Assembly: GCF_900215655.1 (NCBI RefSeq)
Contig: NZ_OBEN01000003.1
Location: forward strand, 1 to 64,000
Length of the DNA: 64,000 bases
Direction: 5' to 3'
Source of the DNA: Hydrogenobacter hydrogenophilus
GTDB taxonomy: Bacteria > Aquificota > Aquificia > Aquificales > Aquificaceae
This document shows, in pieces, positions 1 through 64,000 of the stretch. The notes beneath the pieces were generated by a model. That model saw only the letters and a program-made list of their open reading frames with translations. It was not told where the DNA came from and made no database searches. Positions within the stretch are counted from its first letter, which is position 1; every line of letters begins with the position of its first letter. Position numbers and translations under genes: made by a program.

Positions 1-1
1 C

Positions 2-1039
2 TATGAACTTTACGATCTGTTTGTGTTTTTTGTTTCTCATTCTAATATTATCTCCCCATTGTGGGGAGCTTTTTTGCTATTTTTTAAACAGTCTCAAAGC
101 TGGGAAAATACCCGAAAGCTTATCTTAGAGGAAAACCAACTCCTTACACTCGTAGATATAACTGAAGCTTTCCAAAGGGTAAAGTTGGAGCAAGTGATAG
201 TTATATGTAGAAAATTGAAAAATCATAGCTTGAATTATATCTTCAAAACAGGTGATTACTGGAGAGACAAAATACAGATAAATTCACAGATAAGTTCTGA
301 TTTGGCAAGAAAGTTAGGAATTTTACCAATATATATAGACAATCAAAAGCTTACCATCTACCAAAAACTCATTAGTGGTAGCGAACCATTAGGCATTATA
401 ACTAAAACCTTTAGAGGTTTGCAATATCAAAGCAGATTGGCACAAGAAGGCTATGAAGTTTTAAGAGGTGATAACATAAAAAAGTATAGAACCATCAAAC
501 CGTTAGATAAAGTAGCCTTATCAAGTGAAGGGTTAAATAACCAAAAAGTCCAAAAACTGATGAAGCCTAAAATCGTTTCACAAAACATCATAGCTCATGT
601 AAAAAATCCTTATGACAGAATTATAGTTATGGCTACCTACGATAAAGATGGTTTGCTTACGCTGGATACTGTTATGAATACATATATATTGTCAAAGGAC
701 TATTCATATGAATACATACTTGGAATTTTAAATTCACGACTTGCGGAATGGTTCTATTATTGGTTTATTTATAACAGAGCGGTAAGAACTATGCATTTTG
801 ACGAGTATTATATGGGAAGATTGCCAATAAAGAAAATTACCCCCCAAAACCAGCACATAGTCCAGCAGATAGAAAACCTTGTAGATCAAATACTAAACCT
901 TACCCAATCTGAGGACTACGAAACCAACCCAACCAAACAAGCCCAAGTCCAAGAACTTGAAAAACAGATAGATAAGCTTGTTTATGAGCTTTACGGACTC
1001 ACTCCAGAAGAGATAGCAATAATAGAAGGCAACGCTTAG
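2..1039 (+). CDS. C-terminal part of a type IIG-like restriction-modification enzyme (partial at left edge)
   Basis: The reading frame is open to the left edge, so only the C-terminal ~345 residues are visible. The stretch around ENTRKLILEEN...VDITEAF...VIVICRK has the usual form of the segment after the NPPY catalytic motif in Eco57I/TaqI-type enzymes that join an adenine methyltransferase to a target-recognition domain. The rest, with LGILNSRLAEWFYYW and the ending ELYGLTPEEIAIIEG, matches the target-recognition and C-terminal part of that family. Motifs I and NPPY and any nuclease domain would lie outside the window. The first ~25 visible residues are a poorer family match than the rest, so a frameshift or decay near the edge is possible. 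The host defence role is inferred from the family. Confidence 0.7.
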   Translation, partial: YELYDLFVFFVSHSNIISPLWGAFLLFFKQSQSWENTRKLILEENQLLTLVDITEAFQRVKLEQVIVICRKLKNHSLNYIFKTGDYWRDKIQINSQISSDLARKLGILPIYIDNQKLTIYQKLISGSEPLGIITKTFRGLQYQSRLAQEGYEVLRGDNIKKYRTIKPLDKVALSSEGLNNQKVQKLMKPKIVSQNIIAHVKNPYDRIIVMATYDKDGLLTLDTVMNTYILSKDYSYEYILGILNSRLAEWFYYWFIYNRAVRTMHFDEYYMGRLPIKKITPQNQHIVQQIENLVDQILNLTQSEDYETNPTKQAQVQELEKQIDKLVYELYGLTPEEIAIIEGNA

Positions 1040-1074
1040 GTCATTTCATCTAAAAAGGTGTATATTTTTATAGC

Positions 1075-1752
1075 ATGGTTTTGCGCCTGAGGATAAGAAG
1101 AGAAGACCCCCAAAAGGGAACATGCTATTACCAAAGCTTTGAGGTCCCCTACGAAGAGGGCATGACTTTTCTCTCTGCCTTTCAGAAGATAAAAGAGCAG
1201 TATGACGAGACGCTTACCTTTAGGCAGTTCTGTAGGGCAGGTATATGTGGCACTTGTACCGTGTATATAAACGGCTTTCCAAAGCTTGCCTGTAAGGAAC
1301 AGGTCCTACCCTATGTCATCTCCAACACGGAGGTGATCATAGAACCCCTCAAGGGCTTTAGGGTAATAAGGGACTTGGCGGTGGATAACGAGAAGGTAAT
1401 AAGAAAGATAAAAGAGATCAGGGCTTGGATAAAGGAGTATGCAGGAGACCCAAGGATACCCCCAGAAGTGAGCAAAAAGTTAGAAAGCTCTGCGGATTGC
1501 ATACTGTGTTTTGCATGTCAATCCTACTGCCCGCAGGTGATGGAAGAGGAGTACGCAGGTCCCCTTATCTTTGCAAAACTCTATAGGTTCTTAGAAGATC
1601 CAAGGGAAGAAAATTCTCAAGTGAGACTCGTACAGGCTATACAAGAAGGTAATCTCTATCACTGTCTTTCTTGCAACAAGTGTAATCATGTGTGCCCAAA
1701 GGAAGTAGAGCCAGCAACGCTTATAAGAGAAATAATGACTTACGGAGGTTAA
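1075..1752 (+). CDS. frdB: Succinate dehydrogenase/fumarate reductase iron-sulfur subunit
   Basis: A 225-residue protein with the full FrdB/SdhB cysteine layout: a plant-ferredoxin-type [2Fe-2S] site (CRAGICGTC with a later Cys), then [12 protein letters not shown] and [12 protein letters not shown] for the [4Fe-4S] and [3Fe-4S]/[4Fe-4S] clusters. It carries electrons between the flavoprotein and the membrane or donor subunit of a fumarate reductase/succinate dehydrogenase. In an rTCA-cycle autotroph, fumarate reduction is the expected direction; that is inference. No flavoprotein or membrane subunit is adjacent, so this is an isolated subunit gene, as reported in Aquificales. It ends 5 nt before ilvD, so co-transcription is likely. 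Sdh and Frd B subunits cannot be told apart by sequence alone. Confidence 0.85.
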
Positions 1753-1757
1753 GTATC

Positions 1758-3425
1758 ATGTTTAGAAGTGATAAGGTTAAAAAAGGGATAGAAAGAGCGC
1801 CTCACAGGGCTTTACTTAGAGCTTGTGGACTTTCTGATGATGATTTTGATAAACCTCTTATAGGAATAGCCAACTCTTACATAGACATCATCCCGGGACA
1901 TGTGCATCTGAGAGAGTTCGTACAGCCTATAAAAGAAGAGGTAAGAAAAGCGGGTGGTGTTCCTATAGAGTTTAATGTTATAGGGGTAGATGACGGTATA
2001 GCCATGGGACACTACGGTATGCATTACTCTTTGCCTTCCCGTGAGCTCATAGCGGATAGCATAGAAACCGTCGTAGAAGCTCACCAACTTGATGCTCTTA
2101 TATGTGTTCCTAACTGCGATAAGATAGTTCCGGGTATGCTTATGGCAGCTGCAAGGCTTAACATTCCTACCATATTCATAAGCGGTGGACCCATGCTGGC
2201 TGGAGAAGTAAACGGTAAAAAGGTAGACCTCATAAGCGTTTTTGAGGGTATAGGACAGCTCAAAACAGGAAAAATGGACGAGAAACAGCTGAAAGTTATA
2301 GAAGAGCATGCCTGCCCTACATGTGGGAGCTGTTCTGGTATGTTTACTGCTAACTCTATGAATTGTATAACGGAAGTGTTAGGTCTTGGACTTCCGGGGA
2401 ACGGCACAATCCCTGCGGTAGACCCAAGGAGGGAGCTTTTGGCAAGGCAGGTGGCAAGACAGATAATGGAGCTTCTCAAAAGAAACATAAGACCAAGAGA
2501 TATCCTTACCCTTGAAACCTTTGATAATGCCTTTGCGGTAGATATAGCTATGGGAGGCTCTTCTAACACTATACTGCACCTTTTAGCTATAGCCAAAGAG
2601 GCTGGTATAGACTATCCCCTCTCAAGGATAAACGAAATATCAAAGAAGACGCCAACCCTTTGTAAGATATCACCTGCTTCTGAGTATCACATACAGGATC
2701 TTGATTATGTGGGAGGCATCCCCACACTTCTCAAGGAGCTCATAAGGGGTGGTTATCTTCCTCATCCTGATCAAATTACCGTCAGCCTTAAAACTCTTAG
2801 GGAAATAGCTATGTCAGCACCAGACGCAGATGGAAGCGTGATAAGAACTGTGGAGAATCCTTATTCTGAAGAAGGTGGTATAGCTATACTCTTTGGTAAT
2901 TTAGCTCCAGAGGGTTCTGTGGTAAAAACTGCGGGTGTGGACCCTAAAATGCTTACCTTTAGAGGAAAAGCCATATGCTTTGACTCAGAAGAAGAGGCCA
3001 TAGAAGGTATACTGGGAGGTAAAGTAAAACCCGGTCATGTGGTGGTTATACGCTATGAGGGTCCAAAGGGTGGACCTGGTATGAGGGAAATGCTGTCTCC
3101 CACATCTGCCATAATGGGTATGGGATTGGGTGATAAGGTGGCTCTCATAACGGATGGGAGATTTTCCGGTGGAACGCGCGGTGCGTGTGTGGGACACATA
3201 TCCCCTGAGGCAGCAAGTGGTGGTCCTATAGGCATAGTGCAGGACGGGGACGAGATTCTCATAGACATACCCAATAGGAGAATAGAACTGCTGATAAGCG
3301 AGGAAGATTTCAAAAAGAGAATGGAAAGCTTTGTACCCAAACAGAAGGAGATAAGAAGTCCTTGGCTCAGAAGGTATGTGAAGTTTGTAAGCTCAGCCTC
3401 TAAGGGAGCTGTATTGGAAGCTTAA
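1758..3425 (+). CDS. ilvD: Dihydroxy-acid dehydratase
   Basis: A 555-residue IlvD/Edd-family protein that dehydrates 2,3-dihydroxy acids to 2-keto acids in valine, leucine and isoleucine synthesis. Visible landmarks are [31 protein letters not shown] (cluster ligands) and the C-terminal GRFSGGTRG and [11 protein letters not shown] segments. A longer frame reaches upstream into frdB, but the start at 1758 is preferred: GGAGGT at 1744-1749 sits 8 nt upstream and [20 protein letters not shown] is the normal family N-terminus. The 3' end overlaps the convergent ElyC-like gene by 26 bp. Confidence 0.96.
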
Positions 3426-4125
3426 GGGACATAAGGGCAAAGTATTCACGGAGAGCTTTCACAGAATCGTTAAGTACGCTCATTTTGGGAAGCAGACTAT
3501 AAAGATTATATTTCATATCTCTCTTAAAGTCTGTGGGATAGGGTGTAATGTGAAGTCCTTCTCTTTCAAAAAGTGAAACCGCTCTTGGCATGTGATAGGC
3601 AGAGGTGATCAGAACTATTCTTTTGTAATTTCTCTCTTGGCACACTTTTTTAACATACATGGCGTTCTCTTTGGTATCCCTACTTCTGACTTCCGTTATC
3701 ATGTCCCTTTTGTCTACCCCAAGGTCCAAGAGAATAGACTTCATGATTTCCGCATCGGGAAGGTTCTCAGCTCCACCTGAAAGTATGATAGGCAGACCCG
3801 TCTTTTTATGAAGAGTAAGGGCGGTCAGAAGTCTTTTCATGGAGTCTTCTTTGAGTATTCCTGTACTGTAAGAGCCTCCTCCTAAAACTACCAAGGCATC
3901 TCCTTCTATCCTTTCAGGCACGGGAAACTCGTTCTCTAATGGTGTGAAGAGAGCATCTTTTACAGGCTCTATAGAAAGCAAATAAAGGCATAGAGCACAG
4001 GTCATAGAAAAATAGTAAGTAAACTTTTTCTTTCTTTCAAAGAAGCTTATTAGTAGGAAAGCCAATATAAAAAAGCCTGGTGGTAGAAAAAGGGAGGAAA
4101 GAATTTTTTTAAGAAAGAACATCAC
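3400..4125 (-). CDS. ElyC/SanA/YdcF family membrane protein (DUF218)
   Basis: A 241-residue protein with two N-terminal hydrophobic segments (about residues 5-27 and 34-50) followed by a DUF218 domain: [33 protein letters not shown], and the RSRDTKENA and [10 protein letters not shown] motifs. Family members such as ElyC and SanA act in cell-envelope integrity and lipid-carrier metabolism; the biochemical reaction is unsettled, so only an envelope role is inferred. The start overlaps the exbD stop by 4 nt (ATGA type), implying translational coupling at the end of the ExbB-ExbD run. A second ATG follows directly (4122). Confidence 0.8.
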
Positions 4126-4514
4126 CTTCTTGTTCTTGTAGCTATGATCACATCCTGAACTTTTTCCCTTTTGGCTATGTCCATGAGTGCAACCACATAC
4201 TTGTGAAGTGTATCCTCGTCAGCCTCTATCACTAAGGAGCTTGGTTTTTTACTTTGTATCTGTTTATCCAAGTCATCAAGGCTTAAGGTTTTTCCTTCGT
4301 ATACATAAGAACCATCCTTTAAAACTTGAACCCTCATAACGGTGAGCACCTTTTTTTCACCTTCTTGAGCAAAAGGAAGCTTAACCGCAAGGAAGGTCAT
4401 AGGGGATTGAAAGGCAAGTATTGCCAAAAACAGAAACACTGCAAGAAGCGTATCCACCAAAGGCACCACATCTATGTAAGCCCTCTCGTCGTAGCTTAGC
4501 CTTTTCCTTCTCAT
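4122..4514 (-). CDS. exbD: ExbD/TolR family biopolymer transport protein
   Basis: A 130-residue protein with a short cytoplasmic N-terminus (MRRKRLSYDERAYIDVVPLVD), one membrane helix carrying the conserved Asp of the VPLVD segment that feels the proton-motive force, and a periplasmic domain. With ExbB/TolQ it forms the motor that energises TonB or TolA. It overlaps exbB by 4 nt. A tonB gene lies 50 kb away at 56971, so ExbD versus TolR assignment cannot be settled; no tolA, tolB or pal is nearby. Confidence 0.88.
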   Translation of the reverse strand: MRRKRLSYDERAYIDVVPLVDTLLAVFLFLAILAFQSPMTFLAVKLPFAQEGEKKVLTVMRVQVLKDGSYVYEGKTLSLDDLDKQIQSKKPSSLVIEADEDTLHKYVVALMDIAKREKVQDVIIATRTRR

Positions 4515-5125
4515 TTGAGGACCCTCAGGGTTTCTGTAAGCTCTTGTTCTATCCTGTCAAGAATGCTGTTGCCCATTATCCTAAAGATCCAGTAAGCGAG
4601 CAACGCAGGTATCGCAACCGCAAGACCTGTGGCTGCAGATATGAGCGCTTCACTGATACCCGTAGCTAAAAGAGCTACACCTTGCTCTGTCTGTGCAACT
4701 GCAAAAGCGGAAAATACCTTTATAAGACCTGTTATAGTACCAAACAGACCTATAAGAGGAGAAACGCTCGCTATGGTAGAGAGCAAGGCGAGGTTCTTTT
4801 CCACCTTGGGAGCAAGTAGAGAAACCTCAAAGCTAAGATCCGACATGAGTATTCTTTTGTCCGCCTTACCTTCTTTGTACTCTTCCAGCAAACGATAGAG
4901 TATTTGGCTTGCGGGTGAGTTATCCAAAGAGAGTAGCTTTAGAGCACCTTCTACATCTCCACTTGCAAGCAGGGATCTTACATCTTTGACGGATTTGGAC
5001 AGCATACTCCCAAACCTAAGGTTAAAAAGCCGTTCTACAATGAGTGCCCAAGAGACGAGGGAAAGAAAAACAAGCACATAAACTGCAAATCCTCCTTTTT
5101 CAAGCAAGCTAAAGAGAGTGTCCAT
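4511..5125 (-). CDS. exbB: ExbB/TolQ family proton channel
   Basis: A 204-residue MotA/TolQ/ExbB protein with three membrane helices (about 12-33, 112-136 and 160-182) and the conserved segments LSTIASVSPLIGLFGTITGL and GISEALISAATGLAVAIPAL. It forms the stator channel with ExbD. It begins 1 nt after the TPR protein stop, so the order is TPR-exbB-exbD-elyC-like. Pairing of a large secreted TPR protein with ExbBD suggests a trans-envelope energy-coupling unit; the partner TonB/TolA is not encoded here. Confidence 0.9.
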   Translation of the reverse strand: MDTLFSLLEKGGFAVYVLVFLSLVSWALIVERLFNLRFGSMLSKSVKDVRSLLASGDVEGALKLLSLDNSPASQILYRLLEEYKEGKADKRILMSDLSFEVSLLAPKVEKNLALLSTIASVSPLIGLFGTITGLIKVFSAFAVAQTEQGVALLATGISEALISAATGLAVAIPALLAYWIFRIMGNSILDRIEQELTETLRVLK

Positions 5126-5126
5126 C

Positions 5127-7667
5127 TTACCTCACCTCACATTTAGGTAGTTCCCTTCTGAGAGAGTTTATCACACTTAGTTCCTCTTTTGAAGCGGTTT
5201 CCAAATTAGCTTTTTCAAGAAAACAGGACGCATCACGCTTTGCATTTAGTTCTATGAGCACTTTAGCACCCTCTATTACCGCTTTGTTATAAAGAGGCGA
5301 ATCTTTATGATTTACCGTTATGTCCACTAAGTCTTCTAAGGCTTTCCTTTTTTCGTTTTCTTTCAGGTAATCAAGAGCGGACAGATAAAGAGCCTGAGGT
5401 CTTATTTGTGGGTCTTTGCTAAGCTTAAGATAATCCAGATAACTTCTGTCTTGGGATGTCTTATAAAGCTCTAAAAGATAGGTTTCAAACTCCTGAGTTC
5501 TGTATCTCTTTTGCATAAGAGCCTTTGCCAACCTTTGAGCATCTTGATCATCCCCTAAGGACATGTATATACCTATTGCCTTGACTTTATCCTCATCTTC
5601 ACCTTCTGCAAGGAGGTCCGCAATGCTCTTTTTGTCTCCTACTTGCGTATAAAACTCTATAAGCTCATCGCGGGCTTGTTTTCTCTCTTGAGCATTACCT
5701 TCCTTGTAGACTTTGTAAAGAAGCACGGCTTTTTTCCCTGGGTCTCTTTCCAAATGTGCCAGCTCAAGTATAGCCTTATATTTGAGTGGACTGTTCATAA
5801 GCTCAATAAGTATAGCCTTTGCCTTTTCTTCCTGACCGCTCTTTATGTATGTTTTGGCAAGCTGGTATCTGAGCTCATCAGACATGGGAGAATTAGGGTA
5901 ATTTTTAAGGTAGTTTTCCAGCAATGTTTCCATCTGTTTGTCCCCAATCTCCTTACCACCCATACCTATAAGAGCAAGTGTGGCGTACTTGGCATACTCA
6001 GAATTGGGATAATTGCTCAGAACTTGGTAGTAGTACTCCTTTGCAAGATCAAGCTTTCCTTCGTTATAAAGGGCATCTCCGAGTTTTAAAAGAGCCTTTG
6101 GTTTGAGCGGACTGTTTTGGGATATGGAATTAAAGTAGTGAATAGATGCTTGGTAATTACCTTCTAAGAAGTACGATAGTCCTATGAGGTAAAGTTCTTC
6201 GTCGCCTTTTTCTGTTAAAAAGCTCCTTGCCAACTTGGTATCTCCCAAGAATAGCGCAGACTTTGCTTTAAGTAGCCTCTCTTTTAGTGAATTTCTGTTT
6301 TGGAGTAATTGCAGTACTTGATTGTAGTCTTTCATGTTAAAGTAAGCCAAAGCCTTATAGTAAGGGTCATCAAGGTAGATTACCGCCTTGTCCCAATCGC
6401 CTTTTTTGAAGTAAAACCAGCCCGTGTATTCCCTGTAAAGGTCTGGATATCTGTCCCTTATCTCATCTAAAATGGGTTCCAAGCTTTTATCAGACCAATA
6501 TGCACTTTCCAAGTACCACTGGTACTCTTCCTTGCTTTTTCTATTTTTTTGTCTTAGGAGTTCGTAAGCTTTTGCGTATTCTCCAAGTTTTATGTAGGAG
6601 TATACTGCGTAAAGTACATTCCCTGATTCTAAAAAGTTATAAACTGCAAGCCTGTAATCTCCTGAGTTGTAGGCTATAATGCCTGCCCTGTCAAGAAAGC
6701 GTTTATCACCTGTAATGGAATAAGTCAATCTGGAGAGTAGCACATTCTTTGAAGACACTATGCCGTAGAGGTTTTCCGAAAGGGGTGGATTTATAGTTTC
6801 CAGTATGCTTGCATAAGATAAAGCGCCTTTGTTATCTCCCCTTTCTGCAGAAATAACGCCAAGATAATAAAGGGCTATGTCTCTGTAAGGTTTTGCCGGT
6901 GTTGAGTACTCTTTAAATATTTCTTCTGCTTGTAGAGTTTTACCTTTCTGATAGAGCACTATGGCTTTTCTTAGCCTTAGGCTGTCCGTGTATTTGTTTC
7001 CTTCTTTCCCTTCGTAGAACTCAAGCACATACTGGCAGTACTCTTTAAAAACCGCATCCGTGCAAGAGGGCTTTGATATAATGCCAGACTTTATGTTAGC
7101 TACCGCTTCCCACATGGGGTCTTTGTTCTGAGGTACCCTGCCAGTGAGTTTAAAGCTAAGGGCGTAGTATGACTCACAGCTTGCCTTTTGGTACATGTGC
7201 GAGTACTTACAAGAATCACTAAAGAGTTCTAAGGCTTTATCTTCTTTTCCTTCTTTAGCGTAAATAACACCAAGGACATACTCTGCCATAGGTTTAAAGG
7301 GCGATGGCATAGCCACCACCTTAGAGAGTTCTTCTTTTGCAGGTCCGTATTTACCCTCTAAGTAGTAGTCCACACCCAATCTGTAAGATGTGCGATCTTT
7401 GGGCTCTCCACAGCTTATGCCACCTTCTTCTTTTAGCGGTTTTATCTGGGTTTGTTCCAACTTATCTGGGGGTTCTAAAAGCCTATAGCTCAGGTTTATA
7501 GATTTATCTTCTTGAATTTGTAAAGTTTCCGGAGGTAAGAGTTTGGGTTTTTCTTCTGTAGACTTGCCTATTAGCTGAACGCTCACATCAAACTCTTTTT
7601 TTATATCTGCTGACACAAGGAAAAGTCCGCACAAAAGAAGGCTAAATAGCCTTATGAGCTTCCACAT
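5127..7667 (-). CDS. Large secreted tetratricopeptide-repeat protein upstream of ExbB/ExbD
   Basis: An 846-residue protein with a signal peptide (hydrophobic LIRLFSLLLCGLFLVSA) and then almost nothing but helical TPR-like repeats; clear examples are PKALLKLGDALYNEGKLDLA and the following YYYQVLSNYPNSEYAKYATL. It is probably a periplasmic scaffold for protein contacts. Position directly before exbB and exbD suggests it belongs to a Tol/Ton-like envelope system, perhaps like CpoB/YbgF, but far longer; that is inference. Its start overlaps the end of the phosphoserine phosphatase gene by 26 nt. No catalytic domain is recognisable. Confidence 0.75.
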   Translation of the reverse strand: MWKLIRLFSLLLCGLFLVSADIKKEFDVSVQLIGKSTEEKPKLLPPETLQIQEDKSINLSYRLLEPPDKLEQTQIKPLKEEGGISCGEPKDRTSYRLGVDYYLEGKYGPAKEELSKVVAMPSPFKPMAEYVLGVIYAKEGKEDKALELFSDSCKYSHMYQKASCESYYALSFKLTGRVPQNKDPMWEAVANIKSGIISKPSCTDAVFKEYCQYVLEFYEGKEGNKYTDSLRLRKAIVLYQKGKTLQAEEIFKEYSTPAKPYRDIALYYLGVISAERGDNKGALSYASILETINPPLSENLYGIVSSKNVLLSRLTYSITGDKRFLDRAGIIAYNSGDYRLAVYNFLESGNVLYAVYSYIKLGEYAKAYELLRQKNRKSKEEYQWYLESAYWSDKSLEPILDEIRDRYPDLYREYTGWFYFKKGDWDKAVIYLDDPYYKALAYFNMKDYNQVLQLLQNRNSLKERLLKAKSALFLGDTKLARSFLTEKGDEELYLIGLSYFLEGNYQASIHYFNSISQNSPLKPKALLKLGDALYNEGKLDLAKEYYYQVLSNYPNSEYAKYATLALIGMGGKEIGDKQMETLLENYLKNYPNSPMSDELRYQLAKTYIKSGQEEKAKAILIELMNSPLKYKAILELAHLERDPGKKAVLLYKVYKEGNAQERKQARDELIEFYTQVGDKKSIADLLAEGEDEDKVKAIGIYMSLGDDQDAQRLAKALMQKRYRTQEFETYLLELYKTSQDRSYLDYLKLSKDPQIRPQALYLSALDYLKENEKRKALEDLVDITVNHKDSPLYNKAVIEGAKVLIELNAKRDASCFLEKANLETASKEELSVINSLRRELPKCEVR

Positions 7668-8277
7668 AAAGGTCCCCCAAATGGCATGTGATGTTAAGCT
7701 TTAGTATAACATTCCTGTGCTCTTCCATGTGCACCACCGAGTAGCTTGCGTTATCACAGCCAAAGCTCCAAAACTTAGACAGATCTATACCTAAAAGGGC
7801 ACAGTACATAGCGCGTATAGGAACTGTATGAGATACCACAACCACCGTCTTGTCTCTGTGCTTTTCTTTTACATCATCAAGAAATTCCTTTACCCTACTG
7901 AAAACCGATCTGAGACTTTCCCCTCCGGGAAACTCCACCTTATGAGGCTCTTCAATCCACCTTGTGAAATCCTCCGGGTACTTTCCCATAACTTCTTCCA
8001 CGAGCATGCCAGACCAAACACCGTGGTCTATCTCTATTATTCTATCCTCTTTTATAACATCAAGACCCTTTACTTTGGCTATCTCCAAAGCGGTTGCGTA
8101 TGTTCTTTTCAGAGGTGAAGAGTAGATGGTGTCTACGCGTTCTTTTGAAAGTTCTTGGGCAAGGAGTTTAGCTTGCCGTTTTCCTCTCTCAGATAGGTCT
8201 GGGTCAAGAAGTCCCTGATACCTTCCTACAGGATTCCACTCACTTTCTGCATGGCGCACAAGGATCAACTTTACCAT
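7642..8277 (-). CDS. pspA: Metal-independent phosphoserine phosphatase, histidine phosphatase family
   Basis: A 211-residue histidine-phosphatase protein with the catalytic LVRHAESEWN (phospho-accepting His), SSPLKRTYATA, the acid/base EIDHGVWSG region and VVVSHTVPIRAM. From memory it closely resembles the characterised H. thermophilus PspA, including the conserved WSFGCDNASYSV and the ending LNITCHLG..YVEAHKAI. That enzyme hydrolyses L-phosphoserine rather than acting as a mutase. The neighbouring aminotransferase start overlaps by 7 nt, and together they would give the last two steps of serine synthesis. A generic phosphoglycerate mutase-like role is the alternative. Confidence 0.85.
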   Translation of the reverse strand: MVKLILVRHAESEWNPVGRYQGLLDPDLSERGKRQAKLLAQELSKERVDTIYSSPLKRTYATALEIAKVKGLDVIKEDRIIEIDHGVWSGMLVEEVMGKYPEDFTRWIEEPHKVEFPGGESLRSVFSRVKEFLDDVKEKHRDKTVVVVSHTVPIRAMYCALLGIDLSKFWSFGCDNASYSVVHMEEHRNVILKLNITCHLGDLYVEAHKAI

Positions 8278-9392
8278 AGTCCAGATTCCATTAAAGCCTG
8301 CGAGTACTCAGCTACAGCACTACCCAACTGCACGCTGTAGCCCAGTTTTTTTAGCACCACTTCCAAAACACCTATAAGCATAAGCCCATCCTTATCGCTC
8401 ACACCCATGTGAGATATCCTGAATATCTTCCCTTTGAGATGATCCTGACCGCCTGCTACCCTTATGCGATGCTTTAGAAGCTCTTTGCGTATCTTTTCCG
8501 CATCTTGGCTTTTTACTGCTGTTAGGGATATGGAAGGTATTTCTGGGAAGATATCAAGACCCAACTTCCTTATAGCTCTTCTTGTGCCTTCTGATATAGC
8601 CCTGTAGCGCTTCTCCACTTTGTCCATACCCTCTTCCAAAAGCATGGAAAGAGATTCCTTTAACCCCAGTATGAGACTTATGGCTGGTGTCCATGCAGTT
8701 TGACCTTCTTTCTGTTTGTTTAGCTCTTTCCTTACACTAAAATAAAAGGCTCTATCTTTTAACCTATCCTGAGCTTTCTGAGAAAACCACAAAAGGGAAA
8801 GTCCTGGAGGTAGCATGAAAGCCTTTTGAGAACCACCCACCAGCACATCAATACCTACAGAAGGTCTTATATGATACACACCCAGCGCAGTTATAGCGTC
8901 CGCAACCAAAAGGGCATCGCTCTCTTTACATACCTGTGCTATTTCCTCCACGGGATGGTAGCTACCTGTAGAGGTTTCAGATATCTGAAGCAAGACTCCC
9001 ATACAGTCAGGATGTTCCTTAAGAAAGTCCCTAATCCGTTCTGGGTCTGCAGATTTTCCCCATTCTACACTGTACTCTATAACATTTAACTTCCAATGTT
9101 TGGCAAGCAGAAGCCACCTTTCGCCAAACTTCCCACCGTTGACTACTAAAACCTTCTGCCCCTCTTCAAAGAAATTCAAAATTGCGGATTCCATAGCGCC
9201 TGTGCCAGAAGAGGAAAAAAGCACAAAATTGTCAGAAGGGTCTTCCAGTAGCCTTTTTATAAGCTCCCTTACCTCCAAAAATACCTGTCTGAACTCATCT
9301 GTCCTGTGATGAATTATCTGCCTGCCTAGGACTTCTCTTACCCTGTCTGGGATCTCAACGGGTCCGGGTGTGAAGAGCCTTTCTTGATACAT
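8271..9392 (-). CDS. Class V aminotransferase, probable phosphoserine/serine-type aminotransferase
   Basis: A 373-residue PLP enzyme of the alanine-glyoxylate/serine-pyruvate aminotransferase family: LFTPGPVEIP at the N-terminus, SSSGTGAMESAIL for cofactor phosphate binding, VADAITALG with the PLP-pyridine Asp, and VGGSQKAFMLPPG with the Schiff-base Lys. The coding overlap with pspA suggests it makes the phosphoserine that PspA dephosphorylates, replacing canonical SerC; archaeal phosphoserine aminotransferases belong to this class. Serine-glyoxylate transamination is the main alternative. Its start codon overlaps that of the divergent EamA gene. Confidence 0.82.
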   Translation of the reverse strand: MYQERLFTPGPVEIPDRVREVLGRQIIHHRTDEFRQVFLEVRELIKRLLEDPSDNFVLFSSSGTGAMESAILNFFEEGQKVLVVNGGKFGERWLLLAKHWKLNVIEYSVEWGKSADPERIRDFLKEHPDCMGVLLQISETSTGSYHPVEEIAQVCKESDALLVADAITALGVYHIRPSVGIDVLVGGSQKAFMLPPGLSLLWFSQKAQDRLKDRAFYFSVRKELNKQKEGQTAWTPAISLILGLKESLSMLLEEGMDKVEKRYRAISEGTRRAIRKLGLDIFPEIPSISLTAVKSQDAEKIRKELLKHRIRVAGGQDHLKGKIFRISHMGVSDKDGLMLIGVLEVVLKKLGYSVQLGSAVAEYSQALMESGLW

Positions 9393-10245
9393 GTTAAACT
9401 ATTTTATCTTAATGCTGGGTCTTTTGCTTGCTTTCTTGTCTTCTTTCTTTTGGGCTACTAACGACCTCATCACTAAAAAGCTCATACATAAGGGTTTTGA
9501 CGAATACCTACTGCTATGGGTAAGGTTTCCCGTGGCTTCCTTACTTTTACTGCCCCTTGGTGTGCTTTTTTGGGATTTAGATGCCTTTGTTTTACTCAGC
9601 ACTTTTCTTTGGCTTCCTGTGGAGGTTGTGGCAGGCGTGTTTTTTATAAAGGCACTAAAGTACGCTCCTCTTTCTGTAGCTATGTCCTTTTATTCTTTCA
9701 TGCCCTTCTTTTCTGCCCTCTTTGGCTTCCTACTCTTGAGAGAAACTCCAAACTTTTTGGGACTTATCGGTATGCTTCTTATGATGGTGGGAACTCTGTT
9801 TTTGACGGGTTTTTCCCCTACAGAGTTTTTTAGGAAAAATGTAGGCAGTCTTTACATGATCATCTCTACATCGCTTTTTGGTTTTAATACGGTTTTTGGT
9901 AAGATGGTGGTTATAAACAGCAACCCCTTCTTTTTCAGCTGGTACTACACCTTTTGTATGTCTTTTGGTACTCTACTTTTGGTAGATAGGCACCATATAA
10001 TCAGAGGAGAGAATTACAAGGACAAAAGATTTATTGTCTTAGGTGTATTTTTTGCTTTGGGCACTTTACTTTATAACTCAGCCCTTCTTTACGCCCCTGT
10101 ATCTTATGTGGCAGCCATGGAGAGAGTTTCCCTACTTCTTAGCATGGTTTATTCCAGGATTTTTTTGGGTGAGGCTGTTAGTCATTTGCTCCCGGGCGCT
10201 TTCTTTATGCTTATAGGTTCATTGCTTCTGAGTATGAGTTTCTAA
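9391..10245 (+). CDS. EamA/DMT-family transporter
   Basis: A 284-residue protein with about ten hydrophobic helices in two EamA halves, starting LLLAFLSSFFWATNDLITKKLIHKG. The family moves amino acids, nucleotide sugars or other metabolites; the substrate cannot be read from sequence. The first ATG (9391) shares bases with the start codon of the divergent aminotransferase; a second in-frame ATG at 9412 would leave a 19-nt gap. Neither has a clear ribosome-binding site. The 3' end overlaps the convergent gamma-carbonic-anhydrase-like gene by 27 bp. Confidence 0.85.
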   Translation: MLNYFILMLGLLLAFLSSFFWATNDLITKKLIHKGFDEYLLLWVRFPVASLLLLPLGVLFWDLDAFVLLSTFLWLPVEVVAGVFFIKALKYAPLSVAMSFYSFMPFFSALFGFLLLRETPNFLGLIGMLLMMVGTLFLTGFSPTEFFRKNVGSLYMIISTSLFGFNTVFGKMVVINSNPFFFSWYYTFCMSFGTLLLVDRHHIIRGENYKDKRFIVLGVFFALGTLLYNSALLYAPVSYVAAMERVSLLLSMVYSRIFLGEAVSHLLPGAFFMLIGSLLLSMSF

Positions 10246-10749
10246 GTATGAGTTTTTATAAGCTACATAGTTTCTTGATGACTCCTCTATGAGCTTTATC
10301 TCCTCTGGCTTTAGGTCTCTGACTATCTTGGCAGGAAGCCCTGCTACTAGCACACCTGATGGTATCTTTTTACCCGGCGTCAGAAGAGCACCAGCTCCTA
10401 TGATCACATAATCCTCTACTTCTACGCCATCCATAACTATAGCTCCCATCCCTACGAGAATACGGTTTTTGAGTACGCATCCGTGCAAAACTACCCTATG
10501 TCCTACGGTGACATCATCACCTATAATGGTAGGATATCTTTCACGAGTCACATGCACTACGCAGTTGTCCTGAATGTTAGTCCTTTTGCCTATTCTTATG
10601 TAATGGACATCACCTCTTATGACAGTACCGTACCATACAGAGGAGTCCTCGCCTATTTCCACATCCCCTATCACAACTGCGTTCTCCGAAAGATAGACGG
10701 TGGGGTGTATGCGTGGATGTATACCCCCGTATGGCTTTACGAGAGCCAC
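10219..10749 (-). CDS. Gamma-carbonic anhydrase-like hexapeptide-repeat protein
   Basis: A 176-residue left-handed beta-helix protein of the gamma-carbonic anhydrase/PaaY family. Three histidines fit the zinc ligands: VVHV, TVGH and VVLHGC; the RGDV and NIQDNCVVH motifs are typical. It may hydrate CO2, useful to an autotroph, but many relatives have other or unknown activity. The frame extends upstream to a TTG at 10770, but GTG at 10749 is preferred: GGAGG at 10755-10759 lies 5 nt before it, and it begins 1 nt after the pgk stop. Confidence 0.85.
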   Translation of the reverse strand: MALVKPYGGIHPRIHPTVYLSENAVVIGDVEIGEDSSVWYGTVIRGDVHYIRIGKRTNIQDNCVVHVTRERYPTIIGDDVTVGHRVVLHGCVLKNRILVGMGAIVMDGVEVEDYVIIGAGALLTPGKKIPSGVLVAGLPAKIVRDLKPEEIKLIEESSRNYVAYKNSYLETHTQKQ

Positions 10750-10750
10750 A

Positions 10751-11947
10751 TTAGTCCTCCAAATTGTCAAGTACCTCTATGCACGGAAGAGTATTACCTT
10801 CAAGAAGTTCCAAAAAGGCACCACCACCTGTTGAGACAAAATCTATGGAGTTATACACCCCAGCTCTGTGTATGGCGTGATCTGTATCTCCACCACCTGC
10901 AATGGTAAGAGCGGAAGAATTAGCCAGCATCTTGGCAGTCTCATAAGTGCCATCTTCAAATCTGTCAAGCTCAAAAGCACCCATAGGACCGTTCCATATT
11001 ATGGTCTGAGCGTCAGAAATTATTTCTCTAAGCAGAGATACGGATACTGGACCTATATCAAGCCCCATCCATCCTTGGGGTATTTCCTGCCAAGGCACAA
11101 GCTTTGTGGGAGTTCTCTCGGAGAGCTCCTTACCCAGCACAAAGTCCACAGGAAGATAAAATTTTACTCCCAGCTTTTTGGCAATCTCCATTATGTCTCT
11201 TGCGGTCTGTAAATAGCTTTCTTCCACTATAGAACTTCCCACCTCGTATCCCATAGCCTTTATGAAGGTAAAAGCCATGGCACCACCTACAAATATCTTG
11301 TCCACCCTTTTGAGCAGGTTCTTTATTATACCTATCTTAGAAGATACCTTCACACCTCCCAGCAAGGCAACCACAGGCCTTTGGGGATTTACCATGGCTT
11401 TTTCAAAGTAGGATATTTCCTTCTCAAGGAGAAAACCCATAACTGCAGGCTTGAGAATTTTAGGTACTGTATAAACAGAAGCATGCTTTCTGTGGCATGT
11501 ACCAAAGGCATCACTTACATAAACCTCTCCTAAACTTGCAAGTTCTCTCGCAAAGCCCTCGTCGTTTTCCTCTTCCTCTTTATGAAACCTTAGATTTTCA
11601 AGGAGCACAACATCTCCTTCCTTCATCTTATCCACTAATGCCTTCACACCAGGACCCACGCAGTCCTCAGCCATTATCACATCCTTGTTTAAGTATCTTG
11701 AGAGCCTTTTGGCAACAGGAAGTAAGCTGTACTTCTGGTCTTTCCCCTTAGGTCTTCCCAGATGCGACATAAGTATGACCTTAGCTTTTGCATCCAGCAG
11801 ATACTCAATAGTAGGGAGAGATGCCCTTATTCTCGTATCATCCTCTATATTCCCCTGCTGGTCTATAGGTACATTAAAATCAACCCTGACAAGTACCCTT
11901 TTACCAGAAACATTTATATCCCTTAGTTTCTTCTTTCTGAGCACCAT
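10751..11947 (-). CDS. pgk: Phosphoglycerate kinase
   Basis: A 398-residue PGK, normal length, interconverting 1,3-bisphosphoglycerate/ADP and 3-phosphoglycerate/ATP. Visible are RVDFNVP (substrate), SHLGRPKG, LLENLRFHKEE, ALLGGVKVSSKI, the nucleotide-binding WNGPMGAFE and the C-terminal TIAGGGDT and STGGGA. In an rTCA autotroph it works mainly in gluconeogenesis. Its last codons contain the ribosome-binding site of the downstream gene. Confidence 0.97.
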   Translation of the reverse strand: MVLRKKKLRDINVSGKRVLVRVDFNVPIDQQGNIEDDTRIRASLPTIEYLLDAKAKVILMSHLGRPKGKDQKYSLLPVAKRLSRYLNKDVIMAEDCVGPGVKALVDKMKEGDVVLLENLRFHKEEEENDEGFARELASLGEVYVSDAFGTCHRKHASVYTVPKILKPAVMGFLLEKEISYFEKAMVNPQRPVVALLGGVKVSSKIGIIKNLLKRVDKIFVGGAMAFTFIKAMGYEVGSSIVEESYLQTARDIMEIAKKLGVKFYLPVDFVLGKELSERTPTKLVPWQEIPQGWMGLDIGPVSVSLLREIISDAQTIIWNGPMGAFELDRFEDGTYETAKMLANSSALTIAGGGDTDHAIHRAGVYNSIDFVSTGGGAFLELLEGNTLPCIEVLDNLED

Positions 11948-11948
11948 G

Positions 11949-12284
11949 TCAAAAGTCTAAGTCTATATCTTCGTCATCAAGTTCCACGCTTTGGTCGGAT
12001 GTAAAAATACCTCTTAAGTTCATGGCTATATTCTTTAAGGTTTCAAGATAGTAAAGCACATCTTCGTAAATGTGCATCTGAGCTTTGTATTTGCTAACAT
12101 CTTCGTAAGATAACTTCTTTGTCTTGAGAAGTTTTTTGACAGCAAGTCTTGACATGTAAGCTCTTGAAAACTTTTCCTGCCACTCTTTCCAAAAATCCTG
12201 AGTGTTCACAGGGCTTTTGACTATAAAATACTCAAGATTGGACATCTCTTCCAAAAGCTGGACATCAAGGGGAGTGTTTTTCAT
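11949..12284 (-). CDS. Hypothetical protein between trpC and pgk
   Basis: A 111-residue protein that I do not recognise. It is predicted mostly helical, with basic central helices (RLAVKKLLKTKKL), no signal peptide, no membrane segment, no cysteine, and a very acidic tail (LDDEDIDLDF). It overlaps the 3' end of trpC by 20 nt and ends 1 nt before pgk, so it is translated within this operon. Codon usage looks like that of the neighbours, arguing that it is a real gene. Confidence 0.65.
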   Translation of the reverse strand: MKNTPLDVQLLEEMSNLEYFIVKSPVNTQDFWKEWQEKFSRAYMSRLAVKKLLKTKKLSYEDVSKYKAQMHIYEDVLYYLETLKNIAMNLRGIFTSDQSVELDDEDIDLDF

Positions 12285-13065
12285 AGATTACCTCCTTATT
12301 ATCATTATAACCCAAAAGTTCTCTTAGCTTTTTTGCTGGGTCTGGACTTTTCATAAGAGTTGTGCCTATCAGAAAGGCATCAACACCTAAGCTCTCAAGC
12401 TCAACCACATGCTCTCTTTGACTTATACCACTTTCCGCAATTATATAACTTGCTCCCATGCTTCTTATCTGGGGTGCAAGCCTTTTGGATAGGTTCATAT
12501 CCACCTTGAGGGTGTCCAGGTCCCTATTGTTTATACCTATGACCTTTGCACCCGCCTTGATGGCTCTTTCTCCTTCCTGAAGACTAAAGACTTCCACAAG
12601 AGGGGTTAAAGAGAGCTCATAGGCGTAATCTATAAGATCCTTAAGAAGTGAGAAATCAAGTATTCGTGCGATCAAAAGCACAGCGTCCGCACCAAAGGCT
12701 TGGGCTTCCTCTATCTGCACAGGGTCTATGATAAAGTCCTTTCTGAGTAAAGGAAGTCTTATTGTCTGCCTTACTTGATATAGGTCTTCAAGAGAGCCAT
12801 TAAAGTAGGTTTGGTCTGTGAGGACAGATACCGCTATGGCACCTGCACTCTCGTATATCTTTGCCTGATGAACCACGGAAACTTCCCTTATCTTACCTTC
12901 TGACGGAGAGGCTTTTTTAATTTCCGCTATGATCTTGGTACCTTCCACGCGCATGGCAGACTCAAAGGGTAGAACATCCTTTCTTTTTGGAAAATCCGAG
13001 CGCCTCTCTTTTGCCCTCTTTACCTCTTCCTTTTTCCTCTCCAGTATGCTTTCAAGAAAGCCCAT
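12265..13065 (-). CDS. trpC: Indole-3-glycerol-phosphate synthase
   Basis: A 266-residue (beta/alpha)8 enzyme closing the indole ring in tryptophan synthesis. Diagnostic segments are ILERKKEEV at the N-terminus, IIAEIKKASPSEG (catalytic Lys and phosphate side), LLRKDFIID, GADAVLLIARIL, GINNRDLDTLKVD and IAESGIS. The start codon overlaps the stop of the TusA-like fusion gene by 1 nt. No other trp gene is adjacent; a trpB2 lies at 47421. Confidence 0.97.
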   Translation of the reverse strand: MGFLESILERKKEEVKRAKERRSDFPKRKDVLPFESAMRVEGTKIIAEIKKASPSEGKIREVSVVHQAKIYESAGAIAVSVLTDQTYFNGSLEDLYQVRQTIRLPLLRKDFIIDPVQIEEAQAFGADAVLLIARILDFSLLKDLIDYAYELSLTPLVEVFSLQEGERAIKAGAKVIGINNRDLDTLKVDMNLSKRLAPQIRSMGASYIIAESGISQREHVVELESLGVDAFLIGTTLMKSPDPAKKLRELLGYNDNKEVIYEKHSP

Positions 13066-13655
13066 TAAGGATAAACTCTCCTGTAAGATTTTCCTTCCTT
13101 TTTATATATGGCTTCAACACCAAAACCGCTTTTGAGAAGTTCATCATATATACTCTTTGCCTTTTGGTAGCCTCTAATAGCCATTACCACACCACACCGA
13201 GGGTCTATTTCGTCGGGTATAGGTATGAGTTTTGCTCTACCTTTAAGGAATTTCTCCGCTCTTGTACCTTCAGATATGGCACTAAAGGTTATAAAATGGT
13301 CAGGTTTTTTTGTGAAAGGATTCAATTGCATGAGTATGTGCCTTATGTGTAATTTTACACCCAAGGCATGAAACTTTATCCAATACCAAAGGGATGGTTC
13401 AGCTCCAACAGAGCTCTTTCTTATCTGAACTATCACTCTGTTATCTTCCTTTTTGATACTTAAAATCTCGTTGCCCGTTTGCATACACCAGTTTCTTATG
13501 TCCAGTTCAAAACCAGGGTCTGTAGAAATTACAGTGAGCACATCTCCTTCGCTCAGTCTTTTTATATGCTCTGAGGTCATTACTACAGGTAGGGGACACA
13601 TAAGGCCAGAAAGATCAAGAGTCTTTGCTTGGTATTGTTCTCCAAGGCTATTCAT
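13065..13655 (-). CDS. TusA-domain protein fused to a DUF3343 (putative Se/S carrier) domain
   Basis: A 196-residue two-domain protein. Residues ~11-80 form a TusA/SirA domain with the signature LDLSGLMCPLPVV, in which Cys20-Pro21 is the persulfide-carrying site. Residues ~118-165 (ITFSAISEGTRAEKFL, IPIPDEIDPRCGVVMAI) resemble DUF3343, annotated as a putative Se/S carrier, with its own Cys in DPRCG. A linker of ~35 residues joins them. The two thiols could pass sulfur or selenium between domains. Given selD, selC and Sec-containing FdhA nearby, a selenium role is attractive but is inference. It overlaps trpC by 1 nt. Confidence 0.75.
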   Translation of the reverse strand: MNSLGEQYQAKTLDLSGLMCPLPVVMTSEHIKRLSEGDVLTVISTDPGFELDIRNWCMQTGNEILSIKKEDNRVIVQIRKSSVGAEPSLWYWIKFHALGVKLHIRHILMQLNPFTKKPDHFITFSAISEGTRAEKFLKGRAKLIPIPDEIDPRCGVVMAIRGYQKAKSIYDELLKSGFGVEAIYKKEGKSYRRVYP

Positions 13656-13664
13656 GAGACCACC

Positions 13665-14522
13665 TCACACCGCAAGTTTGATAGTGTCCTTTTTAACATT
13701 ATCATCAAAGCCAACTATATATAAATTTAGCAGTTTAGCAGACTTTTCAAGGGTGTTTGTCAGCTCTTTATCGTAAAGTTCAAAGAGTGTGTTGAAGTAA
13801 AAGACCACATAAGCTGAACCCTTTTCAAAAAACACAGGTACATACAGAGCTAAACTTTCCTTATCTAAGAGTGCGTCCTTACTCTGTATGTCCCCTTTAG
13901 CAATTATGGCTATTTTCTTGAGGGAAAACCTTTCCTTTATGTGCGTGAGAAATTCTTCCGGGGACTTATCCTCTATAGCTCTATCAAGTAAAAAAGACAG
14001 ATACTCTCTTTCTTTAGCTTCTTTTTCAAACCTTGAGAGATTTTTGGAAAGTTCCCTATAGGATGTCCTAAGTTTTTTAATGTAGTGCCTCTCTTTTCTT
14101 ATACTGTCAACAAGGTCAGGAGATACAGCGGAAAGGAAGAGTGCAAAAAGCAGAGGAATATAAAGAGTGCTGGATAATCCACCTACAAGTAAAAGTGTGA
14201 GAACACAAGCCCAAAACAGAAAAAGAGAAACCGCTGGCAATCTATTTACATAAAATACTGCAGGCGCAAGTAAAGAAAGAGTGCTAATAATATCATGGGT
14301 AAAAAAAGCAAGAGGTGGTAGCATGATAAGGTCAACGAACCTTTTTATGTTTCTGGTCTTTGTGGGATAAAGGAAAGGCAGTATGGATAAGCTTACATAC
14401 ACTGTGGTAAGAAAAACAATGATGGCTTTTTGCTCTGTGGGTTTTTTAAAGGCGGACATGATAAACATCAAAGCGATCAAAAGCCTAACTGTTAGAAGTA
14501 CTAGGTTTACATCCCTTAGCAC
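13665..14522 (-). CDS. Membrane protein with coiled coil and C-terminal GAF-like domain
   Basis: A 285-residue protein not recognised by name. Residues ~5-140 hold about five membrane helices, residues ~145-175 are charged and helical (probable coiled coil), and residues ~175-270 look like a GAF-type sensor fold (KKIAIIAKGD, ALYVPVFFEKGSAYVVFYF). No kinase, GGDEF or other output domain follows, so it may signal through a partner. It begins 9 nt after PBP1A on the same strand. Confidence 0.6.
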   Translation of the reverse strand: MLRDVNLVLLTVRLLIALMFIMSAFKKPTEQKAIIVFLTTVYVSLSILPFLYPTKTRNIKRFVDLIMLPPLAFFTHDIISTLSLLAPAVFYVNRLPAVSLFLFWACVLTLLLVGGLSSTLYIPLLFALFLSAVSPDLVDSIRKERHYIKKLRTSYRELSKNLSRFEKEAKEREYLSFLLDRAIEDKSPEEFLTHIKERFSLKKIAIIAKGDIQSKDALLDKESLALYVPVFFEKGSAYVVFYFNTLFELYDKELTNTLEKSAKLLNLYIVGFDDNVKKDTIKLAV

Positions 14523-14531
14523 ATTAATATT

Positions 14532-16727
14532 TTAAGGAACTTCCTTTACTTTTGGTTCTTCTTGTTCCATCTTTTTGAGTATGTCAGGATCCACTATCCC
14601 TTTAAGTTCGTCTTCTTGCTTTGCACTGCACACACCTTGAGTACCATCAACAAAGTACATGGGTGTAGGACAGTTAACTAAAACTACACCTTCGGGGACT
14701 GGAAAGTCTTCATTGGGATACATAAAGGCGGCAACAGACATAAAGTCAAGCCATATGGGTAAGGCTACTTTTGCTCCTGCCATACCCCTACCCATACTTC
14801 TTTTCATGTCATAACCCACCCACACACCAGTAACTATATAAGGTGAGAATCCAACAAACCACGCATCCATATAATCGTTGGTAGTGCCTGTCTTTCCTGC
14901 TATTATCCTTCCAAAAGAGCTGGCAGATACCGCTGTTCCCTCAAGGACAACAGCTCTAAGCATATCCACAAGTACTCTTACTTCTTGGGGTGGAAGCACT
15001 TGCTCACATTTGGGCTGATGACTTTCTATTACCTTTCCATCAGGAGATACTATTTTTTCTATAAAGTAAGGTTGACACTTTTTGCCCAAGTTGGCAAAAG
15101 CTTGGTAAGCGGAGGTAAGCTCAAGGGGTGTGACTTCTATACTACCCAAAGCCATGGAATAATAGGGTTTTAGTTCAATTCCCAAGTCTCTGCCTACCTG
15201 TATAGGCATGTCAAAACCTATTTCAGAGAGAAGGTTCACGGTTGCAGTGTTTATACTTTTTGCGAGAGCTGTCCGGAGAGTAACAGTACCGTATTCCTGA
15301 CCTTCGTAATTTTTGGGTGTCCACTCCTTTCCCGTGGAAGGATCATAGAAACTCTTGGGTGTAGCGTCTATTGTGGATACCTGCGTATAACCCTTCATGA
15401 GTGCAGCAAGGTATATGATGGGCTTTATGGCAGAACCTGGCTGGCGCTTTGAATAAACCGCTCTGTTATAGGGGCTTCTCAGATAGGAGTATCCTCCTAC
15501 CATGGCTCTTATGGCACCCGTTTTTGCGTCCAAAGAAACAAGCGCACCTTCTAAATCTGGTAGTACCTCCGCACTGACCTCTGCTTTCTTTCCTTTCTTT
15601 ACAAACCTAACAAGCACATAATCTCCTTTCTCCACTGGCATTTGATTTATTTGCACATTAAACTGGTAGTCCTTTACTTCCACCTTTAGGTCTTGGCTGT
15701 TTACTTCTAAGACCTTGCCTATGTAAACTTTTCCAGGCTTTAGCTCCACTTTCTGTTCTTGGTACCTTTTTTGAACCTCGTAAGGATCATCTGGCAAAAA
15801 GGGTATGCCGTTAGCCTTTGCCACCCTCATTACACCCCTCTTTAGAGCTTCCCGCGCGTGCGCCTGAAGGTCTCTGTCTATGGTAGTATACACCTTATAT
15901 CCACCTGCCAAAATGGCTTCCCCATAATTCTCCACAAGGTAATCCTTGACATAGTCAAGGAAGTAGTCCATACCGTAATATCTGTTTTCTAACTTGACCT
16001 TTATGGGCATAGAAGAGTAGCGTTGTAGCTCTTCTTGGGTTATGTAGCCATCTTCGTACATTCTCTGAAGTACATAGTTCCTGCGTTCTTTGACCTTTTC
16101 GGGATTTCTAAAGGGATTGTATTTGGTGGGAGCTTTAGGAAGTCCTGCTAGAAGCGCCGCTTCATCAAGGGTGAGGTCCTTCACATGTTTTCCAAAGTAT
16201 ATCCTTGATGCCGCCTCAACACCGTAAGCACCCTGTCCAAGGTATATGTAGTTTAGGTACATCTCAAGGATCTTGTCCTTACTGAAAGTCCTCTCTATTT
16301 TTATAGCCAAAAGCATCTCTTTGAGCTTTCTTTTGAAGCTTTTCTCAGGAGTGAGGAATAAATTTCTCGCAAGCTGTTGAGTTATAGTGGATGCCCCCTG
16401 CGCTATTTCCCTCTCTCTTAAGTTGGCTATCAAAGCTCTAAGGACTGCGACGGGATCAATACCAAAGTGCCTGTAAAAGTTCCTGTCTTCTGCAGATATA
16501 AAAGCTTCTCTTACATAAGGTGGAATGTCTTTTAAGGGCACATAGTACCTTCTTTGAACTGCTACATCTCCAAAAACTCTACCTTTATAGTCATAAATCA
16601 GCGTGGCTTCTGGAGGTTTCCAATCCTTTAGCTTCTCCACAGAAGGAAGATCAAAGGAAAGCACAAATATAGCAAAAAGAGTAAGTACAAAAAAGGCACC
16701 AAGGAGTAAAACTAAAAACCTACGCAC
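14532..16727 (-). CDS. mrcA: Penicillin-binding protein 1A (transglycosylase/transpeptidase)
   Basis: A 731-residue bifunctional class A PBP. It has one N-terminal membrane helix, a GT51 glycosyltransferase domain (EDRNFYRHFGID with the catalytic Glu; QGASTITQQLARN), an OB-like insert (~residues 310-390), then the transpeptidase with the active Ser in PGSAIKP (SxxK), SIN (SxN) and KTGT. It polymerises and crosslinks peptidoglycan in the periplasm. It starts 3 nt after the Argonaute-like gene on the same strand, so it may be co-transcribed from that module. Confidence 0.96.
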   Translation of the reverse strand: MRRFLVLLLGAFFVLTLFAIFVLSFDLPSVEKLKDWKPPEATLIYDYKGRVFGDVAVQRRYYVPLKDIPPYVREAFISAEDRNFYRHFGIDPVAVLRALIANLREREIAQGASTITQQLARNLFLTPEKSFKRKLKEMLLAIKIERTFSKDKILEMYLNYIYLGQGAYGVEAASRIYFGKHVKDLTLDEAALLAGLPKAPTKYNPFRNPEKVKERRNYVLQRMYEDGYITQEELQRYSSMPIKVKLENRYYGMDYFLDYVKDYLVENYGEAILAGGYKVYTTIDRDLQAHAREALKRGVMRVAKANGIPFLPDDPYEVQKRYQEQKVELKPGKVYIGKVLEVNSQDLKVEVKDYQFNVQINQMPVEKGDYVLVRFVKKGKKAEVSAEVLPDLEGALVSLDAKTGAIRAMVGGYSYLRSPYNRAVYSKRQPGSAIKPIIYLAALMKGYTQVSTIDATPKSFYDPSTGKEWTPKNYEGQEYGTVTLRTALAKSINTATVNLLSEIGFDMPIQVGRDLGIELKPYYSMALGSIEVTPLELTSAYQAFANLGKKCQPYFIEKIVSPDGKVIESHQPKCEQVLPPQEVRVLVDMLRAVVLEGTAVSASSFGRIIAGKTGTTNDYMDAWFVGFSPYIVTGVWVGYDMKRSMGRGMAGAKVALPIWLDFMSVAAFMYPNEDFPVPEGVVLVNCPTPMYFVDGTQGVCSAKQEDELKGIVDPDILKKMEQEEPKVKEVP

Positions 16728-16730
16728 CTA

Positions 16731-19076
16731 TTACATTATATTCTTATCTCCAGGTATCTTGCTGGCAAGGTATAAAAGTTCGTAAAGGATACCACTTAGT
16801 CCCATAGTATAATCACCATGACTCCTTCTTAGCTTTATGTATAGGTTTTTCTTCTTCTGCCAGAGTTCTAATTTAGCGTAAGGTGTTTGGAATGACTCGC
16901 TTTCGTATTGAGAAAGAGCAAGGATTGTAAGCAAAAACAAACTTTTCTTTTCCATATAGACCTCGTCCTTCTCCCACCCTGGACCTTCCGTTGAAAAAAC
17001 TTGAAGGGCAGAATGGTAAAACCACTCACCATTTAAAGAAAGTTGGTCATTGTTCTTGGGGTCTGCTGGTTTTAGTGCTATGCTTACAGTATGTTTTTGG
17101 GTGTTTATTTTTAACTCTTTTTTGAGATTTTCAAATTCGCTGGTGTAAATCACAAAACAGTCCTCAGATGCCTTCTCCGAAATATAGGCAATAGGTATCT
17201 CGTCATACTCTACAAAAATACTTTGTTTTCTTATTCTTTCCTCCTGAGAAGACCTGCTTATTATGTCATTTATAAATGATTCCTCTTTTTTGCTTGCGGT
17301 TATAAAGCAAAACCTTTTGTTGTTTCCCACCCTATCTTCTATCCACTTGATTATCCTATCCCTTTCAAAATCAACTCCACCGGCAAGCACTATAAACTTG
17401 TCATCTATTTCAATCCTTACCTTACTACCTTTTATGTGCACAAGGTATGCTTCGTAAAGGTAATGTCTGAAAACTTTCTGATTATTAGGATTGAATCTCT
17501 CATAACAAAAGCCCGCAGAAGGCTTTTCAAGAATTACATAAACTGTCAATTCCTCTGGCACCTTAAAGTCCTCAAAATCAAACTCAAGACTCTTGAGGTC
17601 TTTCATAAGGCTTATAAAAAGGTTTTTGTAAATACCTTGTATTCCACTAACCTTACCCTCTCCGTATTTAACAAAATTATTTATGGTTTGCTTGTTCAAA
17701 GTTTGTACTGGCAAGCTGAAAAAGTCGTAAGCAAGGGAAAAGTGGTCCCAAAAAGGATAGCTACCGTTTGCCTCACGCACATCCGTATCAAGAAGCAGAA
17801 GGATAGCATGAGGTTTTTTCCTTTCCTTTGACAGTTCTACAAATCCCTTTAGCCTTGCTATAAAGTAAAGCAAATCAAATAGCAAAATTTTTGATTCATG
17901 AAGCCCTAATTCACCCTTTGAGTAATCTATCTTTTTTAGCTCCTCAAAGTGGGGTATAAGGTGGTCAAGGCTAAACTTCTTGTTTATGCTTAGCTTAATC
18001 CCTCCCGTAAATTTTTGATACTCTTCTATAGCTTTTTCAAAACCTTTTTTAAAGCCTTCTAACTTTTCTTCCAGGCTTTTTTCGTAAAATACAAAAACCT
18101 CAACTTCTTTCTCTGGAATGCTGAAAACTCCATAGCTCAGCTTACCCTCCACCTGCTGTCCCTTTTGAACAAAAACACCAACAGTTTTATCTTTTCTTCC
18201 TCCTTTTAAAAGCTCTTTGAGAACTTCCTTCCAATCCCTTCGGAGCCTTTCTAAGAATTTCTCATCACACGCTTTATTAAGTAAGTCTTTTAAAAGTTTT
18301 TCTTCTATAGCATACTTCACATCTTCCCACAGGCTTTTGCTATACCGTTCTATCTCTTGAAGAAGTTCGTCAGGCGTTTTTTCTCTTCTAAAAAGTCTTG
18401 CTCTGCTTAAAAGTATAGCATTCTCAAAGGTGGAAAAGTCAAAAGGTGCAAGACAACTCAACAGTTTGGATATGGGTGGGCTTTTAAAATCACCCGGAGC
18501 AAGATCACTCTCAAGCCTCTCTGAAAAAGAAATAACAGCATGGAGGTAGCTTTTTACTTCATTGTCGTTGGTTAAGTCTTTCCAAAGCCTAAGAAGTGTT
18601 TTTCTAAGTTCCCATACCTTTTCCTTACTTAGTTTTTCCTCACCTGTTTCTGGTGGTGTAATAAGCCTTAAAAACACAAGCCCAGAGCTTTTGCTGAATT
18701 TTCCGTATGTAGAAACCTCACCCGCTCTTATATGCATGTATTTATCTTTTCTTTGCCTGTAGAAGAAAGCGTTCCTGTCTTTTTTAAAAAGCTCACGAGG
18801 TTTATACCACAAAACCTTATCCTTGAGGTAAATAGCTTGACCTTTTAGTTTGTACTCTTTTTTTTCTATAAACTCATTAAACTCTTTTTGTAAGGTTTGC
18901 CAGTCCTTAGGGTTTTTTATGAGTTTGTCAAGCAGTATAGCCAAGCCTTCCCTTAGGTTGTCTTCAACAGGATAGAAAAAACCTGCATATACAAAGTTTT
19001 TACTTGGTGTAAGTCCCTTTGAAAAAAATTCCATACATTCCAATTTTTCCCGTGCACTTAATTCAAACCCGCTCAT
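16731..19076 (-). CDS. Predicted Argonaute/PIWI-like protein of a two-gene module
   Basis: A 781-residue protein I do not recognise by name. Residues ~320-370 resemble the helical run before MID domains of prokaryotic Argonautes. Residues ~423-493 resemble MID: a hydrophobic strand (HAILLLLDTD), then SLPVQTLNKQTINN and GIYKNLFISLMKDL, matching the order 'sQ..tl...N.al.l..Kl'. Residues ~510-750 could be a PIWI domain: strands TVYVILEKP and KRFCFITASKKEES, then KKSLFLLTILALSQ and TPYAKLELW as in the PIWI C-terminus. The DEDX acidic residues are not evident, so it is probably catalytically dead. The start overlaps the helicase stop (TAATG). A homology search should decide; other non-Argonaute folds are possible. 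Confidence 0.55.
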   Translation of the reverse strand: MSGFELSAREKLECMEFFSKGLTPSKNFVYAGFFYPVEDNLREGLAILLDKLIKNPKDWQTLQKEFNEFIEKKEYKLKGQAIYLKDKVLWYKPRELFKKDRNAFFYRQRKDKYMHIRAGEVSTYGKFSKSSGLVFLRLITPPETGEEKLSKEKVWELRKTLLRLWKDLTNDNEVKSYLHAVISFSERLESDLAPGDFKSPPISKLLSCLAPFDFSTFENAILLSRARLFRREKTPDELLQEIERYSKSLWEDVKYAIEEKLLKDLLNKACDEKFLERLRRDWKEVLKELLKGGRKDKTVGVFVQKGQQVEGKLSYGVFSIPEKEVEVFVFYEKSLEEKLEGFKKGFEKAIEEYQKFTGGIKLSINKKFSLDHLIPHFEELKKIDYSKGELGLHESKILLFDLLYFIARLKGFVELSKERKKPHAILLLLDTDVREANGSYPFWDHFSLAYDFFSLPVQTLNKQTINNFVKYGEGKVSGIQGIYKNLFISLMKDLKSLEFDFEDFKVPEELTVYVILEKPSAGFCYERFNPNNQKVFRHYLYEAYLVHIKGSKVRIEIDDKFIVLAGGVDFERDRIIKWIEDRVGNNKRFCFITASKKEESFINDIISRSSQEERIRKQSIFVEYDEIPIAYISEKASEDCFVIYTSEFENLKKELKINTQKHTVSIALKPADPKNNDQLSLNGEWFYHSALQVFSTEGPGWEKDEVYMEKKSLFLLTILALSQYESESFQTPYAKLELWQKKKNLYIKLRRSHGDYTMGLSGILYELLYLASKIPGDKNIM

Positions 19077-22000
19077 TACGATCCCTCCAAAAGCCCTTTT
19101 ATAAATTCTACAGGAAACTTTACAAACCTTCCACTTAACACTTCAGTGTAGGGGTAATCTTCTGTTAAAGTGATACAGGCATATTCATTTCCACCCACAT
19201 CGCCAACATAACACTTGGTCATTGGTTCTACAGTTCCCATAAGTACATCTGCACCACCTCTTCCTATCCTTCCTTTTACCTTAAACTCCACCTTCTCTTT
19301 GGGTTTTAAGAAGTGCCTTACCAACACCAACGCATATACGGGTACAAGCACGGGAACTTGGTCTTCTTGTCCTGGTAAAAGCTTCCCCATCATCTCTTGC
19401 AACTCTTTAGTTTTGTCTTCGTTGTGCTTTTCAAGAATAGGTTTTAGCTTTTCTACGAGCTCTTCCGCTTTCCTCCTTTTTTTGGCATCAAAGCTTGAAC
19501 GAAGCTTTTGTCTACTAAAGAGCAAATAAGGATGAAAGTAGTTTTCATAAGAGCCTATTTTTAAGTTCACCACGCTTACAGAGAGAGCCTTAAGGAGAGT
19601 TTCCCTGAGCTCGTCAAGGTCCTTGTCTTTTTCTATCTGATATAGACCATCTATGAAGTTAAGCACACCTTCAATTTCAGAGATACTGTTGGGTATATAG
19701 TAAGTTTTGTATTGGTTAGGTAAAGGCACAAGCACAGTTCCATCAGAGCTTTTAAGAAACTGCTGTATTATTCTTGAAATTACAAAGTCCAGTTCAAGCC
19801 TTTGTTCTATACTGTGTTTTCTGTAAAGCAATTCAATTACTTGTCCATCTACCTTTTCCTCGTCAAGGTATTCCTCAATATGATCCAGTATGTATTCGGT
19901 AGTAGGCGGTATCACATATATAAGGTGCAGAGTTTTTGTTTCTTGCTCTGTTTTTTTGTCTCCCCTTGCTCGGGATATGGATTGGATTAGTTCCACAAGA
20001 TTGTTCTCTATGCCCCAGTCGTAGATGACTGCGTATATGTGATTTACTGGTTTATGCTCCCTGCTCAGGTCTATGCCACGAGATATGGCGGAAGTAGAAA
20101 GGATTATGTCCTGGTGCCCTTTATTTATACTCTCCTGACTTTTCCTTGAGTCCGCTGTAGCTACGAGAGTTTCAAAGCCTTTACTTTTTAGTTCTCTTTC
20201 AAGCTCAGCTAAGTCATCTTTGTTCTGAATGAACATAAGAGCTGTGCTTTTCTCTTTGTCAGTAAATGTTCTTTCTACGATCTGTGCAAGCTTACAGATA
20301 AGCTCTTTTCTTCTTTCTTCAAGTTTTGTTTTTTCAAGAAACACAAACCTTCTTACTAAATTCATCTTCGGAGAAGGGTATCCGTGCTTGGCAAAGCAAT
20401 AGAGTTTTATGCCTTTGTATTCAAAAGACATTTCCTGTTTAAATTCTGTCAGTACTATCGCACTGGGTATAACTTCAAACCTTTCATACTCTTTCAAAAG
20501 CTTTTCAAGAAGTGCTGGTGTGTATCCGTTAGCATCAAAAATGTAAAGATTAGCTCTTCCCCCTTTTTGTTCTATTTCCTCTAATAACTTCAAAAGTTCC
20601 CCTACGGCAAAAAGACCATTCTGGTGTCCTAAAAACTCATCAAGTATAAAGTGGAAGGTATAGTTCTCACGAATTCGTCCCGACAGAAGATAATCCTTAA
20701 TGTGCTCCGTTGTGCTTCTTCCTACATGTGTGTTTACTATAGCTTGCTGTGTCAAAAAAGCCCAAATAAAGCGTCTTCCATCTTTTGTAGTGGCACTTTT
20801 AACTTTGTCTACTGTTCTTCTTATTATGCCGGACTGAAAAGAAATATCTTGAGCTGTATCTCCCTTCATTTTTACCTTCTTGGCTCTTTCAGTTTCAGCA
20901 GTAGTCTTTTTTTCATAAATAAGCTCTAAATCCCGTCTTTGTGTTGCTTTTAAGGTTTGATATTCTCTATCTACAAGCACCTTGCGGGTTGCAAAGTAAA
21001 AAACTATGTGATTTCCTTCCAAGTTAAGTATCAAATCTCTTGTTTGGGAAGTTTTTCCGCTCCCTGCAGAATGAAGAAGACATATGGCTTTAACGGGCTG
21101 ATCCAACTGTAAAAACCACTCGAGTCTTTCCTTCACATCCTTCCTTGCCTGCTCTATGGGGTCTGGTTCTATATCTAATACTTCCTCTTCTCTTCTCTTC
21201 ACTTCTTGAATAAGGTCCTCTATTTTTTCCTGAGTTTCTTTGATTAGTCTGCTTATTCTTGCTTTTGAGGTGGCGTCTACTTCTTCATACTCCCAGGTTT
21301 TTTCTCTTATTTTATCGTATAGCTCTCTAACTTTTTCTCTATAAGGTTCTAAACTATTTCCTTCAAGGTAAAAGCGAGCAACAAATGGCTCCGCAAGAGG
21401 GTAAAGCAAAGAAAGACAAACTTCTTTTAGATCTTCTCTTGGGTTCTCAGAAAGGTAATCCACCGCATAGGAAAGAACTTGCAAAAAGCCTTTTAGCTCT
21501 GTTGACGCAGATTTAAGGGTAAGTAGCTTGTCTTCAACATTGAGAACATTTCGCACAAACCTTTCAAAGTTTAGCTCTCCCAAAGATAGATTAACTGGAA
21601 GACCATAGACTTTGTAAGGGATACTATCTTCCTTGGTAGTGAAAAGCTTATTTATTCTACTGTATGCACCAGCCAGCTTAAAATCAACAACATAAAGCGT
21701 GTCGTCCGCTACAAAGAGCAAGTCTGTGTTGTGATATATACCTGCCTTTAAGCTCTCTTCACCTATGTGATACTTTATAAGCTCTAGTTTTTTAAGCTTT
21801 TTCTGATAAAAATATCCTTCGTAGTAGCCGGTAAGGAAAAGAAATAAGAGGTAGTTATGCAAAGAGTTTTCATGTCCTAAGGCTGTTAGTTCTTTTGGAG
21901 GGTTTTCCGTAGGTTCAAAAGGTATGTTTCTTTCAAGGAGTTCCAGAGCAGGAAGGCAGGCATGCTTTCCTTCAAGACTTTCTATCTCTCCTCTTAACTT

Positions 22001-22114
22001 CGCAAAAACCTGCTTTTGCTTAAAACTATCGTAATCTTCAACTCTGTCCTTTAAAAAGCCAAGCTTAAAAGCACACTCAAAAACAAGCCCTAAAAAGCTT
22101 ACCTCCCACTTCAT
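19076..22114 (-). CDS. Cas4/RecB-type nuclease fused to an SF2 helicase
   Basis: A 1012-residue protein. Residues ~115-220 show a PD-(D/E)XK nuclease core: Asp131 in TDLLFV, Asp144-x-Lys146 in VVDFK, and Q212-x3-Y216 in QVLSY, as in RecB/Cas4 nucleases. A charged helical linker (~280-320) leads to an SF2 motor with Walker A HSAGSGKT (348-355), DEFL box (492-495), motif V STSAISRGID (673-682) and motif VI QSISRARG (711-718). About 250 further residues are uncharacterised. It is probably a DNA translocase-nuclease working with the overlapping Argonaute-like protein. No Shine-Dalgarno is seen before ATG at 22114. It is not Cas3 (no HD domain) and lacks DinG-type Fe-S cysteines. Confidence 0.75.
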   Translation of the reverse strand: MKWEVSFLGLVFECAFKLGFLKDRVEDYDSFKQKQVFAKLRGEIESLEGKHACLPALELLERNIPFEPTENPPKELTALGHENSLHNYLLFLFLTGYYEGYFYQKKLKKLELIKYHIGEESLKAGIYHNTDLLFVADDTLYVVDFKLAGAYSRINKLFTTKEDSIPYKVYGLPVNLSLGELNFERFVRNVLNVEDKLLTLKSASTELKGFLQVLSYAVDYLSENPREDLKEVCLSLLYPLAEPFVARFYLEGNSLEPYREKVRELYDKIREKTWEYEEVDATSKARISRLIKETQEKIEDLIQEVKRREEEVLDIEPDPIEQARKDVKERLEWFLQLDQPVKAICLLHSAGSGKTSQTRDLILNLEGNHIVFYFATRKVLVDREYQTLKATQRRDLELIYEKKTTAETERAKKVKMKGDTAQDISFQSGIIRRTVDKVKSATTKDGRRFIWAFLTQQAIVNTHVGRSTTEHIKDYLLSGRIRENYTFHFILDEFLGHQNGLFAVGELLKLLEEIEQKGGRANLYIFDANGYTPALLEKLLKEYERFEVIPSAIVLTEFKQEMSFEYKGIKLYCFAKHGYPSPKMNLVRRFVFLEKTKLEERRKELICKLAQIVERTFTDKEKSTALMFIQNKDDLAELERELKSKGFETLVATADSRKSQESINKGHQDIILSTSAISRGIDLSREHKPVNHIYAVIYDWGIENNLVELIQSISRARGDKKTEQETKTLHLIYVIPPTTEYILDHIEEYLDEEKVDGQVIELLYRKHSIEQRLELDFVISRIIQQFLKSSDGTVLVPLPNQYKTYYIPNSISEIEGVLNFIDGLYQIEKDKDLDELRETLLKALSVSVVNLKIGSYENYFHPYLLFSRQKLRSSFDAKKRRKAEELVEKLKPILEKHNEDKTKELQEMMGKLLPGQEDQVPVLVPVYALVLVRHFLKPKEKVEFKVKGRIGRGGADVLMGTVEPMTKCYVGDVGGNEYACITLTEDYPYTEVLSGRFVKFPVEFIKGLLEGS

Positions 22115-22127
22115 GGCTTTTTAATTA

Positions 22128-22145
22128 TTTTATAGCGATAAAATA
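22128..22145. promoter_or_regulatory. AT-rich palindrome between nuclease-helicase and rnhC
   Basis: Seven-base arms ATTTTAT and ATAAAAT flank a 4-base centre (AGCG on the plus strand). It fills most of the 41-bp gap between the divergent starts of the nuclease-helicase and rnhC and overlaps the only possible promoter space for both, so it may be an operator or back-to-back -10 elements. AT-richness makes chance possible. Confidence 0.4.
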
Positions 22146-22155
22146 CTATATTGCT

Positions 22156-22926
22156 TTGAATGTAAGTTTAAGACTTCCTGAAGAGTATTACAGACAGGTC
22201 AGAGAGCATCTAAAAGGTATGGGTTTTCAGGAACGAGAAGTTCCGCATGCTCTGTGGTCTGTGTGTAAAGAAGGCACATGTGCAACTCTTTATCCTTCTG
22301 GGGCTTTGCTTCTGCAAGGAAAAGAGAGCAAGCATCTTGCGGACTTTATCCTTTCGTTGATAGAAACACCTCAGAATGTGATGGTGGGCTGTGATGAGTC
22401 AGGAAAAGGAGATGTGTTTGGACCTTTAGTGGTTTGTTGTGTAGTAATCTTCCCATCTTCTTATAAAAAAGTACTTTCCATAGCTCCCAAGGATTGTAAA
22501 CTTCTTAAAGATGAAGAACTCTGTAAAAAGGTAGAAAGTCTCTCTGGGTTAGTTGATGCACGGTGCATAATTTACGAGCCAGAGCTTTTGAACGAGCTTT
22601 ACGAAAGGTTTAAAAACTTAAACAGGATATTAGACAGAGCTTACAGTGAGCTTATAAAAAGCTTGGAATATAATGTTAAAATACGCATAGATGCCTATTC
22701 CTTGCGTAATCCTTTTGGAAGCACAGTTATCTTTGAACCAAAAGGTGAAAGGGACATAGCGGTATCCGTAGCAAGCATGTTTGCAAGAGCTAAGTTTTTA
22801 GAGTGGTTAAAGCAATATGACCTTCCAAAGGGTGCCAGTAAATCAGTTATGAAAGTAGCCAAAGAGATGTTCCAGAAAGACCCAAAGAGGGCTAAAAAGC
22901 TCATAAAAACCTTTTTCTTAGACTGA
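22156..22926 (+). CDS. rnhC: Ribonuclease HIII
   Basis: A 256-residue RNase H fold protein. The N-terminal ~70 residues are the TBP-like domain typical of RNase HIII. The catalytic GCDESGKGDVFGP (Asp80, Glu81) uses GKG rather than the GRG of RNase HII; later acidic sites are in RIDAY and GERDIAVSVASMFARA. It cleaves RNA in RNA/DNA hybrids. The start is a TTG with no clear Shine-Dalgarno; no in-frame ATG exists before the upstream stop at 22123. The 3' end overlaps znuB by 26 bp in convergent orientation. It is divergent from the Argonaute-like module. Confidence 0.9.
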   Translation: MNVSLRLPEEYYRQVREHLKGMGFQEREVPHALWSVCKEGTCATLYPSGALLLQGKESKHLADFILSLIETPQNVMVGCDESGKGDVFGPLVVCCVVIFPSSYKKVLSIAPKDCKLLKDEELCKKVESLSGLVDARCIIYEPELLNELYERFKNLNRILDRAYSELIKSLEYNVKIRIDAYSLRNPFGSTVIFEPKGERDIAVSVASMFARAKFLEWLKQYDLPKGASKSVMKVAKEMFQKDPKRAKKLIKTFFLD

Positions 22927-23719
22927 CCAAAAGCCTCCAGAAAACAAAGAGAAGAAATAGGATTACCATGCAAAGGATCACAGCACCACTTGGAGGTATG
23001 TCTAACTCTAAGGACAGAAAAATACCTACGAGAGTGGCAAGGAAAGAAACGCAAACAGATACTGCAAGCGTAGAGAGAAAAGAAGTAGAAACAAGAAGTG
23101 CAGTCATAGGCGGTATGGCTATAAAGGAAGAAGCCAATATAAGCCCTACCGCTTTTATTGCAAATACTATATTTGCAGAAGCCATTCCAATGAGCAAGTA
23201 ATTTAAAGTTCTGACTTTAACACCCCTCAAAACTGCTATCTCCTCATTAAAGCTGATAAGGAGCAGTTTCCTGTAATAGACATACACAAAGATAAGACTA
23301 AACAAGCAAACCAAAACAGAACTCAAAAGCTCCCTATCAGAAACAGTCAGTATACTACCAAAGAGATACGAGTAAATATTACTGCCAAGATTTTGAGTAA
23401 TGCCTAAGATAATGATTGCGAGTGCCACACCTAAAGAAAAAAACAGCGATATAACAGTGTCTGCAGGTAGCCCCTTTCTTTCTATGAGAAACTGAATGGC
23501 TAAACCTGATATTACAGTATAAAAGAGAGTAAAGACCATAGGGTCTGTGTTGAACAAGATAGCCAAAGCTATACCCCCAAAAGCTGCGTGAGAAAGTCCC
23601 GCCCCCAAAAGAGACAACCTCTTCATAAGTAAAAAAACACCCATAAGTGAGGTGGAGATACTTATGAGGAGTCCGCTTAGGATACCTTTCCACAAAAAGG
23701 TATAATCTAAAAGTGTCAT
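22901..23719 (-). CDS. znuB: Zinc/manganese ABC transporter permease
   Basis: A 272-residue ABC-3 family permease with eight or so membrane helices. LLGAGLSHAAFGGIALA and the C-terminal run of hydrophobic segments are typical of ZnuB/TroC. It is the membrane channel of the uptake system formed with the adjacent ATPase and binding protein. The gene begins 1 nt after the ATPase stop. Metal specificity (Zn versus Mn) is inferred from the operon only. Confidence 0.93.
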   Translation of the reverse strand: MTLLDYTFLWKGILSGLLISISTSLMGVFLLMKRLSLLGAGLSHAAFGGIALAILFNTDPMVFTLFYTVISGLAIQFLIERKGLPADTVISLFFSLGVALAIIILGITQNLGSNIYSYLFGSILTVSDRELLSSVLVCLFSLIFVYVYYRKLLLISFNEEIAVLRGVKVRTLNYLLIGMASANIVFAIKAVGLILASSFIAIPPMTALLVSTSFLSTLAVSVCVSFLATLVGIFLSLELDIPPSGAVILCMVILFLLFVFWRLLVSLRKRFL

Positions 23720-23720
23720 G

Positions 23721-24398
23721 TCAGTGAAGCCGGTAAAGTTCTTTTAGCATGCCTTTTAGCTCTTGAGCCTTCACCAGTTTGCACTCTTGCATACCCAAGC
23801 ATAGGATCCTGCTTGCATTTCTGAGCACAAAACTCACATCGTGGGATACTACAACTACAGTTTTCGTTTTGCTTATTTCCTTTAGTATGTTCTCTATGTG
23901 CTCTTGAGCGTGTATGTCAAGGCCTGTGAGAGGTTCATCAAGGAGAAGAAGGTCTGGGTTTGTAGTAAGGGCAAGGGCAAGAAGCACCCTCTGTTGTTGA
24001 CCACCAGATAGTTTTATAAATTGTTTATTCAGCAGATCCTCAAGGTGAAGGTAGGCTATAATCCAACCCACTTTCTCTTTTGGCGCTACAGCTTTAAAAA
24101 GCTCACCTACCGTTCCTGTAAAGGCTCTTTCTACATAGAATCTTTGGGGGACATATCCAACCCTTTTCCAATCTTTGAAGGTGCGCAAGTCTTCCCCAAA
24201 CAGCTCTATCTTGCCTCCTATGGGTTTCAAAAATCCAAGAATTAACCTAAGAAGAGTTGTTTTTCCAGAGCCGTTGGGACCCAAAATACCAAAAAACTCC
24301 CCTTCAAATACTGAAAAGCTAAGGTTATCTATAATAGGCTCTTCTTGTCTGTAGTAAAAGGTGAGATTGCTGACCCTTATCACTTCCTTGGATGGCAT
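23721..24398 (-). CDS. znuC: Zinc/manganese ABC transporter ATPase
   Basis: A 225-residue ABC ATPase with Walker A GPNGSGKTT, signature LSGGQQQR, Walker B LLLLDEPLTGLD and switch His in VVVSHDV. It powers import through the neighbouring ABC-3 permease. Its start overlaps the 3' end of the binding-protein gene by 18 nt, giving the order znuA-znuC-znuB. Confidence 0.93.
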   Translation of the reverse strand: MPSKEVIRVSNLTFYYRQEEPIIDNLSFSVFEGEFFGILGPNGSGKTTLLRLILGFLKPIGGKIELFGEDLRTFKDWKRVGYVPQRFYVERAFTGTVGELFKAVAPKEKVGWIIAYLHLEDLLNKQFIKLSGGQQQRVLLALALTTNPDLLLLDEPLTGLDIHAQEHIENILKEISKTKTVVVVSHDVSFVLRNASRILCLGMQECKLVKAQELKGMLKELYRLH

Positions 24399-25219
24399 TG
24401 TAGTCCCTCTTTTAAACTTCTAAGGTTTCTTTCCATTATACTAAAGTAGTTGTCGGAAGGTTCTTGAGGAAAAAGGGAGGAGTTAAGGAAAAGCACCTTG
24501 GCACCTGTTTGGTTTGCTATAAAGTTTGCTACCTTTTCATCCTGTCCTATTTCTGCGAATATGTACTTTATACCCTCGCGCCTTATGGTTTGTATTATGA
24601 GTTTTATTTGAGAAGGCTTTGGTTCCTCCTCTGCATGAACACCTGTCAAGCTGACGGTTTTGAGGTTATAATCTTTTGCCAGATAATCCCAAGCTCTGTG
24701 CGTGGTTATGATGATCCTATGCTCGCAGTTTTTTAAAGTCTCTTGGTATTTTCTGTCCAGCTCTTTGAGTTTTTGCATGTAGCTGTTATACCTACTCTCA
24801 TAATGGACTCTTTCATTAGGCTCCCATTTTATAAGCGCAGAATTTATGTTCTTTACAACCATCATGTACCTTTTGGGAGATAGCCATACATGTGGGTCTG
24901 GAAAGTTTCCGTACTTTATCAGATCTATCCCCTGATTTAAAAAAACCAGCTTTCCCTTGGGAAGCTCCGTAAGAAGGTACTTTTCCCAATTTTCTACTCC
25001 TAAGGAAAACACTAAGTTTGCTTCTGCAAGCTTTTTGATGTCTTTGGGTGTCAGTTCATACTCGTGAGGGTCTGCCTGAGACTTTATTAGCAGTTCCACG
25101 CGGTGTCTTTCACCCACTATATACTTGAGAGGATAGTAAACGGGGTAAGTAGTAGCTATAAGCTCCTTTGAAAAAGCTAAGCTCAGGACAGACAGTAAAA
25201 GGAAAAGAGTTTTTAACAT
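24380..25219 (-). CDS. znuA: Zinc/manganese ABC transporter substrate-binding protein
   Basis: A 279-residue cluster A-I (ZnuA/TroA) periplasmic protein with signal peptide LKTLFLLLSVLSLAFS. Metal ligands are visible: His in ADPHEYE, His in PDPHVWLSP, and His in LTGVHAEEEP, then an acidic ligand near EIGQDEKV. It lacks the long His-rich loop of many ZnuA proteins. Only 26 nt separate it from the upstream YyaL-like gene; TGATAAAAT in the gap could serve as a -10 element. Confidence 0.92.
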   Translation of the reverse strand: MLKTLFLLLSVLSLAFSKELIATTYPVYYPLKYIVGERHRVELLIKSQADPHEYELTPKDIKKLAEANLVFSLGVENWEKYLLTELPKGKLVFLNQGIDLIKYGNFPDPHVWLSPKRYMMVVKNINSALIKWEPNERVHYESRYNSYMQKLKELDRKYQETLKNCEHRIIITTHRAWDYLAKDYNLKTVSLTGVHAEEEPKPSQIKLIIQTIRREGIKYIFAEIGQDEKVANFIANQTGAKVLFLNSSLFPQEPSDNYFSIMERNLRSLKEGLQCHPRK

Positions 25220-25245
25220 GCATGTAATTTTATCACACTAAGTCT

Positions 25246-27171
25246 TTAAAGCCCCGCTTCTTCAGGTGAGGAGTGTTTTATGCAAGTTTTTCCTTCACAC
25301 ACTAAGAGGCCATCTATTTCTTTCTTGAGAACCACCTTAAAGGGTCTAAAGGCACGAAGAGCTCTTTCAAAATGTTCTGAGGTCTCTACCTTAAAAATGC
25401 CTTTCAGAAAAGCGTACAAGCTAAGAAGGTAGGAGTGAGATGCCATAGGGATTTCTCTGATGAATTTGGAAAAAGCCATCAAGTTCTTTTCCGCAAGCTC
25501 TCCGTATTTGGTATCACCAAGTATTGCCTCAAGTAGCATAAGCACATAAGGTGCGGTGCCATTTGCTGATTGTGTAGGTGTGTCCTGCAGAGGTTTGGTT
25601 TTAACTTCAAGAAGTCCTTCTCCGCCTTTTTGTCTATCAAAAAATCCCCATCCTTGCTCATCCCAAAAGAGCTCTATGGCTCTGTCTATAAGTTCCTTAG
25701 ATGCCTGCAAATAGGTGGCTTCTTGGGTTAATTCAAAAAGGGATAAAAGCCCATAGGACAGAAAAATATAGTCCTCAGAGTAGCCTTCCACATTCTCTGC
25801 GTGCCAAAGCTGACCTTCTTGGTATCTTTCCTTTAGCAATCTGTTTGCAGTTTTTTTAGCCATATTCAGAGCCCAACTATCTCCAAAAACTTTATAGTAC
25901 ACGCACAGAGCGTCTATCATAAGTCCGTTCCAGTTGGTGTAAATGGTTTTGTCCACATAAGGCATCTCTCTATTTTCTCTGTAGCGAAGGAGCTTTGTTT
26001 TCAAGCTTTTGATAACATCTTTGACCTTTTCTTCGGACACATTTAAGGCTTTTGCCACTTGCTCTGGTCTTAGGTTCATGTAGAGCACCATCTTACCTGA
26101 ATGCATACTCCGAGTTCCAAAGTGTAGCCTCGCTATTTTGAGCTCTTCTGGGTCTAAGATGGATTCCAGTTCTTGATCAGTAAAGGTATAGTATCCGCCT
26201 TCATCCAAAATTCCTATATCTGCATCCTGAGAAGCATAAAACCCACCCTCTGGGTCTGAACCGTACCTTTTGTAATACTCTACTATTCCTTCCGCAATGT
26301 ATCTGTATAGGTCATCTCCAAAGACTTGGTAAGCTAAAGAATACAGCCTCAAAAGTTCTGCGTTATCGTACAACATCTTTTCAAAGTGGGGTATGTGCCA
26401 ATCATCGTCCGTGGAGTATCGGAAAAAACCTCCCAGCAGATGATCATAAACACCACCCTTTGCCATGGCTTCCAAGGATACACTTAAGGCTCTTTTGACC
26501 AGCTCCTCTTTAGTAAAGTAATGGTGGTATAGGAGGAGTTCAAAAGCTTTAGCGTGGTGAAACTTGGGAGCATTACCTATACCACCCTTTTGGTAGTCTA
26601 TAGATGAAAGTAGAGCACCCATACCTCTTATGAGAAGGTCCTCGTCCAAAAAGTCTTTAAAATTTGTAGAACTAAAAGCCTGAAGCTCTCTAAAGATATG
26701 CTCTGCTGATCTTACGATCCTATCCCTGTCCTCCTTCCAAAGCTGAGCTATTCTTAAAAGCAGGGACTTAAAGCCAGGCCTTCCCCAACGGTCTTCGGGT
26801 GGGAAGTAGGTACCGCCAAAGAAAGCTTTACCTTCTGGTGTGAGAAATACCGTCAGGGGCCAACCGCCAGCACCAGTTAGAGCTACAACTACTTCCTGAT
26901 ACCTTCTATCTATATCTGGCCTTTCATCTCTGTCAACCTTTATGGCTACAAAGTGCTCGTTTATTATCTGGGCTATCTGAGGGTTTTCAAAGCTTTCCTT
27001 TGCCATCACATGACACCAATGACACCAAACACCACCTATGGAGAGCAGTATAGGTTTGTCCTCTCTTTTGGCTTTCTCAAAAGCCTCTTGGCACCACTCG
27101 TACCAATCCACAGGCTGATGTGCTGACTTTCTAAGGTATGGACTTTTGGCATTTACTAATCTGTTAGGCAT
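25246..27171 (-). CDS. YyaL-like thioredoxin-domain protein (DUF255)
   Basis: A 641-residue protein of the YyaL/SPATA20 family. The N-terminal ~160 residues are a DUF255 thioredoxin-like domain starting [20 protein letters not shown] with the [11 protein letters not shown] redox motif; the rest is an (alpha/alpha) barrel related to sugar epimerases ([37 protein letters not shown]). The family is very widespread, but its biochemical function is not established. It is cytoplasmic, with no signal peptide, and lies directly before znuA on the same strand. Confidence 0.92.
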
Positions 27172-27198
27172 AATCTAATAAGTTAGGCAAATTAGTTT

Positions 27199-27666
27199 TC
27201 ACTGCATGAGGTAATCAAAGTTCACTTTTAAGACATTTCCCTTGTCATCTTTTATGTACACATTGATAGAGTATAAGCCTTTATCTGACATTTGGAACCA
27301 TCCACCGTAGTTGTCTCCGTACTGATGGGGGTATTTGGTAAGGGGTTTCCTCTCCGCTCTTAGCAGAGGAGATCTAACTTCCGCTTCAACAGTATAGTTA
27401 GACAAGTACTTAATGCTACCCTTTTCCTCCCTCCACAAGGCTACAGCAAGGTGGTGTGTATCGTAAGCCTTTGGCTCTCCATGACTTTTTACCAAAAGCT
27501 CATAAGCTCTCGGAAAGGCACTTTTTAACTCTTGAATACTCATCACACCTATGCTTACATTCATGTTAGTTAGTCTTTTGGTCAGAGGTGTTTTAAGTAT
27601 CTCATCCTCTTGAGCGTAAGCTAAAGATATAAGGAGAAAGATTAAGAGGAACCACTTTGTTCTCAT
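27199..27666 (-). CDS. Secreted protein of unknown function
   Basis: A 155-residue protein with a signal peptide (TKWFLLIFLLISLAYA, cleavage likely before QEDE). The mature part looks like a small beta-rich periplasmic domain (HLAVALWREEKGSIKYLSNY; GWFQMSDKGLYSINVYIKD). It has no cysteine in the mature region and no recognised cofactor motif. It has its own promoter and a strong AGGAGG site 27667-27682. I do not recognise it. Confidence 0.65.
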   Translation of the reverse strand: MRTKWFLLIFLLISLAYAQEDEILKTPLTKRLTNMNVSIGVMSIQELKSAFPRAYELLVKSHGEPKAYDTHHLAVALWREEKGSIKYLSNYTVEAEVRSPLLRAERKPLTKYPHQYGDNYGGWFQMSDKGLYSINVYIKDDKGNVLKVNFDYLMQ

Positions 27667-27689
27667 CTCTCCACCTCCTACACCTTACT

Positions 27690-27718
27690 AATATACTCAA
27701 CAAACATTTTTAATGCAA
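27690..27718 (-). promoter_or_regulatory. Sigma-70-type promoter of the secreted protein gene
   Basis: On the minus strand TTGCAT (27718-27713) and TATATT (27695-27690) are separated by exactly 17 bp. This is a good housekeeping promoter placed ~24 nt before the start codon, with AGGAGG between. Confidence 0.6.
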
Positions 27719-27785
27719 TTAGAACTTTATTCCTTTTGTATAAGCGTGCCTTATATAAACTTTTTCTGAACTGATAAATTTGTGT

Positions 27786-27791
27786 TATAAT
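27786..27791 (+). promoter_or_regulatory. -10 element of atpB, nearly leaderless
   Basis: A perfect TATAAT lies 9 nt upstream of the atpB start at 27801; the -35 (TTTCTG at 27763-27768, 17-bp spacing) is weak. Transcription would begin only a few bases before the ATG, so the mRNA would be almost leaderless. Confidence 0.5.
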
Positions 27792-27800
27792 GATGGTGTT

Positions 27801-28445
27801 ATGGAGCATGTTTACCTTGGTATAGTTGCTATGGTGATATCGCTTGGGCTTATCTTGTTTGCAGGCAAGCCTTCAATAAGGCCTACAAAGTTTCAGGCTC
27901 TATGGGAAGGATACTTGAGATTTGTAAGAAACATGCTTCTTGAAAATGCTGGACAGGAAGGATTAAGGTACACACCTTTCATTGCCAGCATAGGGCTTTT
28001 TGTGTTTTTCTCCAACCTTTTAGGCATGGTGCCAGGACTTGAAGCTCCAACCGCTAATGTGAACACGAACTTAGCTTTAGCTCTGTGCGTTTTCCTACTT
28101 TATAACTTTGAGGGTTTTAGACTGCATGGGATAGGATACCTCAAACACTTCATGGGACCTAATCCTTACCTTGCACCCGTTTTTTTCCTTATAGAGATCA
28201 TCTCTCACCTTGCCAGACCCATAACCCTTACTCTGAGGCTTTTTGCTAACATGAAGGGTGGAGCTCTGTTGCTTTTGGTACTTGTTAGCCTTGTGATAAA
28301 AAACCCCTTTACCATGGCTGTATCACCTTTGCTACTTTTGTTTATCATAGCCATAAAGTTCTTGGCGATTTTTATACAGTCTTATATATTCATGATACTT
28401 TCTGTAGTTTATCTTTCTGGTGCAGTTTCTCATGAGGGACACTGA
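27801..28445 (+). CDS. atpB: ATP synthase F0 subunit a
   Basis: A 214-residue polytopic protein with the family segments PFIASIGLFVFFSNLLGMVP and the conserved Arg in LTLRLFANMKGG, which drives rotation of the c-ring by proton transfer. The frame extends to a TTG at 27780, but ATG at 27801 gives the normal N-terminus and lies beyond the -10 box. It is followed by atpE; no F1 or b-subunit genes are here, in line with the scattered ATP synthase genes of Aquificales. Confidence 0.95.
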   Translation: MEHVYLGIVAMVISLGLILFAGKPSIRPTKFQALWEGYLRFVRNMLLENAGQEGLRYTPFIASIGLFVFFSNLLGMVPGLEAPTANVNTNLALALCVFLLYNFEGFRLHGIGYLKHFMGPNPYLAPVFFLIEIISHLARPITLTLRLFANMKGGALLLLVLVSLVIKNPFTMAVSPLLLLFIIAIKFLAIFIQSYIFMILSVVYLSGAVSHEGH

Positions 28446-28462
28446 CATGAAAAACTCAGTAG

Positions 28463-28783
<321 letters not shown>

Positions 28784-28794
28784 GGAGTTTATAG

Positions 28795-28938
28795 ATGGCA
28801 ACTCAAAGGAACATAACAAGAATATCTAATCTCAAAAGAAAGCGCAAGAGCGGATTTCTCGCAAGGATGTCCACCAAAAGCGGAAGGAAGATAATAAAAA
28901 GAAGAAGGCAGAAAGGTAGAAAGAGACTTGCCCCTTGA
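28795..28938 (+). CDS. rpmH: Ribosomal protein bL34
   Basis: A 47-residue, strongly basic protein: [20 protein letters not shown] then [21 protein letters not shown], the L34 pattern. GAGGAG overlapping the atpE stop gives a ribosome-binding site ~7 nt before the ATG. It is followed directly by yidD with a 4-nt overlap; rnpA, which normally sits between rpmH and yidD, is missing. Confidence 0.93.
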
Positions 28939-29141
28939 GAAAAGCGTGTGTGTTGCTCTTAAGATTTTGGCAGGGGGTTATTTCCCCCCTTTACCCACCC
29001 TCTTGCAAGTATCATCCTACATGTTCAGAGTACGCTATCCTTGCTGTTGAAAAGTACGGCGTGCTAAAAGGGATGCTAAAGGCTCTCTGGAGAATCATAA
29101 GGTGTAATCCTTTTTCAAAGGGAGGTGTTGATTACCCTTGA
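28935..29141 (+). CDS. yidD: Membrane protein insertion efficiency factor YidD
   Basis: A 68-residue YidD with [24 protein letters not shown] and the distal [17 protein letters not shown], including the conserved cysteines. It is a membrane-associated helper of YidC-dependent insertion. It starts with TTG inside the rpmH stop (TTGA) and ends overlapping the yidC ATG by 1 nt, so the genes are translationally coupled. Confidence 0.92.
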
Positions 29142-30640
29142 TGGAGAAAGATCATATAGACTTCAAAAGGCTTTTTATCCTAATGCTTGTCATAACTCTT
29201 TTTATGTTTGCCTTTGAGCTGTATACATACTACTTCTCACCCAAAGAGAACCCCACTACTCAGGTTAAGAAAGAAACGCCCCAAACTACCCTGCCCCAGC
29301 TTATGCTGGGAAGCACAAGGGAATCCCAAAAACCTGTAAATGTCCAGAGCTTTGATTTGGGACAGTACAGTATTTCTGTGGCTTTAGAAGGTGGCAAATT
29401 GGTGCGCATAGTGGACAAGAAGTACTCCTATGACCTTATCACTGATACAGAAAGGAAACTAAATGCTTACCCCCTTGAAATATACACGGGAAATCCAGAC
29501 ATAGACCAAAAGCTTAACTTTTCCCCCTACACGCTGACAAAGGATGGCAATACCATCACCATGACTTACTCAGACGGAAACATCAGTCTTACAAAGGAGC
29601 TTACCTACGAGAAGGGATACTTTAGACTGCGCGTAGTTTCAAAAAACTTACCTTCTACCCTCTATGTACTTGTAGGAAGCCACCCTAAGGGAGATGAGTT
29701 TTATACTCATTCTGGACCCATTGTGAGTATCCAAGATCGCATAGAGAGGATAGACATAGGAAACATAAAGGGAAGGGAGGTAATAACTGGGGATATAAGA
29801 TTTGCAGGAGAGGAAAGCAGGTACTACTTTAAGGGTTTTGTAGGGAAGATAAGCTCTGTGGTGATATACCGAGTGGAGGATAACAGCACTCTGACCCTTG
29901 TTGAGGCAAACAGCCCCCTTATCTTCTACGCAGGTGCCAAGGAATATTCAAGACTAAAGCAGATAGGCCTTTCGGATGTTATAGACTACGGAACGCTAAA
30001 GCTTTTAGTCAAGCCCCTGTTTATCTTTATGTATTGGATATATGAACACCTTCATTCTTGGGTGTTTTCCATATTGGCACTTACTTTAATTGTCAGGCTT
30101 TTCATGTTCCCTCTCACTTACAAAAGCAGTCTTTCTATGATGAAGCTTTCAGAACTTGCACCTAAAATGCAAGAGATAAAGGAAAGGTATAAGGACGATC
30201 CTGTCAAGATGCAAGAGGAGATCATGAAGCTTTACTCTCAAGTGGGTTTTAACCCCATGTCAGGCTGTCTTCCCATGATCCTTCAGATACCTGTCTTCTT
30301 TGCCCTTTACAAGGTGCTTACCATAACAGCGGACCTTCAGCTTGCATCTATGCTCTGGATACCCAGCTTAGCGCAAAAAGATCCCTATTACATACTGCCA
30401 ATACTGATGGGTTTTACTATGATAGCCCAGCAGTTTATAAGCCCAAATCCTGACAAAGCGCAGAACTTTATGATGTATGTATCTTCCATAGCCTTTACCT
30501 TCCTGTTTGCTAACTTTCCCGCTGGTCTTGTGCTCTACTGGACCTTCAACAACATACTTAATATTTTCCAAAGCTATCTAATAAAAGAGGTGATCCTTAA
30601 AGATAAAAAGGAAAAGAAGAGCAAAAAGAAAGTTAAGTGA
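29141..30640 (+). CDS. yidC: Membrane protein insertase YidC
   Basis: A 499-residue YidC/Oxa1 insertase: N-terminal helix, a large periplasmic beta domain (~residues 40-275), then the conserved core with LIVRLFMFPLTYKSSLSMMK (hydrophilic-groove Arg), MSGCLPMILQIPVFFALYKV and a basic C-terminal tail KDKKEKKSKKKVK that can contact the ribosome. GGAGGTG at 29121-29127 lies inside yidD. It ends 1 nt before the convergent selD stop. Confidence 0.96.
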   Translation: MEKDHIDFKRLFILMLVITLFMFAFELYTYYFSPKENPTTQVKKETPQTTLPQLMLGSTRESQKPVNVQSFDLGQYSISVALEGGKLVRIVDKKYSYDLITDTERKLNAYPLEIYTGNPDIDQKLNFSPYTLTKDGNTITMTYSDGNISLTKELTYEKGYFRLRVVSKNLPSTLYVLVGSHPKGDEFYTHSGPIVSIQDRIERIDIGNIKGREVITGDIRFAGEESRYYFKGFVGKISSVVIYRVEDNSTLTLVEANSPLIFYAGAKEYSRLKQIGLSDVIDYGTLKLLVKPLFIFMYWIYEHLHSWVFSILALTLIVRLFMFPLTYKSSLSMMKLSELAPKMQEIKERYKDDPVKMQEEIMKLYSQVGFNPMSGCLPMILQIPVFFALYKVLTITADLQLASMLWIPSLAQKDPYYILPILMGFTMIAQQFISPNPDKAQNFMMYVSSIAFTFLFANFPAGLVLYWTFNNILNIFQSYLIKEVILKDKKEKKSKKKVK

Positions 30641-30641
30641 T

Positions 30642-31658
30642 TCACTTCGTAAGCCTGATACCCGTGCCTTCTTCCACCTCTCCTATTATCCAAACATTTG
30701 TACCCAGTGCTTGCGCCCCTTTTTCCACAAAAGGTAGCGCATCTTTTGGGAATGTAAAGAGCAATCCACCAGAAGTATTTGGGTCTGAAAGGAGTAGAAC
30801 CTGCCACCATTGGAGTCCTTCGTTAATCAGGTGCTCTTTTACAAAGTTGTAGTTATCCACAGCACCTTTTGGGTGTATCTTTTGCTTTACAAAAAATACG
30901 GATTCTTCGTATACGGGAACTTGGGAGAACCTTATGGACAATCTAACTTCTGACTTTCTGGCTATATTGTAAGCGTGTCCCATAAGTCCAAAGCCTGTAA
31001 TATCTGTGCAGGAAGTAGCACCAAGTCTCTTTGCAAGCGCGCTCGCTTTGTCGTTGAGCAGTAGCATGTTTTCTATGGCTGGCTTTATGTCCTTTTCGCT
31101 TATCTTTCCTTCTTTTATGGCTTTTGTGAGTATGCCAACACCCACTGGTTTGGTGATTGCCACTAGATCTCCTACCTTTGCACCTTTCTGAGATAGATAC
31201 TTACCATCAGGACACACACCCATCACCGCAAGACCGAATTTGGGTTCTTTGTCATCTATTGTGTGTCCGCCCAGAAGAACTGTTTTTGCCTCTCTGAGTT
31301 TGTCAGCGCATCCTTTCATAACCTCTTTAAGCATACTCACATCCATATCGCAGTTGTTAAAGCCCACTATGGCAAGAGCGTTCAGAGGCACACCTCCCAT
31401 GGCGTACACATCGCTTAAAGAATTTGCTGTGGATATAGCTCCCCAAAGGTATGGATCGTTAACCACGGGAGTTATAAGATCTACGGTATGGATAAATACA
31501 CTTTCATTGTATAGATATACTCCCGCATCATCACCAATACCCAAAAGGGTGCGTTCATCGTAATAAAAGTTCAACCCACTAATAAGATGTTCCAGGTCCG
31601 CCGGACCTACCTTTGCAGCTCAACCGGAAGCCCTAACAAGCTTTAAAAGTTCCACCAT
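30642..31658 (-). CDS. selD: Selenophosphate synthetase, itself a selenoprotein (in-frame TGA = Sec13)
   Basis: A 338-residue SelD making selenophosphate from selenide and ATP. A standard ORF call would start at residue ~30, but the frame continues upstream through one TGA (31622-31620) to ATG at 31658, giving [19 protein letters not shown], exactly the N-terminal catalytic segment where relatives have Cys or Sec followed three residues later by the essential Lys (here Lys16). A 15-nt hairpin follows the TGA at 11 nt. Downstream are [17 protein letters not shown] and [12 protein letters not shown]. There is no good Shine-Dalgarno; a hairpin lies 17 nt upstream of the ATG. It follows lysA on the same strand. 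Confidence 0.93.
31594..31608 (-). promoter_or_regulatory. SECIS-like hairpin of selD
   Basis: Perfect 6-bp stem AGGTCC/GGACCT with a GGC loop, starting 11 nt after the UGA, the same spacing as the SelB-binding hairpin of E. coli fdhF. It lies within the coding region, as bacterial SECIS elements do. Confidence 0.7.
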
Positions 31659-31674
31659 GGTATTAAGTTTAATC

Positions 31675-31689
31675 TCACCGGCACGGTGA
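31675..31689 (-). promoter_or_regulatory. Hairpin in the lysA-selD gap
   Basis: Perfect 6-bp arms TCACCG/CGGTGA with a 3-nt loop, in the 69-nt gap 17 nt before the selD start. The 3' arm GGTGAG is the only Shine-Dalgarno-like sequence of selD and is locked in the stem, though ~15 nt from the ATG. No T-run follows, so it is not a simple terminator. Confidence 0.5.
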
Positions 31690-31727
31690 TATCTTCTATA
31701 GTTTCAAAGAGTAGTGGTCAGAAACAT

Positions 31728-32978
31728 TCAAGAATTCAAAGAAAGTATGTAAGTGTAATCCTCCCTTTTTCTTATGACTCTGTATTTTCCTTCATCTACT
31801 AACAGCTCACAGGCTCTTGGTCTCACATTATAGTGAGAAGACATGGCAAAACCGTAAGCTCCTGTAGACAGCACCGCTAAGTAATCACCCCTTCCTACTT
31901 CTGGCAGTTCTCTGTCTAAAGCTAAGAAGTCCCCCGTTTCACATATGGGACCCACTACATCCGTTTTTATATAACGCCCATCTCTTTTTTCAACAGGCAC
32001 AATGTGATGGTAAGCATCATAAATAGCTGGTCTTATAAGGTCATTCATGCCTGCATCTACTATAACAAAGTGTTTATGTCCTTTGTCCTTTAAGAATTCT
32101 ACACGAGTTATCAAAACACCTGAGTTTCCTACTATGGATCTTCCCGGCTCAAGAATTAGCTTTGCCTTCACATCTTTTAAGATGGGACTTATTGCTTCTG
32201 CTAAATCACTGGGTTCAGGATTTGATTGTTCGGGTTTATACTTTATACCCAAGCCTCCTCCTATGTCTAAGTATCTTATGTCAAAGCCACTTTTTATGAG
32301 GTAATGGTAAAGCTCAACTATCTTTTCCACAGCTTCTATGTAGGGTGATACATCAAGTATCTGGGAGCCTATATGACAGTGTATGCCTACAACTTCAAGG
32401 TTCTTCAGATTTCTTGCATATTCGTACTCTTCCTTTGCTTGTTTTATATCCACGCCAAACTTGCTCTTTTTCATACCTGTGGATATGTAGGGATGCGTTT
32501 TTGGGTCCACATCGGGATTTACCCTTATGGCTATCCTTACCTTTTTGCCCATACGCTCTGCTATTTGATCAAGCACTTCTAATTCCATACGAGATTCCAC
32601 ATTGAACATGAGTATGTCCGAACTTATAGCGTACTCTATCTCTTTTGGAGTTTTCCCTACACCAGCGTAAACTATTTTCTTAGGGTCTACACCAGCTTGG
32701 AGTGAGGCATAGAGCTCACCACCAGAGACTATGTCCGCTCCCGCACCTTCTTCCTTCACAAGCTTTATGATTTGGGGATTGAAGTTAGCCTTTACAGCGT
32801 AGCATATAAGAGCAGTGGGAAAGGCTTTTCTGTATGCCCTTACTCTATCTCTTATGTAAGAGGCGCTGTAAACATACAGGGGGGTACCAAATTCCTCTGC
32901 TAAAGCCTTTAGGGATACTCCATCAAGATAAAGCTCTCCGTTCCTGTATTCAAGATACTTGTTGTAATCCTTAAGCAT
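31728..32978 (-). CDS. lysA: Diaminopimelate decarboxylase
   Basis: A 416-residue fold-III PLP enzyme making lysine from meso-diaminopimelate. PLP Lys is in CYAVKANFN; HCHIGSQI, DIGGGLGIKY, the EPGRSIVGN phosphate site and the C-terminal CETGDFLA and GAYGFAMSSHYN (substrate Cys and Tyr) are all present. It lies between the activase-like gene and selD on the same strand. Confidence 0.96.
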   Translation of the reverse strand: MLKDYNKYLEYRNGELYLDGVSLKALAEEFGTPLYVYSASYIRDRVRAYRKAFPTALICYAVKANFNPQIIKLVKEEGAGADIVSGGELYASLQAGVDPKKIVYAGVGKTPKEIEYAISSDILMFNVESRMELEVLDQIAERMGKKVRIAIRVNPDVDPKTHPYISTGMKKSKFGVDIKQAKEEYEYARNLKNLEVVGIHCHIGSQILDVSPYIEAVEKIVELYHYLIKSGFDIRYLDIGGGLGIKYKPEQSNPEPSDLAEAISPILKDVKAKLILEPGRSIVGNSGVLITRVEFLKDKGHKHFVIVDAGMNDLIRPAIYDAYHHIVPVEKRDGRYIKTDVVGPICETGDFLALDRELPEVGRGDYLAVLSTGAYGFAMSSHYNVRPRACELLVDEGKYRVIRKREDYTYILSLNS

Positions 32979-32988
32979 GAGTAATTTA

Positions 32989-35142
32989 TTATAACACGCT
33001 TTTGAGCTTTCTGAAAGCGGACTTCCTAACTATTTGGGATATGTTGGGGAAATTCTTCTTTACTTTTTCCATCTGTTCTTTTACCACTTTTAGCTCTCTC
33101 TCGTCCTCTACAAGACCCTTAGGACAGGAGTTATTCACTATGAGCCTTACCCAGCCTTTTTCAAGGGGTACCTTACTCCAAGGTCTTCCCTCTCCTTCGG
33201 GTAGCTTCACATCTATAAAGGTCCTCTGACAGTTTATAGGACACCAGTGGCACACGGTATCCTGCGATGTGATGGCTCTGTATTCTATGTTCTGTATGGC
33301 TTCAAAACCTCTAAATTTGGTAGTTTTCTGTTTTTGCCAGATTTCCAAAGCTACCAAAGCAGACCCTATGGCTCCTGCTTCACCTGAGTAAGGGTGTACA
33401 TACACTTCTGCGTCGGGAACTTTTGACTTTATAAAGTCCACCTGAGCTTTAACTACCGCAAGGTTTTTATGGGTTCCACCCTGAAGTATGAACTTCTTTC
33501 CCACCTGAGAGAGGTTGTTTATGTTTCCCGCATATATCCATACATTCAAAGGCAGTACATGACACAGTCCTGCCAGTATTTCTTCTGCCTGCCAACCCTT
33601 TCTTTGCTGATTGACTATGTCGCTCTGAAGAAAAACACCACAACCCATGGTGAATGTAGGCATAGCTTTCGCCGAAAAAGCCTTTTGTGCTATCTCATTA
33701 AGGGGTATGTGGAACTTTTCCGCTACGCCCTGCAGGAAAGCTCCGTTTCCAGAAGAACACTGAGAGTTTAGCCTGAAATCCACCACAGAACCCTGCCTTA
33801 GTATCAGGATCTTAACATCCACGCCTCCTACATCGCATATACAGTCCGCATCAGGAAAAAAGTGAAGTCCAGCTGTTGCATGAGCCACAGTCTCTACAAT
33901 GGCTACATCTGCACCCAATATGTCTTTAAGCAAGTCCTTTCCATAACCAGTGATGCCAAGAGCAAGCACCTCTCCGTCTTCTAAGTATTCCTTTATCTGC
34001 CTGAATATCTCCTTTGCGTCCTCTATGGGATTGCCCTTGCTGAGACTGTAGCAAGAAAAAACTATCTCCTTTTCTGGTGTTATGCATACCGCCTTTGCAG
34101 TTGTAGAGCCAAAATCACAGCCCACAATCACTTTTTTTGCCTTCTTTGTTTTCACTCTGTTAGAAACTGCAGACCCGTACTTTTCTAAAAAAACTCTTAG
34201 TTCTTCCTGAGAGTTTACAAGCCCACGCTTTCCTTCTTTTAACTTCTCCTCATACTGTCCCTCTTTGACCCACCACTCTAACTTTTCCTTTCCCGTGTAA
34301 AGTCCGTCCTCTTCCTCCATGGCTGTATAGACACAGCCCAAGCACGCGTAATACAGGGAATTTTCTGGGACATACACGAGTCTTTCCATTTCTTCTTCTG
34401 AAAAGTCCCCAATGCCTCTTTCTCTCCATAATTCTCTGAGGTGATGTCGCCAAGCTTCCTGAAGGCCTTTAAAGAACAGGTTGGGACCCCCAAGAAGTAA
34501 TACTTCTGGAAGGGGTGTGTTGCCCTTTGTGAGCTGAGAGAGGTTTTGGTAAACTACCGCTTCAAAAAGAGAAGCTATTATCTCTTCTGTAGGAACACCA
34601 GCCTTTAGAAGGGAGTTTACATCCGCTTCAGCAAAGATACCACACTTGGAACTTATTTTGTGAAGGGTATAACCTTTATAACCCATACGCGACAGAAGGT
34701 CTTGAGGTATTCCTAACTTTCTTGCGGACTTCTCAATAAAACTACCTGTACCACCTGCACACACATTTTGCATGAACACCTGTCTGTTTCTCTTCCCATC
34801 ATCTTCTTTTATAAATATGGTCTTCATATCCTCACCACCTATCTCACTGACAAATCGTACCTTAGGGTGCAATCTTTCAACAGCTGTTGCTACCGCTACT
34901 ACCTCCTGAAGGAACTTACCACCTATTAGCTTTGCGATGAGTCCCGCTCCAGAACCCGTCAGATAAACCCTGTCCCTTCCTGCCTTTAAGCCAAAGGACT
35001 CTTCCAATTTTGTTAGAAACTCCAGCACCTTTTCTGCTTGCTTTGTGTTGTGCCTTTCGTAAGCTTTATCTAATATATTCCCACTGTCATCTGTAAGGAC
35101 ATACTTACAAGTTGTACTTCCCACATCTATGCCCAAAAACAT
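32989..35142 (-). CDS. Tandem BadF/HgdC-type ATPase activase of 2-hydroxyacyl-CoA dehydratase-like reductases
   Basis: A 717-residue protein with two ASKHA ATPase domains of the BcrAD/BadFG/HgdC family: the first starts FLGIDVGSTTCKYVL with VCAGGTGSFIEKSARKLGI and SSKCGIFAEADVNSL; the second (from ~residue 340) starts VGCDFGSTTAKAV with CDVGGVDVKIL and MGCGVFLQSDI. Cys pairs would hold an interdomain [4Fe-4S] cluster. A C-terminal segment has CHWCPINCQRTF and NNSCPKG. Such activases feed low-potential electrons to a partner, here presumably the 500-residue protein 3 nt upstream. In many bacteria all parts are one ~1400-residue polypeptide. The substrate is unknown. Confidence 0.85.
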   Translation of the reverse strand: MFLGIDVGSTTCKYVLTDDSGNILDKAYERHNTKQAEKVLEFLTKLEESFGLKAGRDRVYLTGSGAGLIAKLIGGKFLQEVVAVATAVERLHPKVRFVSEIGGEDMKTIFIKEDDGKRNRQVFMQNVCAGGTGSFIEKSARKLGIPQDLLSRMGYKGYTLHKISSKCGIFAEADVNSLLKAGVPTEEIIASLFEAVVYQNLSQLTKGNTPLPEVLLLGGPNLFFKGLQEAWRHHLRELWRERGIGDFSEEEMERLVYVPENSLYYACLGCVYTAMEEEDGLYTGKEKLEWWVKEGQYEEKLKEGKRGLVNSQEELRVFLEKYGSAVSNRVKTKKAKKVIVGCDFGSTTAKAVCITPEKEIVFSCYSLSKGNPIEDAKEIFRQIKEYLEDGEVLALGITGYGKDLLKDILGADVAIVETVAHATAGLHFFPDADCICDVGGVDVKILILRQGSVVDFRLNSQCSSGNGAFLQGVAEKFHIPLNEIAQKAFSAKAMPTFTMGCGVFLQSDIVNQQRKGWQAEEILAGLCHVLPLNVWIYAGNINNLSQVGKKFILQGGTHKNLAVVKAQVDFIKSKVPDAEVYVHPYSGEAGAIGSALVALEIWQKQKTTKFRGFEAIQNIEYRAITSQDTVCHWCPINCQRTFIDVKLPEGEGRPWSKVPLEKGWVRLIVNNSCPKGLVEDERELKVVKEQMEKVKKNFPNISQIVRKSAFRKLKSVL

Positions 35143-35145
35143 GTC

Positions 35146-36648
35146 TTACCTCCCCATAAGCTTAGCTATGTGTATAACATAGTTAGATGCGGTGCCTGCA
35201 TACCCGTAGTGAGGTATTTTGTAAGTAGCCTTTCTTAGCTCTGGCTTTTCTAACTCAAAGTTTCTTATGTCTTCTATACTAAGACCTGTTTTTTCAAGAA
35301 CCTCTTCAAACTCCTCCCTTGCTCTTTTCTTTGCCTCGGTGAGTATCATCTGACACCTTGAAAGAGCATGAACTTCCGCATCACCTTTTATCTCAATGGG
35401 TGCGTAAAGTAGGTCTGGATAGTCCCCTAAAACTTTTGCCATCGCTCCCACTGACATGGTATTGGGTAGGCATCCGTAGGGAGAAAGCTCGCATATCATG
35501 TGTGCCTGCCTGTTTTTGTAGGCATAAAGTGCCTTACCTATGAGCATGTGTCCTTCACCACCGGTAAGTCTATAATAAAAGTAAGGTCTGGCAAGGTCCT
35601 TTAAAGTTCTCTGATCTGGCAAAGGATTAGGTATGTTGTTCAGAGATTTTCTTAATTTGTCGTATGTATATCTGTAGAGCTTTGCAAAAAACAACACTAC
35701 TGCCTTTTTGAGATGATAGAACTTTATAAACTCCTTTTTGTCCTCAAGTTTAAAAAGTTCCATATTTATGAGGTAGTCCATCCACACCGCTATAGGTGGT
35801 GGTATAACCTCCGCACCTTCCTGTTCAAGCCATCTTTTTATATTGTAGTTGCCTTCACCTTCGTGGGTCTGAAGCCAGAACTCTCCCGTTATCTTCACCT
35901 TAGGCTTTATCCTTAGCCTGTCTACCTCTATATGATCCCAAAGTTCTTTAACCTCCTTTAAAGCTTTTACAAAGTAGTCAGTGGTCAAATGCCACACAAA
36001 AGAGCCAAATTTTTTGCCCTTTATTGGTCTGTTTTTTAGCCTTTCGTAAAGGAGTTCCACGCTGTCTTTTAGCACTTGGTCTGTCTGTCCCTTTTTCACT
36101 TCGTAAGGTCTTGTTGCGTATTCAAGGTCCGTAAGAAGGTCCCCAATAAACATGGCGTATACAAGTCCTAAGGTAAGAGGTGTATTTATTTCAAGTCCTC
36201 CACCATCTGCGGACTGCTCCATCTGAAGAAGGTCCAGCAGGAATAACCTGAAATCCCTGAGATTCAAACCTTCTAATACCCTCTCGTAAGATTCGTGATA
36301 CTGTCCAAACCTACACGGTCCACACGCCCCTATTGTAACAAAGACATACTCATCTTTAACCTTTTGCCTGCCTTCCTTCTTCTCTATTTCCATGAGTGTT
36401 CTTGCAAGGTTTCCCGCGGTAAAGGTGGTGGGACAGCAAGCACCCACATCTATAAACTCCTTACCTATATCAAGGTCTATCCTCCTTATTTCTGGAAGAG
36501 GCTGGGCTCTGTATCCCATGTTTTCAAGCATTGCTTGTATAAGCCTTTCGTGTTTCCATGTTAGTCCACCAAAAAGCACAGTGGTTTTAGCTCTTTCTTC
36601 TTTTGTAAAAGGTTTGGGTTTGTAAGCTCTATAGTCAAGAACCTCCAT
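35146..36648 (-). CDS. 2-hydroxyglutaryl-CoA dehydratase D-component-like iron-sulfur protein
   Basis: A 500-residue protein related to the HgdB-like/DUF2229 part of large activase-reductase fusions. Likely cluster cysteines are in VGACCPTTFTAGN, GACGPCRFGQYHESY and CELSPYGCLPN. It is partner to the tandem activase that follows after 3 nt. Relatives include 2-hydroxyacyl-CoA dehydratases and the double-cubane-cluster reductase; none of their organic-acid fermentation genes are nearby, so function here is open. It lies directly downstream of selC on the same strand, 75 nt away, with an 8-base T-run (minus strand) between. Confidence 0.75.
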   Translation of the reverse strand: MEVLDYRAYKPKPFTKEERAKTTVLFGGLTWKHERLIQAMLENMGYRAQPLPEIRRIDLDIGKEFIDVGACCPTTFTAGNLARTLMEIEKKEGRQKVKDEYVFVTIGACGPCRFGQYHESYERVLEGLNLRDFRLFLLDLLQMEQSADGGGLEINTPLTLGLVYAMFIGDLLTDLEYATRPYEVKKGQTDQVLKDSVELLYERLKNRPIKGKKFGSFVWHLTTDYFVKALKEVKELWDHIEVDRLRIKPKVKITGEFWLQTHEGEGNYNIKRWLEQEGAEVIPPPIAVWMDYLINMELFKLEDKKEFIKFYHLKKAVVLFFAKLYRYTYDKLRKSLNNIPNPLPDQRTLKDLARPYFYYRLTGGEGHMLIGKALYAYKNRQAHMICELSPYGCLPNTMSVGAMAKVLGDYPDLLYAPIEIKGDAEVHALSRCQMILTEAKKRAREEFEEVLEKTGLSIEDIRNFELEKPELRKATYKIPHYGYAGTASNYVIHIAKLMGR

Positions 36649-36723
36649 GGCTTACCCCCTTATACGTTGTTAGAAAAAAAATTAAACTCATAGGCTAAAA
36701 CTACCCTGTTTTATGTCATCTTT

Positions 36724-36823
36724 TGGCGGGAGAGTAAGGGAATCGAACCCTCCGGGGACCGCATCCAGCGACCCCCCACGGGATTTGAAGTCCCGGGGCG
36801 GCACCAGCCAGCCACACTCTCCC
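36724..36823 (-). tRNA. selC: tRNA-Sec (anticodon TCA)
   Basis: Exactly 100 nt including an encoded CCA. The 8-bp acceptor stem is GGGAGAGT/ACTCTCCC, discriminator G. Anticodon stem CGGGA/TCCCG encloses loop CTTCAAA, so the anticodon is TCA (36788-36786), reading UGA. A long variable arm and GGTTCGATTCC T-loop are visible. The first base coincides with the last base of the TAG stop of the upstream gene, so the tRNA must be cut out of the formate dehydrogenase operon transcript unless it has an internal promoter. Confidence 0.96.
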
Positions 36824-37347
36824 TACCTTTTGGGAAGGCATTCTATATTTTCTCTGATAATTATAGCTTCTACTGTTTTTAGTATATCCTGTGCTTTCTT
36901 TAGCTTTTTGAGACTGTCTGTGTCGTTAGAAGCTATCTTTACCATCCATGCCTCGTAGGGAGAGCTAACCAGCGCAGATGGATCCTTCTCTAAGGAGTGA
37001 TTTACCTCAACTATCTTACCACCTATAGGTGTGGGGAAAGTGGATACCCTTTTTCCAGCTTCCACCACCGCTAAATTATCATCGTATTCAAGCACTGTAC
37101 CCACAGGCTTTATTTTTACTGAATACAAGGGATAGGCTAAAGCAGACATAATGGGCATAAAGCCTACTGAATAAACTCCCTTCCCTTCATCTTTTACCCA
37201 TTGAAATATCATCCTTTCCTCGTCCACTCTGTAGAGCCTATCTTTTTTTATAACACAACCTTTTATCACTGTATCTTCCATTTTCTTACCCCACGAAAGA
37301 GTAGAAAGGCTTAAAAATACCTTTAGAACATCTCGCCTACTTATCAT
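36823..37347 (-). CDS. Exported GcvH-like lipoyl-domain protein
   Basis: A 174-residue protein. Residues ~55-150 match the glycine-cleavage H-protein fold: GVYSVGF, AVVEAGKRVSTFPTPIGGKI with Lys99 in the lipoyl-lysine position, then EVNHSLEKDPSALVSSPYEAWMVKI. The N-terminus MISRRDVLKVFLSLSTLSWG resembles a Tat signal (S-R-R-x-V-L-K plus hydrophobic run), unlike cytoplasmic GcvH. It overlaps fdhE by 4 nt and its stop touches selC, so it belongs to the formate dehydrogenase operon. A redox or carrier role with FdhABC is inferred; lipoylation is not proven. Confidence 0.75.
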   Translation of the reverse strand: MISRRDVLKVFLSLSTLSWGKKMEDTVIKGCVIKKDRLYRVDEERMIFQWVKDEGKGVYSVGFMPIMSALAYPLYSVKIKPVGTVLEYDDNLAVVEAGKRVSTFPTPIGGKIVEVNHSLEKDPSALVSSPYEAWMVKIASNDTDSLKKLKKAQDILKTVEAIIIRENIECLPKR

Positions 37348-38105
37348 AAACCTATGATGCTTTTTTCAAATTTTATAAAGCCCTTTTCTTTTGCCCACAG
37401 ATCAAGATAAAGAGTGGCAATATCATCAAACTGAGGCACAGCAAGTCCGTCAATCCGCATATCAATGATCTTTATGTAAGTGTTGCACTTTTTACAAACT
37501 TGCAAAAGAGCATACCTTTCTCTTTCGTCGTAGTAATATTCAAGGGAATCATCTTCATCGTTTCCACACCTTACGCACTTTGTTCTGTTATAGAGCCATT
37601 CTGTATTACAGAGAACACAACTTAGGTATCTTCCACCTTCTACCTCTTCTGCGTCAGATATGTAAGAAACGCTCGGCTTAAAACCGCAGACGGGGCAGGT
37701 GTTTTTTAACCACTGGTCTTTTTTGATATCCGTACTCTCGGACAGTTTGGAAAAGAAAGGGTTCAAAAAACTGATAAAGATAAATCTTTCTTCATCGCAT
37801 GCTGTTTTTTCCCTTAAAAATTTTTCCATCTTTTTGATTAAATCCTCCTTGCTGAGTTTTTTTAGCTCCCGCAGTACTTCCTTTATTGATGGACTACCGT
37901 GCGCTTCACATACCTCAAAAAGGTGATAGATTTTCTTTATGTGCCTTTTCCAATCGCTATCTTTTATCTGAGTATACAGATCCTTCTTAAAAAGCTCTAC
38001 TTGGTATAAAAAGTCCAGTATGTGCGCAACTTCTGCGTGTTTATCCTTAAGCATCACTAACCTTTCCAGATAATACTCTCTTTCTCTGAGTTTGAAGAGC
38101 ATCAC
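37344..38105 (-). CDS. fdhE: Formate dehydrogenase accessory protein FdhE
   Basis: A 253-residue FdhE with CPVCG, CVLCNTEW, CVRCGN and CKKCN rubredoxin-like cysteine pairs, which bind iron. FdhE is needed for activity of membrane formate dehydrogenases and is thought to act after folding on the Sec-containing catalytic subunit. It overlaps the genes on both sides by 4 nt (sodC upstream, GcvH-like downstream). Confidence 0.93.
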   Translation of the reverse strand: MMLFKLREREYYLERLVMLKDKHAEVAHILDFLYQVELFKKDLYTQIKDSDWKRHIKKIYHLFEVCEAHGSPSIKEVLRELKKLSKEDLIKKMEKFLREKTACDEERFIFISFLNPFFSKLSESTDIKKDQWLKNTCPVCGFKPSVSYISDAEEVEGGRYLSCVLCNTEWLYNRTKCVRCGNDEDDSLEYYYDERERYALLQVCKKCNTYIKIIDMRIDGLAVPQFDDIATLYLDLWAKEKGFIKFEKSIIGL

Positions 38106-38617
38106 TTTATAACTCCGCAGGCTATTCTGGGTCCTGCATCTCCTGCTGGGTCTGTTTTGTAGTCATCACGGTGGTGGTGTATCATGAGAGCGGTGCCACC
38201 TTCTTTTAGAAGGCTGTTTTCTTTATTGGGCTTGAGGGTTATAAAGGTGTTTAGTACATCCACCCTGAGGTTTCCGTTGGAATCGGTAAATACATTGGGC
38301 ATGTCACCTGCATGTGGTCCGTCCGGGTTTAAAAGCCCATGCTTCTTTTTATAGGGATTGAAGTGTCCCTTTGCGGACATAAAGTCTGGTGGGTCACACT
38401 TCCCAACTTCGTGTATATGTAAAGCGAGTTCTGTGTTAGGTGGAAGTCCAACCGCACGAAGCTTTATAAGAACGCCACTGTTTGTCTGCAGGAATTCTGC
38501 TGTGCCTATCTTCTCACCCTTCTGATTTATCAGGTCTGCGTGTGCCTTTATTTCCTGAGCCATTGAGAAAGAAAAGAGGGTGGCGCAGAGCGCCAGACCC
38601 TTGACCACACTCCCCAT
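38102..38617 (-). CDS. sodC: Periplasmic Cu-Zn superoxide dismutase
   Basis: A 171-residue SodC with signal peptide (GLALCATLFSFSMA). Copper/zinc ligands are seen in LHIHEVGKCDPPDF, GHFNP, HGLLNPDGPHAGDMPN and MIHHHRDD; the disulfide Cys pair is in GKCDP and RIACGV. The ATG at 38617 is preferred over the longer frame (38650) since GGAGG is 8 nt upstream and the signal peptide then has normal form. It sits between fdhC and fdhE, which is unusual. Confidence 0.93.
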   Translation of the reverse strand: MGSVVKGLALCATLFSFSMAQEIKAHADLINQKGEKIGTAEFLQTNSGVLIKLRAVGLPPNTELALHIHEVGKCDPPDFMSAKGHFNPYKKKHGLLNPDGPHAGDMPNVFTDSNGNLRVDVLNTFITLKPNKENSLLKEGGTALMIHHHRDDYKTDPAGDAGPRIACGVIK

Positions 38618-38622
38618 GACAC

Positions 38623-39255
38623 TCACCTCCTCATCACCTCCCTGAACCACTTAGGATGGTGCCTCATAGCCCAAAGAGCGGAGACCTTGCCAGTTATCAT
38701 ACCCGATAGAGAGCCTGGAACTCCTATGGTTCCCATGTACACATGCACTATAAAGCCCGCACCTACCAGTATAAAAGCAAGATCGTGAAGGAATATGGAA
38801 AGCCTGACTAAACTTATAGGAAAGCTTTCTGGAAACCACATAAGTATGCCACTTATTAAAAACACCAAACCACCTACAAACACAAGCCAACCAAAGAGCT
38901 TCTGACCTGCGTTGTACTTACCTACTTCTGGTAATTTTTCCTCCTCGCTTTTTATATAATACTTAACATTCTTTAGCCACACCATATCATCGGAAGTAAG
39001 GAAAAAGTCCTTTGCCCATCTTAGGAACATAAGAAGCACTCCTACGGAAAATAAAAGTCCTGCCCAAGGGTGAAGCCATCTTGTAAATTCAAGTCCTCCC
39101 AGCACGGTAAGTAGCCACGAAAACTTAGGAGAGTAAATACCAAGTCCAGAAAAGAAAAGATAAAGAAAAGTTATAGCTACAAGCCAGTGAACAACCCTAT
39201 CAAACCTGCTGAATCTTTCTATCTGTACATCTTCCATATGTCTTGTTTCTTCCAT
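38623..39255 (-). CDS. fdhC: Formate dehydrogenase gamma subunit, cytochrome b556
   Basis: A 210-residue FdnI/FdoI-type diheme cytochrome b with four membrane helices. Heme histidines are likely in FDRVVHWLVAITF, RWLHPWAG, FLHDLAFILVG and FIVHVYMGTIG. It passes electrons from the iron-sulfur subunit to quinone. It follows fdhB after 2 nt. MEETRHMEDVQIERFSRFDR precedes helix 1 and is cytoplasmic. Confidence 0.93.
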   Translation of the reverse strand: MEETRHMEDVQIERFSRFDRVVHWLVAITFLYLFFSGLGIYSPKFSWLLTVLGGLEFTRWLHPWAGLLFSVGVLLMFLRWAKDFFLTSDDMVWLKNVKYYIKSEEEKLPEVGKYNAGQKLFGWLVFVGGLVFLISGILMWFPESFPISLVRLSIFLHDLAFILVGAGFIVHVYMGTIGVPGSLSGMITGKVSALWAMRHHPKWFREVMRR

Positions 39256-39257
39256 GG

Positions 39258-40142
39258 TTAGCCCTCCTTTTTATTACCTACCTTTATTGGTCCAAAGAGT
39301 ATGAGCTGTAAGAAAGCTCCCAGCAATGTACCCCAAAGAACTATAGCACCAAAGATCTTCAAAGGACCTTTCCAGAGGCTTATCCAAGGTGATATACTTG
39401 CCTCTTTTGGAAGTCCGTACATCTGTGGTTTGTCTCCATGAGGGAGAACATATATGTATCCAGTTCCACCCACACCAGGTGGGTCATAGATGACCGCCTT
39501 TTCAAAACCTCTCTTTTTGAGCTGATCCACCATCTTTTTAGCTCTTGACAGCATCTCCTCTTTTGTGCCAAAGTGAAGAGCATTAGTGGGACACGCCTTA
39601 ACGCACGCAGGCTCAAGTCCTGCAGAAACTCTGTCTACACAGAAGTTGCACTTCCAGGGTTTGTTGTTCGCATCGTACCTTGGAATGTCAAAGGGGCAAC
39701 CAGAAAGGCAGAACTTACAGCCTATGCACTTAGAGTGGTCAAAGTCCACTATACCGTTTTCGTACTGAATTACAGCTCCGGGGGAAGGACAGGCTTTTAG
39801 ACAGCCTGGGTCTCCACAGTGCATGCACTGGTACTTGGTGATGAACCAAGTTATACCCTTATCTGTTTCTCCTTCCTTGAACTTCATCATCATAAACAGG
39901 CTTGGCATGAGGTCTGGGTATGACTGATAACCTACAAAGTCCTGACCTTCTTTAAAAAGTGGGGGTTTAAGGTCATGCCACTGAGTGCATGCTGCCTCAC
40001 AACCTTTACAACCTATGCAACTGGATATATCTACAAGTATGGCTAAAGTATCTGTTCTTTTGATGTTTTGGTCAGGAAGCTTAGAAGCAGAAACCCTCTT
40101 TAAACCAAGTCCTACGGTTCCTTCTGTGGTAACAGTACTCAT
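39258..40142 (-). CDS. fdhB: Formate dehydrogenase beta subunit, iron-sulfur protein
   Basis: A 294-residue FdnH/FdoH-type protein with four [4Fe-4S] motifs (CIGCKGCEAAC, CMHCGDPGCLKAC, CIGCKFCLSGCP, CNFCVDRV...CVKACP) and one C-terminal anchor helix (~residues 255-280, FGAIVLWGTLLGAFLQLILF). It links FdhA to the cytochrome b. TAT is not evident; it would be exported with FdhA. Confidence 0.95.
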   Translation of the reverse strand: MSTVTTEGTVGLGLKRVSASKLPDQNIKRTDTLAILVDISSCIGCKGCEAACTQWHDLKPPLFKEGQDFVGYQSYPDLMPSLFMMMKFKEGETDKGITWFITKYQCMHCGDPGCLKACPSPGAVIQYENGIVDFDHSKCIGCKFCLSGCPFDIPRYDANNKPWKCNFCVDRVSAGLEPACVKACPTNALHFGTKEEMLSRAKKMVDQLKKRGFEKAVIYDPPGVGGTGYIYVLPHGDKPQMYGLPKEASISPWISLWKGPLKIFGAIVLWGTLLGAFLQLILFGPIKVGNKKEG

Positions 40143-40154
40143 GTCTAACCTCCT

Positions 40155-43100
40155 TTAAGCTTTCACCTTTTCTATCCTGCACAAAAAGCCCTTAAACTCT
40201 GGCGTCTGAGAATTGGGGTCCCACACAAAGGGTGTTGTGAGGTTTGCGAGGGAACCCCTAACTATTCCTTCAAAACCCCAGTGAATGGGAATCCCAACTG
40301 TATATACCTTCTTACCATTTACGGTTAATGGTTTTATTCTCTTTGTAGGCAGTGCGTAAGCTTCTGCAGAACCTCTGGCTGTTATTATCCTTACCTTTTC
40401 GCCTTCTTTTATGTCAAGCTCCTTGGCAAGCTCTTCAGGTATTTCCACAAACATTTTTTGGAACAGCACGGATGTGCCGTAAATATGTTTTGTCCAGTAA
40501 TGGAAGTGTTCTGTAACCCTGTAGGTGGTCGCTGCGTAGGGGAACTTGTCAGGCTTACCCAAAAGGTCAAGGTCAGACTTATAGACCTTCACCACGGGAT
40601 TTTTGTCTGTCTTGGGGTGCAAAAGGTTTTCTACAGGAGACTCATAAGGCTCGTAGTGTTCTGGGAAAGGACCATCCACCAAAAACTGGGAGTATAGCCT
40701 TCCTCTTCCTTCAGGTAGCATGATGAAAGGTCCATACTCAGGAGGTAAGTCTGGTTTTATGTCAGGCACATCGTAGCCAACCCACTTTTGTTCTTTGGCA
40801 TTCCACCATACAAGTTTTTTCTTAGGAGACCTGGGATTTCCGTCAGGTCCTGCAGAAGCACGATTATAGAGTATTCTCCTGTTGGCAGGCCATGAGTAGC
40901 CGTAGTTGGGGTAGATGCCCAATCCTGAAGGATCCGTTAGGTCTGCTGACTTTGCCCTGTTGCCTGACTGAGGGAACACTCCACAATAGAGCCACATACC
41001 GCAGGAGGTAGTGCCATCGTCCTTTAGGTAGATAAAGCTTGGGAGTCTCTCCCCTTTCTTTACCACCACATTGCCCTTATCATCTTTTATATCATCCAAA
41101 GCAACACCGTTTATCTCAAGCGCTAACACCTCCTCTGCAGTGGGATGGTACGGGTTTTGGAAGGGCCACCTTGCTTTTAGTATGGGGTCTGGGAAGACAC
41201 CACCCTCCTTCTGATAAAGTTCCTTGAGTTTCATATAAAGGTTTCCAATAAACCAAAGCTCCTCCTTTGCATCTCCCGGTGGCTCTACCGCCTTATACTG
41301 CCACTTTAGAGTCCTGGCACTGTTGGTCTTAGTTCCTTCCTTTTCTGCAAACACTGCGGAAGGAAGCAGGAACACTTCCGTTTTTATGCTCTCTGGATTT
41401 TCTGCGTGTTTCCAAAATGCAGCCATTTCAGTTTCAAAGGGATCCATCACCACCATCCACTTGAGGTTAGAAAGAGCAACCGCAGTCTTTTTGGCATTAG
41501 GGGTGTTTGCCAGCAGATTAACACCTATTGATACCACACCTTCCATCTTGCCCTTGAACATCCTGTCCACCGCCTCGTCCCAAGAGATGACCTTGTCCTG
41601 CTTGGGAAGGTAAGAGTAGCAGAATTCATTTTCTGGCGTTGCGTTGTCTCCAAAGTAAGACTTGAGCAGAGAAACTATGAACTTAGAGTAGTTAGACCAG
41701 TAGTTCATAGAGCCTTCATCCCACGGTTTGGGCGTGTTGGCTTCTATATAGTCTTTAAGGGTTTGTTGCTCAGGTGTGGGCGGTTTAAGATAGCCGTGAA
41801 GGAATCTACCTTCCCCAGCAAGATCAGTCATTCCCTGTATGTTGGCATGTCCTCTAAGGGCGTTTACACCGCCACCTGGCACACCTATGTTCCCAAGCAG
41901 TAGCTGAAGTATGGCCATAGAGCCTATCACTTGAGTACCCCAAGAGTGATGCGTCCAACCAAGAGCATACAGGTGCGTCATAGACTTGTCAGGTACCCCT
42001 GTTTCCGCTATAAGTCTTGCAACCTCCAGAAACTTCTCTTTTGGAACGCCCGTTATCTTTTCCACCACCTCTGGTGTGTATCTTGAGTAAAACTGTTTGA
42101 GAAGTTGGAAGACACATCTGGGATGTTCCATGGTCATATCCTTCTTAACCATTCCCTTCTCGTCCCTTTCGTAATCCCAAAGTTTTGTATCGTACTTTCT
42201 CTTTTCTGGATCATAACCAGAGAAGAGACCTGTTGAAGGGTCAAAGTTGTAAGTATCCTTTACTATGTAAGTAGCGTTGGTGAAGTACTTTATGTATTCC
42301 TCATCATACTTTTTGTTCTGTAGCACATAGTTTATTAATCCTCCCATAAAGGCTATGTCCGAACCTGGTCTTATCTGCACAAATATATCAGAAACAGCTG
42401 CAGTTCTATGATATCTCACATCCACACTTATTATCTTTGCTCCCTTTTCCTGTCTGGCTTTTATAGCCCATTTGAAACCACATGGATGGTTTTCCGCAGG
42501 ATTTCCTCCCATAACAAAAACTAAGTCCGCGTTCTTTATGTCGTTCCAAGAGTTGGTCATTGCACCTCTTCCAAATCTTGCGGCCAAACTGGCCACCGTT
42601 GGAGCGTGTCACACTCGCGCCTGAGTTTCCAGCGCCACTAAACCCAACAACCTCCCCAGTTTTACTCCAAGATAGCCTGGCTCGTTCTCCATAGTGCATC
42701 CCATGAGCCAGAAAATACTCTCACATCTGTTTACTGTCCTTCCCTCCTGATCCTTTTCTATAAAGGTTCTGTCTCTTGTGTCCTTTATAAGTTTAGCTAT
42801 TCTGTTGAGTGCTTCTTCCCAGCTTATCTCCTTCCATTCTTTGGCTCCGGGGGGTCTGTATAGAGGTTTGGTGATCCTCTGGGGTGAGTTTACAAAATCC
42901 CTAAGGGTTGCACCTTTAGGACATAGAGTACCTCTGTTTACGGGATCATCCGGATCACCTTCTATGTGTATAACCCTTGGCTTTACATTCATAGCACCGT
43001 CTGTCAAACTGTACACAAGAACTCCGCAGGATACAGAACAATAAGTGCAAACACTTTTAGCAACCTTAGCTTTGGCTATTTTAAGCTCCCTAACGCGCCC

Positions 43101-43196
43101 GTAGGCTGGTGTGAGGTCAAAACCAAGACCTCCAACGATCCCAACACCTACAGAAGCTCCAGAAAGTTTTAGAAAACTTCGTCTTGTGAGCTCCAT
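40155..43196 (-). CDS. fdhA: Selenocysteine-containing formate dehydrogenase alpha subunit
   Basis: A 1013-residue FdnG/FdoG-type molybdo/tungsto-bis-MGD enzyme oxidising formate. The in-frame TGA at 42611-42609 splits naive calls; it encodes Sec196 in ETQARV-U-HAPTVASLAARF, matching the active-site U of E. coli FdnG. The N-terminus has a Tat signal (LTRRSFLKLSGA), then the [4Fe-4S] site CTYCSVSC...GTLCPKGA. A SECIS-like hairpin starts 12 nt after the TGA. ATG 43196 has GGAGG 8 nt upstream. The periplasmic location makes this a quinone-reducing enzyme with FdhB and FdhC. Confidence 0.97.
42580..42596 (-). promoter_or_regulatory. SECIS-like hairpin of fdhA
   Basis: Six-bp stem GTGGCC/GGCCGC (one G-U pair) with a 5-nt loop AGTTT, starting 12 nt after the UGA. 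The loop G-U matches the type of loop used by SelB. Confidence 0.75.
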
Positions 43197-43246
43197 GCCA
43201 TTTACCTCCTGAGCTGATAATTTACAAAATTTCCTTTGGCTTTTGA

Positions 43247-43261
43247 TTTGAAATTTTCAAA
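43247..43261. promoter_or_regulatory. Perfect palindrome upstream of fdhA
   Basis: Seven-base arms TTTGAAA and TTTCAAA around one central base, 51-65 nt before the fdhA start in the 100-nt gap after the GGDEF-EAL gene. It may be an operator for the formate dehydrogenase operon. It is not an exact FNR box, whose half-sites are spaced by four bases. Confidence 0.4.
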
Positions 43262-43296
43262 AAGAAAAAACCAAACATATCAATATCAGGATATAC

Positions 43297-45915
43297 TTAA
43301 GAGCGTAAAAGCTTCAGTAAGTCTCTAATGTCCATAGGTTTGCCAAGATAAAATCCCTGTAGATAATGGCATCCTATTTCCCTAAGTATGTCTAACTGTG
43401 ATCGCCTTTCTATACCCTCCGCAACAGTTTTTGCACCAAGAACATTAGCTATGGAAACTATAGCTTTTACCACATTCAGAACTCTTTCATCAGTATCCAC
43501 CTCCTTAGTAAAAGACATGTCTATCTTTATGTAGTCTATGGAAAGCCTGGTAAGGTAAGACAGAGATGAGTACTTTACTCCAAAATCGTCAAGAACGATA
43601 GAAAAACCGTGTTCCTTTAATACCTTTAACAGCGTTTGTGCTTTCTGAAGATCCTCTATAAGCGTGCCTTCTGTGATTTCTAAAAGAATAAGCTCAGCAG
43701 GTACTCTGTACTTATTAAGAAGCTCAGATAACCTATCCGGAAGGTCTTCCCTCTTTATCTGCACGGGCGACAGGTTTATGGATATAGGAATTTCTAAGTT
43801 ATACCGCTTTATCATACTTAAGCACTGTTCAAATACATAATAACCAACATCCACTATAAGCTCTGTCTCTTCAAGTATATCTATAAAACTGCCTGCTTGT
43901 AAAAAGCCAAATCTCTCTGAGTTCCATCTTAGAAGCACTTCTGCCATAGCAGGCTTTAGGTCTAAGGAACTGTAAATAGGTTGGAAGTGCAAAAGAAACT
44001 CACCTTTCTCTAAAGCAGTTTTTAACTCTTCTACAAGCTTTAGTCTTTCCAAAAGTTTTTCTTTTTCTTCTTCATTATAGAGCTCAAAGCTTCCAGGTGC
44101 TTTCTCTTCTGCCTTTCTAAGAGCTATCTCTACAGCATGCAAAAGATCCAAAGTGTTGTTTGCATCATCAGGATAAATGGATATACCCACATGAAAACCA
44201 AGCCTATAGTTAAAGTTTTCTAACTTTAACTCACCCATCTTAAAGATGTCTTTAAGCAAGTTGTATATCTCTTCTTTGCTGTCTAATTCTTTAAACCCTA
44301 TAAAAGCATCATCTCCATACCGTGCCCAAAAACCCGGCAGTGTCATAAGTCTTTCTGCAAAGGATTTGAGAAGTCTATCTCCAAACTCATAACCGTAAAG
44401 AGCGTTAACGGCGGAAAAGTTGTGAATATCTATTAGAAAAACACCTATAGTGCTATCACTTTTTTCCTTTATGTTTCTTTCCAGTTCTCTGAGGAAATGA
44501 TCTCTTTTAGGTAAGTTTGTAAGTGGGTCATAGTTGATTATTTTGTGCATTTTTTCCTCAATTTCCCTCATTAAGGTTATGTCCCTTGCGGTAGAAACAA
44601 AGTTGGTTATCCTGCCCGCATCATCCTTAATGGGGGTTATTATTTGGTCTAAGTAGAACAGGCTCCCATCCTTGCGCCTATTTATAAAAATCTCGTGAAA
44701 TTCCTCCCCTGAAAGTATAGTATCCCAAAGTTTTTTATAAAACTCTCTACCATGAAACCCTGATTTAAAAACCCTCGGAGTTTTTCCTATAAGCTCTTCT
44801 CTACTATACCCACTTATGCGTTCCACTGCTGGATTTGCGTAAAGGATCTTACCTTCAATATCTGTTATTAATGTCCACTCATCAGACTGCTCAATGGCTC
44901 TATACAGGATCTGTATATTTTTTAGAGTATCTAAGTGTTCTAAGGCAAAGGACACATCCCGTCCTACTTCTTCCACTAACCCAACGATCTCTTCGGTGAA
45001 GAAACCCTTTTTGTCCGAATAAAGATTTATAGTTCCTATGACTTTACCCTTTAGCGTTATGGGGCAGGCACAGCTTGAAAGGTACTTTCTTTTTAGCATT
45101 TGCACACGCCACGGGAGCACATCCGGATTAGTTTCCGTATCGTTGTTTACTTGAACCTTTTGCTCTAAAATAGCTCTTGCGGAAGGTCCTTTGTTAAGCT
45201 TTTCATCGTATATATTGATGGTTATCTCATCCAGATAACCCTCTACCGATCCGCAAGTGTAATGAGGTTTTAGGTTCCCCTCACTGTCAAGAAATCCTAT
45301 CCATACCATCCTAAATCCTGCAACTTGAATCATTATCTGACAGAGCTGTTGTAAAACTTCTTCCTTACTATTTGCCTTTAGCACGATATTATTTACCGCA
45401 GACAGTACCTTATACATATTTGCAATGAATAACGCTCTTTGTCTTTCGTAGTGCTTCTTTAAGTAAACTGATGACAAAAGAAGTACACAGATGTCTTCTT
45501 CACTGTAGGCTTTTTTAACATCATGTTCGCACATAATAAAGTCAGTAAGCTCTCCCTTTTCTGTTGTTAGGGACGCTATCAGAAGTGATTGTGTGTTTCT
45601 GAAGCCCAAATACTCTCCCATGCAAGCACTTATCTTTAGATTAAAAGGCTTTTCTGCACTTATTACCCTTTCTTTTTGTAAGTAATCAATAAATTCTAAA
45701 CAATTCTCTTTCTTTACCTGAAGTCCACCAATAAAATCATCCTCGCTTTTTGTATACATATACTCGCAAAAGAGTATGTCCCCTTTTACATTCCAAAGGC
45801 TTGTTCTTTGAGCGGATAAAAACTGAGCGCACAGTTTGAGAAGCCCCTTTACAAACTCTTCCCTTTCCAAAGAATACAGTTCAGAGGATTTTCTAAAAAA
45901 GTCAAGAAGTTTCAT
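43297..45915 (-). CDS. GAF-GAF-PAS-GGDEF-EAL cyclic-di-GMP signalling protein
   Basis: An 872-residue soluble protein: GAF-like domain (~20-165), second GAF (~175-335), PAS/PAC (~345-460: ILYANPAVERISGYSREELIGK), GGDEF (~470-620) and EAL (~630-870). The GGDEF signature is YGDDAF, degenerate, so cyclase activity is doubtful. The EAL domain keeps AEVLLRW, EITEGTL, VLDDFGVKYSSL, IKIDMSF and AEGIERR, so phosphodiesterase activity is likely. No membrane segment is seen. GGAGG lies 10 nt upstream of the ATG; a 14-base homopolymer lies ~55 bp upstream. Confidence 0.9.
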   Translation of the reverse strand: MKLLDFFRKSSELYSLEREEFVKGLLKLCAQFLSAQRTSLWNVKGDILFCEYMYTKSEDDFIGGLQVKKENCLEFIDYLQKERVISAEKPFNLKISACMGEYLGFRNTQSLLIASLTTEKGELTDFIMCEHDVKKAYSEEDICVLLLSSVYLKKHYERQRALFIANMYKVLSAVNNIVLKANSKEEVLQQLCQIMIQVAGFRMVWIGFLDSEGNLKPHYTCGSVEGYLDEITINIYDEKLNKGPSARAILEQKVQVNNDTETNPDVLPWRVQMLKRKYLSSCACPITLKGKVIGTINLYSDKKGFFTEEIVGLVEEVGRDVSFALEHLDTLKNIQILYRAIEQSDEWTLITDIEGKILYANPAVERISGYSREELIGKTPRVFKSGFHGREFYKKLWDTILSGEEFHEIFINRRKDGSLFYLDQIITPIKDDAGRITNFVSTARDITLMREIEEKMHKIINYDPLTNLPKRDHFLRELERNIKEKSDSTIGVFLIDIHNFSAVNALYGYEFGDRLLKSFAERLMTLPGFWARYGDDAFIGFKELDSKEEIYNLLKDIFKMGELKLENFNYRLGFHVGISIYPDDANNTLDLLHAVEIALRKAEEKAPGSFELYNEEEKEKLLERLKLVEELKTALEKGEFLLHFQPIYSSLDLKPAMAEVLLRWNSERFGFLQAGSFIDILEETELIVDVGYYVFEQCLSMIKRYNLEIPISINLSPVQIKREDLPDRLSELLNKYRVPAELILLEITEGTLIEDLQKAQTLLKVLKEHGFSIVLDDFGVKYSSLSYLTRLSIDYIKIDMSFTKEVDTDERVLNVVKAIVSIANVLGAKTVAEGIERRSQLDILREIGCHYLQGFYLGKPMDIRDLLKLLRS

Positions 45916-45969
45916 AGACCATACTCCTCCCTATCAAGAAAATACTTGTCTGCCAAGCCCTCTACGGTT

Positions 45970-45983
45970 GGGGGGGGGGGGGG
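45970..45983. repeat. Poly-G (14) homopolymer tract
   Basis: Fourteen consecutive G (C on the coding strand of the downstream GGDEF-EAL gene), 55-68 bp before its start codon. Such tracts slip easily in replication. On the minus strand it lies between TTTACC and TAGAGG, which would be 17 bp apart as weak -35/-10 elements. Length may also be a sequencing or assembly artefact. Confidence 0.85.
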
Positions 45984-46041
45984 TAAACACTTTTTTTATT
46001 TTAATCTTCCGCCCCATTATGGTTATAGAATTTAACAACTT

Positions 46042-46770
46042 TTAACATGTTATCAAGTTTAGAGCTTTTTTTAAAGCTTTTAATTCTTGCTGGGTCATGT
46101 CCCTCCACTTTCCGGGTGGAAGTTTACCAAGCTGTATGGGTCCTATGGCAGTCCTTTTTAGTCTTTTTACCTTGTGTCCAAAGTGTGCCATGAACCTTTT
46201 TACTATGTGCTTCCTACCTTCGTGAAAGACCACTTCTAAGGTTGTTTGATTCTTTTCCATTTTTATAAGCTTTATACTGTCAGGCTTTGCAAAGCCATCC
46301 TCAAGCTCAGCACCCTTTTTCATGTTTTTGAGTGTTTCAGTGTCCACCCTACCTTCCACTAAAACGAGGTACTTTTTGGGAAGTTTATACTTGGGATGCA
46401 TTATCCTGTTAGCTAACTCTCCGTCGTTGGTAAGTATCAAAAGCCCCTCTGCGTTGTAGTCAAGCCTACCTGCAGGGTATAGCCTTTCGGGAATATCCTT
46501 TATGAGTTCCTTTATGCTTTTCTTCCCATCCTTACCCTCTGCCAGAGATGTTAAATAACAGCAAGGTTTGTTAAGAATCACATACCTGTATTTGGGTGAT
46601 TTGAGAAGCTTTCCATCAACCTCCACCACATCTTTTGATGGGTCTATCCTGTAGCCCATTTCCTTCACGATAAGCCCGTTTACTTTTACCCTACCCGCTT
46701 TGATAAGTTCATCTGCCTTTCTCCTTGAAGTAATACCGCACATGGATATAAATCTGTTGAGTCTTACCAA
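46042..46770 (-). CDS. rluB: RsuA/RluB family pseudouridine synthase
   Basis: A 242-residue enzyme with an N-terminal S4 RNA-binding domain (VRLNRFISMCGITSRRKADE) and the RsuA/RluB catalytic domain with the active Asp in PAGRLDYNAEGLL and later EGRKHIVKRFMAHFGHKV. TTG at 46770 is preferred: AGAGG lies 7 nt before it and homologues begin at RLN; an ATG at 46788 adds six residues. It overlaps the end of the MsrP-like gene. rRNA target (23S or 16S) not settled. Confidence 0.88.
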   Translation of the reverse strand: MVRLNRFISMCGITSRRKADELIKAGRVKVNGLIVKEMGYRIDPSKDVVEVDGKLLKSPKYRYVILNKPCCYLTSLAEGKDGKKSIKELIKDIPERLYPAGRLDYNAEGLLILTNDGELANRIMHPKYKLPKKYLVLVEGRVDTETLKNMKKGAELEDGFAKPDSIKLIKMEKNQTTLEVVFHEGRKHIVKRFMAHFGHKVKRLKRTAIGPIQLGKLPPGKWRDMTQQELKALKKALNLITC

Positions 46771-47354
46771 TAGCGTTCCTCTCTCCATGGGTCTCCACGC
46801 ATGTTATAGCCTCTCTGTTCCCAAAAGCCGGGCATATCCCTTTCTATAAGCTCTATACCCCAAACATACTTAGCGCTTTTCCACGCATAAAGCTTTGGTA
46901 CTACCAGCCTCAAAGGATATCCGTGCCTTTTGGGTATAATCTGTCCATTCATCTTGTAAGCTAATATACTGTCCTCTTCAAACAAATACTCAATAGGCAT
47001 GTTAGTAGTGTATCCCTCAAGACAGTGAACCATCACAAAACGCGCTTCTTCCTTTGGTTTTACTAAGTTGAGAATATATGCAGTGGGTACACCTTCCCAC
47101 AGTATGTCTTTAACGCTCCAGCGTGTCACGCAGTGAAAGTCCGCAATTAGCTCCACAGATGGTAAGCTTAAAAGGTCCTCATAAGTCATTTCTATAGGAT
47201 TTTCTACCAGTCCCCAAACCTTAAATCTGTAGGAGTTCATATCCCAATCAGGAATTTGCTCTACTATATCGTAAACCACCGGAGTGCTTATCCATCTTTG
47301 TCCCGGTGGAAGCCTATCCTGACGCAAATTTATAGAACTTATTATCCTTTTCAT
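46764..47354 (-). CDS. MsrP/YedY-like molybdopterin oxidoreductase (sulfite oxidase family)
   Basis: A 196-residue single-domain member of the sulfite oxidase family. The molybdenum-ligand Cys is in DFHCVTRWSV; further landmarks are GVPTAYIL, VMVHCLEGYTTNMPI, PKRHGYPLRLVVPKLYAWKS and GFWEQRGYNMRGDPWREERYW, the last typical of YedY. It lacks a clear Tat signal, unlike MsrP, so it may be cytoplasmic. The substrate is unknown; methionine sulfoxide is one option. No MsrQ-like heme partner is adjacent. Confidence 0.85.
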   Translation of the reverse strand: MKRIISSINLRQDRLPPGQRWISTPVVYDIVEQIPDWDMNSYRFKVWGLVENPIEMTYEDLLSLPSVELIADFHCVTRWSVKDILWEGVPTAYILNLVKPKEEARFVMVHCLEGYTTNMPIEYLFEEDSILAYKMNGQIIPKRHGYPLRLVVPKLYAWKSAKYVWGIELIERDMPGFWEQRGYNMRGDPWREERYW

Positions 47355-47394
47355 AGTCCTAAAACTATAGGCTCTTAGAGGATAGTGTCAAGAG

Positions 47395-47400
47395 TATAAT
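47395..47400 (+). promoter_or_regulatory. -10 element of trpB2
   Basis: A perfect TATAAT lies 20 nt upstream of the trpB2 ATG, followed by AAGGAGG at 47407-47413. Predicted 5' leader is ~14 nt. No convincing -35 is seen. Confidence 0.5.
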
Positions 47401-47420
47401 CTTGAAAAGGAGGCGCCAAG

Positions 47421-48722
47421 ATGAGAAAGTACTTGCTCCCTGAGGGAGAGATACCTAAGAAATGGCTAAACATAGCACCCCTATTACCAGAACCCCTTGA
47501 GCCACCCCTTGATCCAGAGACAATGAAGCCCGTATCTCCAGAAAAACTATTGGTGATCTTCCCTGAGCCATTAGTTATGCAGGAAGTCTCCGACCAAGAG
47601 TGGATAGATATTCCTGAGGAGGTACTGAATATACTCTCCCTTTGGAGACCTACACCCCTGCACAGAGCAAAGAATCTTGAAGAGTACCTTGGAACGCCTG
47701 CCAAGATTTTTTATAAAAATGAAAGCGTTTCACCTCCTGGCTCCCATAAACCCAATACCGCTGTTGCACAAGCTTACTATAACAAGGTCTCTGGAGTTAA
47801 GAGGCTTACTACGGAGACAGGCGCAGGCCAGTGGGGAAGCGCTCTATCCTTTGCAACTCAGTTCTTCGGTATAGAGTGCAGAGTTTACATGGTTAGGGTA
47901 AGTTATAACCAGAAACCTTACAGAAGGATTCTTATGGAGACTTGGAAGGGAGAAGTTATACCTTCACCAAGCCCTTACACTAACGCAGGCAGGCAGTTTT
48001 ACGAAAAAGACCCTGAGCATCCGGGAAGTCTGGGAATTGCTATAAGTGAAGCAATAGAGGAGGCTGCAACCAGAGAGGATACCAAGTATTCTCTTGGAAG
48101 TGTTCTTAATCATGTTCTACTTCACCAAACAGTTATTGGTTTAGAGGCAAAAAGGCAGATGGAGGAAGCAGGCTTTTATCCAGACATAGTCATAGGTGCG
48201 GTTGGAGGAGGTTCAAACTTCGCTGGTTTATCCTTTCCATTCTTGGCGGATAAGTTGAAAGGTGATAAACCCCATCTAAGGGTTATAGCTGTTGAGCCCT
48301 CTGCCTGTCCTACCCTTACCAAGGGAGAGTATAGATACGACTTTGGTGACACAGTAGGCTTAACGCCTCTTATAAAAATGTACACGCTTGGACACGGGTT
48401 TGTCCCACCACCCATACATGCTGGTGGGCTTAGATACCACGGAGATGCTCCACTCGTGTGTAAGCTCTACCATCTTGGACACATAGAGGCAGTAGCTTAC
48501 AAGCAGACAGAGGTTTTCAAAGCAGCGATTACCTTTGCAAGAACAGAAGGGATAGTTCCAGCTCCTGAGTCTTCCCACGCAATAAAGGCAGCCATAGATG
48601 AAGCTCTAAAATGCAAAGAGACTGGAGAAGAGAAGGTTATACTCTTTAACCTCTCGGGACACGGATATTTTGATTTATCAGCTTACGACAAGTATCTAAG
48701 GGGTGAGCTGGAAGACAGTTGA
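47421..48722 (+). CDS. trpB2: Tryptophan synthase beta-like protein, TrpB2 type
   Basis: A 433-residue fold-II PLP enzyme. [15 protein letters not shown], the PLP Lys in [29 protein letters not shown] and [16 protein letters not shown] are present, and the longer N-terminus and length mark the TrpB2 subtype. It condenses indole with serine (or O-phosphoserine in some TrpB2), making tryptophan; trpA is not nearby. The active pspA/serine module in the window would supply either substrate. Confidence 0.92.
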
Positions 48723-48766
48723 TCTTTACAGGGCGTTAAAGCTTCCAAGGTTTTATAAATATGTAA

Positions 48767-48780
48767 ATGATTACTATCAT
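48767..48780. promoter_or_regulatory. FNR/DNR-type palindrome before the cytochrome c' cluster
   Basis: Perfect inverted repeat ATGAT-TACT-ATCAT. It differs from the FNR/DNR consensus TTGAT-N4-ATCAA only in the outermost pair. It is centred ~56 bp before the start codon, with a possible -10 TTTATA at 48808-48813, compatible with an activator site near -40/-45. Confidence 0.5.
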
Positions 48781-48829
48781 AATTTAGGCCAGTGATAGGA
48801 ATTACCTTTTATAGGTGGAGGTGGAAAGG

Positions 48830-49234
48830 ATGAGAAGTTTTACTGCCATGCTCGTACTTTTTGCTTTCTTCACAATAGCATCAGCGCAAGAAGAAATTAC
48901 CTTCAGACAGGTGATGCAGATAGTAAACAACGCAACGCTTCGCATACTTGAAGGATTTTTGATGAACAACGACGAGCTTGTAATTCGTGGTGCTAAGGAG
49001 ATAGCCAACCACCCTATGCCCAAAGGAGGTCCCCTTGCTTACATAGAACCTTCCAAAAGGGAAGAATTTGCAAAAGCTATGCCTACCTTTGAGAGAGAGG
49101 TACACGGCTCGGCGGAGGAGATAGTGCGACTGATAAAGGAGAAAAAGAAGGAAGAAGCCTACGAAAAGTTTAATCATATGGTGAGAGGATGTATGGCATG
49201 CCATAGCCTTTTCAGGGATTTTGGCAGGAAATAA
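48830..49234 (+). CDS. Cytochrome c'-like monoheme protein
   Basis: A 134-residue periplasmic protein with signal peptide (TAMLVLFAFFTIASA) and a single heme motif CMACH at 121-125 near the C-terminus, the layout of four-helix cytochrome c'. Members bind NO or CO at the open heme side. ATG 48830 is preferred over a GTG at 48815 because GGAGG lies 8 nt upstream. It is first in a same-strand run with DUF59, DUF2249-DUF1858 and membrane proteins linked to NO handling. Confidence 0.8.
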   Translation: MRSFTAMLVLFAFFTIASAQEEITFRQVMQIVNNATLRILEGFLMNNDELVIRGAKEIANHPMPKGGPLAYIEPSKREEFAKAMPTFEREVHGSAEEIVRLIKEKKKEEAYEKFNHMVRGCMACHSLFRDFGRK

Positions 49235-49236
49235 TC

Positions 49237-49488
49237 ATGGAAAGGGATCTTCTGGAAAAGCTAAAAACCGTTATAGATCCGCACACTGGCATGGACATAG
49301 TTTCAATGGGATTAGTAAAGGAGCTTGAGATAAAAGGGAATGAAGTTAAAGTGGTCATAAAGCCAACCAGCCCCTTCTGCCCTGTGGGGAACTATCTACT
49401 AAAAGCGGTTGAAGAGGTTATAAATTCCATGGGATTTTCGGCAGATGTAAAACTTCAAGATTACGCTTTTGGGGAGGACCCTCCATGA
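49237..49488 (+). CDS. DUF59/MIP18-family iron-sulfur assembly protein
   Basis: An 83-residue protein starting LLEKLKTVIDPHTGMDIVSMGLV, the usual DUF59 (SufT/PaaD) opening, with Cys in TSPFCPVGNYL. The family helps Fe-S cluster assembly or transfer. It begins 2 nt after the cytochrome gene and overlaps the next gene by 4 nt, so it probably serves an Fe-S or heme protein of this cluster, or repair after NO damage (inference). Confidence 0.85.
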   Translation: MERDLLEKLKTVIDPHTGMDIVSMGLVKELEIKGNEVKVVIKPTSPFCPVGNYLLKAVEEVINSMGFSADVKLQDYAFGEDPP

Positions 49489-49958
49489 GGATAGATGTTA
49501 GAAACCTTGAACCACCTCAACCGATGATAAGAATAGCTCAAGCTCTTGAAAAACTTTCAAAAGATGATGTACTTGAAGTGCTTGGTTCAAGACCCTTTAC
49601 TCACCTTTTACCCAAACTATCCGAGATGGGATACCAGTACGAACTTAAAGAAACGGAAGAAGGATACCTCTTGAGGATATGGTACGGCGGTGAGGTCAAA
49701 GAAGTAAAGGAACAGGAGTATGATAAAGAGCTGGAGTTTAATATAGACGAAAACACGAATGTAGGTGAACTCCTCAAAAGAGTTCCAGAGGCTCTTGGTG
49801 TGCTCATAAAGTATGGCTTTACACCTTTGAAAAACCCCCTTTTGAGGAAAATACTGCCTTATACAGTAACTCTCGGGCAAGCCAAGAAGATAAGGAGGCT
49901 TTCAGACGAAAAGTTCCAAGAGATGCTAAAAGAGCTCAGGGAGCTTATCAAAAAATGA
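49485..49958 (+). CDS. DUF2249-DUF1858 protein
   Basis: A 157-residue protein. Residues ~1-70 are DUF2249 (TusA-like fold without the Cys: IDVRNLEPPQPMIRIAQALE, DVLEVLGSRPFTHLLPKL). Residues ~83-150 are DUF1858 (FNIDENTNVGELLKRVPEAL, FTPLKNPLLRK), the N-terminal domain of ScdA/hybrid-cluster-associated proteins. This pair is frequent in denitrification and NO-stress loci, often with hemerythrin-type iron-repair proteins. 4-nt overlaps on both sides show coupling. Confidence 0.82.
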   Translation: MRIDVRNLEPPQPMIRIAQALEKLSKDDVLEVLGSRPFTHLLPKLSEMGYQYELKETEEGYLLRIWYGGEVKEVKEQEYDKELEFNIDENTNVGELLKRVPEALGVLIKYGFTPLKNPLLRKILPYTVTLGQAKKIRRLSDEKFQEMLKELRELIKK

Positions 49959-51088
49959 TAAGGCCTGCTTCTTTTCTGAGGTCTACTTCGCTGTATATAT
50001 TGCTATTCTTTTCCCTTCTACTCCTGTCGTTGCTTCTAAAGCTGATGGATAAAAACTACATAGACCTTCTGGTATTCTTTGCCTTTCCTGGACTTATCTC
50101 CGGTACTCTTTTCCAGCTCTACCCTACCATTCAGGGTTATCCTGTAAGAGGAGAAAAGCTAATACACCTACACATACTCCTATGGTTGGTGAACACTCTC
50201 TACTTTCTATACAAATACGAAGTAAATCCACACATGTATCTTCTCCTTACTACAGCGCATACCACCCTAATAATCATGAACACAAGAAAGATCAAAGATC
50301 CAATAGTTTTATTCTTCCTAATGGGTAGCGTGTTTTATCTTATTGCGGGTTTACTCTTAAAGCAGAACCCCATCTTCGTGAAGCACCTTATAACGGTAGG
50401 CTTTTTTATGCCTGTGGTGATAGGCTCTTACTATGTTTTTGTTCCTATGCTACAGATCGAAGCCCTTGAAAGTAAAAGCATTGTATGGATAAATATTTTC
50501 TTCCAGTTTTTAAGCTCTTTGCTCGTTCCCATCGCGTGGTATCTTTCTAACTACATGTATGTGTCCTATGCAGGCTTACTTCAGCTCCTCTCTTTGGGTG
50601 TCTTATCTTATGGTGTGTACAGCATGCTCAGTCAGAGAAAGAGCCCTCTAAAAGGTCTGGATATATCGGTGCAGTTTCTGATTTTGGGTCTTTTTATGTG
50701 CTGGTTTTTTCTTCTTACGGGTGTATTGATGGCAGGTAGCTTGAACTTGGGATTTGTTAAATTGCACTCTGACGGCATGCTTTACGGCTTTTTGACCGCT
50801 ATAAGTGTAGGTGCTTCCTATCACATAATGCCCTTCCTTCTTTGGTGGAGGCTCTATGCCCCAAAGATGGGTAAGGAAAAGATCCCTACGCTCAAAGAGA
50901 TCATGGACATAAAGATAGTAAAAAGACTGCTACTTTCTTTGCCTCCTCTAATAACGGGACTTATCTTTGGAGATGTGGTAAATCCTTATTTGGAAAAAGT
51001 ATTCTCCTTACTTCTCTTCTTACTGTTGAGTTTATACACCATCAAGATGGTCCCCCTGACTTACGACCTCTTGACAAAGAATAAGTAA
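49955..51088 (+). CDS. Polytopic membrane protein, NnrS/heme-copper-oxidase-I-like (paralogue 1)
   Basis: A 377-residue protein with ~12 membrane helices. Conserved histidines are placed in helices (LIHLHILLW, TTAHTTL, FVKHLITVGF, KLHSDGMLYGF, ASYHIMPFLLWW), suggesting heme or metal binding as in NnrS or CcoN relatives. It is paralogous to the next gene. Role in NO metabolism or respiration is inferred from its neighbours. It is too short and divergent to be a complete oxidase or NorB. Confidence 0.65.
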   Translation: MIRPASFLRSTSLYILLFFSLLLLSLLLKLMDKNYIDLLVFFAFPGLISGTLFQLYPTIQGYPVRGEKLIHLHILLWLVNTLYFLYKYEVNPHMYLLLTTAHTTLIIMNTRKIKDPIVLFFLMGSVFYLIAGLLLKQNPIFVKHLITVGFFMPVVIGSYYVFVPMLQIEALESKSIVWINIFFQFLSSLLVPIAWYLSNYMYVSYAGLLQLLSLGVLSYGVYSMLSQRKSPLKGLDISVQFLILGLFMCWFFLLTGVLMAGSLNLGFVKLHSDGMLYGFLTAISVGASYHIMPFLLWWRLYAPKMGKEKIPTLKEIMDIKIVKRLLLSLPPLITGLIFGDVVNPYLEKVFSLLLFLLLSLYTIKMVPLTYDLLTKNK

Positions 51089-51105
51089 TTACTTACTATT
51101 AATAT

Positions 51106-52254
51106 ATGTTTTACATCTCAAAGGTGAGCCCTTTCTTCTTCCTTCTTGCCATAACAGACTTGTTTGTATCACTCGTCTATAAATCTTTAAATGCAAACAC
51201 CCAGTTTGTCTGGATAATTGCAGTTTTTGGCTTTATAGCACACACAATCATGTCCGCCATGTACCAACTTATCCCAAACTCCCAAAACATGTCCTTGAAG
51301 TTTCCTTTTATTTCCTATTTTGTATTCTTGCTTAGCCTCTTGACTTCCTTACTTTTCTATGCAGGATGGTTCTACTATGCGAGCTACATTTACGCATTTA
51401 CCTCTACTCTTTTTTTCTTCCATGTGCTCTCTTCCGTAAGAAATTGGCAACCTATAACTGTTAAGTTTCTTGGACTCTCTAATCTTTACTTCCTTCTCTC
51501 CTCTATTTTTTTACCGCTTTCTCAGATGGGTTATGTGCCTTTACAACTTGCTATACACACCCTTACCTTGGGATTTATGCTCAACGCAGTGATGGGAACT
51601 CAGTTGGCGTGGATACCTATGCTTTACATGGAGCCACTGAACATCAAATACGGAAAGTATTTATTCTACACGAGCTTGATTTCACTGCCTCCCTTCCTCT
51701 TAGCTTTTTACACATTAAATTACAGGCTGATAGCTTTGGCAAGCTTTTTGCCAGCAGTCCTCATAGCTTACTTCCTTTGGATCATTTACTCCGTCTTTTC
51801 AAACAGGCGTATGCCAAAAGAGATCCCTTTAGTAGTAAGATACTTTATACTGGGTATGTTTTTCCTACCTTTTGGTGTGCTTGTGGGTGTGCTCATGGCA
51901 GGCGAAAACCTCGTATCCTTCTTAATAAAGGTACATATGGACCTTCTTGTGTACGGTTTTACCGCCACGACTATAATGGGAGGGATATCACACCTAAACC
52001 CAAGGATGCTTTACAATTGGCTACAGTCAAGGGGGATTAATGTAAGCATACAGGAGCTTGTAGATGAATCGCTTTTGAGGAAGCTACTTCCTTATGTTGC
52101 AATAAGCATAGCGTGGATGGTGTTTTGCGATGCGCTTGGTAGCTATTTTACTTACTTTTCAGCAATACCTTACGCGATTGTATGGCTTCTTTTCCTTAAG
52201 GGAGTCTTTGGTCAGATAAGTAAGTTAACAAGGTCCAATGGGCAACATGAATGA
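51106..52254 (+). CDS. Polytopic membrane protein, NnrS/heme-copper-oxidase-I-like (paralogue 2)
   Basis: A 382-residue protein with ~12 membrane helices, aligned in layout with the preceding gene; matching histidine sites include FIAHTIMSAMYQLIP, AIHTLTLGFMLNAVMGTQL, KVHMDLLVYGF and GISHLNPRMLYNW. Two paralogues side by side suggest a heterodimer. It starts 17 nt after paralogue 1 and overlaps the CZB gene by 17 nt. Function is not known. Confidence 0.65.
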   Translation: MFYISKVSPFFFLLAITDLFVSLVYKSLNANTQFVWIIAVFGFIAHTIMSAMYQLIPNSQNMSLKFPFISYFVFLLSLLTSLLFYAGWFYYASYIYAFTSTLFFFHVLSSVRNWQPITVKFLGLSNLYFLLSSIFLPLSQMGYVPLQLAIHTLTLGFMLNAVMGTQLAWIPMLYMEPLNIKYGKYLFYTSLISLPPFLLAFYTLNYRLIALASFLPAVLIAYFLWIIYSVFSNRRMPKEIPLVVRYFILGMFFLPFGVLVGVLMAGENLVSFLIKVHMDLLVYGFTATTIMGGISHLNPRMLYNWLQSRGINVSIQELVDESLLRKLLPYVAISIAWMVFCDALGSYFTYFSAIPYAIVWLLFLKGVFGQISKLTRSNGQHE

Positions 52255-52612
52255 TAAGTTAAGGAATATGATAGAAGAAATTATTGCTCAGCATGAGCTA
52301 TACCTCAAAAGGCTAAAATTTGCTATTCTTCATAGAAAAGAATTTCAACACAAAGACTGTGGGCGCAAAGGATTGGAGAATGCGTGCCATTTTGGAAAGA
52401 AGTTATACACGGAAATACTTCCTACACTCCAAGATGCATCTGATGAAGTAAAGAGAATAGTCATGGAAATAGAAGAGTTTCATTGTGAATTTCACGAAGT
52501 TTCAAAAACCATAAACCCCCTTAACCCTCTGCAGGAACAAGTAAATTCTATGAAAACAGTATCCCTCCGTCTTTATCAAAAATTGCTTCAACTCAAATCT
52601 CTTCTTAAATAA
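52238..52612 (+). CDS. Stand-alone CZB (chemoreceptor zinc-binding-like) domain protein
   Basis: A 124-residue soluble helical protein with the CZB ligand order His19, Cys50 (CHFGKKLY), His82 and His86 (FHCEFHEV), which in CZB domains bind zinc with a redox-sensitive Cys. CZB usually sits at the end of chemoreceptors or diguanylate cyclases; here it stands alone behind a probable NO cluster, so it may sense oxidant or NO, or deliver zinc (inference). An ATG at 52247 is an alternative start. Confidence 0.65.
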   Translation: MGNMNDKLRNMIEEIIAQHELYLKRLKFAILHRKEFQHKDCGRKGLENACHFGKKLYTEILPTLQDASDEVKRIVMEIEEFHCEFHEVSKTINPLNPLQEQVNSMKTVSLRLYQKLLQLKSLLK

Positions 52613-52619
52613 CCGCTTG

Positions 52620-53345
52620 TTAAAAAGAGAAGTCTTTACCCAAATACACCTCTCTTACTTCTCTCTGGTGAACTACCTGCTCAGGTGAGCCTTCTGCGAT
52701 TATCTTTCCTTCGGATATTATATAGACCTTATCCACTATCCTTATAGTCTCTCTTACATTGTGATCCGTTATAAGCACTCCTATGTTCTGGGATTTTAGG
52801 TTTATGATCATAAGCCTTATGTCTGCTACTAATATGGGATCTATTCCCGCAAAAGGCTCATCAAAAAGAATATACTTGGGTTTGGGTATGAGAGATCTGG
52901 CTATCTCAAGCCTCCTCTTTTGTCCGCCAGATATGTATTTTGTCTTTATGTCCTTTATCTCGTAGAGCCCAAAGTCCGTAAGAAGCTCCTCCGCTCTTGC
53001 CAGCCTCCGTGTCTTGCTATCCTCAAAAAACTCAAGGAATATGAGGAGGTTCTCCATTACCGTGAGGTCTTCAAAGAGGGTGTGCTCTTGAGGTAGAAAG
53101 GTTATTCCTTCCCTTGCCCTTCTATGTGCTGGCATGTGGGTTATGTCCTTTCCATCAAGGGATATGCTCCCTTCATCTACAGAAGTGAAACCCACAAGAC
53201 AGTTAAAGAGGGTGGTTTTTCCAGCTCCATTGGGTCCTAAAAGCCCTACAATTTGTCCTCTATCAACGCTAAGGTCTATTCCCTTCAGAACCTCTCTTCC
53301 TTTGTACTTTTTCCTCACGCCCTGAGCTATGAGCATGGGGATCAT
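52620..53345 (-). CDS. lptB: LPS export ABC transporter ATPase
   Basis: A 241-residue LptB with Walker A GPNGAGKTT, signature YISGGQKRRLEIARSL, Walker B YILFDEPFAGIDPI and switch His in LITDHNVRET, followed by the typical YIISEGKIIAEGSPEQVV. It powers extraction of lipopolysaccharide with LptFG, which are not here. It is convergent with the CZB gene and divergent from the TonB receptor gene. Confidence 0.95.
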   Translation of the reverse strand: MIPMLIAQGVRKKYKGREVLKGIDLSVDRGQIVGLLGPNGAGKTTLFNCLVGFTSVDEGSISLDGKDITHMPAHRRAREGITFLPQEHTLFEDLTVMENLLIFLEFFEDSKTRRLARAEELLTDFGLYEIKDIKTKYISGGQKRRLEIARSLIPKPKYILFDEPFAGIDPILVADIRLMIINLKSQNIGVLITDHNVRETIRIVDKVYIISEGKIIAEGSPEQVVHQREVREVYLGKDFSF

Positions 53346-53443
53346 TTTAAATCAGCTCCCATTTCAATTTTTGTATTATATTAACGAGAATATAACTTTA
53401 AATTTATGTTATTATTATTTTATAAAATATCAGAGGTTTAACA

Positions 53444-55540
53444 ATGAAAGAGCGCATGGTAGGGACGATGATACTAATGGTCTTGAGTGGTGCGCTGGCT
53501 AAGGAAGTACAGCTGGAAGAGGTTAGCGTTACCGCAACCAGGACCGAGAGGAAAACGGAAGAAGTGCCTGCAAGCGTGAGCGTGGTAGGTGAAGAAAAGC
53601 TCAAGCAGAAGCCTATGTTTAACCTTTACGACGCTCTACAGGGAATATCTGGAATTAACATCACATCAAGAAACCAAGGCTACGACACACGACTGATAAT
53701 AAGGGGTGCGGGTCTTAAAGCACCTTACGGTGTGAGGGAAATAATGGTGCTTTTAAACGGTGTACCCATCACAGACCCAGATAGCTTAACACGCCTTGAC
53801 TTTGTGGACACATCCCTCATTGAAAGGGTAGAAGTAGTCAAAGGTCCCAACTCCACCTTGTGGGGGGTGAACGCTTCTGGCGGTGTTATAAATGTTATAA
53901 CGCGCTCTCCTTTTGAAAGAAAGGGGGGTTTTATAAAGCTGAGTCTTGGGGATTACAACACTCAAAACCATAACCTTTACTACTCAACACCACTGGGTAA
54001 AGGCTTTTATATGGGCTTTAATGCGAGTAGGAGACAGACGGACAACTCATGGAGACCCCACAACAAGTTCTGGACTAACCAGATAACACTACAACCTTCT
54101 TATCTCTTTGAAGATGGTGGAACATGGGAAAACTATATAAGCTACACAAAGGCATGGCTTGAGCTTCCGGGCTCTCTTGTAGTAAACCCTTCTAAGGGTA
54201 TAGATCAGTGGTCAGAGTTTAAAAGTACTGGCACAGTGCCTCAGACGGCAGACCCTTGGAAGCACATGGGAAGGTACTCGGAGATATTCTTCTTAAGTTC
54301 CAAGCTTAACAAAAGCTTTGGAAACCTTGATCTTACACCCCTTTTTTATGTCAACCACTGGCAACACTACCACCCAGTGATCGGTAGGATAAACGACGCT
54401 AACACATGGATTTACGGATTTGACCTTCAGGCAAATTATAGACATAGTTTTGGTGTGCTCACCTCTGGCTTTACCTTAAGGCACGATAACCAGAACACTG
54501 ATTACTTCAAGTACAGAGATGTAAAAGTTGTCTCAGGTAGAATCGTTAGTACCCTTTCTGATAGAAAGGGAGACCTACTTGAAAAGCAAAACCAGAAAAC
54601 TACACTCGCAGGTGCGTTCCTCCAAGAATCCATTCAAAAAGATAGATGGATACTGGATATGGGCGTGAGAATTGACAAGGTGAAGTTTGATATATCAGGC
54701 TACAAGTGGGGAGACTACGACTTTGTGTCAGGGAACTACCGCATGTGTCCTTCTCGCACAATAGAAAACTGCTTTTCTTACTCAAGGGAAAAGACTTATA
54801 TTGCTTTTAGTCCAAAGATAGGTTTGGTATACAAGTTTACGCCTGTAATAAACATATATGGAGCTGTTGCAACAGGTGCTAATACACCTTCAAGCAGTGA
54901 GCTGTCTTCTAACCCAAACCTGAAGCTTGCAAAAGTTATTAACTATGAAGTAGGTCTCAAAGCAAGACATCATAGGTTTTCGTTGGATACTGCGCTTTAC
55001 CTTATGCGTGTGAAAGACGAGGTGGTAAGGGTAATACAGCCGGACGGATACACCCAATTTACCAATGCAGGAAAGACGGAGAAGAAAGGTTTTGAACTTT
55101 CAGGTTCTTATAGACTCTTTCAGGGTTTAGATGTTGGAGTTTCTTATGCCTATTCGGACTATAAGTTTAAAGAGTTCTCTGAGCTTGTTGGAGGGAAGAA
55201 TATTAGCAGGAACGGAAACAGACTTCCCTACATACCCATGCATCAATATTCACTGTTTGCAGTCTATTCTCACCCTTCGGGTTTTAGGGCAAGACTCCAG
55301 ACGGACACATGGGGTGAGTACTACATGGACAATGCCAATACGGAGAAGTACGGAGGATACCATTTTCTTACAAGCCTCAGCTTAGGATACGCTAAGAGGA
55401 ACTTTGATGTCAGCCTTATGGTTGATAATGTGTTTAACAAAAAGTACGCTGTTGAAGTTTCCAAAGACACATCTGGTGTTAAAAGGTACACACCTGGACC
55501 ACCAAGGACCTTTTTGGTGAGAGTTAGCTATAACTTTTGA
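53444..55540 (+). CDS. TonB-dependent outer-membrane receptor
   Basis: A 698-residue receptor. It has a signal peptide (GTMILMVLSGALA), a TonB box-like start (LEEVSVTATRTERK), plug domain (VSVVGEEKLKQKPM, RGAGLKAPYGVREIMVLLNG, ERVEVVKGPNSTLWG) and a C-terminal beta-barrel ending in Phe (FLVRVSYNF). Substrate is likely iron, copper or a metal chelate; a linked polyferredoxin and TonB follow. AGAGG 7 nt upstream of the ATG decides the start. The 98-nt gap to lptB is very AT-rich and holds the divergent promoters. Confidence 0.92.
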   Translation: MKERMVGTMILMVLSGALAKEVQLEEVSVTATRTERKTEEVPASVSVVGEEKLKQKPMFNLYDALQGISGINITSRNQGYDTRLIIRGAGLKAPYGVREIMVLLNGVPITDPDSLTRLDFVDTSLIERVEVVKGPNSTLWGVNASGGVINVITRSPFERKGGFIKLSLGDYNTQNHNLYYSTPLGKGFYMGFNASRRQTDNSWRPHNKFWTNQITLQPSYLFEDGGTWENYISYTKAWLELPGSLVVNPSKGIDQWSEFKSTGTVPQTADPWKHMGRYSEIFFLSSKLNKSFGNLDLTPLFYVNHWQHYHPVIGRINDANTWIYGFDLQANYRHSFGVLTSGFTLRHDNQNTDYFKYRDVKVVSGRIVSTLSDRKGDLLEKQNQKTTLAGAFLQESIQKDRWILDMGVRIDKVKFDISGYKWGDYDFVSGNYRMCPSRTIENCFSYSREKTYIAFSPKIGLVYKFTPVINIYGAVATGANTPSSSELSSNPNLKLAKVINYEVGLKARHHRFSLDTALYLMRVKDEVVRVIQPDGYTQFTNAGKTEKKGFELSGSYRLFQGLDVGVSYAYSDYKFKEFSELVGGKNISRNGNRLPYIPMHQYSLFAVYSHPSGFRARLQTDTWGEYYMDNANTEKYGGYHFLTSLSLGYAKRNFDVSLMVDNVFNKKYAVEVSKDTSGVKRYTPGPPRTFLVRVSYNF

Positions 55541-55551
55541 GGAGGTTTATC

Positions 55552-56961
55552 ATGCATGTAGAGAAGGTTCATTTCATAGCAAAAAGGGATAGGAGGGATA
55601 TATTTAACTTCCCACTGCTTGGCTTCCTTTTTAAAAATAGGTATATGCTTATGTTTTACAGATTACTTACCCTTTTTTTACTATTCTATGCCATAATATA
55701 CGGTCTTATAAAACCAAACAAGGAAAATATATTCACTACAGCACTCTTTTGGTCACTCTTTTGGCCCTTTTTTATGGTCATAACCCTTCCCACCCTTGGA
55801 AATGTTTTCTGTATGGTGTGTCCACATGGCTTTGTAGGTAAATACATTACTAAGTTTGGCTTAAAGCTCAGACCTCCCAGATGGATTGCCAATCCTTACA
55901 TAGGGCTTATTTTCTCTAACATAACAGCTTACTGGTTTGTGCTTTACACATTCCCCAACTTTCTGAGAAGTCCCCTTAATACAGCTCTTTTCTTCCTATT
56001 CTTTACCCTTCTTTCCTTTGCTTTCTTTTTCCTTTTTAGAGGCATGGCTTACTGCAAGTATGTATGTCCCATAGGTTCGGTAAATTCTGCCTTTTCAAGG
56101 ACTTCTTTTACTTGGCTTTCCACTTATCAGGAAGAGTGTAAAGAGTGTAAAAAACCCGAATGCGCCCTTGCCTGTCCTTACGAGTTAAACCCTTCAAAGT
56201 TTGACCATAAGAACTCCATGTTTAACTGTACCTTGTGTATGGAGTGTGCTCATGTATGTGATGCTGTAAAGTTTGAGATAAGAAAGTGGGGAAGCTCCCT
56301 TTATAAGGAAATTAAAAATCCCAAACTCATAGAGGTTATGGTTTACCTGCTTCTTGTTGCGGTTATAACTTTCACCATGCGTTTCCATCACGGACTTTCA
56401 AGAAGTGGGCTTTCGGAATATATGCCTTGGGTAATTTTGGGTAAGTACATCCAAAATGCGTTTGGACTTCCCAAGTGGGTTGACATGACAGGTTTTGTTG
56501 CCATGCTTATGGCTCTTGTCTTGGTCTTCTCTACTGTTTATGTAAGCTTTAAGTTGGTAGAGAAGATTTCAAGGAAGGGATTTAAGGAAAACCTTCTAAT
56601 ACTTGGCTGCGCTTTTGCTCCTCTTATGATAGTAGGTGGGCTGTCGCATGCTCTTGAGTTTTTCTTCATTGATTACTATCACCACATAGTAAACGGCTTT
56701 TCCCAAGCTTTTGGGCTTGGTGTTAGTGTAGAACCTCTCGCAAGAAGAGGAGAAGCTTGGCTTAATGTTTTCAAAGTGTTTCCCTTTATAGCGGGTCTTT
56801 GGAGTCTTCACATTCTTTGGCATAGGGTGAAGTTGCTGACAGATAAAAATAGGCTTTTAGTGTTTATGGCTGCCTCAGCTTTGCCTATAATATACCTTTT
56901 AGTGAGTGTCTTTCAGATTTGGGTGATGATGAACTTCCCACCATCCCACCATCATCACTGA
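55552..56961 (+). CDS. NapH/NosR-C-terminal-like membrane polyferredoxin
   Basis: A 469-residue membrane protein with ~10 helices, CMVCPHGFVGKY and CKYVCPIGSVNSAF motifs typical of NapH/NosR/CcoG families, then two soluble cluster motifs CKECKKPECALACP and CTLCMECAHVCD. It ends in a His-rich tail (PPSHHHH). It probably moves electrons from quinol across the membrane. Its place between a TonB receptor and TonB suggests reductive metal uptake or a periplasmic metalloenzyme electron supply (inference). ATG 55552 has GGAGG 6 nt upstream. Confidence 0.85.
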   Translation: MHVEKVHFIAKRDRRDIFNFPLLGFLFKNRYMLMFYRLLTLFLLFYAIIYGLIKPNKENIFTTALFWSLFWPFFMVITLPTLGNVFCMVCPHGFVGKYITKFGLKLRPPRWIANPYIGLIFSNITAYWFVLYTFPNFLRSPLNTALFFLFFTLLSFAFFFLFRGMAYCKYVCPIGSVNSAFSRTSFTWLSTYQEECKECKKPECALACPYELNPSKFDHKNSMFNCTLCMECAHVCDAVKFEIRKWGSSLYKEIKNPKLIEVMVYLLLVAVITFTMRFHHGLSRSGLSEYMPWVILGKYIQNAFGLPKWVDMTGFVAMLMALVLVFSTVYVSFKLVEKISRKGFKENLLILGCAFAPLMIVGGLSHALEFFFIDYYHHIVNGFSQAFGLGVSVEPLARRGEAWLNVFKVFPFIAGLWSLHILWHRVKLLTDKNRLLVFMAASALPIIYLLVSVFQIWVMMNFPPSHHHH

Positions 56962-56970
56962 GGTAAAAGT

Positions 56971-57699
56971 ATGCAAGTGAGCGTAAAGGCTTATATAGTA
57001 TCTCTCTTACTGCACCTTCTTTTTTTCCTTATGTACCCTCTTGTCCTTACCCCCCTTTACAAGAATTCTGAGCTTCTCAAAAGCCCTAAAGTGGTGGAGA
57101 TAGACCTAACTCTTGAATATGAAAAAGAATTAGAAAGGAAAGAACCTCCACATCTTACTGGAGAAAAAAGAGAAAAACGCCAGGAAGTAGTCCATAAACA
57201 AAGAACACAAGCCATTCAAAGCACATCCCAGGTCCATGAAGCTCCTATGCGGTCAGCTCAAGAACAGAATCAAGTTATTCCTACAACAAACATCTCACAG
57301 GGAAAGGATCAAAGAGGAGGCACAGACTCGCACACAGAAGGCTCTCAACCATCAAACAAAAAGGCAGAAGCAGGATCAGGCGGTGGGGACACTTCTTCAA
57401 CATCTAATGTTCAGAAGGAGCTTTTTCTTAAGGAAAAACTATCGGTTATATCCTCTTTGGTACAGAAGAGCATAACATACCCTTTGCTTGCTCGCAAGAT
57501 GGGCTGGGAAGGAAGAGTGGTGGTGTGCTTTAGGCTAACACCTGATGGAAGACTTGAGGACCTTCATGTGCTTGAAAGCTCGGGTTATGAGATTCTTGAT
57601 AGGAGCGCTCTTGAAGCGGTAAGCAGAAGCGCTCACCTTTTCCCAAAACCACCTGTGGAGGTCCTGATAAAACTTCCCGTAAACTTCAGACTAGAATGA
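56971..57699 (+). CDS. tonB: TonB energy-transducing protein
   Basis: A 242-residue protein with one N-terminal membrane helix (YIVSLLLHLLFFLMYPLVL), a long charged, Ser/Gln/Gly-rich periplasmic spacer that lacks the usual Pro-rich stretch, and a C-terminal TonB fold (SITYPLLARKMGWEGRVVV, LHVLESSGYEILDRSALEAV). It couples the ExbBD motor to the receptor two genes upstream. It ends 20 nt before the CRISPR array. Confidence 0.9.
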   Translation: MQVSVKAYIVSLLLHLLFFLMYPLVLTPLYKNSELLKSPKVVEIDLTLEYEKELERKEPPHLTGEKREKRQEVVHKQRTQAIQSTSQVHEAPMRSAQEQNQVIPTTNISQGKDQRGGTDSHTEGSQPSNKKAEAGSGGGDTSSTSNVQKELFLKEKLSVISSLVQKSITYPLLARKMGWEGRVVVCFRLTPDGRLEDLHVLESSGYEILDRSALEAVSRSAHLFPKPPVEVLIKLPVNFRLE

Positions 57700-57719
57700 T
57701 GAATTATAATTATCCTCTT

Positions 57720-59153
57720 CTTTCAACTCCCCACGGAAGATTAGAAACCTTCAAATGCGTATAGTTCTTTGCTCATTATCAAACATCACTTTCAACTCCA
57801 CACGGTAGATTAGAAACCCACTTGCCCTCCGAAGCATTGTAATAACCTTTTGCAACACTTTCAACTCCACACGGTAGATTAGAAACGTGCGTAGCCTTCT
57901 CTCTGCCATTTCCTTACTCCCCTTCTTTCAACTCCACACGGTAGATTAGAAACGAGGATAATTAATTTCATGAGAGCAGAAGCAAAAGACTTTCAACTCC
58001 ACACGGTAGATTAGAAACGGAGAAGAAGAGTTTAGAGGCACTATATCCTATGAGACTTTCAACTCCACACGGTACATTAGAAACTCTTGCTTTTTCCTTA
58101 CCTCCATGTAAAGAATATCCTCCTTTCAACTCCACACGGTACATTAGAAACTAAAGCAGAAAAGGTAAGAGAGGAGCTACTGAAAAAAGCTTTCAACTCC
58201 ACACGGTACATTAGAAACAACTCATACGATAGCAGGTATATAGGACTAATTCCAACTTTCAACTCCACACGGTACATTAGAAACTAAGCCTCGGGAGGCA
58301 TTTATTTTTGTTTGGTCCAGCCTTTCAACTCCACACGGTACATTAGAAACATATGAGCTTTGCCCTGCCCTTCTCAAGCTTATAGACTTTCAACTCCACA
58401 CGGTACATTAGAAACATATAACAGGTCTAATGGCTTGCAGTAAAGCTTTTCTTCACTTTCAACTCCACACGGTACATTAGAAACTGAGGTAAAGGAGCGT
58501 TTTAAGGGGGCATTAAGCAGGTTTCTCTTTCAACTCCACACGGTACATTAGAAACCCGCTGGAGGTAAGCTATGAAGAAGATGGTATCAGACCTTTCAAC
58601 TCCACACGGTACATTAGAAACTCCTACTTCTGAAGAAGACATTGAGAGGACTGTAAGCTTTCAACTCCACACGGTACATTAGAAACGAGAGTACTTTTTT
58701 GAGAAAGATGCGTAAGCTTGGCCTTTCAACTCCACACGGTACATTAGAAACATATAACAGGTCTAATGGCTTGCAGTAAAGCTTTTCTTCACTTTCAACT
58801 CCACACGGTACATTAGAAACGCACACTTTAAGCTTATAAAAGTGCCTTCTTAATAGCTTTCAACTCCACACGGTACATTAGAAACAGTGAAAGAAGTTTC
58901 TATTTTAAAAACATCTTACAACTTTCAACTCCACACGGTACATTAGAAACCTTAAGTCCATAATGACCATCTACAATGTTTTTCCCATAAAGATCTTTCA
59001 ACTCCACACGGTACATTAGAAACGGTGATAAAAAACGGTGCTCCTGCTCAACAGCTAACCTTTCAACTCCACACGGTACATTAGAAACGTATCCCATGCC
59101 TGTCTGCATGGGGGCAAAGGATCACTTTCAACTCCACACGGTACATTAGAAAC
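57720..59153 (-). CRISPR. CRISPR array, 22 repeats and 21 spacers, no cas genes in window
   Basis: A 29-nt repeat (plus strand starts CTTTCAACTCCACACGG and ends ATTAGAAAC) recurs 22 times with spacers of 36-44 nt. The first copy (57720-57748) is degenerate, copies 2-5 read GGTAGATT and copies 6-22 read GGTACATT. A degenerate end repeat marks the leader-distal side, so the array runs leftward (minus strand); crRNA repeats then begin GTTTCTAAT and end GTTGAAAG, the usual form for type I-B/III arrays. Spacers at 58416-58455 and 58752-58791 are identical. The spacer at 58285-58321 contains a terminator-like GCCTC/GAGGC hairpin plus T-rich run. The effector must lie elsewhere. Confidence 0.97.
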
Positions 59154-59210
59154 CCCAAAAGGGTATTTTAGAAAAACATTATACATCAACACTTTGCTAA
59201 AAGGGGTACC
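59154..59210 (-). promoter_or_regulatory. CRISPR leader with promoter
   Basis: AT-rich sequence next to the youngest repeat. On the minus strand TATAAT (59183-59178) is a perfect -10, giving a start ~17-20 nt before the first repeat; the -35 is weak. A KpnI-type palindrome GGGTACCC and facing TTTTAG/CTAAAA segments lie in the same stretch. The rest of the leader runs to ~59300. Confidence 0.6.
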
Positions 59211-59310
59211 CTCTTCAAATGAAGTTAATTTTCGGAAATCTTCAGTTCCTAAAAATGGGCTGAAAAATTACCATTCCTAACTATTGAAACTCAATTATTC
59301 CAGAAGTGCC

Positions 59311-59346
59311 TCATCAAAACATCAAAATGCCAAAATGTTTTGATGA
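59311..59346. repeat. 12-bp perfect inverted repeat upstream of the CRISPR leader
   Basis: Arms TCATCAAAACAT and ATGTTTTGATGA flank a 12-nt centre. It lies ~160 bp beyond the leader-proximal repeat in the 338-bp stretch without genes between the array and infC. It could bind a dimeric regulator or an integration-host-like factor. It is not followed by a T-run. Confidence 0.6.
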
Positions 59347-59398
59347 AGGTATTAAAGCTATATCACCCCCTCTTATCTTACAAACACAAACCCTATTC

Positions 59399-59452
59399 AA
59401 CTGCCAAGATAACAAGGGTCAGTTTTCTGACCCTCAGTAAAACTTGGTAGTT
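59399..59452. other. Composite two-stage hairpin element, possible small RNA or structured leader part
   Basis: Outer arms AACTGCCAAG/CTTGGTAGTT (10 bp, one G-U/mismatch) enclose an inner perfect 8-bp stem AGGGTCAG/CTGACCCT with a TTTT loop (59415-59434). Together they form a 54-nt folded unit between infC and the CRISPR leader. No coding frame is visible. Neither strand shows a strong following T-run. Confidence 0.5.
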
Positions 59453-59472
59453 AATTTTAATGCATGTAATAA

Positions 59473-59501
59473 GAAAAATCAAGAGGACAAATCACCTCTT
59501 C
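59473..59501 (-). terminator. Rho-independent terminator of the infC operon
   Basis: On the minus strand AAGAGG, an 8-nt loop and CCTCTT are followed by GATTTTTC. The stem starts within the last codons of infC, and its loop contains the TGA stop. Confidence 0.75.
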
Positions 59502-60007
59502 TTAGGTATCAAGGAAAACATCAAGAAAGCTCCTTCTTTCTTTGGTTCTGATTCTATCTGTCCTATATCTGATAGGTCTTCCAAGATCCTCTGCACTAGT
59601 CTGTCTCCTAATTCGGGGTGTATGTTTTCCCTTCCTCTGAACTTTATCCTAACCCTTACCTTATCTCCATCTTCCAAGAACTCCCTCATGTGCTTGAGCT
59701 TTACTTTAAGATCGTGTTCGTCTATTCTTGTGGATAACTGAATGTCTTTTACTTCAATGGCGTGTTCTCTTTGTTTCTTTTTTGCGGTTTTTTCTTTCTT
59801 TTTCTGTTCGTATATGAACTTTCCGTAATCAAGTATTTTGCAAACGGGTGGGTTTGCCTGTGGTGCTATCTCCACAAGGTCTAAACCTTTCTCTTCTGCT
59901 ATTCTTAGTGCTTCTTCAAGGGGCACTATGCCTACCTGTTTGCCTGTCTCGTCAATAAGCCTAACTTCTTTTGCTCTTATCTGCCTGTTTATTCTGTAGT
60001 TTTGCAT
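59492..60007 (-). CDS. infC: Translation initiation factor IF-3
   Basis: A 171-residue IF-3: N-domain with MQNYRINRQIRAKEVRLI and QANPPVCKILDYGKF, then the C-domain with DIQLSTRIDEHDLKVKLKH, KVRVRIKFRGREN and PKKEGAFLMFSLIP. Of three tandem possible starts (GTG 60013, ATG 60010, ATG 60007), 60007 is preferred because GGAGG at 60013-60017 lies 5 nt upstream. rpmI and rplT, its usual partners, are absent; it ends the aconitase-mdh-fumarase operon. No rare ATT start is seen. Confidence 0.96.
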   Translation of the reverse strand: MQNYRINRQIRAKEVRLIDETGKQVGIVPLEEALRIAEEKGLDLVEIAPQANPPVCKILDYGKFIYEQKKKEKTAKKKQREHAIEVKDIQLSTRIDEHDLKVKLKHMREFLEDGDKVRVRIKFRGRENIHPELGDRLVQRILEDLSDIGQIESEPKKEGAFLMFSLIPKKR

Positions 60008-60035
60008 CATCACCTCCGGATTTTTTTAGATAAAA

Positions 60036-60431
60036 TCATGACTTTACGAATACATAAAGGGATAAAAGGAAATTTATAAAAAGCAGTAAAGTAGAAATCA
60101 TAGAAACCTTTCTAAAAAACCTTCTTTTAGGATGGTCAAAGGGAAACAGGTCTATATCACCTAAGGACTTTTTTAGTTTTTTCAGATAGTAAGAGGTTAT
60201 TATGTTAGCCCCCAACCCACTCATGAGAAGTAAAGCGTAAAGCTTATTCGCATCAAGAATAAAATAAGACAGTAATAACAAAAATGCAAGAGGATAAAAG
60301 CGCCAAAGTATCCTTCCGTAAAATCTACCTGCAAGGTTCTTGTTTTGTTTTTCTCTAAGGAGCGCAGGTGCTACAACGAACACCAACAGAAATAACGAGC
60401 CTGCATAAAGGGTAAGGAACAGATGACTCAT
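60036..60431 (-). CDS. Small membrane protein (DUF4149/TMEM205-like)
   Basis: A 131-residue protein with four hydrophobic helices; the first has the LTLYAGSLFLLVFVVAPALL pattern of DUF4149 proteins, followed by GRFYGRILWRFYPLAF. Function of the family is not established. Its ATG overlaps the stop of the 34-residue gene (ATGA), placing it in the rTCA-infC operon. Confidence 0.7.
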   Translation of the reverse strand: MSHLFLTLYAGSLFLLVFVVAPALLREKQNKNLAGRFYGRILWRFYPLAFLLLLSYFILDANKLYALLLMSGLGANIITSYYLKKLKKSLGDIDLFPFDHPKRRFFRKVSMISTLLLFINFLLSLYVFVKS

Positions 60432-60532
60432 AAGGTTTTGGTTTTTACCTTTCTTAAGATTCTAAAAGCTAATCCTGACAAGAAAAGTAGGGTTATAAAT
60501 CCTACCAGAGCCAAAAAAAGTATGTACTTCAA
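60428..60532 (-). CDS. 34-residue single-helix membrane protein
   Basis: Short frame in the fumarase-DUF4149 gap: MKYILFLALVGFITLLFLSG followed by LAFRILRKVKTKTL. It has one membrane helix and a basic tail. It starts with TTG overlapping the fumarase stop (TTGA) and its TGA overlaps the next ATG (ATGA). AGAGG lies 7 nt before the TTG. Coupling at both ends and the coding-like hydrophobic pattern support a real gene. It may help anchor or assemble its neighbours; function is unknown. Confidence 0.6.
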   Translation of the reverse strand: MKYILFLALVGFITLLFLSGLAFRILRKVKTKTL

Positions 60533-61374
60533 AGTTCTACCTCTGCGTGCCTTGACGCGTGGCATTGGACATTTACTGCCACGGGAAGGGAAGCTATATG
60601 GCAGGGATAAAGCTCTACCCTTACATCTACAGCGGTCACTGTGCCACCAAAGCCCATAGGTCCAAGACCCAACTTGTTTATGTCTTCCATAAGCTCCTCT
60701 TCTATCCTTCTGGCTACTGGGTCTTTGCTTCTTTCCCCTGTTTTTCTTAGAAGTGCTTTTTTTGAAAGGAGCGCACAGTACTCAAAGTTTCCACCTATCC
60801 CTACACCTACTGTAAGTGGAGGGCAAGCGTTTGGTCCTGCAAGTTTTACTGTCTCAAGCACGAACCTCTTTACTCCTTCCCAACCATCTGCAGGTTTTAG
60901 CATGGCAAGGCGCGATGTGTTCTCAGAGCCTGCACCTTTTGGTGCAAAGATTATCCTTATTTTGTCTCCGGGCACTACAAAGAAGTGTATTATGGCAGGT
61001 GTGTTATCTTTTGTGTTTTTCCTCTCAAAGACAGGGTCGTAAACCATGGAAGCTCTTAGATAACCTTCTGTGTATGCCTGTCTTACACCTTCGTTTATAG
61101 CATCTACCAAAGACCCACCAACTACATGAACATCTTGTCCTAACTCAACAAAAACCACCGCTACACCTGTATCTTGACAGTAAGCCATCTGCTCTTCCTT
61201 TGCGGTTTGAGCATTAAGAAGTATCTGTTTAAGCACTTCTTTTCCTATTGGAGACTCTTCTTTTTCTACTGCGGACTCAAAGGCATAGACTACATCTTGG
61301 GGAAGCTCGTAATTGGCTTTTATGGCTATCTCTTTAACCGCTTTTATTATGTCCTCACAGTGCACTTCTCGCAT
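60529..61374 (-). CDS. fumA: Class I fumarase (or tartrate dehydratase) alpha subunit
   Basis: A 281-residue alpha subunit of the two-subunit [4Fe-4S] fumarase family: AYCQDTGVAVVFVELG, GAGSENTSRLAMLKP, KLAGPNACPPLTVGVGIGGNFEY and GPMGFGGTVTAVDV with cluster cysteines. It hydrates fumarate to malate, or the reverse in the rTCA cycle. The beta subunit is not in the window. It overlaps mdh by 20 nt. Confidence 0.93.
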   Translation of the reverse strand: MREVHCEDIIKAVKEIAIKANYELPQDVVYAFESAVEKEESPIGKEVLKQILLNAQTAKEEQMAYCQDTGVAVVFVELGQDVHVVGGSLVDAINEGVRQAYTEGYLRASMVYDPVFERKNTKDNTPAIIHFFVVPGDKIRIIFAPKGAGSENTSRLAMLKPADGWEGVKRFVLETVKLAGPNACPPLTVGVGIGGNFEYCALLSKKALLRKTGERSKDPVARRIEEELMEDINKLGLGPMGFGGTVTAVDVRVELYPCHIASLPVAVNVQCHASRHAEVEL

Positions 61375-62359
61375 GAAGCATATCCTCCACTACTTTTAAG
61401 TTTCTTTTCACTGACTCTACAGACCTTCTCCACATTTCTCTCTCTTCCGGAAGCATGGGTATGTTTATTATCTCTTCCACACCACAACTGCCCAGTTTTA
61501 CAGGCACACCCACGCACACATTTTGAGCCTCGTAGTATTCTCCTTCCTCACCTTCCAAATAAACGGAGCATGGGAGTATCCTCTTGTTGTCCGTAACTAT
61601 GGCTTCTACCATCTCCACTATAGATGCAGCAGGTGCCCAGTAAGCGGATGTGCCCATCAGGTCCACTATCTCACCACCTCCAAACTGGGTCCTCTTTATA
61701 AGCTCAGAGAGTTTTTCTTTAGGTAGCATATCTTTTAAAGGTATTCCTCCCACGTTGGATATGGATATGAGGGGGACCATTTCGTCTCCATGCCCACCTA
61801 TAACATAGGCGTGTATATCCTTTGGAGACACTTTCACCTCTTTGGATATGAAGGTTTTAAACCTTGCAGAGTCAAGAACTCCAGCCATGCCCATAACCTT
61901 CCTCTTGTCAAATCCGAGCATCTTGTAAACTGCGTAGGTCATAAGGTCTACTGGGTTGGTAACTACTATAACTATAGCGTCTTTTGCGTACTTTTTTATC
62001 TTCTCGCATATGACGGAAAGAATGGATAGGTTCTTGTCTAACAGGTCTTCTCTTGACATACCTGGCCTTCTGGGAAATCCTGCAGTTATAACTACTATAT
62101 CAGTACCGTCTAAGGCTTCGTATCCCTCACCCTCCGGACTTACCGTGTAGCCTTCTACTTTGGCATCTATGTCTATGGCTGTGAGCATCTGCTTTATGTC
62201 AAGAGCTTTGCCTTTTACTGGTTCTATAAGCTTATCTCCGTCCTTTCTTGGAATGTCAAACATCCTAACATTCACAAGGCCCCTCAGAGCAAGAAGACCT
62301 GCGGTGTGCTCACCTACATTACCCGCACCTATAACGGATACTACTTTCCTCATTTTCAT
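61355..62359 (-). CDS. mdh: Malate dehydrogenase
   Basis: A 334-residue LDH-like MDH with nucleotide-binding VIGAGNVGEHTA, catalytic Asp/His in GMAGVLDSARFK and IGGHGDEMVPL, substrate Arg in TAGFPRRPGMSREDLL and VVTNPVDLMTYA. The Asp after beta-2 (RMFDIP) favours NADH. ATG 62359 has GGAGGT 6 nt upstream and overlaps the aconitase stop (ATGA), so a longer frame from 62395 is rejected. It reduces oxaloacetate in the rTCA cycle. Confidence 0.96.
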   Translation of the reverse strand: MKMRKVVSVIGAGNVGEHTAGLLALRGLVNVRMFDIPRKDGDKLIEPVKGKALDIKQMLTAIDIDAKVEGYTVSPEGEGYEALDGTDIVVITAGFPRRPGMSREDLLDKNLSILSVICEKIKKYAKDAIVIVVTNPVDLMTYAVYKMLGFDKRKVMGMAGVLDSARFKTFISKEVKVSPKDIHAYVIGGHGDEMVPLISISNVGGIPLKDMLPKEKLSELIKRTQFGGGEIVDLMGTSAYWAPAASIVEMVEAIVTDNKRILPCSVYLEGEEGEYYEAQNVCVGVPVKLGSCGVEEIINIPMLPEEREMWRRSVESVKRNLKVVEDMLHARSAL

Positions 62360-64000
62360 GTTTGTACCTCCACCTTCTGTTTGTTTTTTATCCACCTTAG
62401 TAAGCCACCTGCGAGCAATACGGATACTTGCTTTGGCGTAAGGTTATACCTACAGGGGATCTCCTCTCCTGTTGTCTTGTTTATAACCAGCACCTCTTTT
62501 CCGCTTTTTAACCTTTCTATAAGCTCAGGAATGTATATTTCGTCTCCCATGGAAAACTTGTTGTAATCCTCTTTATCCACAAACTCAAGGGGAATTATGC
62601 CAAAGTTTACAAGGTTTGCATGGTGTATGCGCGCAAAGGATTTGGCTATGACAACCCTAACACCCAAAAATCTGGGCGCAAGAGCAGCGTGCTCTCTTGA
62701 GGAGCCTTGTCCGTAGTTTTCTCCACCTATTATTATGTTTGCTTTACCTTTCTCGTCTCTTACCTTCTTGGCTCTTTTTACAAACTCAGGGTCTACATAG
62801 TGATAGACATATTCACTTATGGCGTATATGTTGGACCTCAAAGGTAGTATTTTGGCACCTGCGGGCATTATGTGATCCGTAGTTATGTTATCACCTACTA
62901 TAAGGGATACCTCTCCTTCTATGACCTCAGGAAGCTCGTCAAATTCAGGTAGTGGCACTATGTTAGGTCCTCTGTATATCTCTACCTTTTTGGCTTCTTC
63001 CTCTGGCAGGGGTTCTATGATGGCTTCATCTCCGTACGGAAACTTTTCCGGCATTTCCACCTTTATCCACTTTATACCTTCTTTTTGAGCAAGCTTTCTG
63101 GGATCTACTATCTCTCCTGCTATAGCACAGGCAACACACACTTCAGGTGATGCCAAATACACTTTTGCATCTGGAGTGCCAGACCTTCCCTCAAAGTTTC
63201 TGTTGAAGCTCCTTATGGATACGCCACCGCTTGGGGGCGCATAACCCATGCCTATACATGGACCGCAAGCGCTTTCTAATATCCTTGCTCCGGCTTTTAA
63301 AAAGTTAAGAAGTATGCCGTTCTGAGTTATGAGCTCAAGGGCCTGTTTGGAACCTGGAGCTACTGCAAATATCACATCGGGATGCACCTTTCTACCTTCT
63401 AACATCTTCCCTGCACGCGTCAGGTCCACAAAGGAAGAGTTGGTACAAGAACCTATAACTACTTGGTCTACTTTTATACCTTCTACTTCTCTGACTGGCA
63501 CCACATTGTCCGGAGAGTGAGGGCACGCTATGAGAGGCTCAAGCTCTGAAAGGTTAATTTCTATGATCTCATCGTACTCTGCGTCGGGATCTGGTAGTAG
63601 CTCTATCCAGTCTTTTTCCCTTCCCTGAGCTCTAAGATAATCCCTTGTTATCTCGTCAGAAGGAAATATGGAGGTGGTTGCTCCAAGTTCCGCACCCATG
63701 TTAGTTATAGTTGACCTTTCAGGAACAGAAAGCTCCTTTATACCTTCACCAAAGTATTCAAATATCTTGCCTACACCACCCTTAACAGTGAGCCTTCTTA
63801 GAAGCTCAAGAATAATATCCTTTGCGGTTACCCACTGAGGAAGCTTTCCTGTAAGCTTTACTCCCACTATCTTGGGCATCTTCATGTAAAAGGGTTCACC
63901 TGCCATAGCGGCCGCTACGTCAAGACCTCCTGCACCAATGGCAAGCATGCCAACTCCTCCAGAAGTAGGAGTATGAGAGTCAGAGCCAAGAAGAGTTTTA
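62356..64000 (-). CDS. acnA: Aconitate hydratase (partial at right edge)
   Basis: The frame is open to the right edge; ~547 C-terminal residues are visible. GSDSHTPTSGGVGMLAIGAG at the edge, VIGSCTNSSF and SACGPCIGMGY (cluster Cys residues), GRSGTPDAKVYLASPE, DNITTDHIMPAG and GENYGQGSSREHAA are all aconitase hallmarks. It interconverts citrate and isocitrate in the rTCA cycle. The size fits the mitochondrial-type (~660-residue) enzyme. It is the first gene seen of the acn-mdh-fumA-infC run. Confidence 0.95.
   Translation of the reverse strand, partial: KTLLGSDSHTPTSGGVGMLAIGAGGLDVAAAMAGEPFYMKMPKIVGVKLTGKLPQWVTAKDIILELLRRLTVKGGVGKIFEYFGEGIKELSVPERSTITNMGAELGATTSIFPSDEITRDYLRAQGREKDWIELLPDPDAEYDEIIEINLSELEPLIACPHSPDNVVPVREVEGIKVDQVVIGSCTNSSFVDLTRAGKMLEGRKVHPDVIFAVAPGSKQALELITQNGILLNFLKAGARILESACGPCIGMGYAPPSGGVSIRSFNRNFEGRSGTPDAKVYLASPEVCVACAIAGEIVDPRKLAQKEGIKWIKVEMPEKFPYGDEAIIEPLPEEEAKKVEIYRGPNIVPLPEFDELPEVIEGEVSLIVGDNITTDHIMPAGAKILPLRSNIYAISEYVYHYVDPEFVKRAKKVRDEKGKANIIIGGENYGQGSSREHAALAPRFLGVRVVIAKSFARIHHANLVNFGIIPLEFVDKEDYNKFSMGDEIYIPELIERLKSGKEVLVINKTTGEEIPCRYNLTPKQVSVLLAGGLLRWIKNKQKVEVQT

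Follow-up and report, generated by a model that had tools for sequence, protein, structure and literature searches.

A nuclease-helicase gene paired with a gene for a predicted inactive Argonaute-like protein in Hydrogenobacter hydrogenophilus and other Aquificota: a candidate guide-directed interference module

The window, a 64,000 nucleotide stretch of Hydrogenobacter hydrogenophilus DNA, comes from a genome of 1.6 Mb and carries a gene encoding a nuclease-helicase followed directly by a gene encoding an Argonaute-like protein on the same minus strand (Table 1). Re-reading the sequence returned the same open reading frame coordinates, strand, lengths and 1-nt overlap as had been given in a preliminary description of this DNA. 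The nearest public relative with the gene pair is a Hydrogenobacter MAG. Intergenic spacing ranged from -152 to +3 nt in the 12 relatives measured, where the -152 nt value may be an artefact of start-codon choice. Both frames remain intact across many genomes in which identity is 36-66%, and chance is therefore not a credible explanation for them. The window's own pair sits between cell-wall and RNase H genes, that is, within housekeeping flanks.

Table 1. Positions within the window of the two genes and of their domains and motifs
Feature	Positions	Strand	Basis
Gene 1, nuclease-helicase	19076..22114	-	ORF, 1012 aa
PD-(D/E)XK (RecB/Cas4-like) nuclease region, residues 85-250	21365..21862	-	invariant motif residues
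D131, nuclease motif	21722..21724	-	invariant
D144-F-K146, nuclease motif	21677..21685	-	D and K invariant
Q212-x3-Y216 motif	21467..21481	-	Q and Y invariant
Helicase Walker A HSAGSGKT, residues 348-355	21050..21073	-	conserved, around K354
Helicase motif II DEFL, residues 492-495	20630..20641	-	D492 and E493 invariant
Helicase_C domain, residues 613-716	19967..20278	-	Pfam PF00271, E=1.1e-6
C-terminal domain, residues 757-1012	19079..19846	-	conserved YHP, RIGRGGA and EVLSGRF stretches
TAATG stop/start overlap of the two genes	19074..19078	-	one shared base
Gene 2, Argonaute-like protein	16731..19076	-	ORF, 781 aa
N-terminal lobe, residues 1-300, N/PAZ-like by position	18177..19076	-	Foldseek alignment to RsAgo
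MID-like domain, residues 421-495	17592..17816	-	Rossmann-like beta/alpha order in model
Q458, candidate guide 5'-end pocket residue	17703..17705	-	invariant
K484-N485, candidate guide 5'-end pocket residues	17622..17627	-	invariant
PIWI-like domain, residues 496-773	16758..17591	-	RNase H-like strand order in model
E517, near first PIWI catalytic position	17526..17528	-	invariant
K735, near fourth PIWI catalytic position	16872..16874	-	invariant

Residues 85-250 of the nuclease-helicase follow the strand and helix order of the PD-(D/E)XK core in an AF2 model (pLDDT 81.9, pTM 0.80), and the motif residues D131, D144, K146, E206, Q212 and Y216 did not vary across 14 aligned homologues, the most divergent of them at 23% identity. 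The nuclease motifs D131, D144-x-K146 and Q212-x3-Y216 read earlier from the single sequence are thus present and conserved in the family. A comparison of the nuclease with the Cas4 proteins of the phylum by hhalign, made with shallow alignments, was not significant. The nuclease motifs at 131-216 are followed by a helicase at 340-740, which belongs to SF2 as Walker A, the DExx motif, motif VI and Helicase_C are all present, and the QxxxRxR motif (residues 711-717) is conserved. Pfam searches with 12 helicase members identified Helicase_C in 12/12, ResIII in six and DEAD in four, and the SF2 helicases RecQ, MrfA, DinG and Hel308 were returned by Foldseek for the model. No invariant cysteine was found across the helicase homologues, indicating that this is not a DinG-type iron-sulphur helicase. 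Both the full SF2 helicase and its non-DinG character, as put forward in the preliminary description, were upheld by these patterns. Searches of PDB sequences with the helicase gave weak matches at most, NCBIfam gave nothing useful and plasmid records gave zero matches to the helicase. The sole match in scans of viral contigs (L084) was a type I restriction subunit and no viral relative was found in them.

The Argonaute-like protein was modelled with AlphaFold2 from a shallow alignment of 14 sequences, giving a mean pLDDT of 76.9 and a pTM of 0.78 with low confidence in residues 1-39. When this model was compared with the PDB by Foldseek, 39/39 matches at E<=1e-3 were Argonaute or PIWI structures with a probability of 0.99-1.00, including as the best match the Argonaute of Rhodobacter sphaeroides (RsAgo; E=2e-7 over 688 alignment columns), which is a catalytically inactive long pAgo. 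Query-normalised TM-scores were low (0.23-0.31) and the claim is therefore limited to superfamily membership rather than a close match. The MID-PIWI-only AfAgo gave a TM-score of 0.44-0.48 when normalised on AfAgo length. Membership of the 781-aa protein in the Argonaute/PIWI superfamily through a predicted MID-PIWI fold is supported by the model, and the MID-like and PIWI-like regions proposed earlier agree with both predicted secondary structure and Foldseek, the fold indicated by AlphaFold2 and Foldseek being that of Argonaute/PIWI rather than an unrelated one. The Argonaute-like protein was recognised by no family in Pfam or NCBIfam, and Piwi (PF02171) matched neither in the source genome nor in 11 family members. 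The PADLOC pAgo model matched weakly over residues 308-470 (E=0.0022) and in 2/11 family members (best 7e-5), while the comparison by hhalign of the family with the canonical pAgos of the phylum, again with shallow alignments, was not significant. No relative was found by PDB sequence searches with either the single protein or a profile, and the viral structure library yielded zero Foldseek matches to the model at E<=1e-3.

Conservation within the MID region centred on Y440, W443, P456, Q458, T459, K484 and N485, which were invariant in the 16-18 homologues compared. The Q and K lie 26 residues apart, a spacing that fits the AfAgo pocket, which we take to be formed by Q137 and K163. The lysine of the usual MID Y-x3-K motif was absent from the Argonaute-like family in the homologue alignment. 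In the PIWI region E517 stands at the end of the first PIWI strand, 17/18 homologues have D or E at position 599, and R751 and E766 are invariant; the placing of E517, D/E599 and K735 at catalytic positions follows from motif and secondary structure. Zero Asp residues were invariant between residues 300 and 781 across 18 homologues and a DEDX tetrad was not evident, in line with what had been noted from the sequence. Slicing by the Argonaute-like protein has probably been lost, because the region has no invariant Asp and holds an invariant Lys near the fourth catalytic position, but the PIWI region may still bind metal. The earlier label of catalytically dead is likely to be right but stays a prediction: two acidic positions, the invariant E517 and D/E599, persist.

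The Argonaute profile matched 22 of 136 Aquificota genomes and the helicase profile gave a strong match in 20 genomes, all among those 22. Wherever the helicase matched strongly (20/20 genomes) the two genes adjoin with the helicase first, so that the co-occurrence of the pair in other genomes, raised as a check in the preliminary description, is borne out. In the two genomes with an Argonaute match alone, the match was to a fragment: ~46 residues where a contig ends in G008, and in G077 a 295-residue remnant with an internal deletion. Argonaute and helicase trees were compatible at well-supported forks and the pairwise identities of the two proteins were correlated (r=0.97, 78 pairs). Neither tree tracks kinship, as G003 is placed far from G000 of the same genus and G053, from another family, clusters with G000, G001 and G004. 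Several copies were broken (L051, L056 and G077), a fate to be expected of a costly defence system, and ApsAB has likewise been inactivated repeatedly under plasmid selection.

Genes flanking the pair were unrelated between most copies. A conserved site for the pair was ruled out, since three congeners keep rnhC and the transporter gene together and in these neither the pair nor the penicillin-binding gene adjoins rnhC; the contig of a fourth congener ends too soon for its rnhC neighbourhood to be judged. On a contig (L051) binned as Candidatus Caldipriscus, another phylum, the pair is 86-89% identical in nucleotide sequence to Thermocrinis copies. The matching stretch begins 27 nt into the helicase gene and stops at the Argonaute stop codon, and the Obg gene beside it reaches no more than 52% identity with any of the 37 Aquificota genomes compared. 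Barring a chimeric MAG contig, this was apparently a cross-phylum transfer of exactly two genes. Four copies of the pair have defence genes next to them: G001 has type III-A CRISPR genes, G027 a type IIG restriction enzyme with an AriA-like ATPase, G077 a DrmD-like/PLD helicase and G031 a PDC-S09 protein.

Two characterised systems resemble the pair. DdmDE of Vibrio cholerae and others joins a helicase-nuclease to an inactive Argonaute-like protein and acts against plasmids (PMC12409362); it too is a two-gene operon with the helicase-nuclease upstream of the catalytically inactive Argonaute-like protein. DdmD has an N-terminal helicase and a C-terminal PD-(D/E)XK nuclease, whereas the nuclease is N-terminal here, and DdmE is reported without a MID motif (PMC11096173) in contrast to the conserved MID core of the Aquificota protein. 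Entries for DdmD and DdmE were absent from the best 50 Foldseek matches per protein and from the matches of the PDB sequence searches, in a library and a database that may not contain them. ApsAB of Escherichia coli ST38 consists of a nuclease/helicase and a divergent Argonaute-like protein required for plasmid loss (PMC11096173), and resembles the Aquificota pair in both components and in the conserved MID motif of the divergent partner. ApsA is larger (active-site residues 1420-1435) with a central helicase and a C-terminal nuclease, and of the ApsB motif Y-x3-K...QG...K the x3-K is missing here, Q458-T replaces Q-G and K484 is invariant. On the best reading the pair works like DdmDE and ApsAB yet is placed in neither, because the domain order of the effector differs, the ApsB MID motif is partly matched, and ApsA and ApsB were compared by description rather than directly by sequence. 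The architecture had earlier been called unfamiliar. As regards an inactive Argonaute with a helicase-nuclease this gives way to DdmDE and ApsAB, whereas the order of nuclease and then helicase is undescribed in PMC12409362 and PMC11096173, which also contain no Aquificota lineage and no inter-phylum transfer of a two-gene module. Throughout the literature searched, an inactive Argonaute with a helicase-nuclease was characterised in DdmDE and ApsAB only, both of them mesophile studies.

Other families share some of these components. The long-B inactive pAgos with associated nucleases, among them RsAgo, the best structural match, and the AgaN-type systems, likewise combine an inactive PIWI with a separate effector; the effector here differs in being a helicase-nuclease fusion, and Piwi PF02171 does not match. 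Certain pAgo operons contain the DEAD-box/PD-(D/E)XK orthogroups og_34 and og_37 (Ryazansky et al. 2018, PMC6299218), which are also predicted helicases with nuclease motifs but accompany a recognisable pAgo. In pPIWI-RE systems an Argonaute-like protein has helicase and nuclease partners as well (PMC3702460), with the differences that there are three genes, a DinG helicase, a separate REase and dedicated Pfam models, none of which matched the present family. Hna shares an SF2 helicase fused to a PD-(D/E)XK nuclease and a defence role, and differs as a single gene of opposite domain order with no Argonaute partner; domain order and helicase type ruled it out as the parent family.

We think it rather likely that the pair targets plasmids or phages as a guide-directed interference module in the manner of DdmDE and ApsAB, whose like combination of proteins has been proven to act against plasmids. 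The Argonaute-like protein would bind a short nucleic acid guide via its MID pocket, and the guide would be paired with invading DNA, most likely that of a plasmid or phage, which the Argonaute-like protein itself would not cut. It would instead recruit the co-encoded SF2 helicase, which would load on the exposed strand and translocate, and the N-terminal PD-(D/E)XK nuclease of the helicase protein would degrade or nick the DNA. Components for every step are present, and from them we infer the activity at each step together with guide use, recruitment, a DNA target and the plasmid or phage nature of that target. Counting for an interference module are the Argonaute fold, the weak PADLOC pAgo matches, the invariant MID core, the loss of any invariant Asp, the intact nuclease and helicase motifs, the pairing, the compatible trees, the patchiness, the mobility and the defence neighbours, while the reversed domain order of the effector, the lack of DdmD and DdmE entries among the best 50 Foldseek matches, the missing Y-x3-K lysine, the non-significant profile matches and the housekeeping flanks count against it.

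Phage defence by abortive infection, in which the helicase-nuclease would do the main enzymatic work, as it does in Hna, Nhi or Hachiman, and the Argonaute-like protein would be a sensor or regulator that is not guide-loaded, appears unlikely to us. Hna shows a helicase-nuclease fusion acting on its own (PMC13381803), and a related 1162-aa helicase with the motif D-L-S (L045 and L047), a distant relative, has no Argonaute neighbour. An Argonaute was however present in 20/20 intact or partial pairs, the invariant MID core points to nucleic acid binding, and Hna differs in its C-terminal nuclease and DinG-like helicase. The union of an Argonaute-like protein with a helicase and a nuclease is also a feature of PIWI-RE operons (PMC3702460), and R751 and E766 are invariant here, which would suit an RNA-guided system of the pPIWI-RE kind that acts on R-loops of transcribed invaders. 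This is improbable, as the Pfam pPIWI-RE models matched 0/11 members at E<=0.1, there are two genes instead of three with the nuclease fused, and the helicase matches Helicase_C, ResIII and DEAD, has no invariant cysteines and is not of the DinG iron-sulphur type.

A housekeeping function on the chromosome, in high-temperature replication or repair, would fit the place of the window pair between cell-wall and RNase H genes, but the patchy occurrence (22/136), the unrelated flanks, the transfer between lineages and phyla and the several decayed copies make such a role very improbable. Equally little credence is given to the Argonaute assignment being an artefact of a model built on a shallow alignment. 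The alignment of 14 sequences, the mean pLDDT of 76.9, the query TM-scores of 0.23-0.31 and the absence of a significant sequence-profile match favour an artefact, whereas Argonaute/PIWI structures alone were found at E<=1e-3 with probability 0.99-1.00 and RsAgo at the top, and the invariant MID Q and K/N are spaced as in Argonaute.

Beyond a guide-directed interference module as such, the pair could tentatively represent a programmable DNA degrader of thermophiles that forms an independent class, with an inactive Argonaute whose unusual guide 5'-end pocket has no Y-x3-K lysine, a nuclease at the opposite end of the effector, and a coupling of unwinding and cutting that arose separately from DdmD and ApsA; we regard this as possible rather than probable. 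A pair that is heat-stable and has a permuted effector would probe whether the pairing of Argonaute and helicase-nuclease evolved more than once, and would inform how helicase recruitment by an Argonaute and the choice of guides take place. Such a pair might also yield stable complexes for structures and programmable DNA degradation at high temperature. If the independent class is real, two still more divergent pairs of the same phylum would belong to it. One (L120) has a 915-aa helicase and then a 790-aa partner and the other (L121), with the gene order swapped, has a 754-aa partner and then a 916-aa helicase. Both helicases matched the family profile at ~1e-40, while the similarity of the partners to the Argonaute profile was sub-significant, being collinear along most of the L121 partner and located in the MID region of the L120 partner. 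The nuclease motif of both divergent pairs reads E-L-T where the family has D-x-K.

The contig binned as Candidatus Caldipriscus (L051), from a phylum other than Aquificota, carried a copy of the helicase and Ago genes that shared 86-89% DNA identity with the Thermocrinis copies over a stretch spanning exactly the two genes. The Obg gene beside it was clearly non-Aquificota, and judged from sequence the pair is an apparent cross-phylum transfer. Its Ago reading frame was broken, and the pair was also broken or deleted in other genomes (L056 and L122).

A type III-A CRISPR effector operon was located directly downstream of the pair in the closest relative (L034), and at L040 the pair adjoined a defence cluster in which a type IIG restriction-methylase was accompanied by a gene for an OLD/AriA-like ATPase.

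The lone helicase relatives at L045 and L047, which had no Ago among their neighbours, retained QxxxY with the catalytic Lys replaced (D-L-S). E-L-T occupied the place of D-x-K in L120 and L121, where the nuclease may therefore be inactive or rearranged, and the order of the two genes was swapped in L121 relative to the window's pair.

Loci with relatives of the pair or its parts
Locus	Feature	Remark
L051:7986-13065	Pair	Candidatus Caldipriscus MAG
L034:558-7032	Pair and type III-A CRISPR effector operon (Cas10, Csm3, Csm5)	Closest relative
L040:738-6338	Defence cluster adjoining pair	
L045:9613-13101	Lone helicase relative, 1162 aa	
L047:9413-12898	Lone helicase relative, 1162 aa	
L120:7696-12820	Candidate helicase and Ago-like pair, highly divergent	Other Aquificota
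L121:5220-10244	Candidate helicase and Ago-like pair, highly divergent	Other Aquificota
L122:7248-8135	Ago remnant	Only the two Ago ends retained, fused in frame

The sole tRNA found in the 64,000-nt window was a tRNA-Sec gene (anticodon tca, 36724-36823, minus strand).

Follow-up and report, generated by a model that had tools for sequence, protein, structure and literature searches.

The tRNA-Sec gene (selC) of Hydrogenobacter hydrogenophilus begins on the stop codon of its upstream neighbor, a GcvH-like gene (gcvH) that closes a formate dehydrogenase (FDH) operon: one base is common to both, and in 18 of the 22 gcvH-selC pairs found in the Aquificaceae the third base of the stop is G1 of the tRNA. 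The arrangement is not an accident of one genome but is conserved across the family. Its features in a window of 64,000 nucleotides are given in Table 1.

Table 1. Features of the window around selC, in the order of transcription of the minus strand.
Feature	Position	Strand	Basis and remarks
fdnG, FDH-N alpha	40155..43196	minus	TIGR01553, 1520 bits; single in-frame UGA at 42611..42609
fdnH, FDH beta	39258..40142	minus	TIGR01582, over cut-off
fdnI, FDH gamma (cytochrome b)	38623..39255	minus	TIGR01583, over cut-off
sodC, Cu/Zn superoxide dismutase	38102..38650	minus	PF00080
fdhE, formate dehydrogenase accessory protein	37344..38105	minus	PF24859/PF24860; TIGR01562 under its cut-off
gcvH, GcvH-like gene, 174 codons	36823..37347	minus	PF01597 GCV_H, E 6e-30
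TATAAT inside gcvH, -42 from G1	36860..36865	minus	putative -10; predicted start near 36853
TAG stop of the GcvH-like gene	36823..36825	minus	its G is G1 of the tRNA
selC, tRNA-Sec, anticodon TCA	36724..36823	minus	ARAGORN and Rfam RF01852; encoded CCA
Next gene 3' of selC, 500 codons	35146..36648	minus	no family match
BcrAD/BadFG-type acyl-CoA dehydratase activase-like gene	32989..35142	minus	profile match
selD	30642..31658	minus	in-frame UGA at 31622..31620; second selenoprotein gene of the locus

The junction and the formate dehydrogenase operon

The Rfam model RF01852 matched positions 36728..36823 with 77.7 bits, relative to a gathering score of 47. The acceptor stem of selC (GGGAGAGU/ACUCUCCC) has 8 bp, the T stem has 5 bp and the discriminator base is G (G73); the same 8/5 stems and discriminator G were found in all 56 selC genes compared, 36 from the family and 20 from an outgroup. 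With a score over the curated cut-off, a UCA anticodon and these stems, the gene has the features of a bacterial tRNA-Sec. Because the acceptor and T-stem pairing is 8 bp/5 bp, G1 is fixed at 36823, and the original prediction of a one-base overlap with the TAG codon is correct, including its coordinates. A 6-bp hairpin is possible in the final codons of gcvH (36824..36840, minus strand), abutting the acceptor stem of the tRNA; the fold of this leader hairpin together with the tRNA gave a z value of -2.0, which is due mostly to the tRNA and was given no weight.

Judged by its profile scores, the gene upstream of selC is GcvH-like only, as its protein is over the Pfam cut-off and reaches 57 bits against TIGR00527, under the NCBIfam equivalog cut-off of 115.85. 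An N-terminal RR is invariant in this protein across 15 of 15 relatives, in all of which a mostly hydrophobic stretch comes next, and the Lys at the position that carries lipoate in GcvH is also invariant. These features suggest that it may be a lipoyl protein of the operon, exported in a Tat-like manner.

As shown in Table 1, the operon runs on the minus strand in the order fdnG(UGA)-fdnH-fdnI-sodC-fdhE-gcvH, followed by selC, and successive genes up to selC overlap or are separated by at most 12 nt. The predicted FDH operon context of selC was confirmed, with the FDH-N alpha subunit containing one in-frame TGA, the beta and gamma subunits, FdhE and a GcvH-like protein; of the 19 selC genomes whose context was read, 15 share it. 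The Cu/Zn superoxide dismutase gene lies inside the operon in 12 of the 15 fdn-gcvH-selC loci. From the gene order and the absence of the usual tRNA promoter, we infer that gcvH and selC are co-transcribed.

The original prediction also described FDH as the customer of the tRNA, which is overstated. The window contains a selD gene with its own UGA approximately 5 kb downstream of selC, so that FDH as the sole selenocysteine (Sec) user is ruled out. In a search of 37 genomes, SelD carries one TGA in 14 of 14 selC genomes, FdnG carries one in 10 of the 14, and the SelD of three genomes without selC has no TGA. The four genomes with no full FdnG (G005, G011, G017 and G018) are the same four, among the first 19, in which selC does not stand behind gcvH. 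Since FDH is not the only user, a supply of tRNA-Sec independent of the operon would be sensible. The window thus holds a small island of Sec genes; selB and selD are also near fdnG-selC in G007 and G009, and the selB of the window genome is on another contig (G000:C1:163998-165701). In G005 (loci L007 and L066), a remnant of fdnG lies directly upstream of selC and SelB survives as two fragments; selC itself and a selD with a UGA are retained, and to judge from these remnants, the Sec trait is decaying in this genome.

Conservation of the selC position

A clear selC was found with RF01852 in 56 of 136 genomes of the phylum: 36 belong to the Aquificaceae and the other 20 to an outgroup at class level, a family that is probably the Desulfurobacteriaceae. 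Genes were counted only at E <= 1e-11 (66-84 bits), as RF01852 also matches other tRNAs at approximately 40-50 bits, and the searches with RF01852 and RF00010 over more than 40 genomes used the stricter filters of Infernal. ARAGORN missed the selC genes of G066 and G068, whose positions were taken from the ends of the Infernal matches.

Among the 36 selC genes of the Aquificaceae, an intact gcvH-like gene lies directly upstream in 22, and the figures for 15 genomes given in this report refer to a subset of these 22. The four stop codons that do not share G1 end before it, by 1 (TAA, G027), 1 (TGA, G069), 2 (TGA, G012) and 3 positions (TAG, G007). The one-base sharing persists while the gcvH proteins diverge to approximately 42% identity. 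In G079, which was left out of the 22, gcvH is truncated to its 3' part, yet the TAG is shared and a TATAAT at -39 is kept. Eleven further contig loci were not added to the count, as some repeat genomes already included; selC directly follows gcvH in 10 of them and is missing from L097. This last locus (6001-7412), from a MAG labelled Acidobacteria, has a gcvH-like gene with 63% identity followed by sequence that resembles, by eye, a type I restriction methylase gene; on this reading of its sequence, the contig is mislabelled or rearranged.

The remaining family members have other neighbors. selC follows selB in four genomes, where the stop codon ends at +14, +11, +11 and -5 relative to G1, and overlaps it in G011, G071 and G074; an overlap with selB thus occurs in these three relatives and not in the window. 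It follows a THEP1-type NTPase gene in two genomes (stop at +11 in one; stop at -14 in the other, with its own TATAAT at -18), a T2SSF protein (T2SS-F) gene in one, with the TAG shared, and a MetK gene in one, with the stop at -1. A clear abutting coding sequence (CDS) is absent in five (G005, G066, G067, G077 and G080). In total, selC is tight against a CDS in 29 of the 36 genes, with five different partner genes and seven cases other than gcvH (SelB 4, THEP1 NTPase 1, T2SS-F 1 and MetK 1); these are related genes, and because of common ancestry the 29 are not independent events. None of the 20 outgroup selC genes examined clearly abuts or overlaps an upstream CDS. In 16 of them, an upstream ORF of at least 158 codons ends 13-70 positions before G1, and three have no such ORF; in G125, the sole upstream ORF, of 77 codons, ends next to G1, which may be due to chance.

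A CDS stop lies within -30 to +5 nt of the tRNA start in 11 of 129 other tRNAs from three genomes (7/43 in the window genome, 1/43 in G007 and 3/43 in the outgroup G132), where ORFs of at least 100 codons were used, some perhaps spurious. The seven cases in the window genome rule out that the tightness of selC is unique there; the difference between selC and other tRNAs is one of degree, not of kind. At three loci of the window genome (L048, L050 and L051), ORFs enter tRNA genes and end at T8-A9-G10 as TAG, and the tRNA itself may supply their stop codon.

A candidate promoter in gcvH and the sequence downstream of selC

The sequence TATAAT occurs within gcvH at -39 to -45 from G1 in 14 of the 22 genomes, relative to 4.3 expected from synonymous codon sampling, and the exact word is missing in the other eight. 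When one genome was taken per cluster of codon similarity, the P values were 3.5e-8 (18 clusters), 3.9e-7 (16) and 6.5e-4 (5), and these are to be read with the fact that the TATAAT at -42 was noticed first and tested afterwards. In the remaining operon genes tested in 15 genomes the word is depleted, with 7 seen and 17.8 expected. Clades differ by one position in the codon register of the site inside gcvH, yet its distance to G1 is kept. A general rise in synonymous conservation over the 3' end of gcvH was rejected, as the ratio of observed to expected was 1.04-1.19 in the last windows and 0.96-1.38 elsewhere.

The TATAAT inside gcvH is likely to be a promoter of selC with a leader of approximately 30 nt. 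As the predicted start is approximately 30 nt upstream of 36823, 5' processing would still be needed and control by the operon would be partial. The original prediction was to fall if an internal promoter started transcription exactly at 36823; the TATAAT is placed for a start approximately 30 nt upstream instead. Other tRNAs have a TATAAT starting at -24 to -12 in 24 of 43 cases in the window genome and 19 of 43 in G007, and the selC genes of G063, G067 and G077, which are not tight against a CDS, have one at -16 to -18. Among the gcvH-linked selC genes, the number is 0 of 22, so that the placement expected for a leaderless tRNA with its start at G1 was not found. No consistent -35 partner was found for the TATAAT inside gcvH; the tRNA promoters of the window genome also reach 4 of 6 matches at -35 in only 11 of 24. 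A promoter scan of 35000-44000 gave 11 promoter-like sites, none at selC, relative to 13.7 expected in shuffles, and was uninformative.

selC had further been described as the tail of the operon, which is less certain than the shared base. A search between selC and the next gene in the window gave no terminator-like site; an intrinsic terminator was rejected, as none was listed and the 91-nt fold after selC was weaker than that of shuffled sequences (z +1.8). The next gene on the same strand starts 9-19 nt past the tRNA in 9 of the 15 gcvH-linked genomes and approximately 75-94 nt past it in four genomes of the genus of the window (for G003, the start at 94 nt was used in preference to a possible one at 22 nt), and in two no same-strand gene starts within 130 nt of selC. 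In some genomes, selC may lie in the middle of a transcript rather than at its tail. In five loci (L003, L010, L012, L015 and L016), the stretch from selC to the next ATG contains a TATAAT only a few bases upstream of the start codon, which suggests near-leaderless mRNAs for the genes just after selC.

Release of the tRNA and its interpretation

HARP (PF08745) is present in 37 of 37 Aquificaceae genomes and RNase P RNA (RF00010) was detected in 0 of 37, whereas another family of the same order has the reverse pattern, with HARP in 0 of 17 and RNase P RNA in 16 of 17. The predicted use of HARP in a lineage without RNase P RNA was accordingly borne out in its genomic part, and dependence on HARP is predicted for the family. 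The prediction had also held that maturation in this context was notable, and this part carries less weight, with the seven other tight tRNAs of the window genome; release of tRNAs from transcripts linked to mRNA is general in bacteria. In E. coli, for example, tRNA genes lie in mRNA operons and are released by RNase P. The gcvH-selC junction is similar in that the tRNA stands behind a protein gene on a putative single transcript and a 5' cut is needed, but here the cut would cross a stop codon and HARP would be the enzyme expected to make it. The acceptor-T stack of tRNA-Sec has 13 bp, compared to the usual 12 bp. The presence of HARP without RNase P RNA agrees with the relevant passages of PMC4227106, which also record the presence of tRNA-Sec in Aquificales, and of the review PMC10941002, which state that Aquifex tRNAs need 5' maturation. 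HARP has been proposed (PMC8405995) to act as a ruler from the elbow to the cut site; the HARP literature searched gave no cleavage position for an acceptor-T stack of 13 bp.

The nearest precedent is the selC nested in or overlapping selB, published with a nonstop-mRNA model (Mukai 2021, PMC8124441). In both cases, bases of tRNA-Sec are common to the upstream CDS and 5' processing would leave a nonstop message. The present junction is unlike selB-selC in four respects: its partner in the window is a GcvH-like gene from the FDH operon, a single base of the stop overlaps, HARP is present in the family while RNase P RNA was not detected, and the upstream gene contains a promoter-like word. In Nanoarchaeum equitans, another lineage without RNase P RNA, tRNAs are leaderless according to the same passages of PMC10941002; for the gcvH-linked selC, in contrast, no promoter lies where transcription would begin at G1. 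The literature searched contained no account of an overlap between gcvH and selC, which older papers on tRNA maturation in Aquifex (Willkomm 2002, Marszalkowski 2008) might mention.

We give slightly better than even chances to the reading in which selC is carried on the fdn operon transcript and released by HARP with loss of the stop codon, with an additional supply from the internal promoter. selC would ride at the 3' end of the operon transcript, and a 5' cut, most likely by HARP, would free tRNA-Sec. A cut 5' of G1 splits UA from G, so that the gcvH message would be left without a stop codon, a consequence predicted from the geometry alone. Because the cut would take the stop, translation of the last gcvH codons and maturation of the tRNA would exclude each other on one molecule; loss of the stop is not essential, since the stop is clear of the cut in four of the 22 gcvH pairs. 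The TATAAT inside gcvH would probably yield a second, operon-independent transcript, which would supply tRNA-Sec to SelD without expression of FDH.

The position of selC could also be due to compaction only, where the gene is trapped at the 3' end of another in a small, dense genome with no regulatory coupling, and the one-base overlap persists since indels at this point are infrequent or deleterious. This possibility, to which we attach a smaller but real probability, accounts for the other tRNAs tight behind coding sequences in the window genome and for the unrelated partners of selC in relatives (SelB, THEP1, T2SSF and MetK), but sits less well with the retention of the exact overlap in diverged gcvH genes, and it does not predict an enrichment of TATAAT at a fixed distance from selC. 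That enrichment can instead be taken to mean that the internal promoter mainly serves selC, with read-through from the operon irrelevant and the FDH context a matter of history. The TATAAT at -42, its retention with the shared TAG in G079 despite the truncated gcvH, and the need of SelD for tRNA-Sec in every selC genome searched point in this direction; with no -35 element, the exact word missing in eight genomes and no sequence feature found that would block read-through, we regard it as rather unlikely.

Mutual exclusion might itself be the function, as proposed for nested selB-selC, where tRNA maturation would produce a nonstop mRNA and thereby tune the upstream protein. The published model (PMC8124441), the exact sharing of the stop in most gcvH pairs, and the stops inside selC in three SelB pairs (+11, +11 and +14) and one NTPase pair (+11) would fit. 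We nevertheless consider such tuning improbable, as it is not known why the level of a GcvH-like protein should be balanced against that of tRNA-Sec, the partners vary, and the stop is clear of the cut in the four gcvH pairs and in one of four SelB pairs. Equally doubtful is a built-in switch at the junction, trading translation of the FDH operon against the supply of tRNA-Sec. As HARP is proposed to act as a ruler and the stack of tRNA-Sec is 13 bp, the fate of G1, shared with the stop, would be uncertain: a cut before G1 would leave the gcvH message nonstop and tRNA-Sec complete with its 8/5 stems, and a cut after G1 would keep UAG at the cost of the first base of the tRNA. Since a ribosome terminating there would occupy these bases too, the trade-off would be made transcript by transcript, with the promoter inside gcvH giving SelD a basal supply.

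The results add a thermophilic family, whose RNase P is protein-only and whose selC lies tight behind at least five different partner genes, to the cases of overlap between a CDS and selC. The gcvH-selC mRNA, with the final base of its stop codon in common with the tRNA, would be a natural substrate suited to testing the cut of HARP on a 13-bp stack and the competition of tRNA processing with translation termination.
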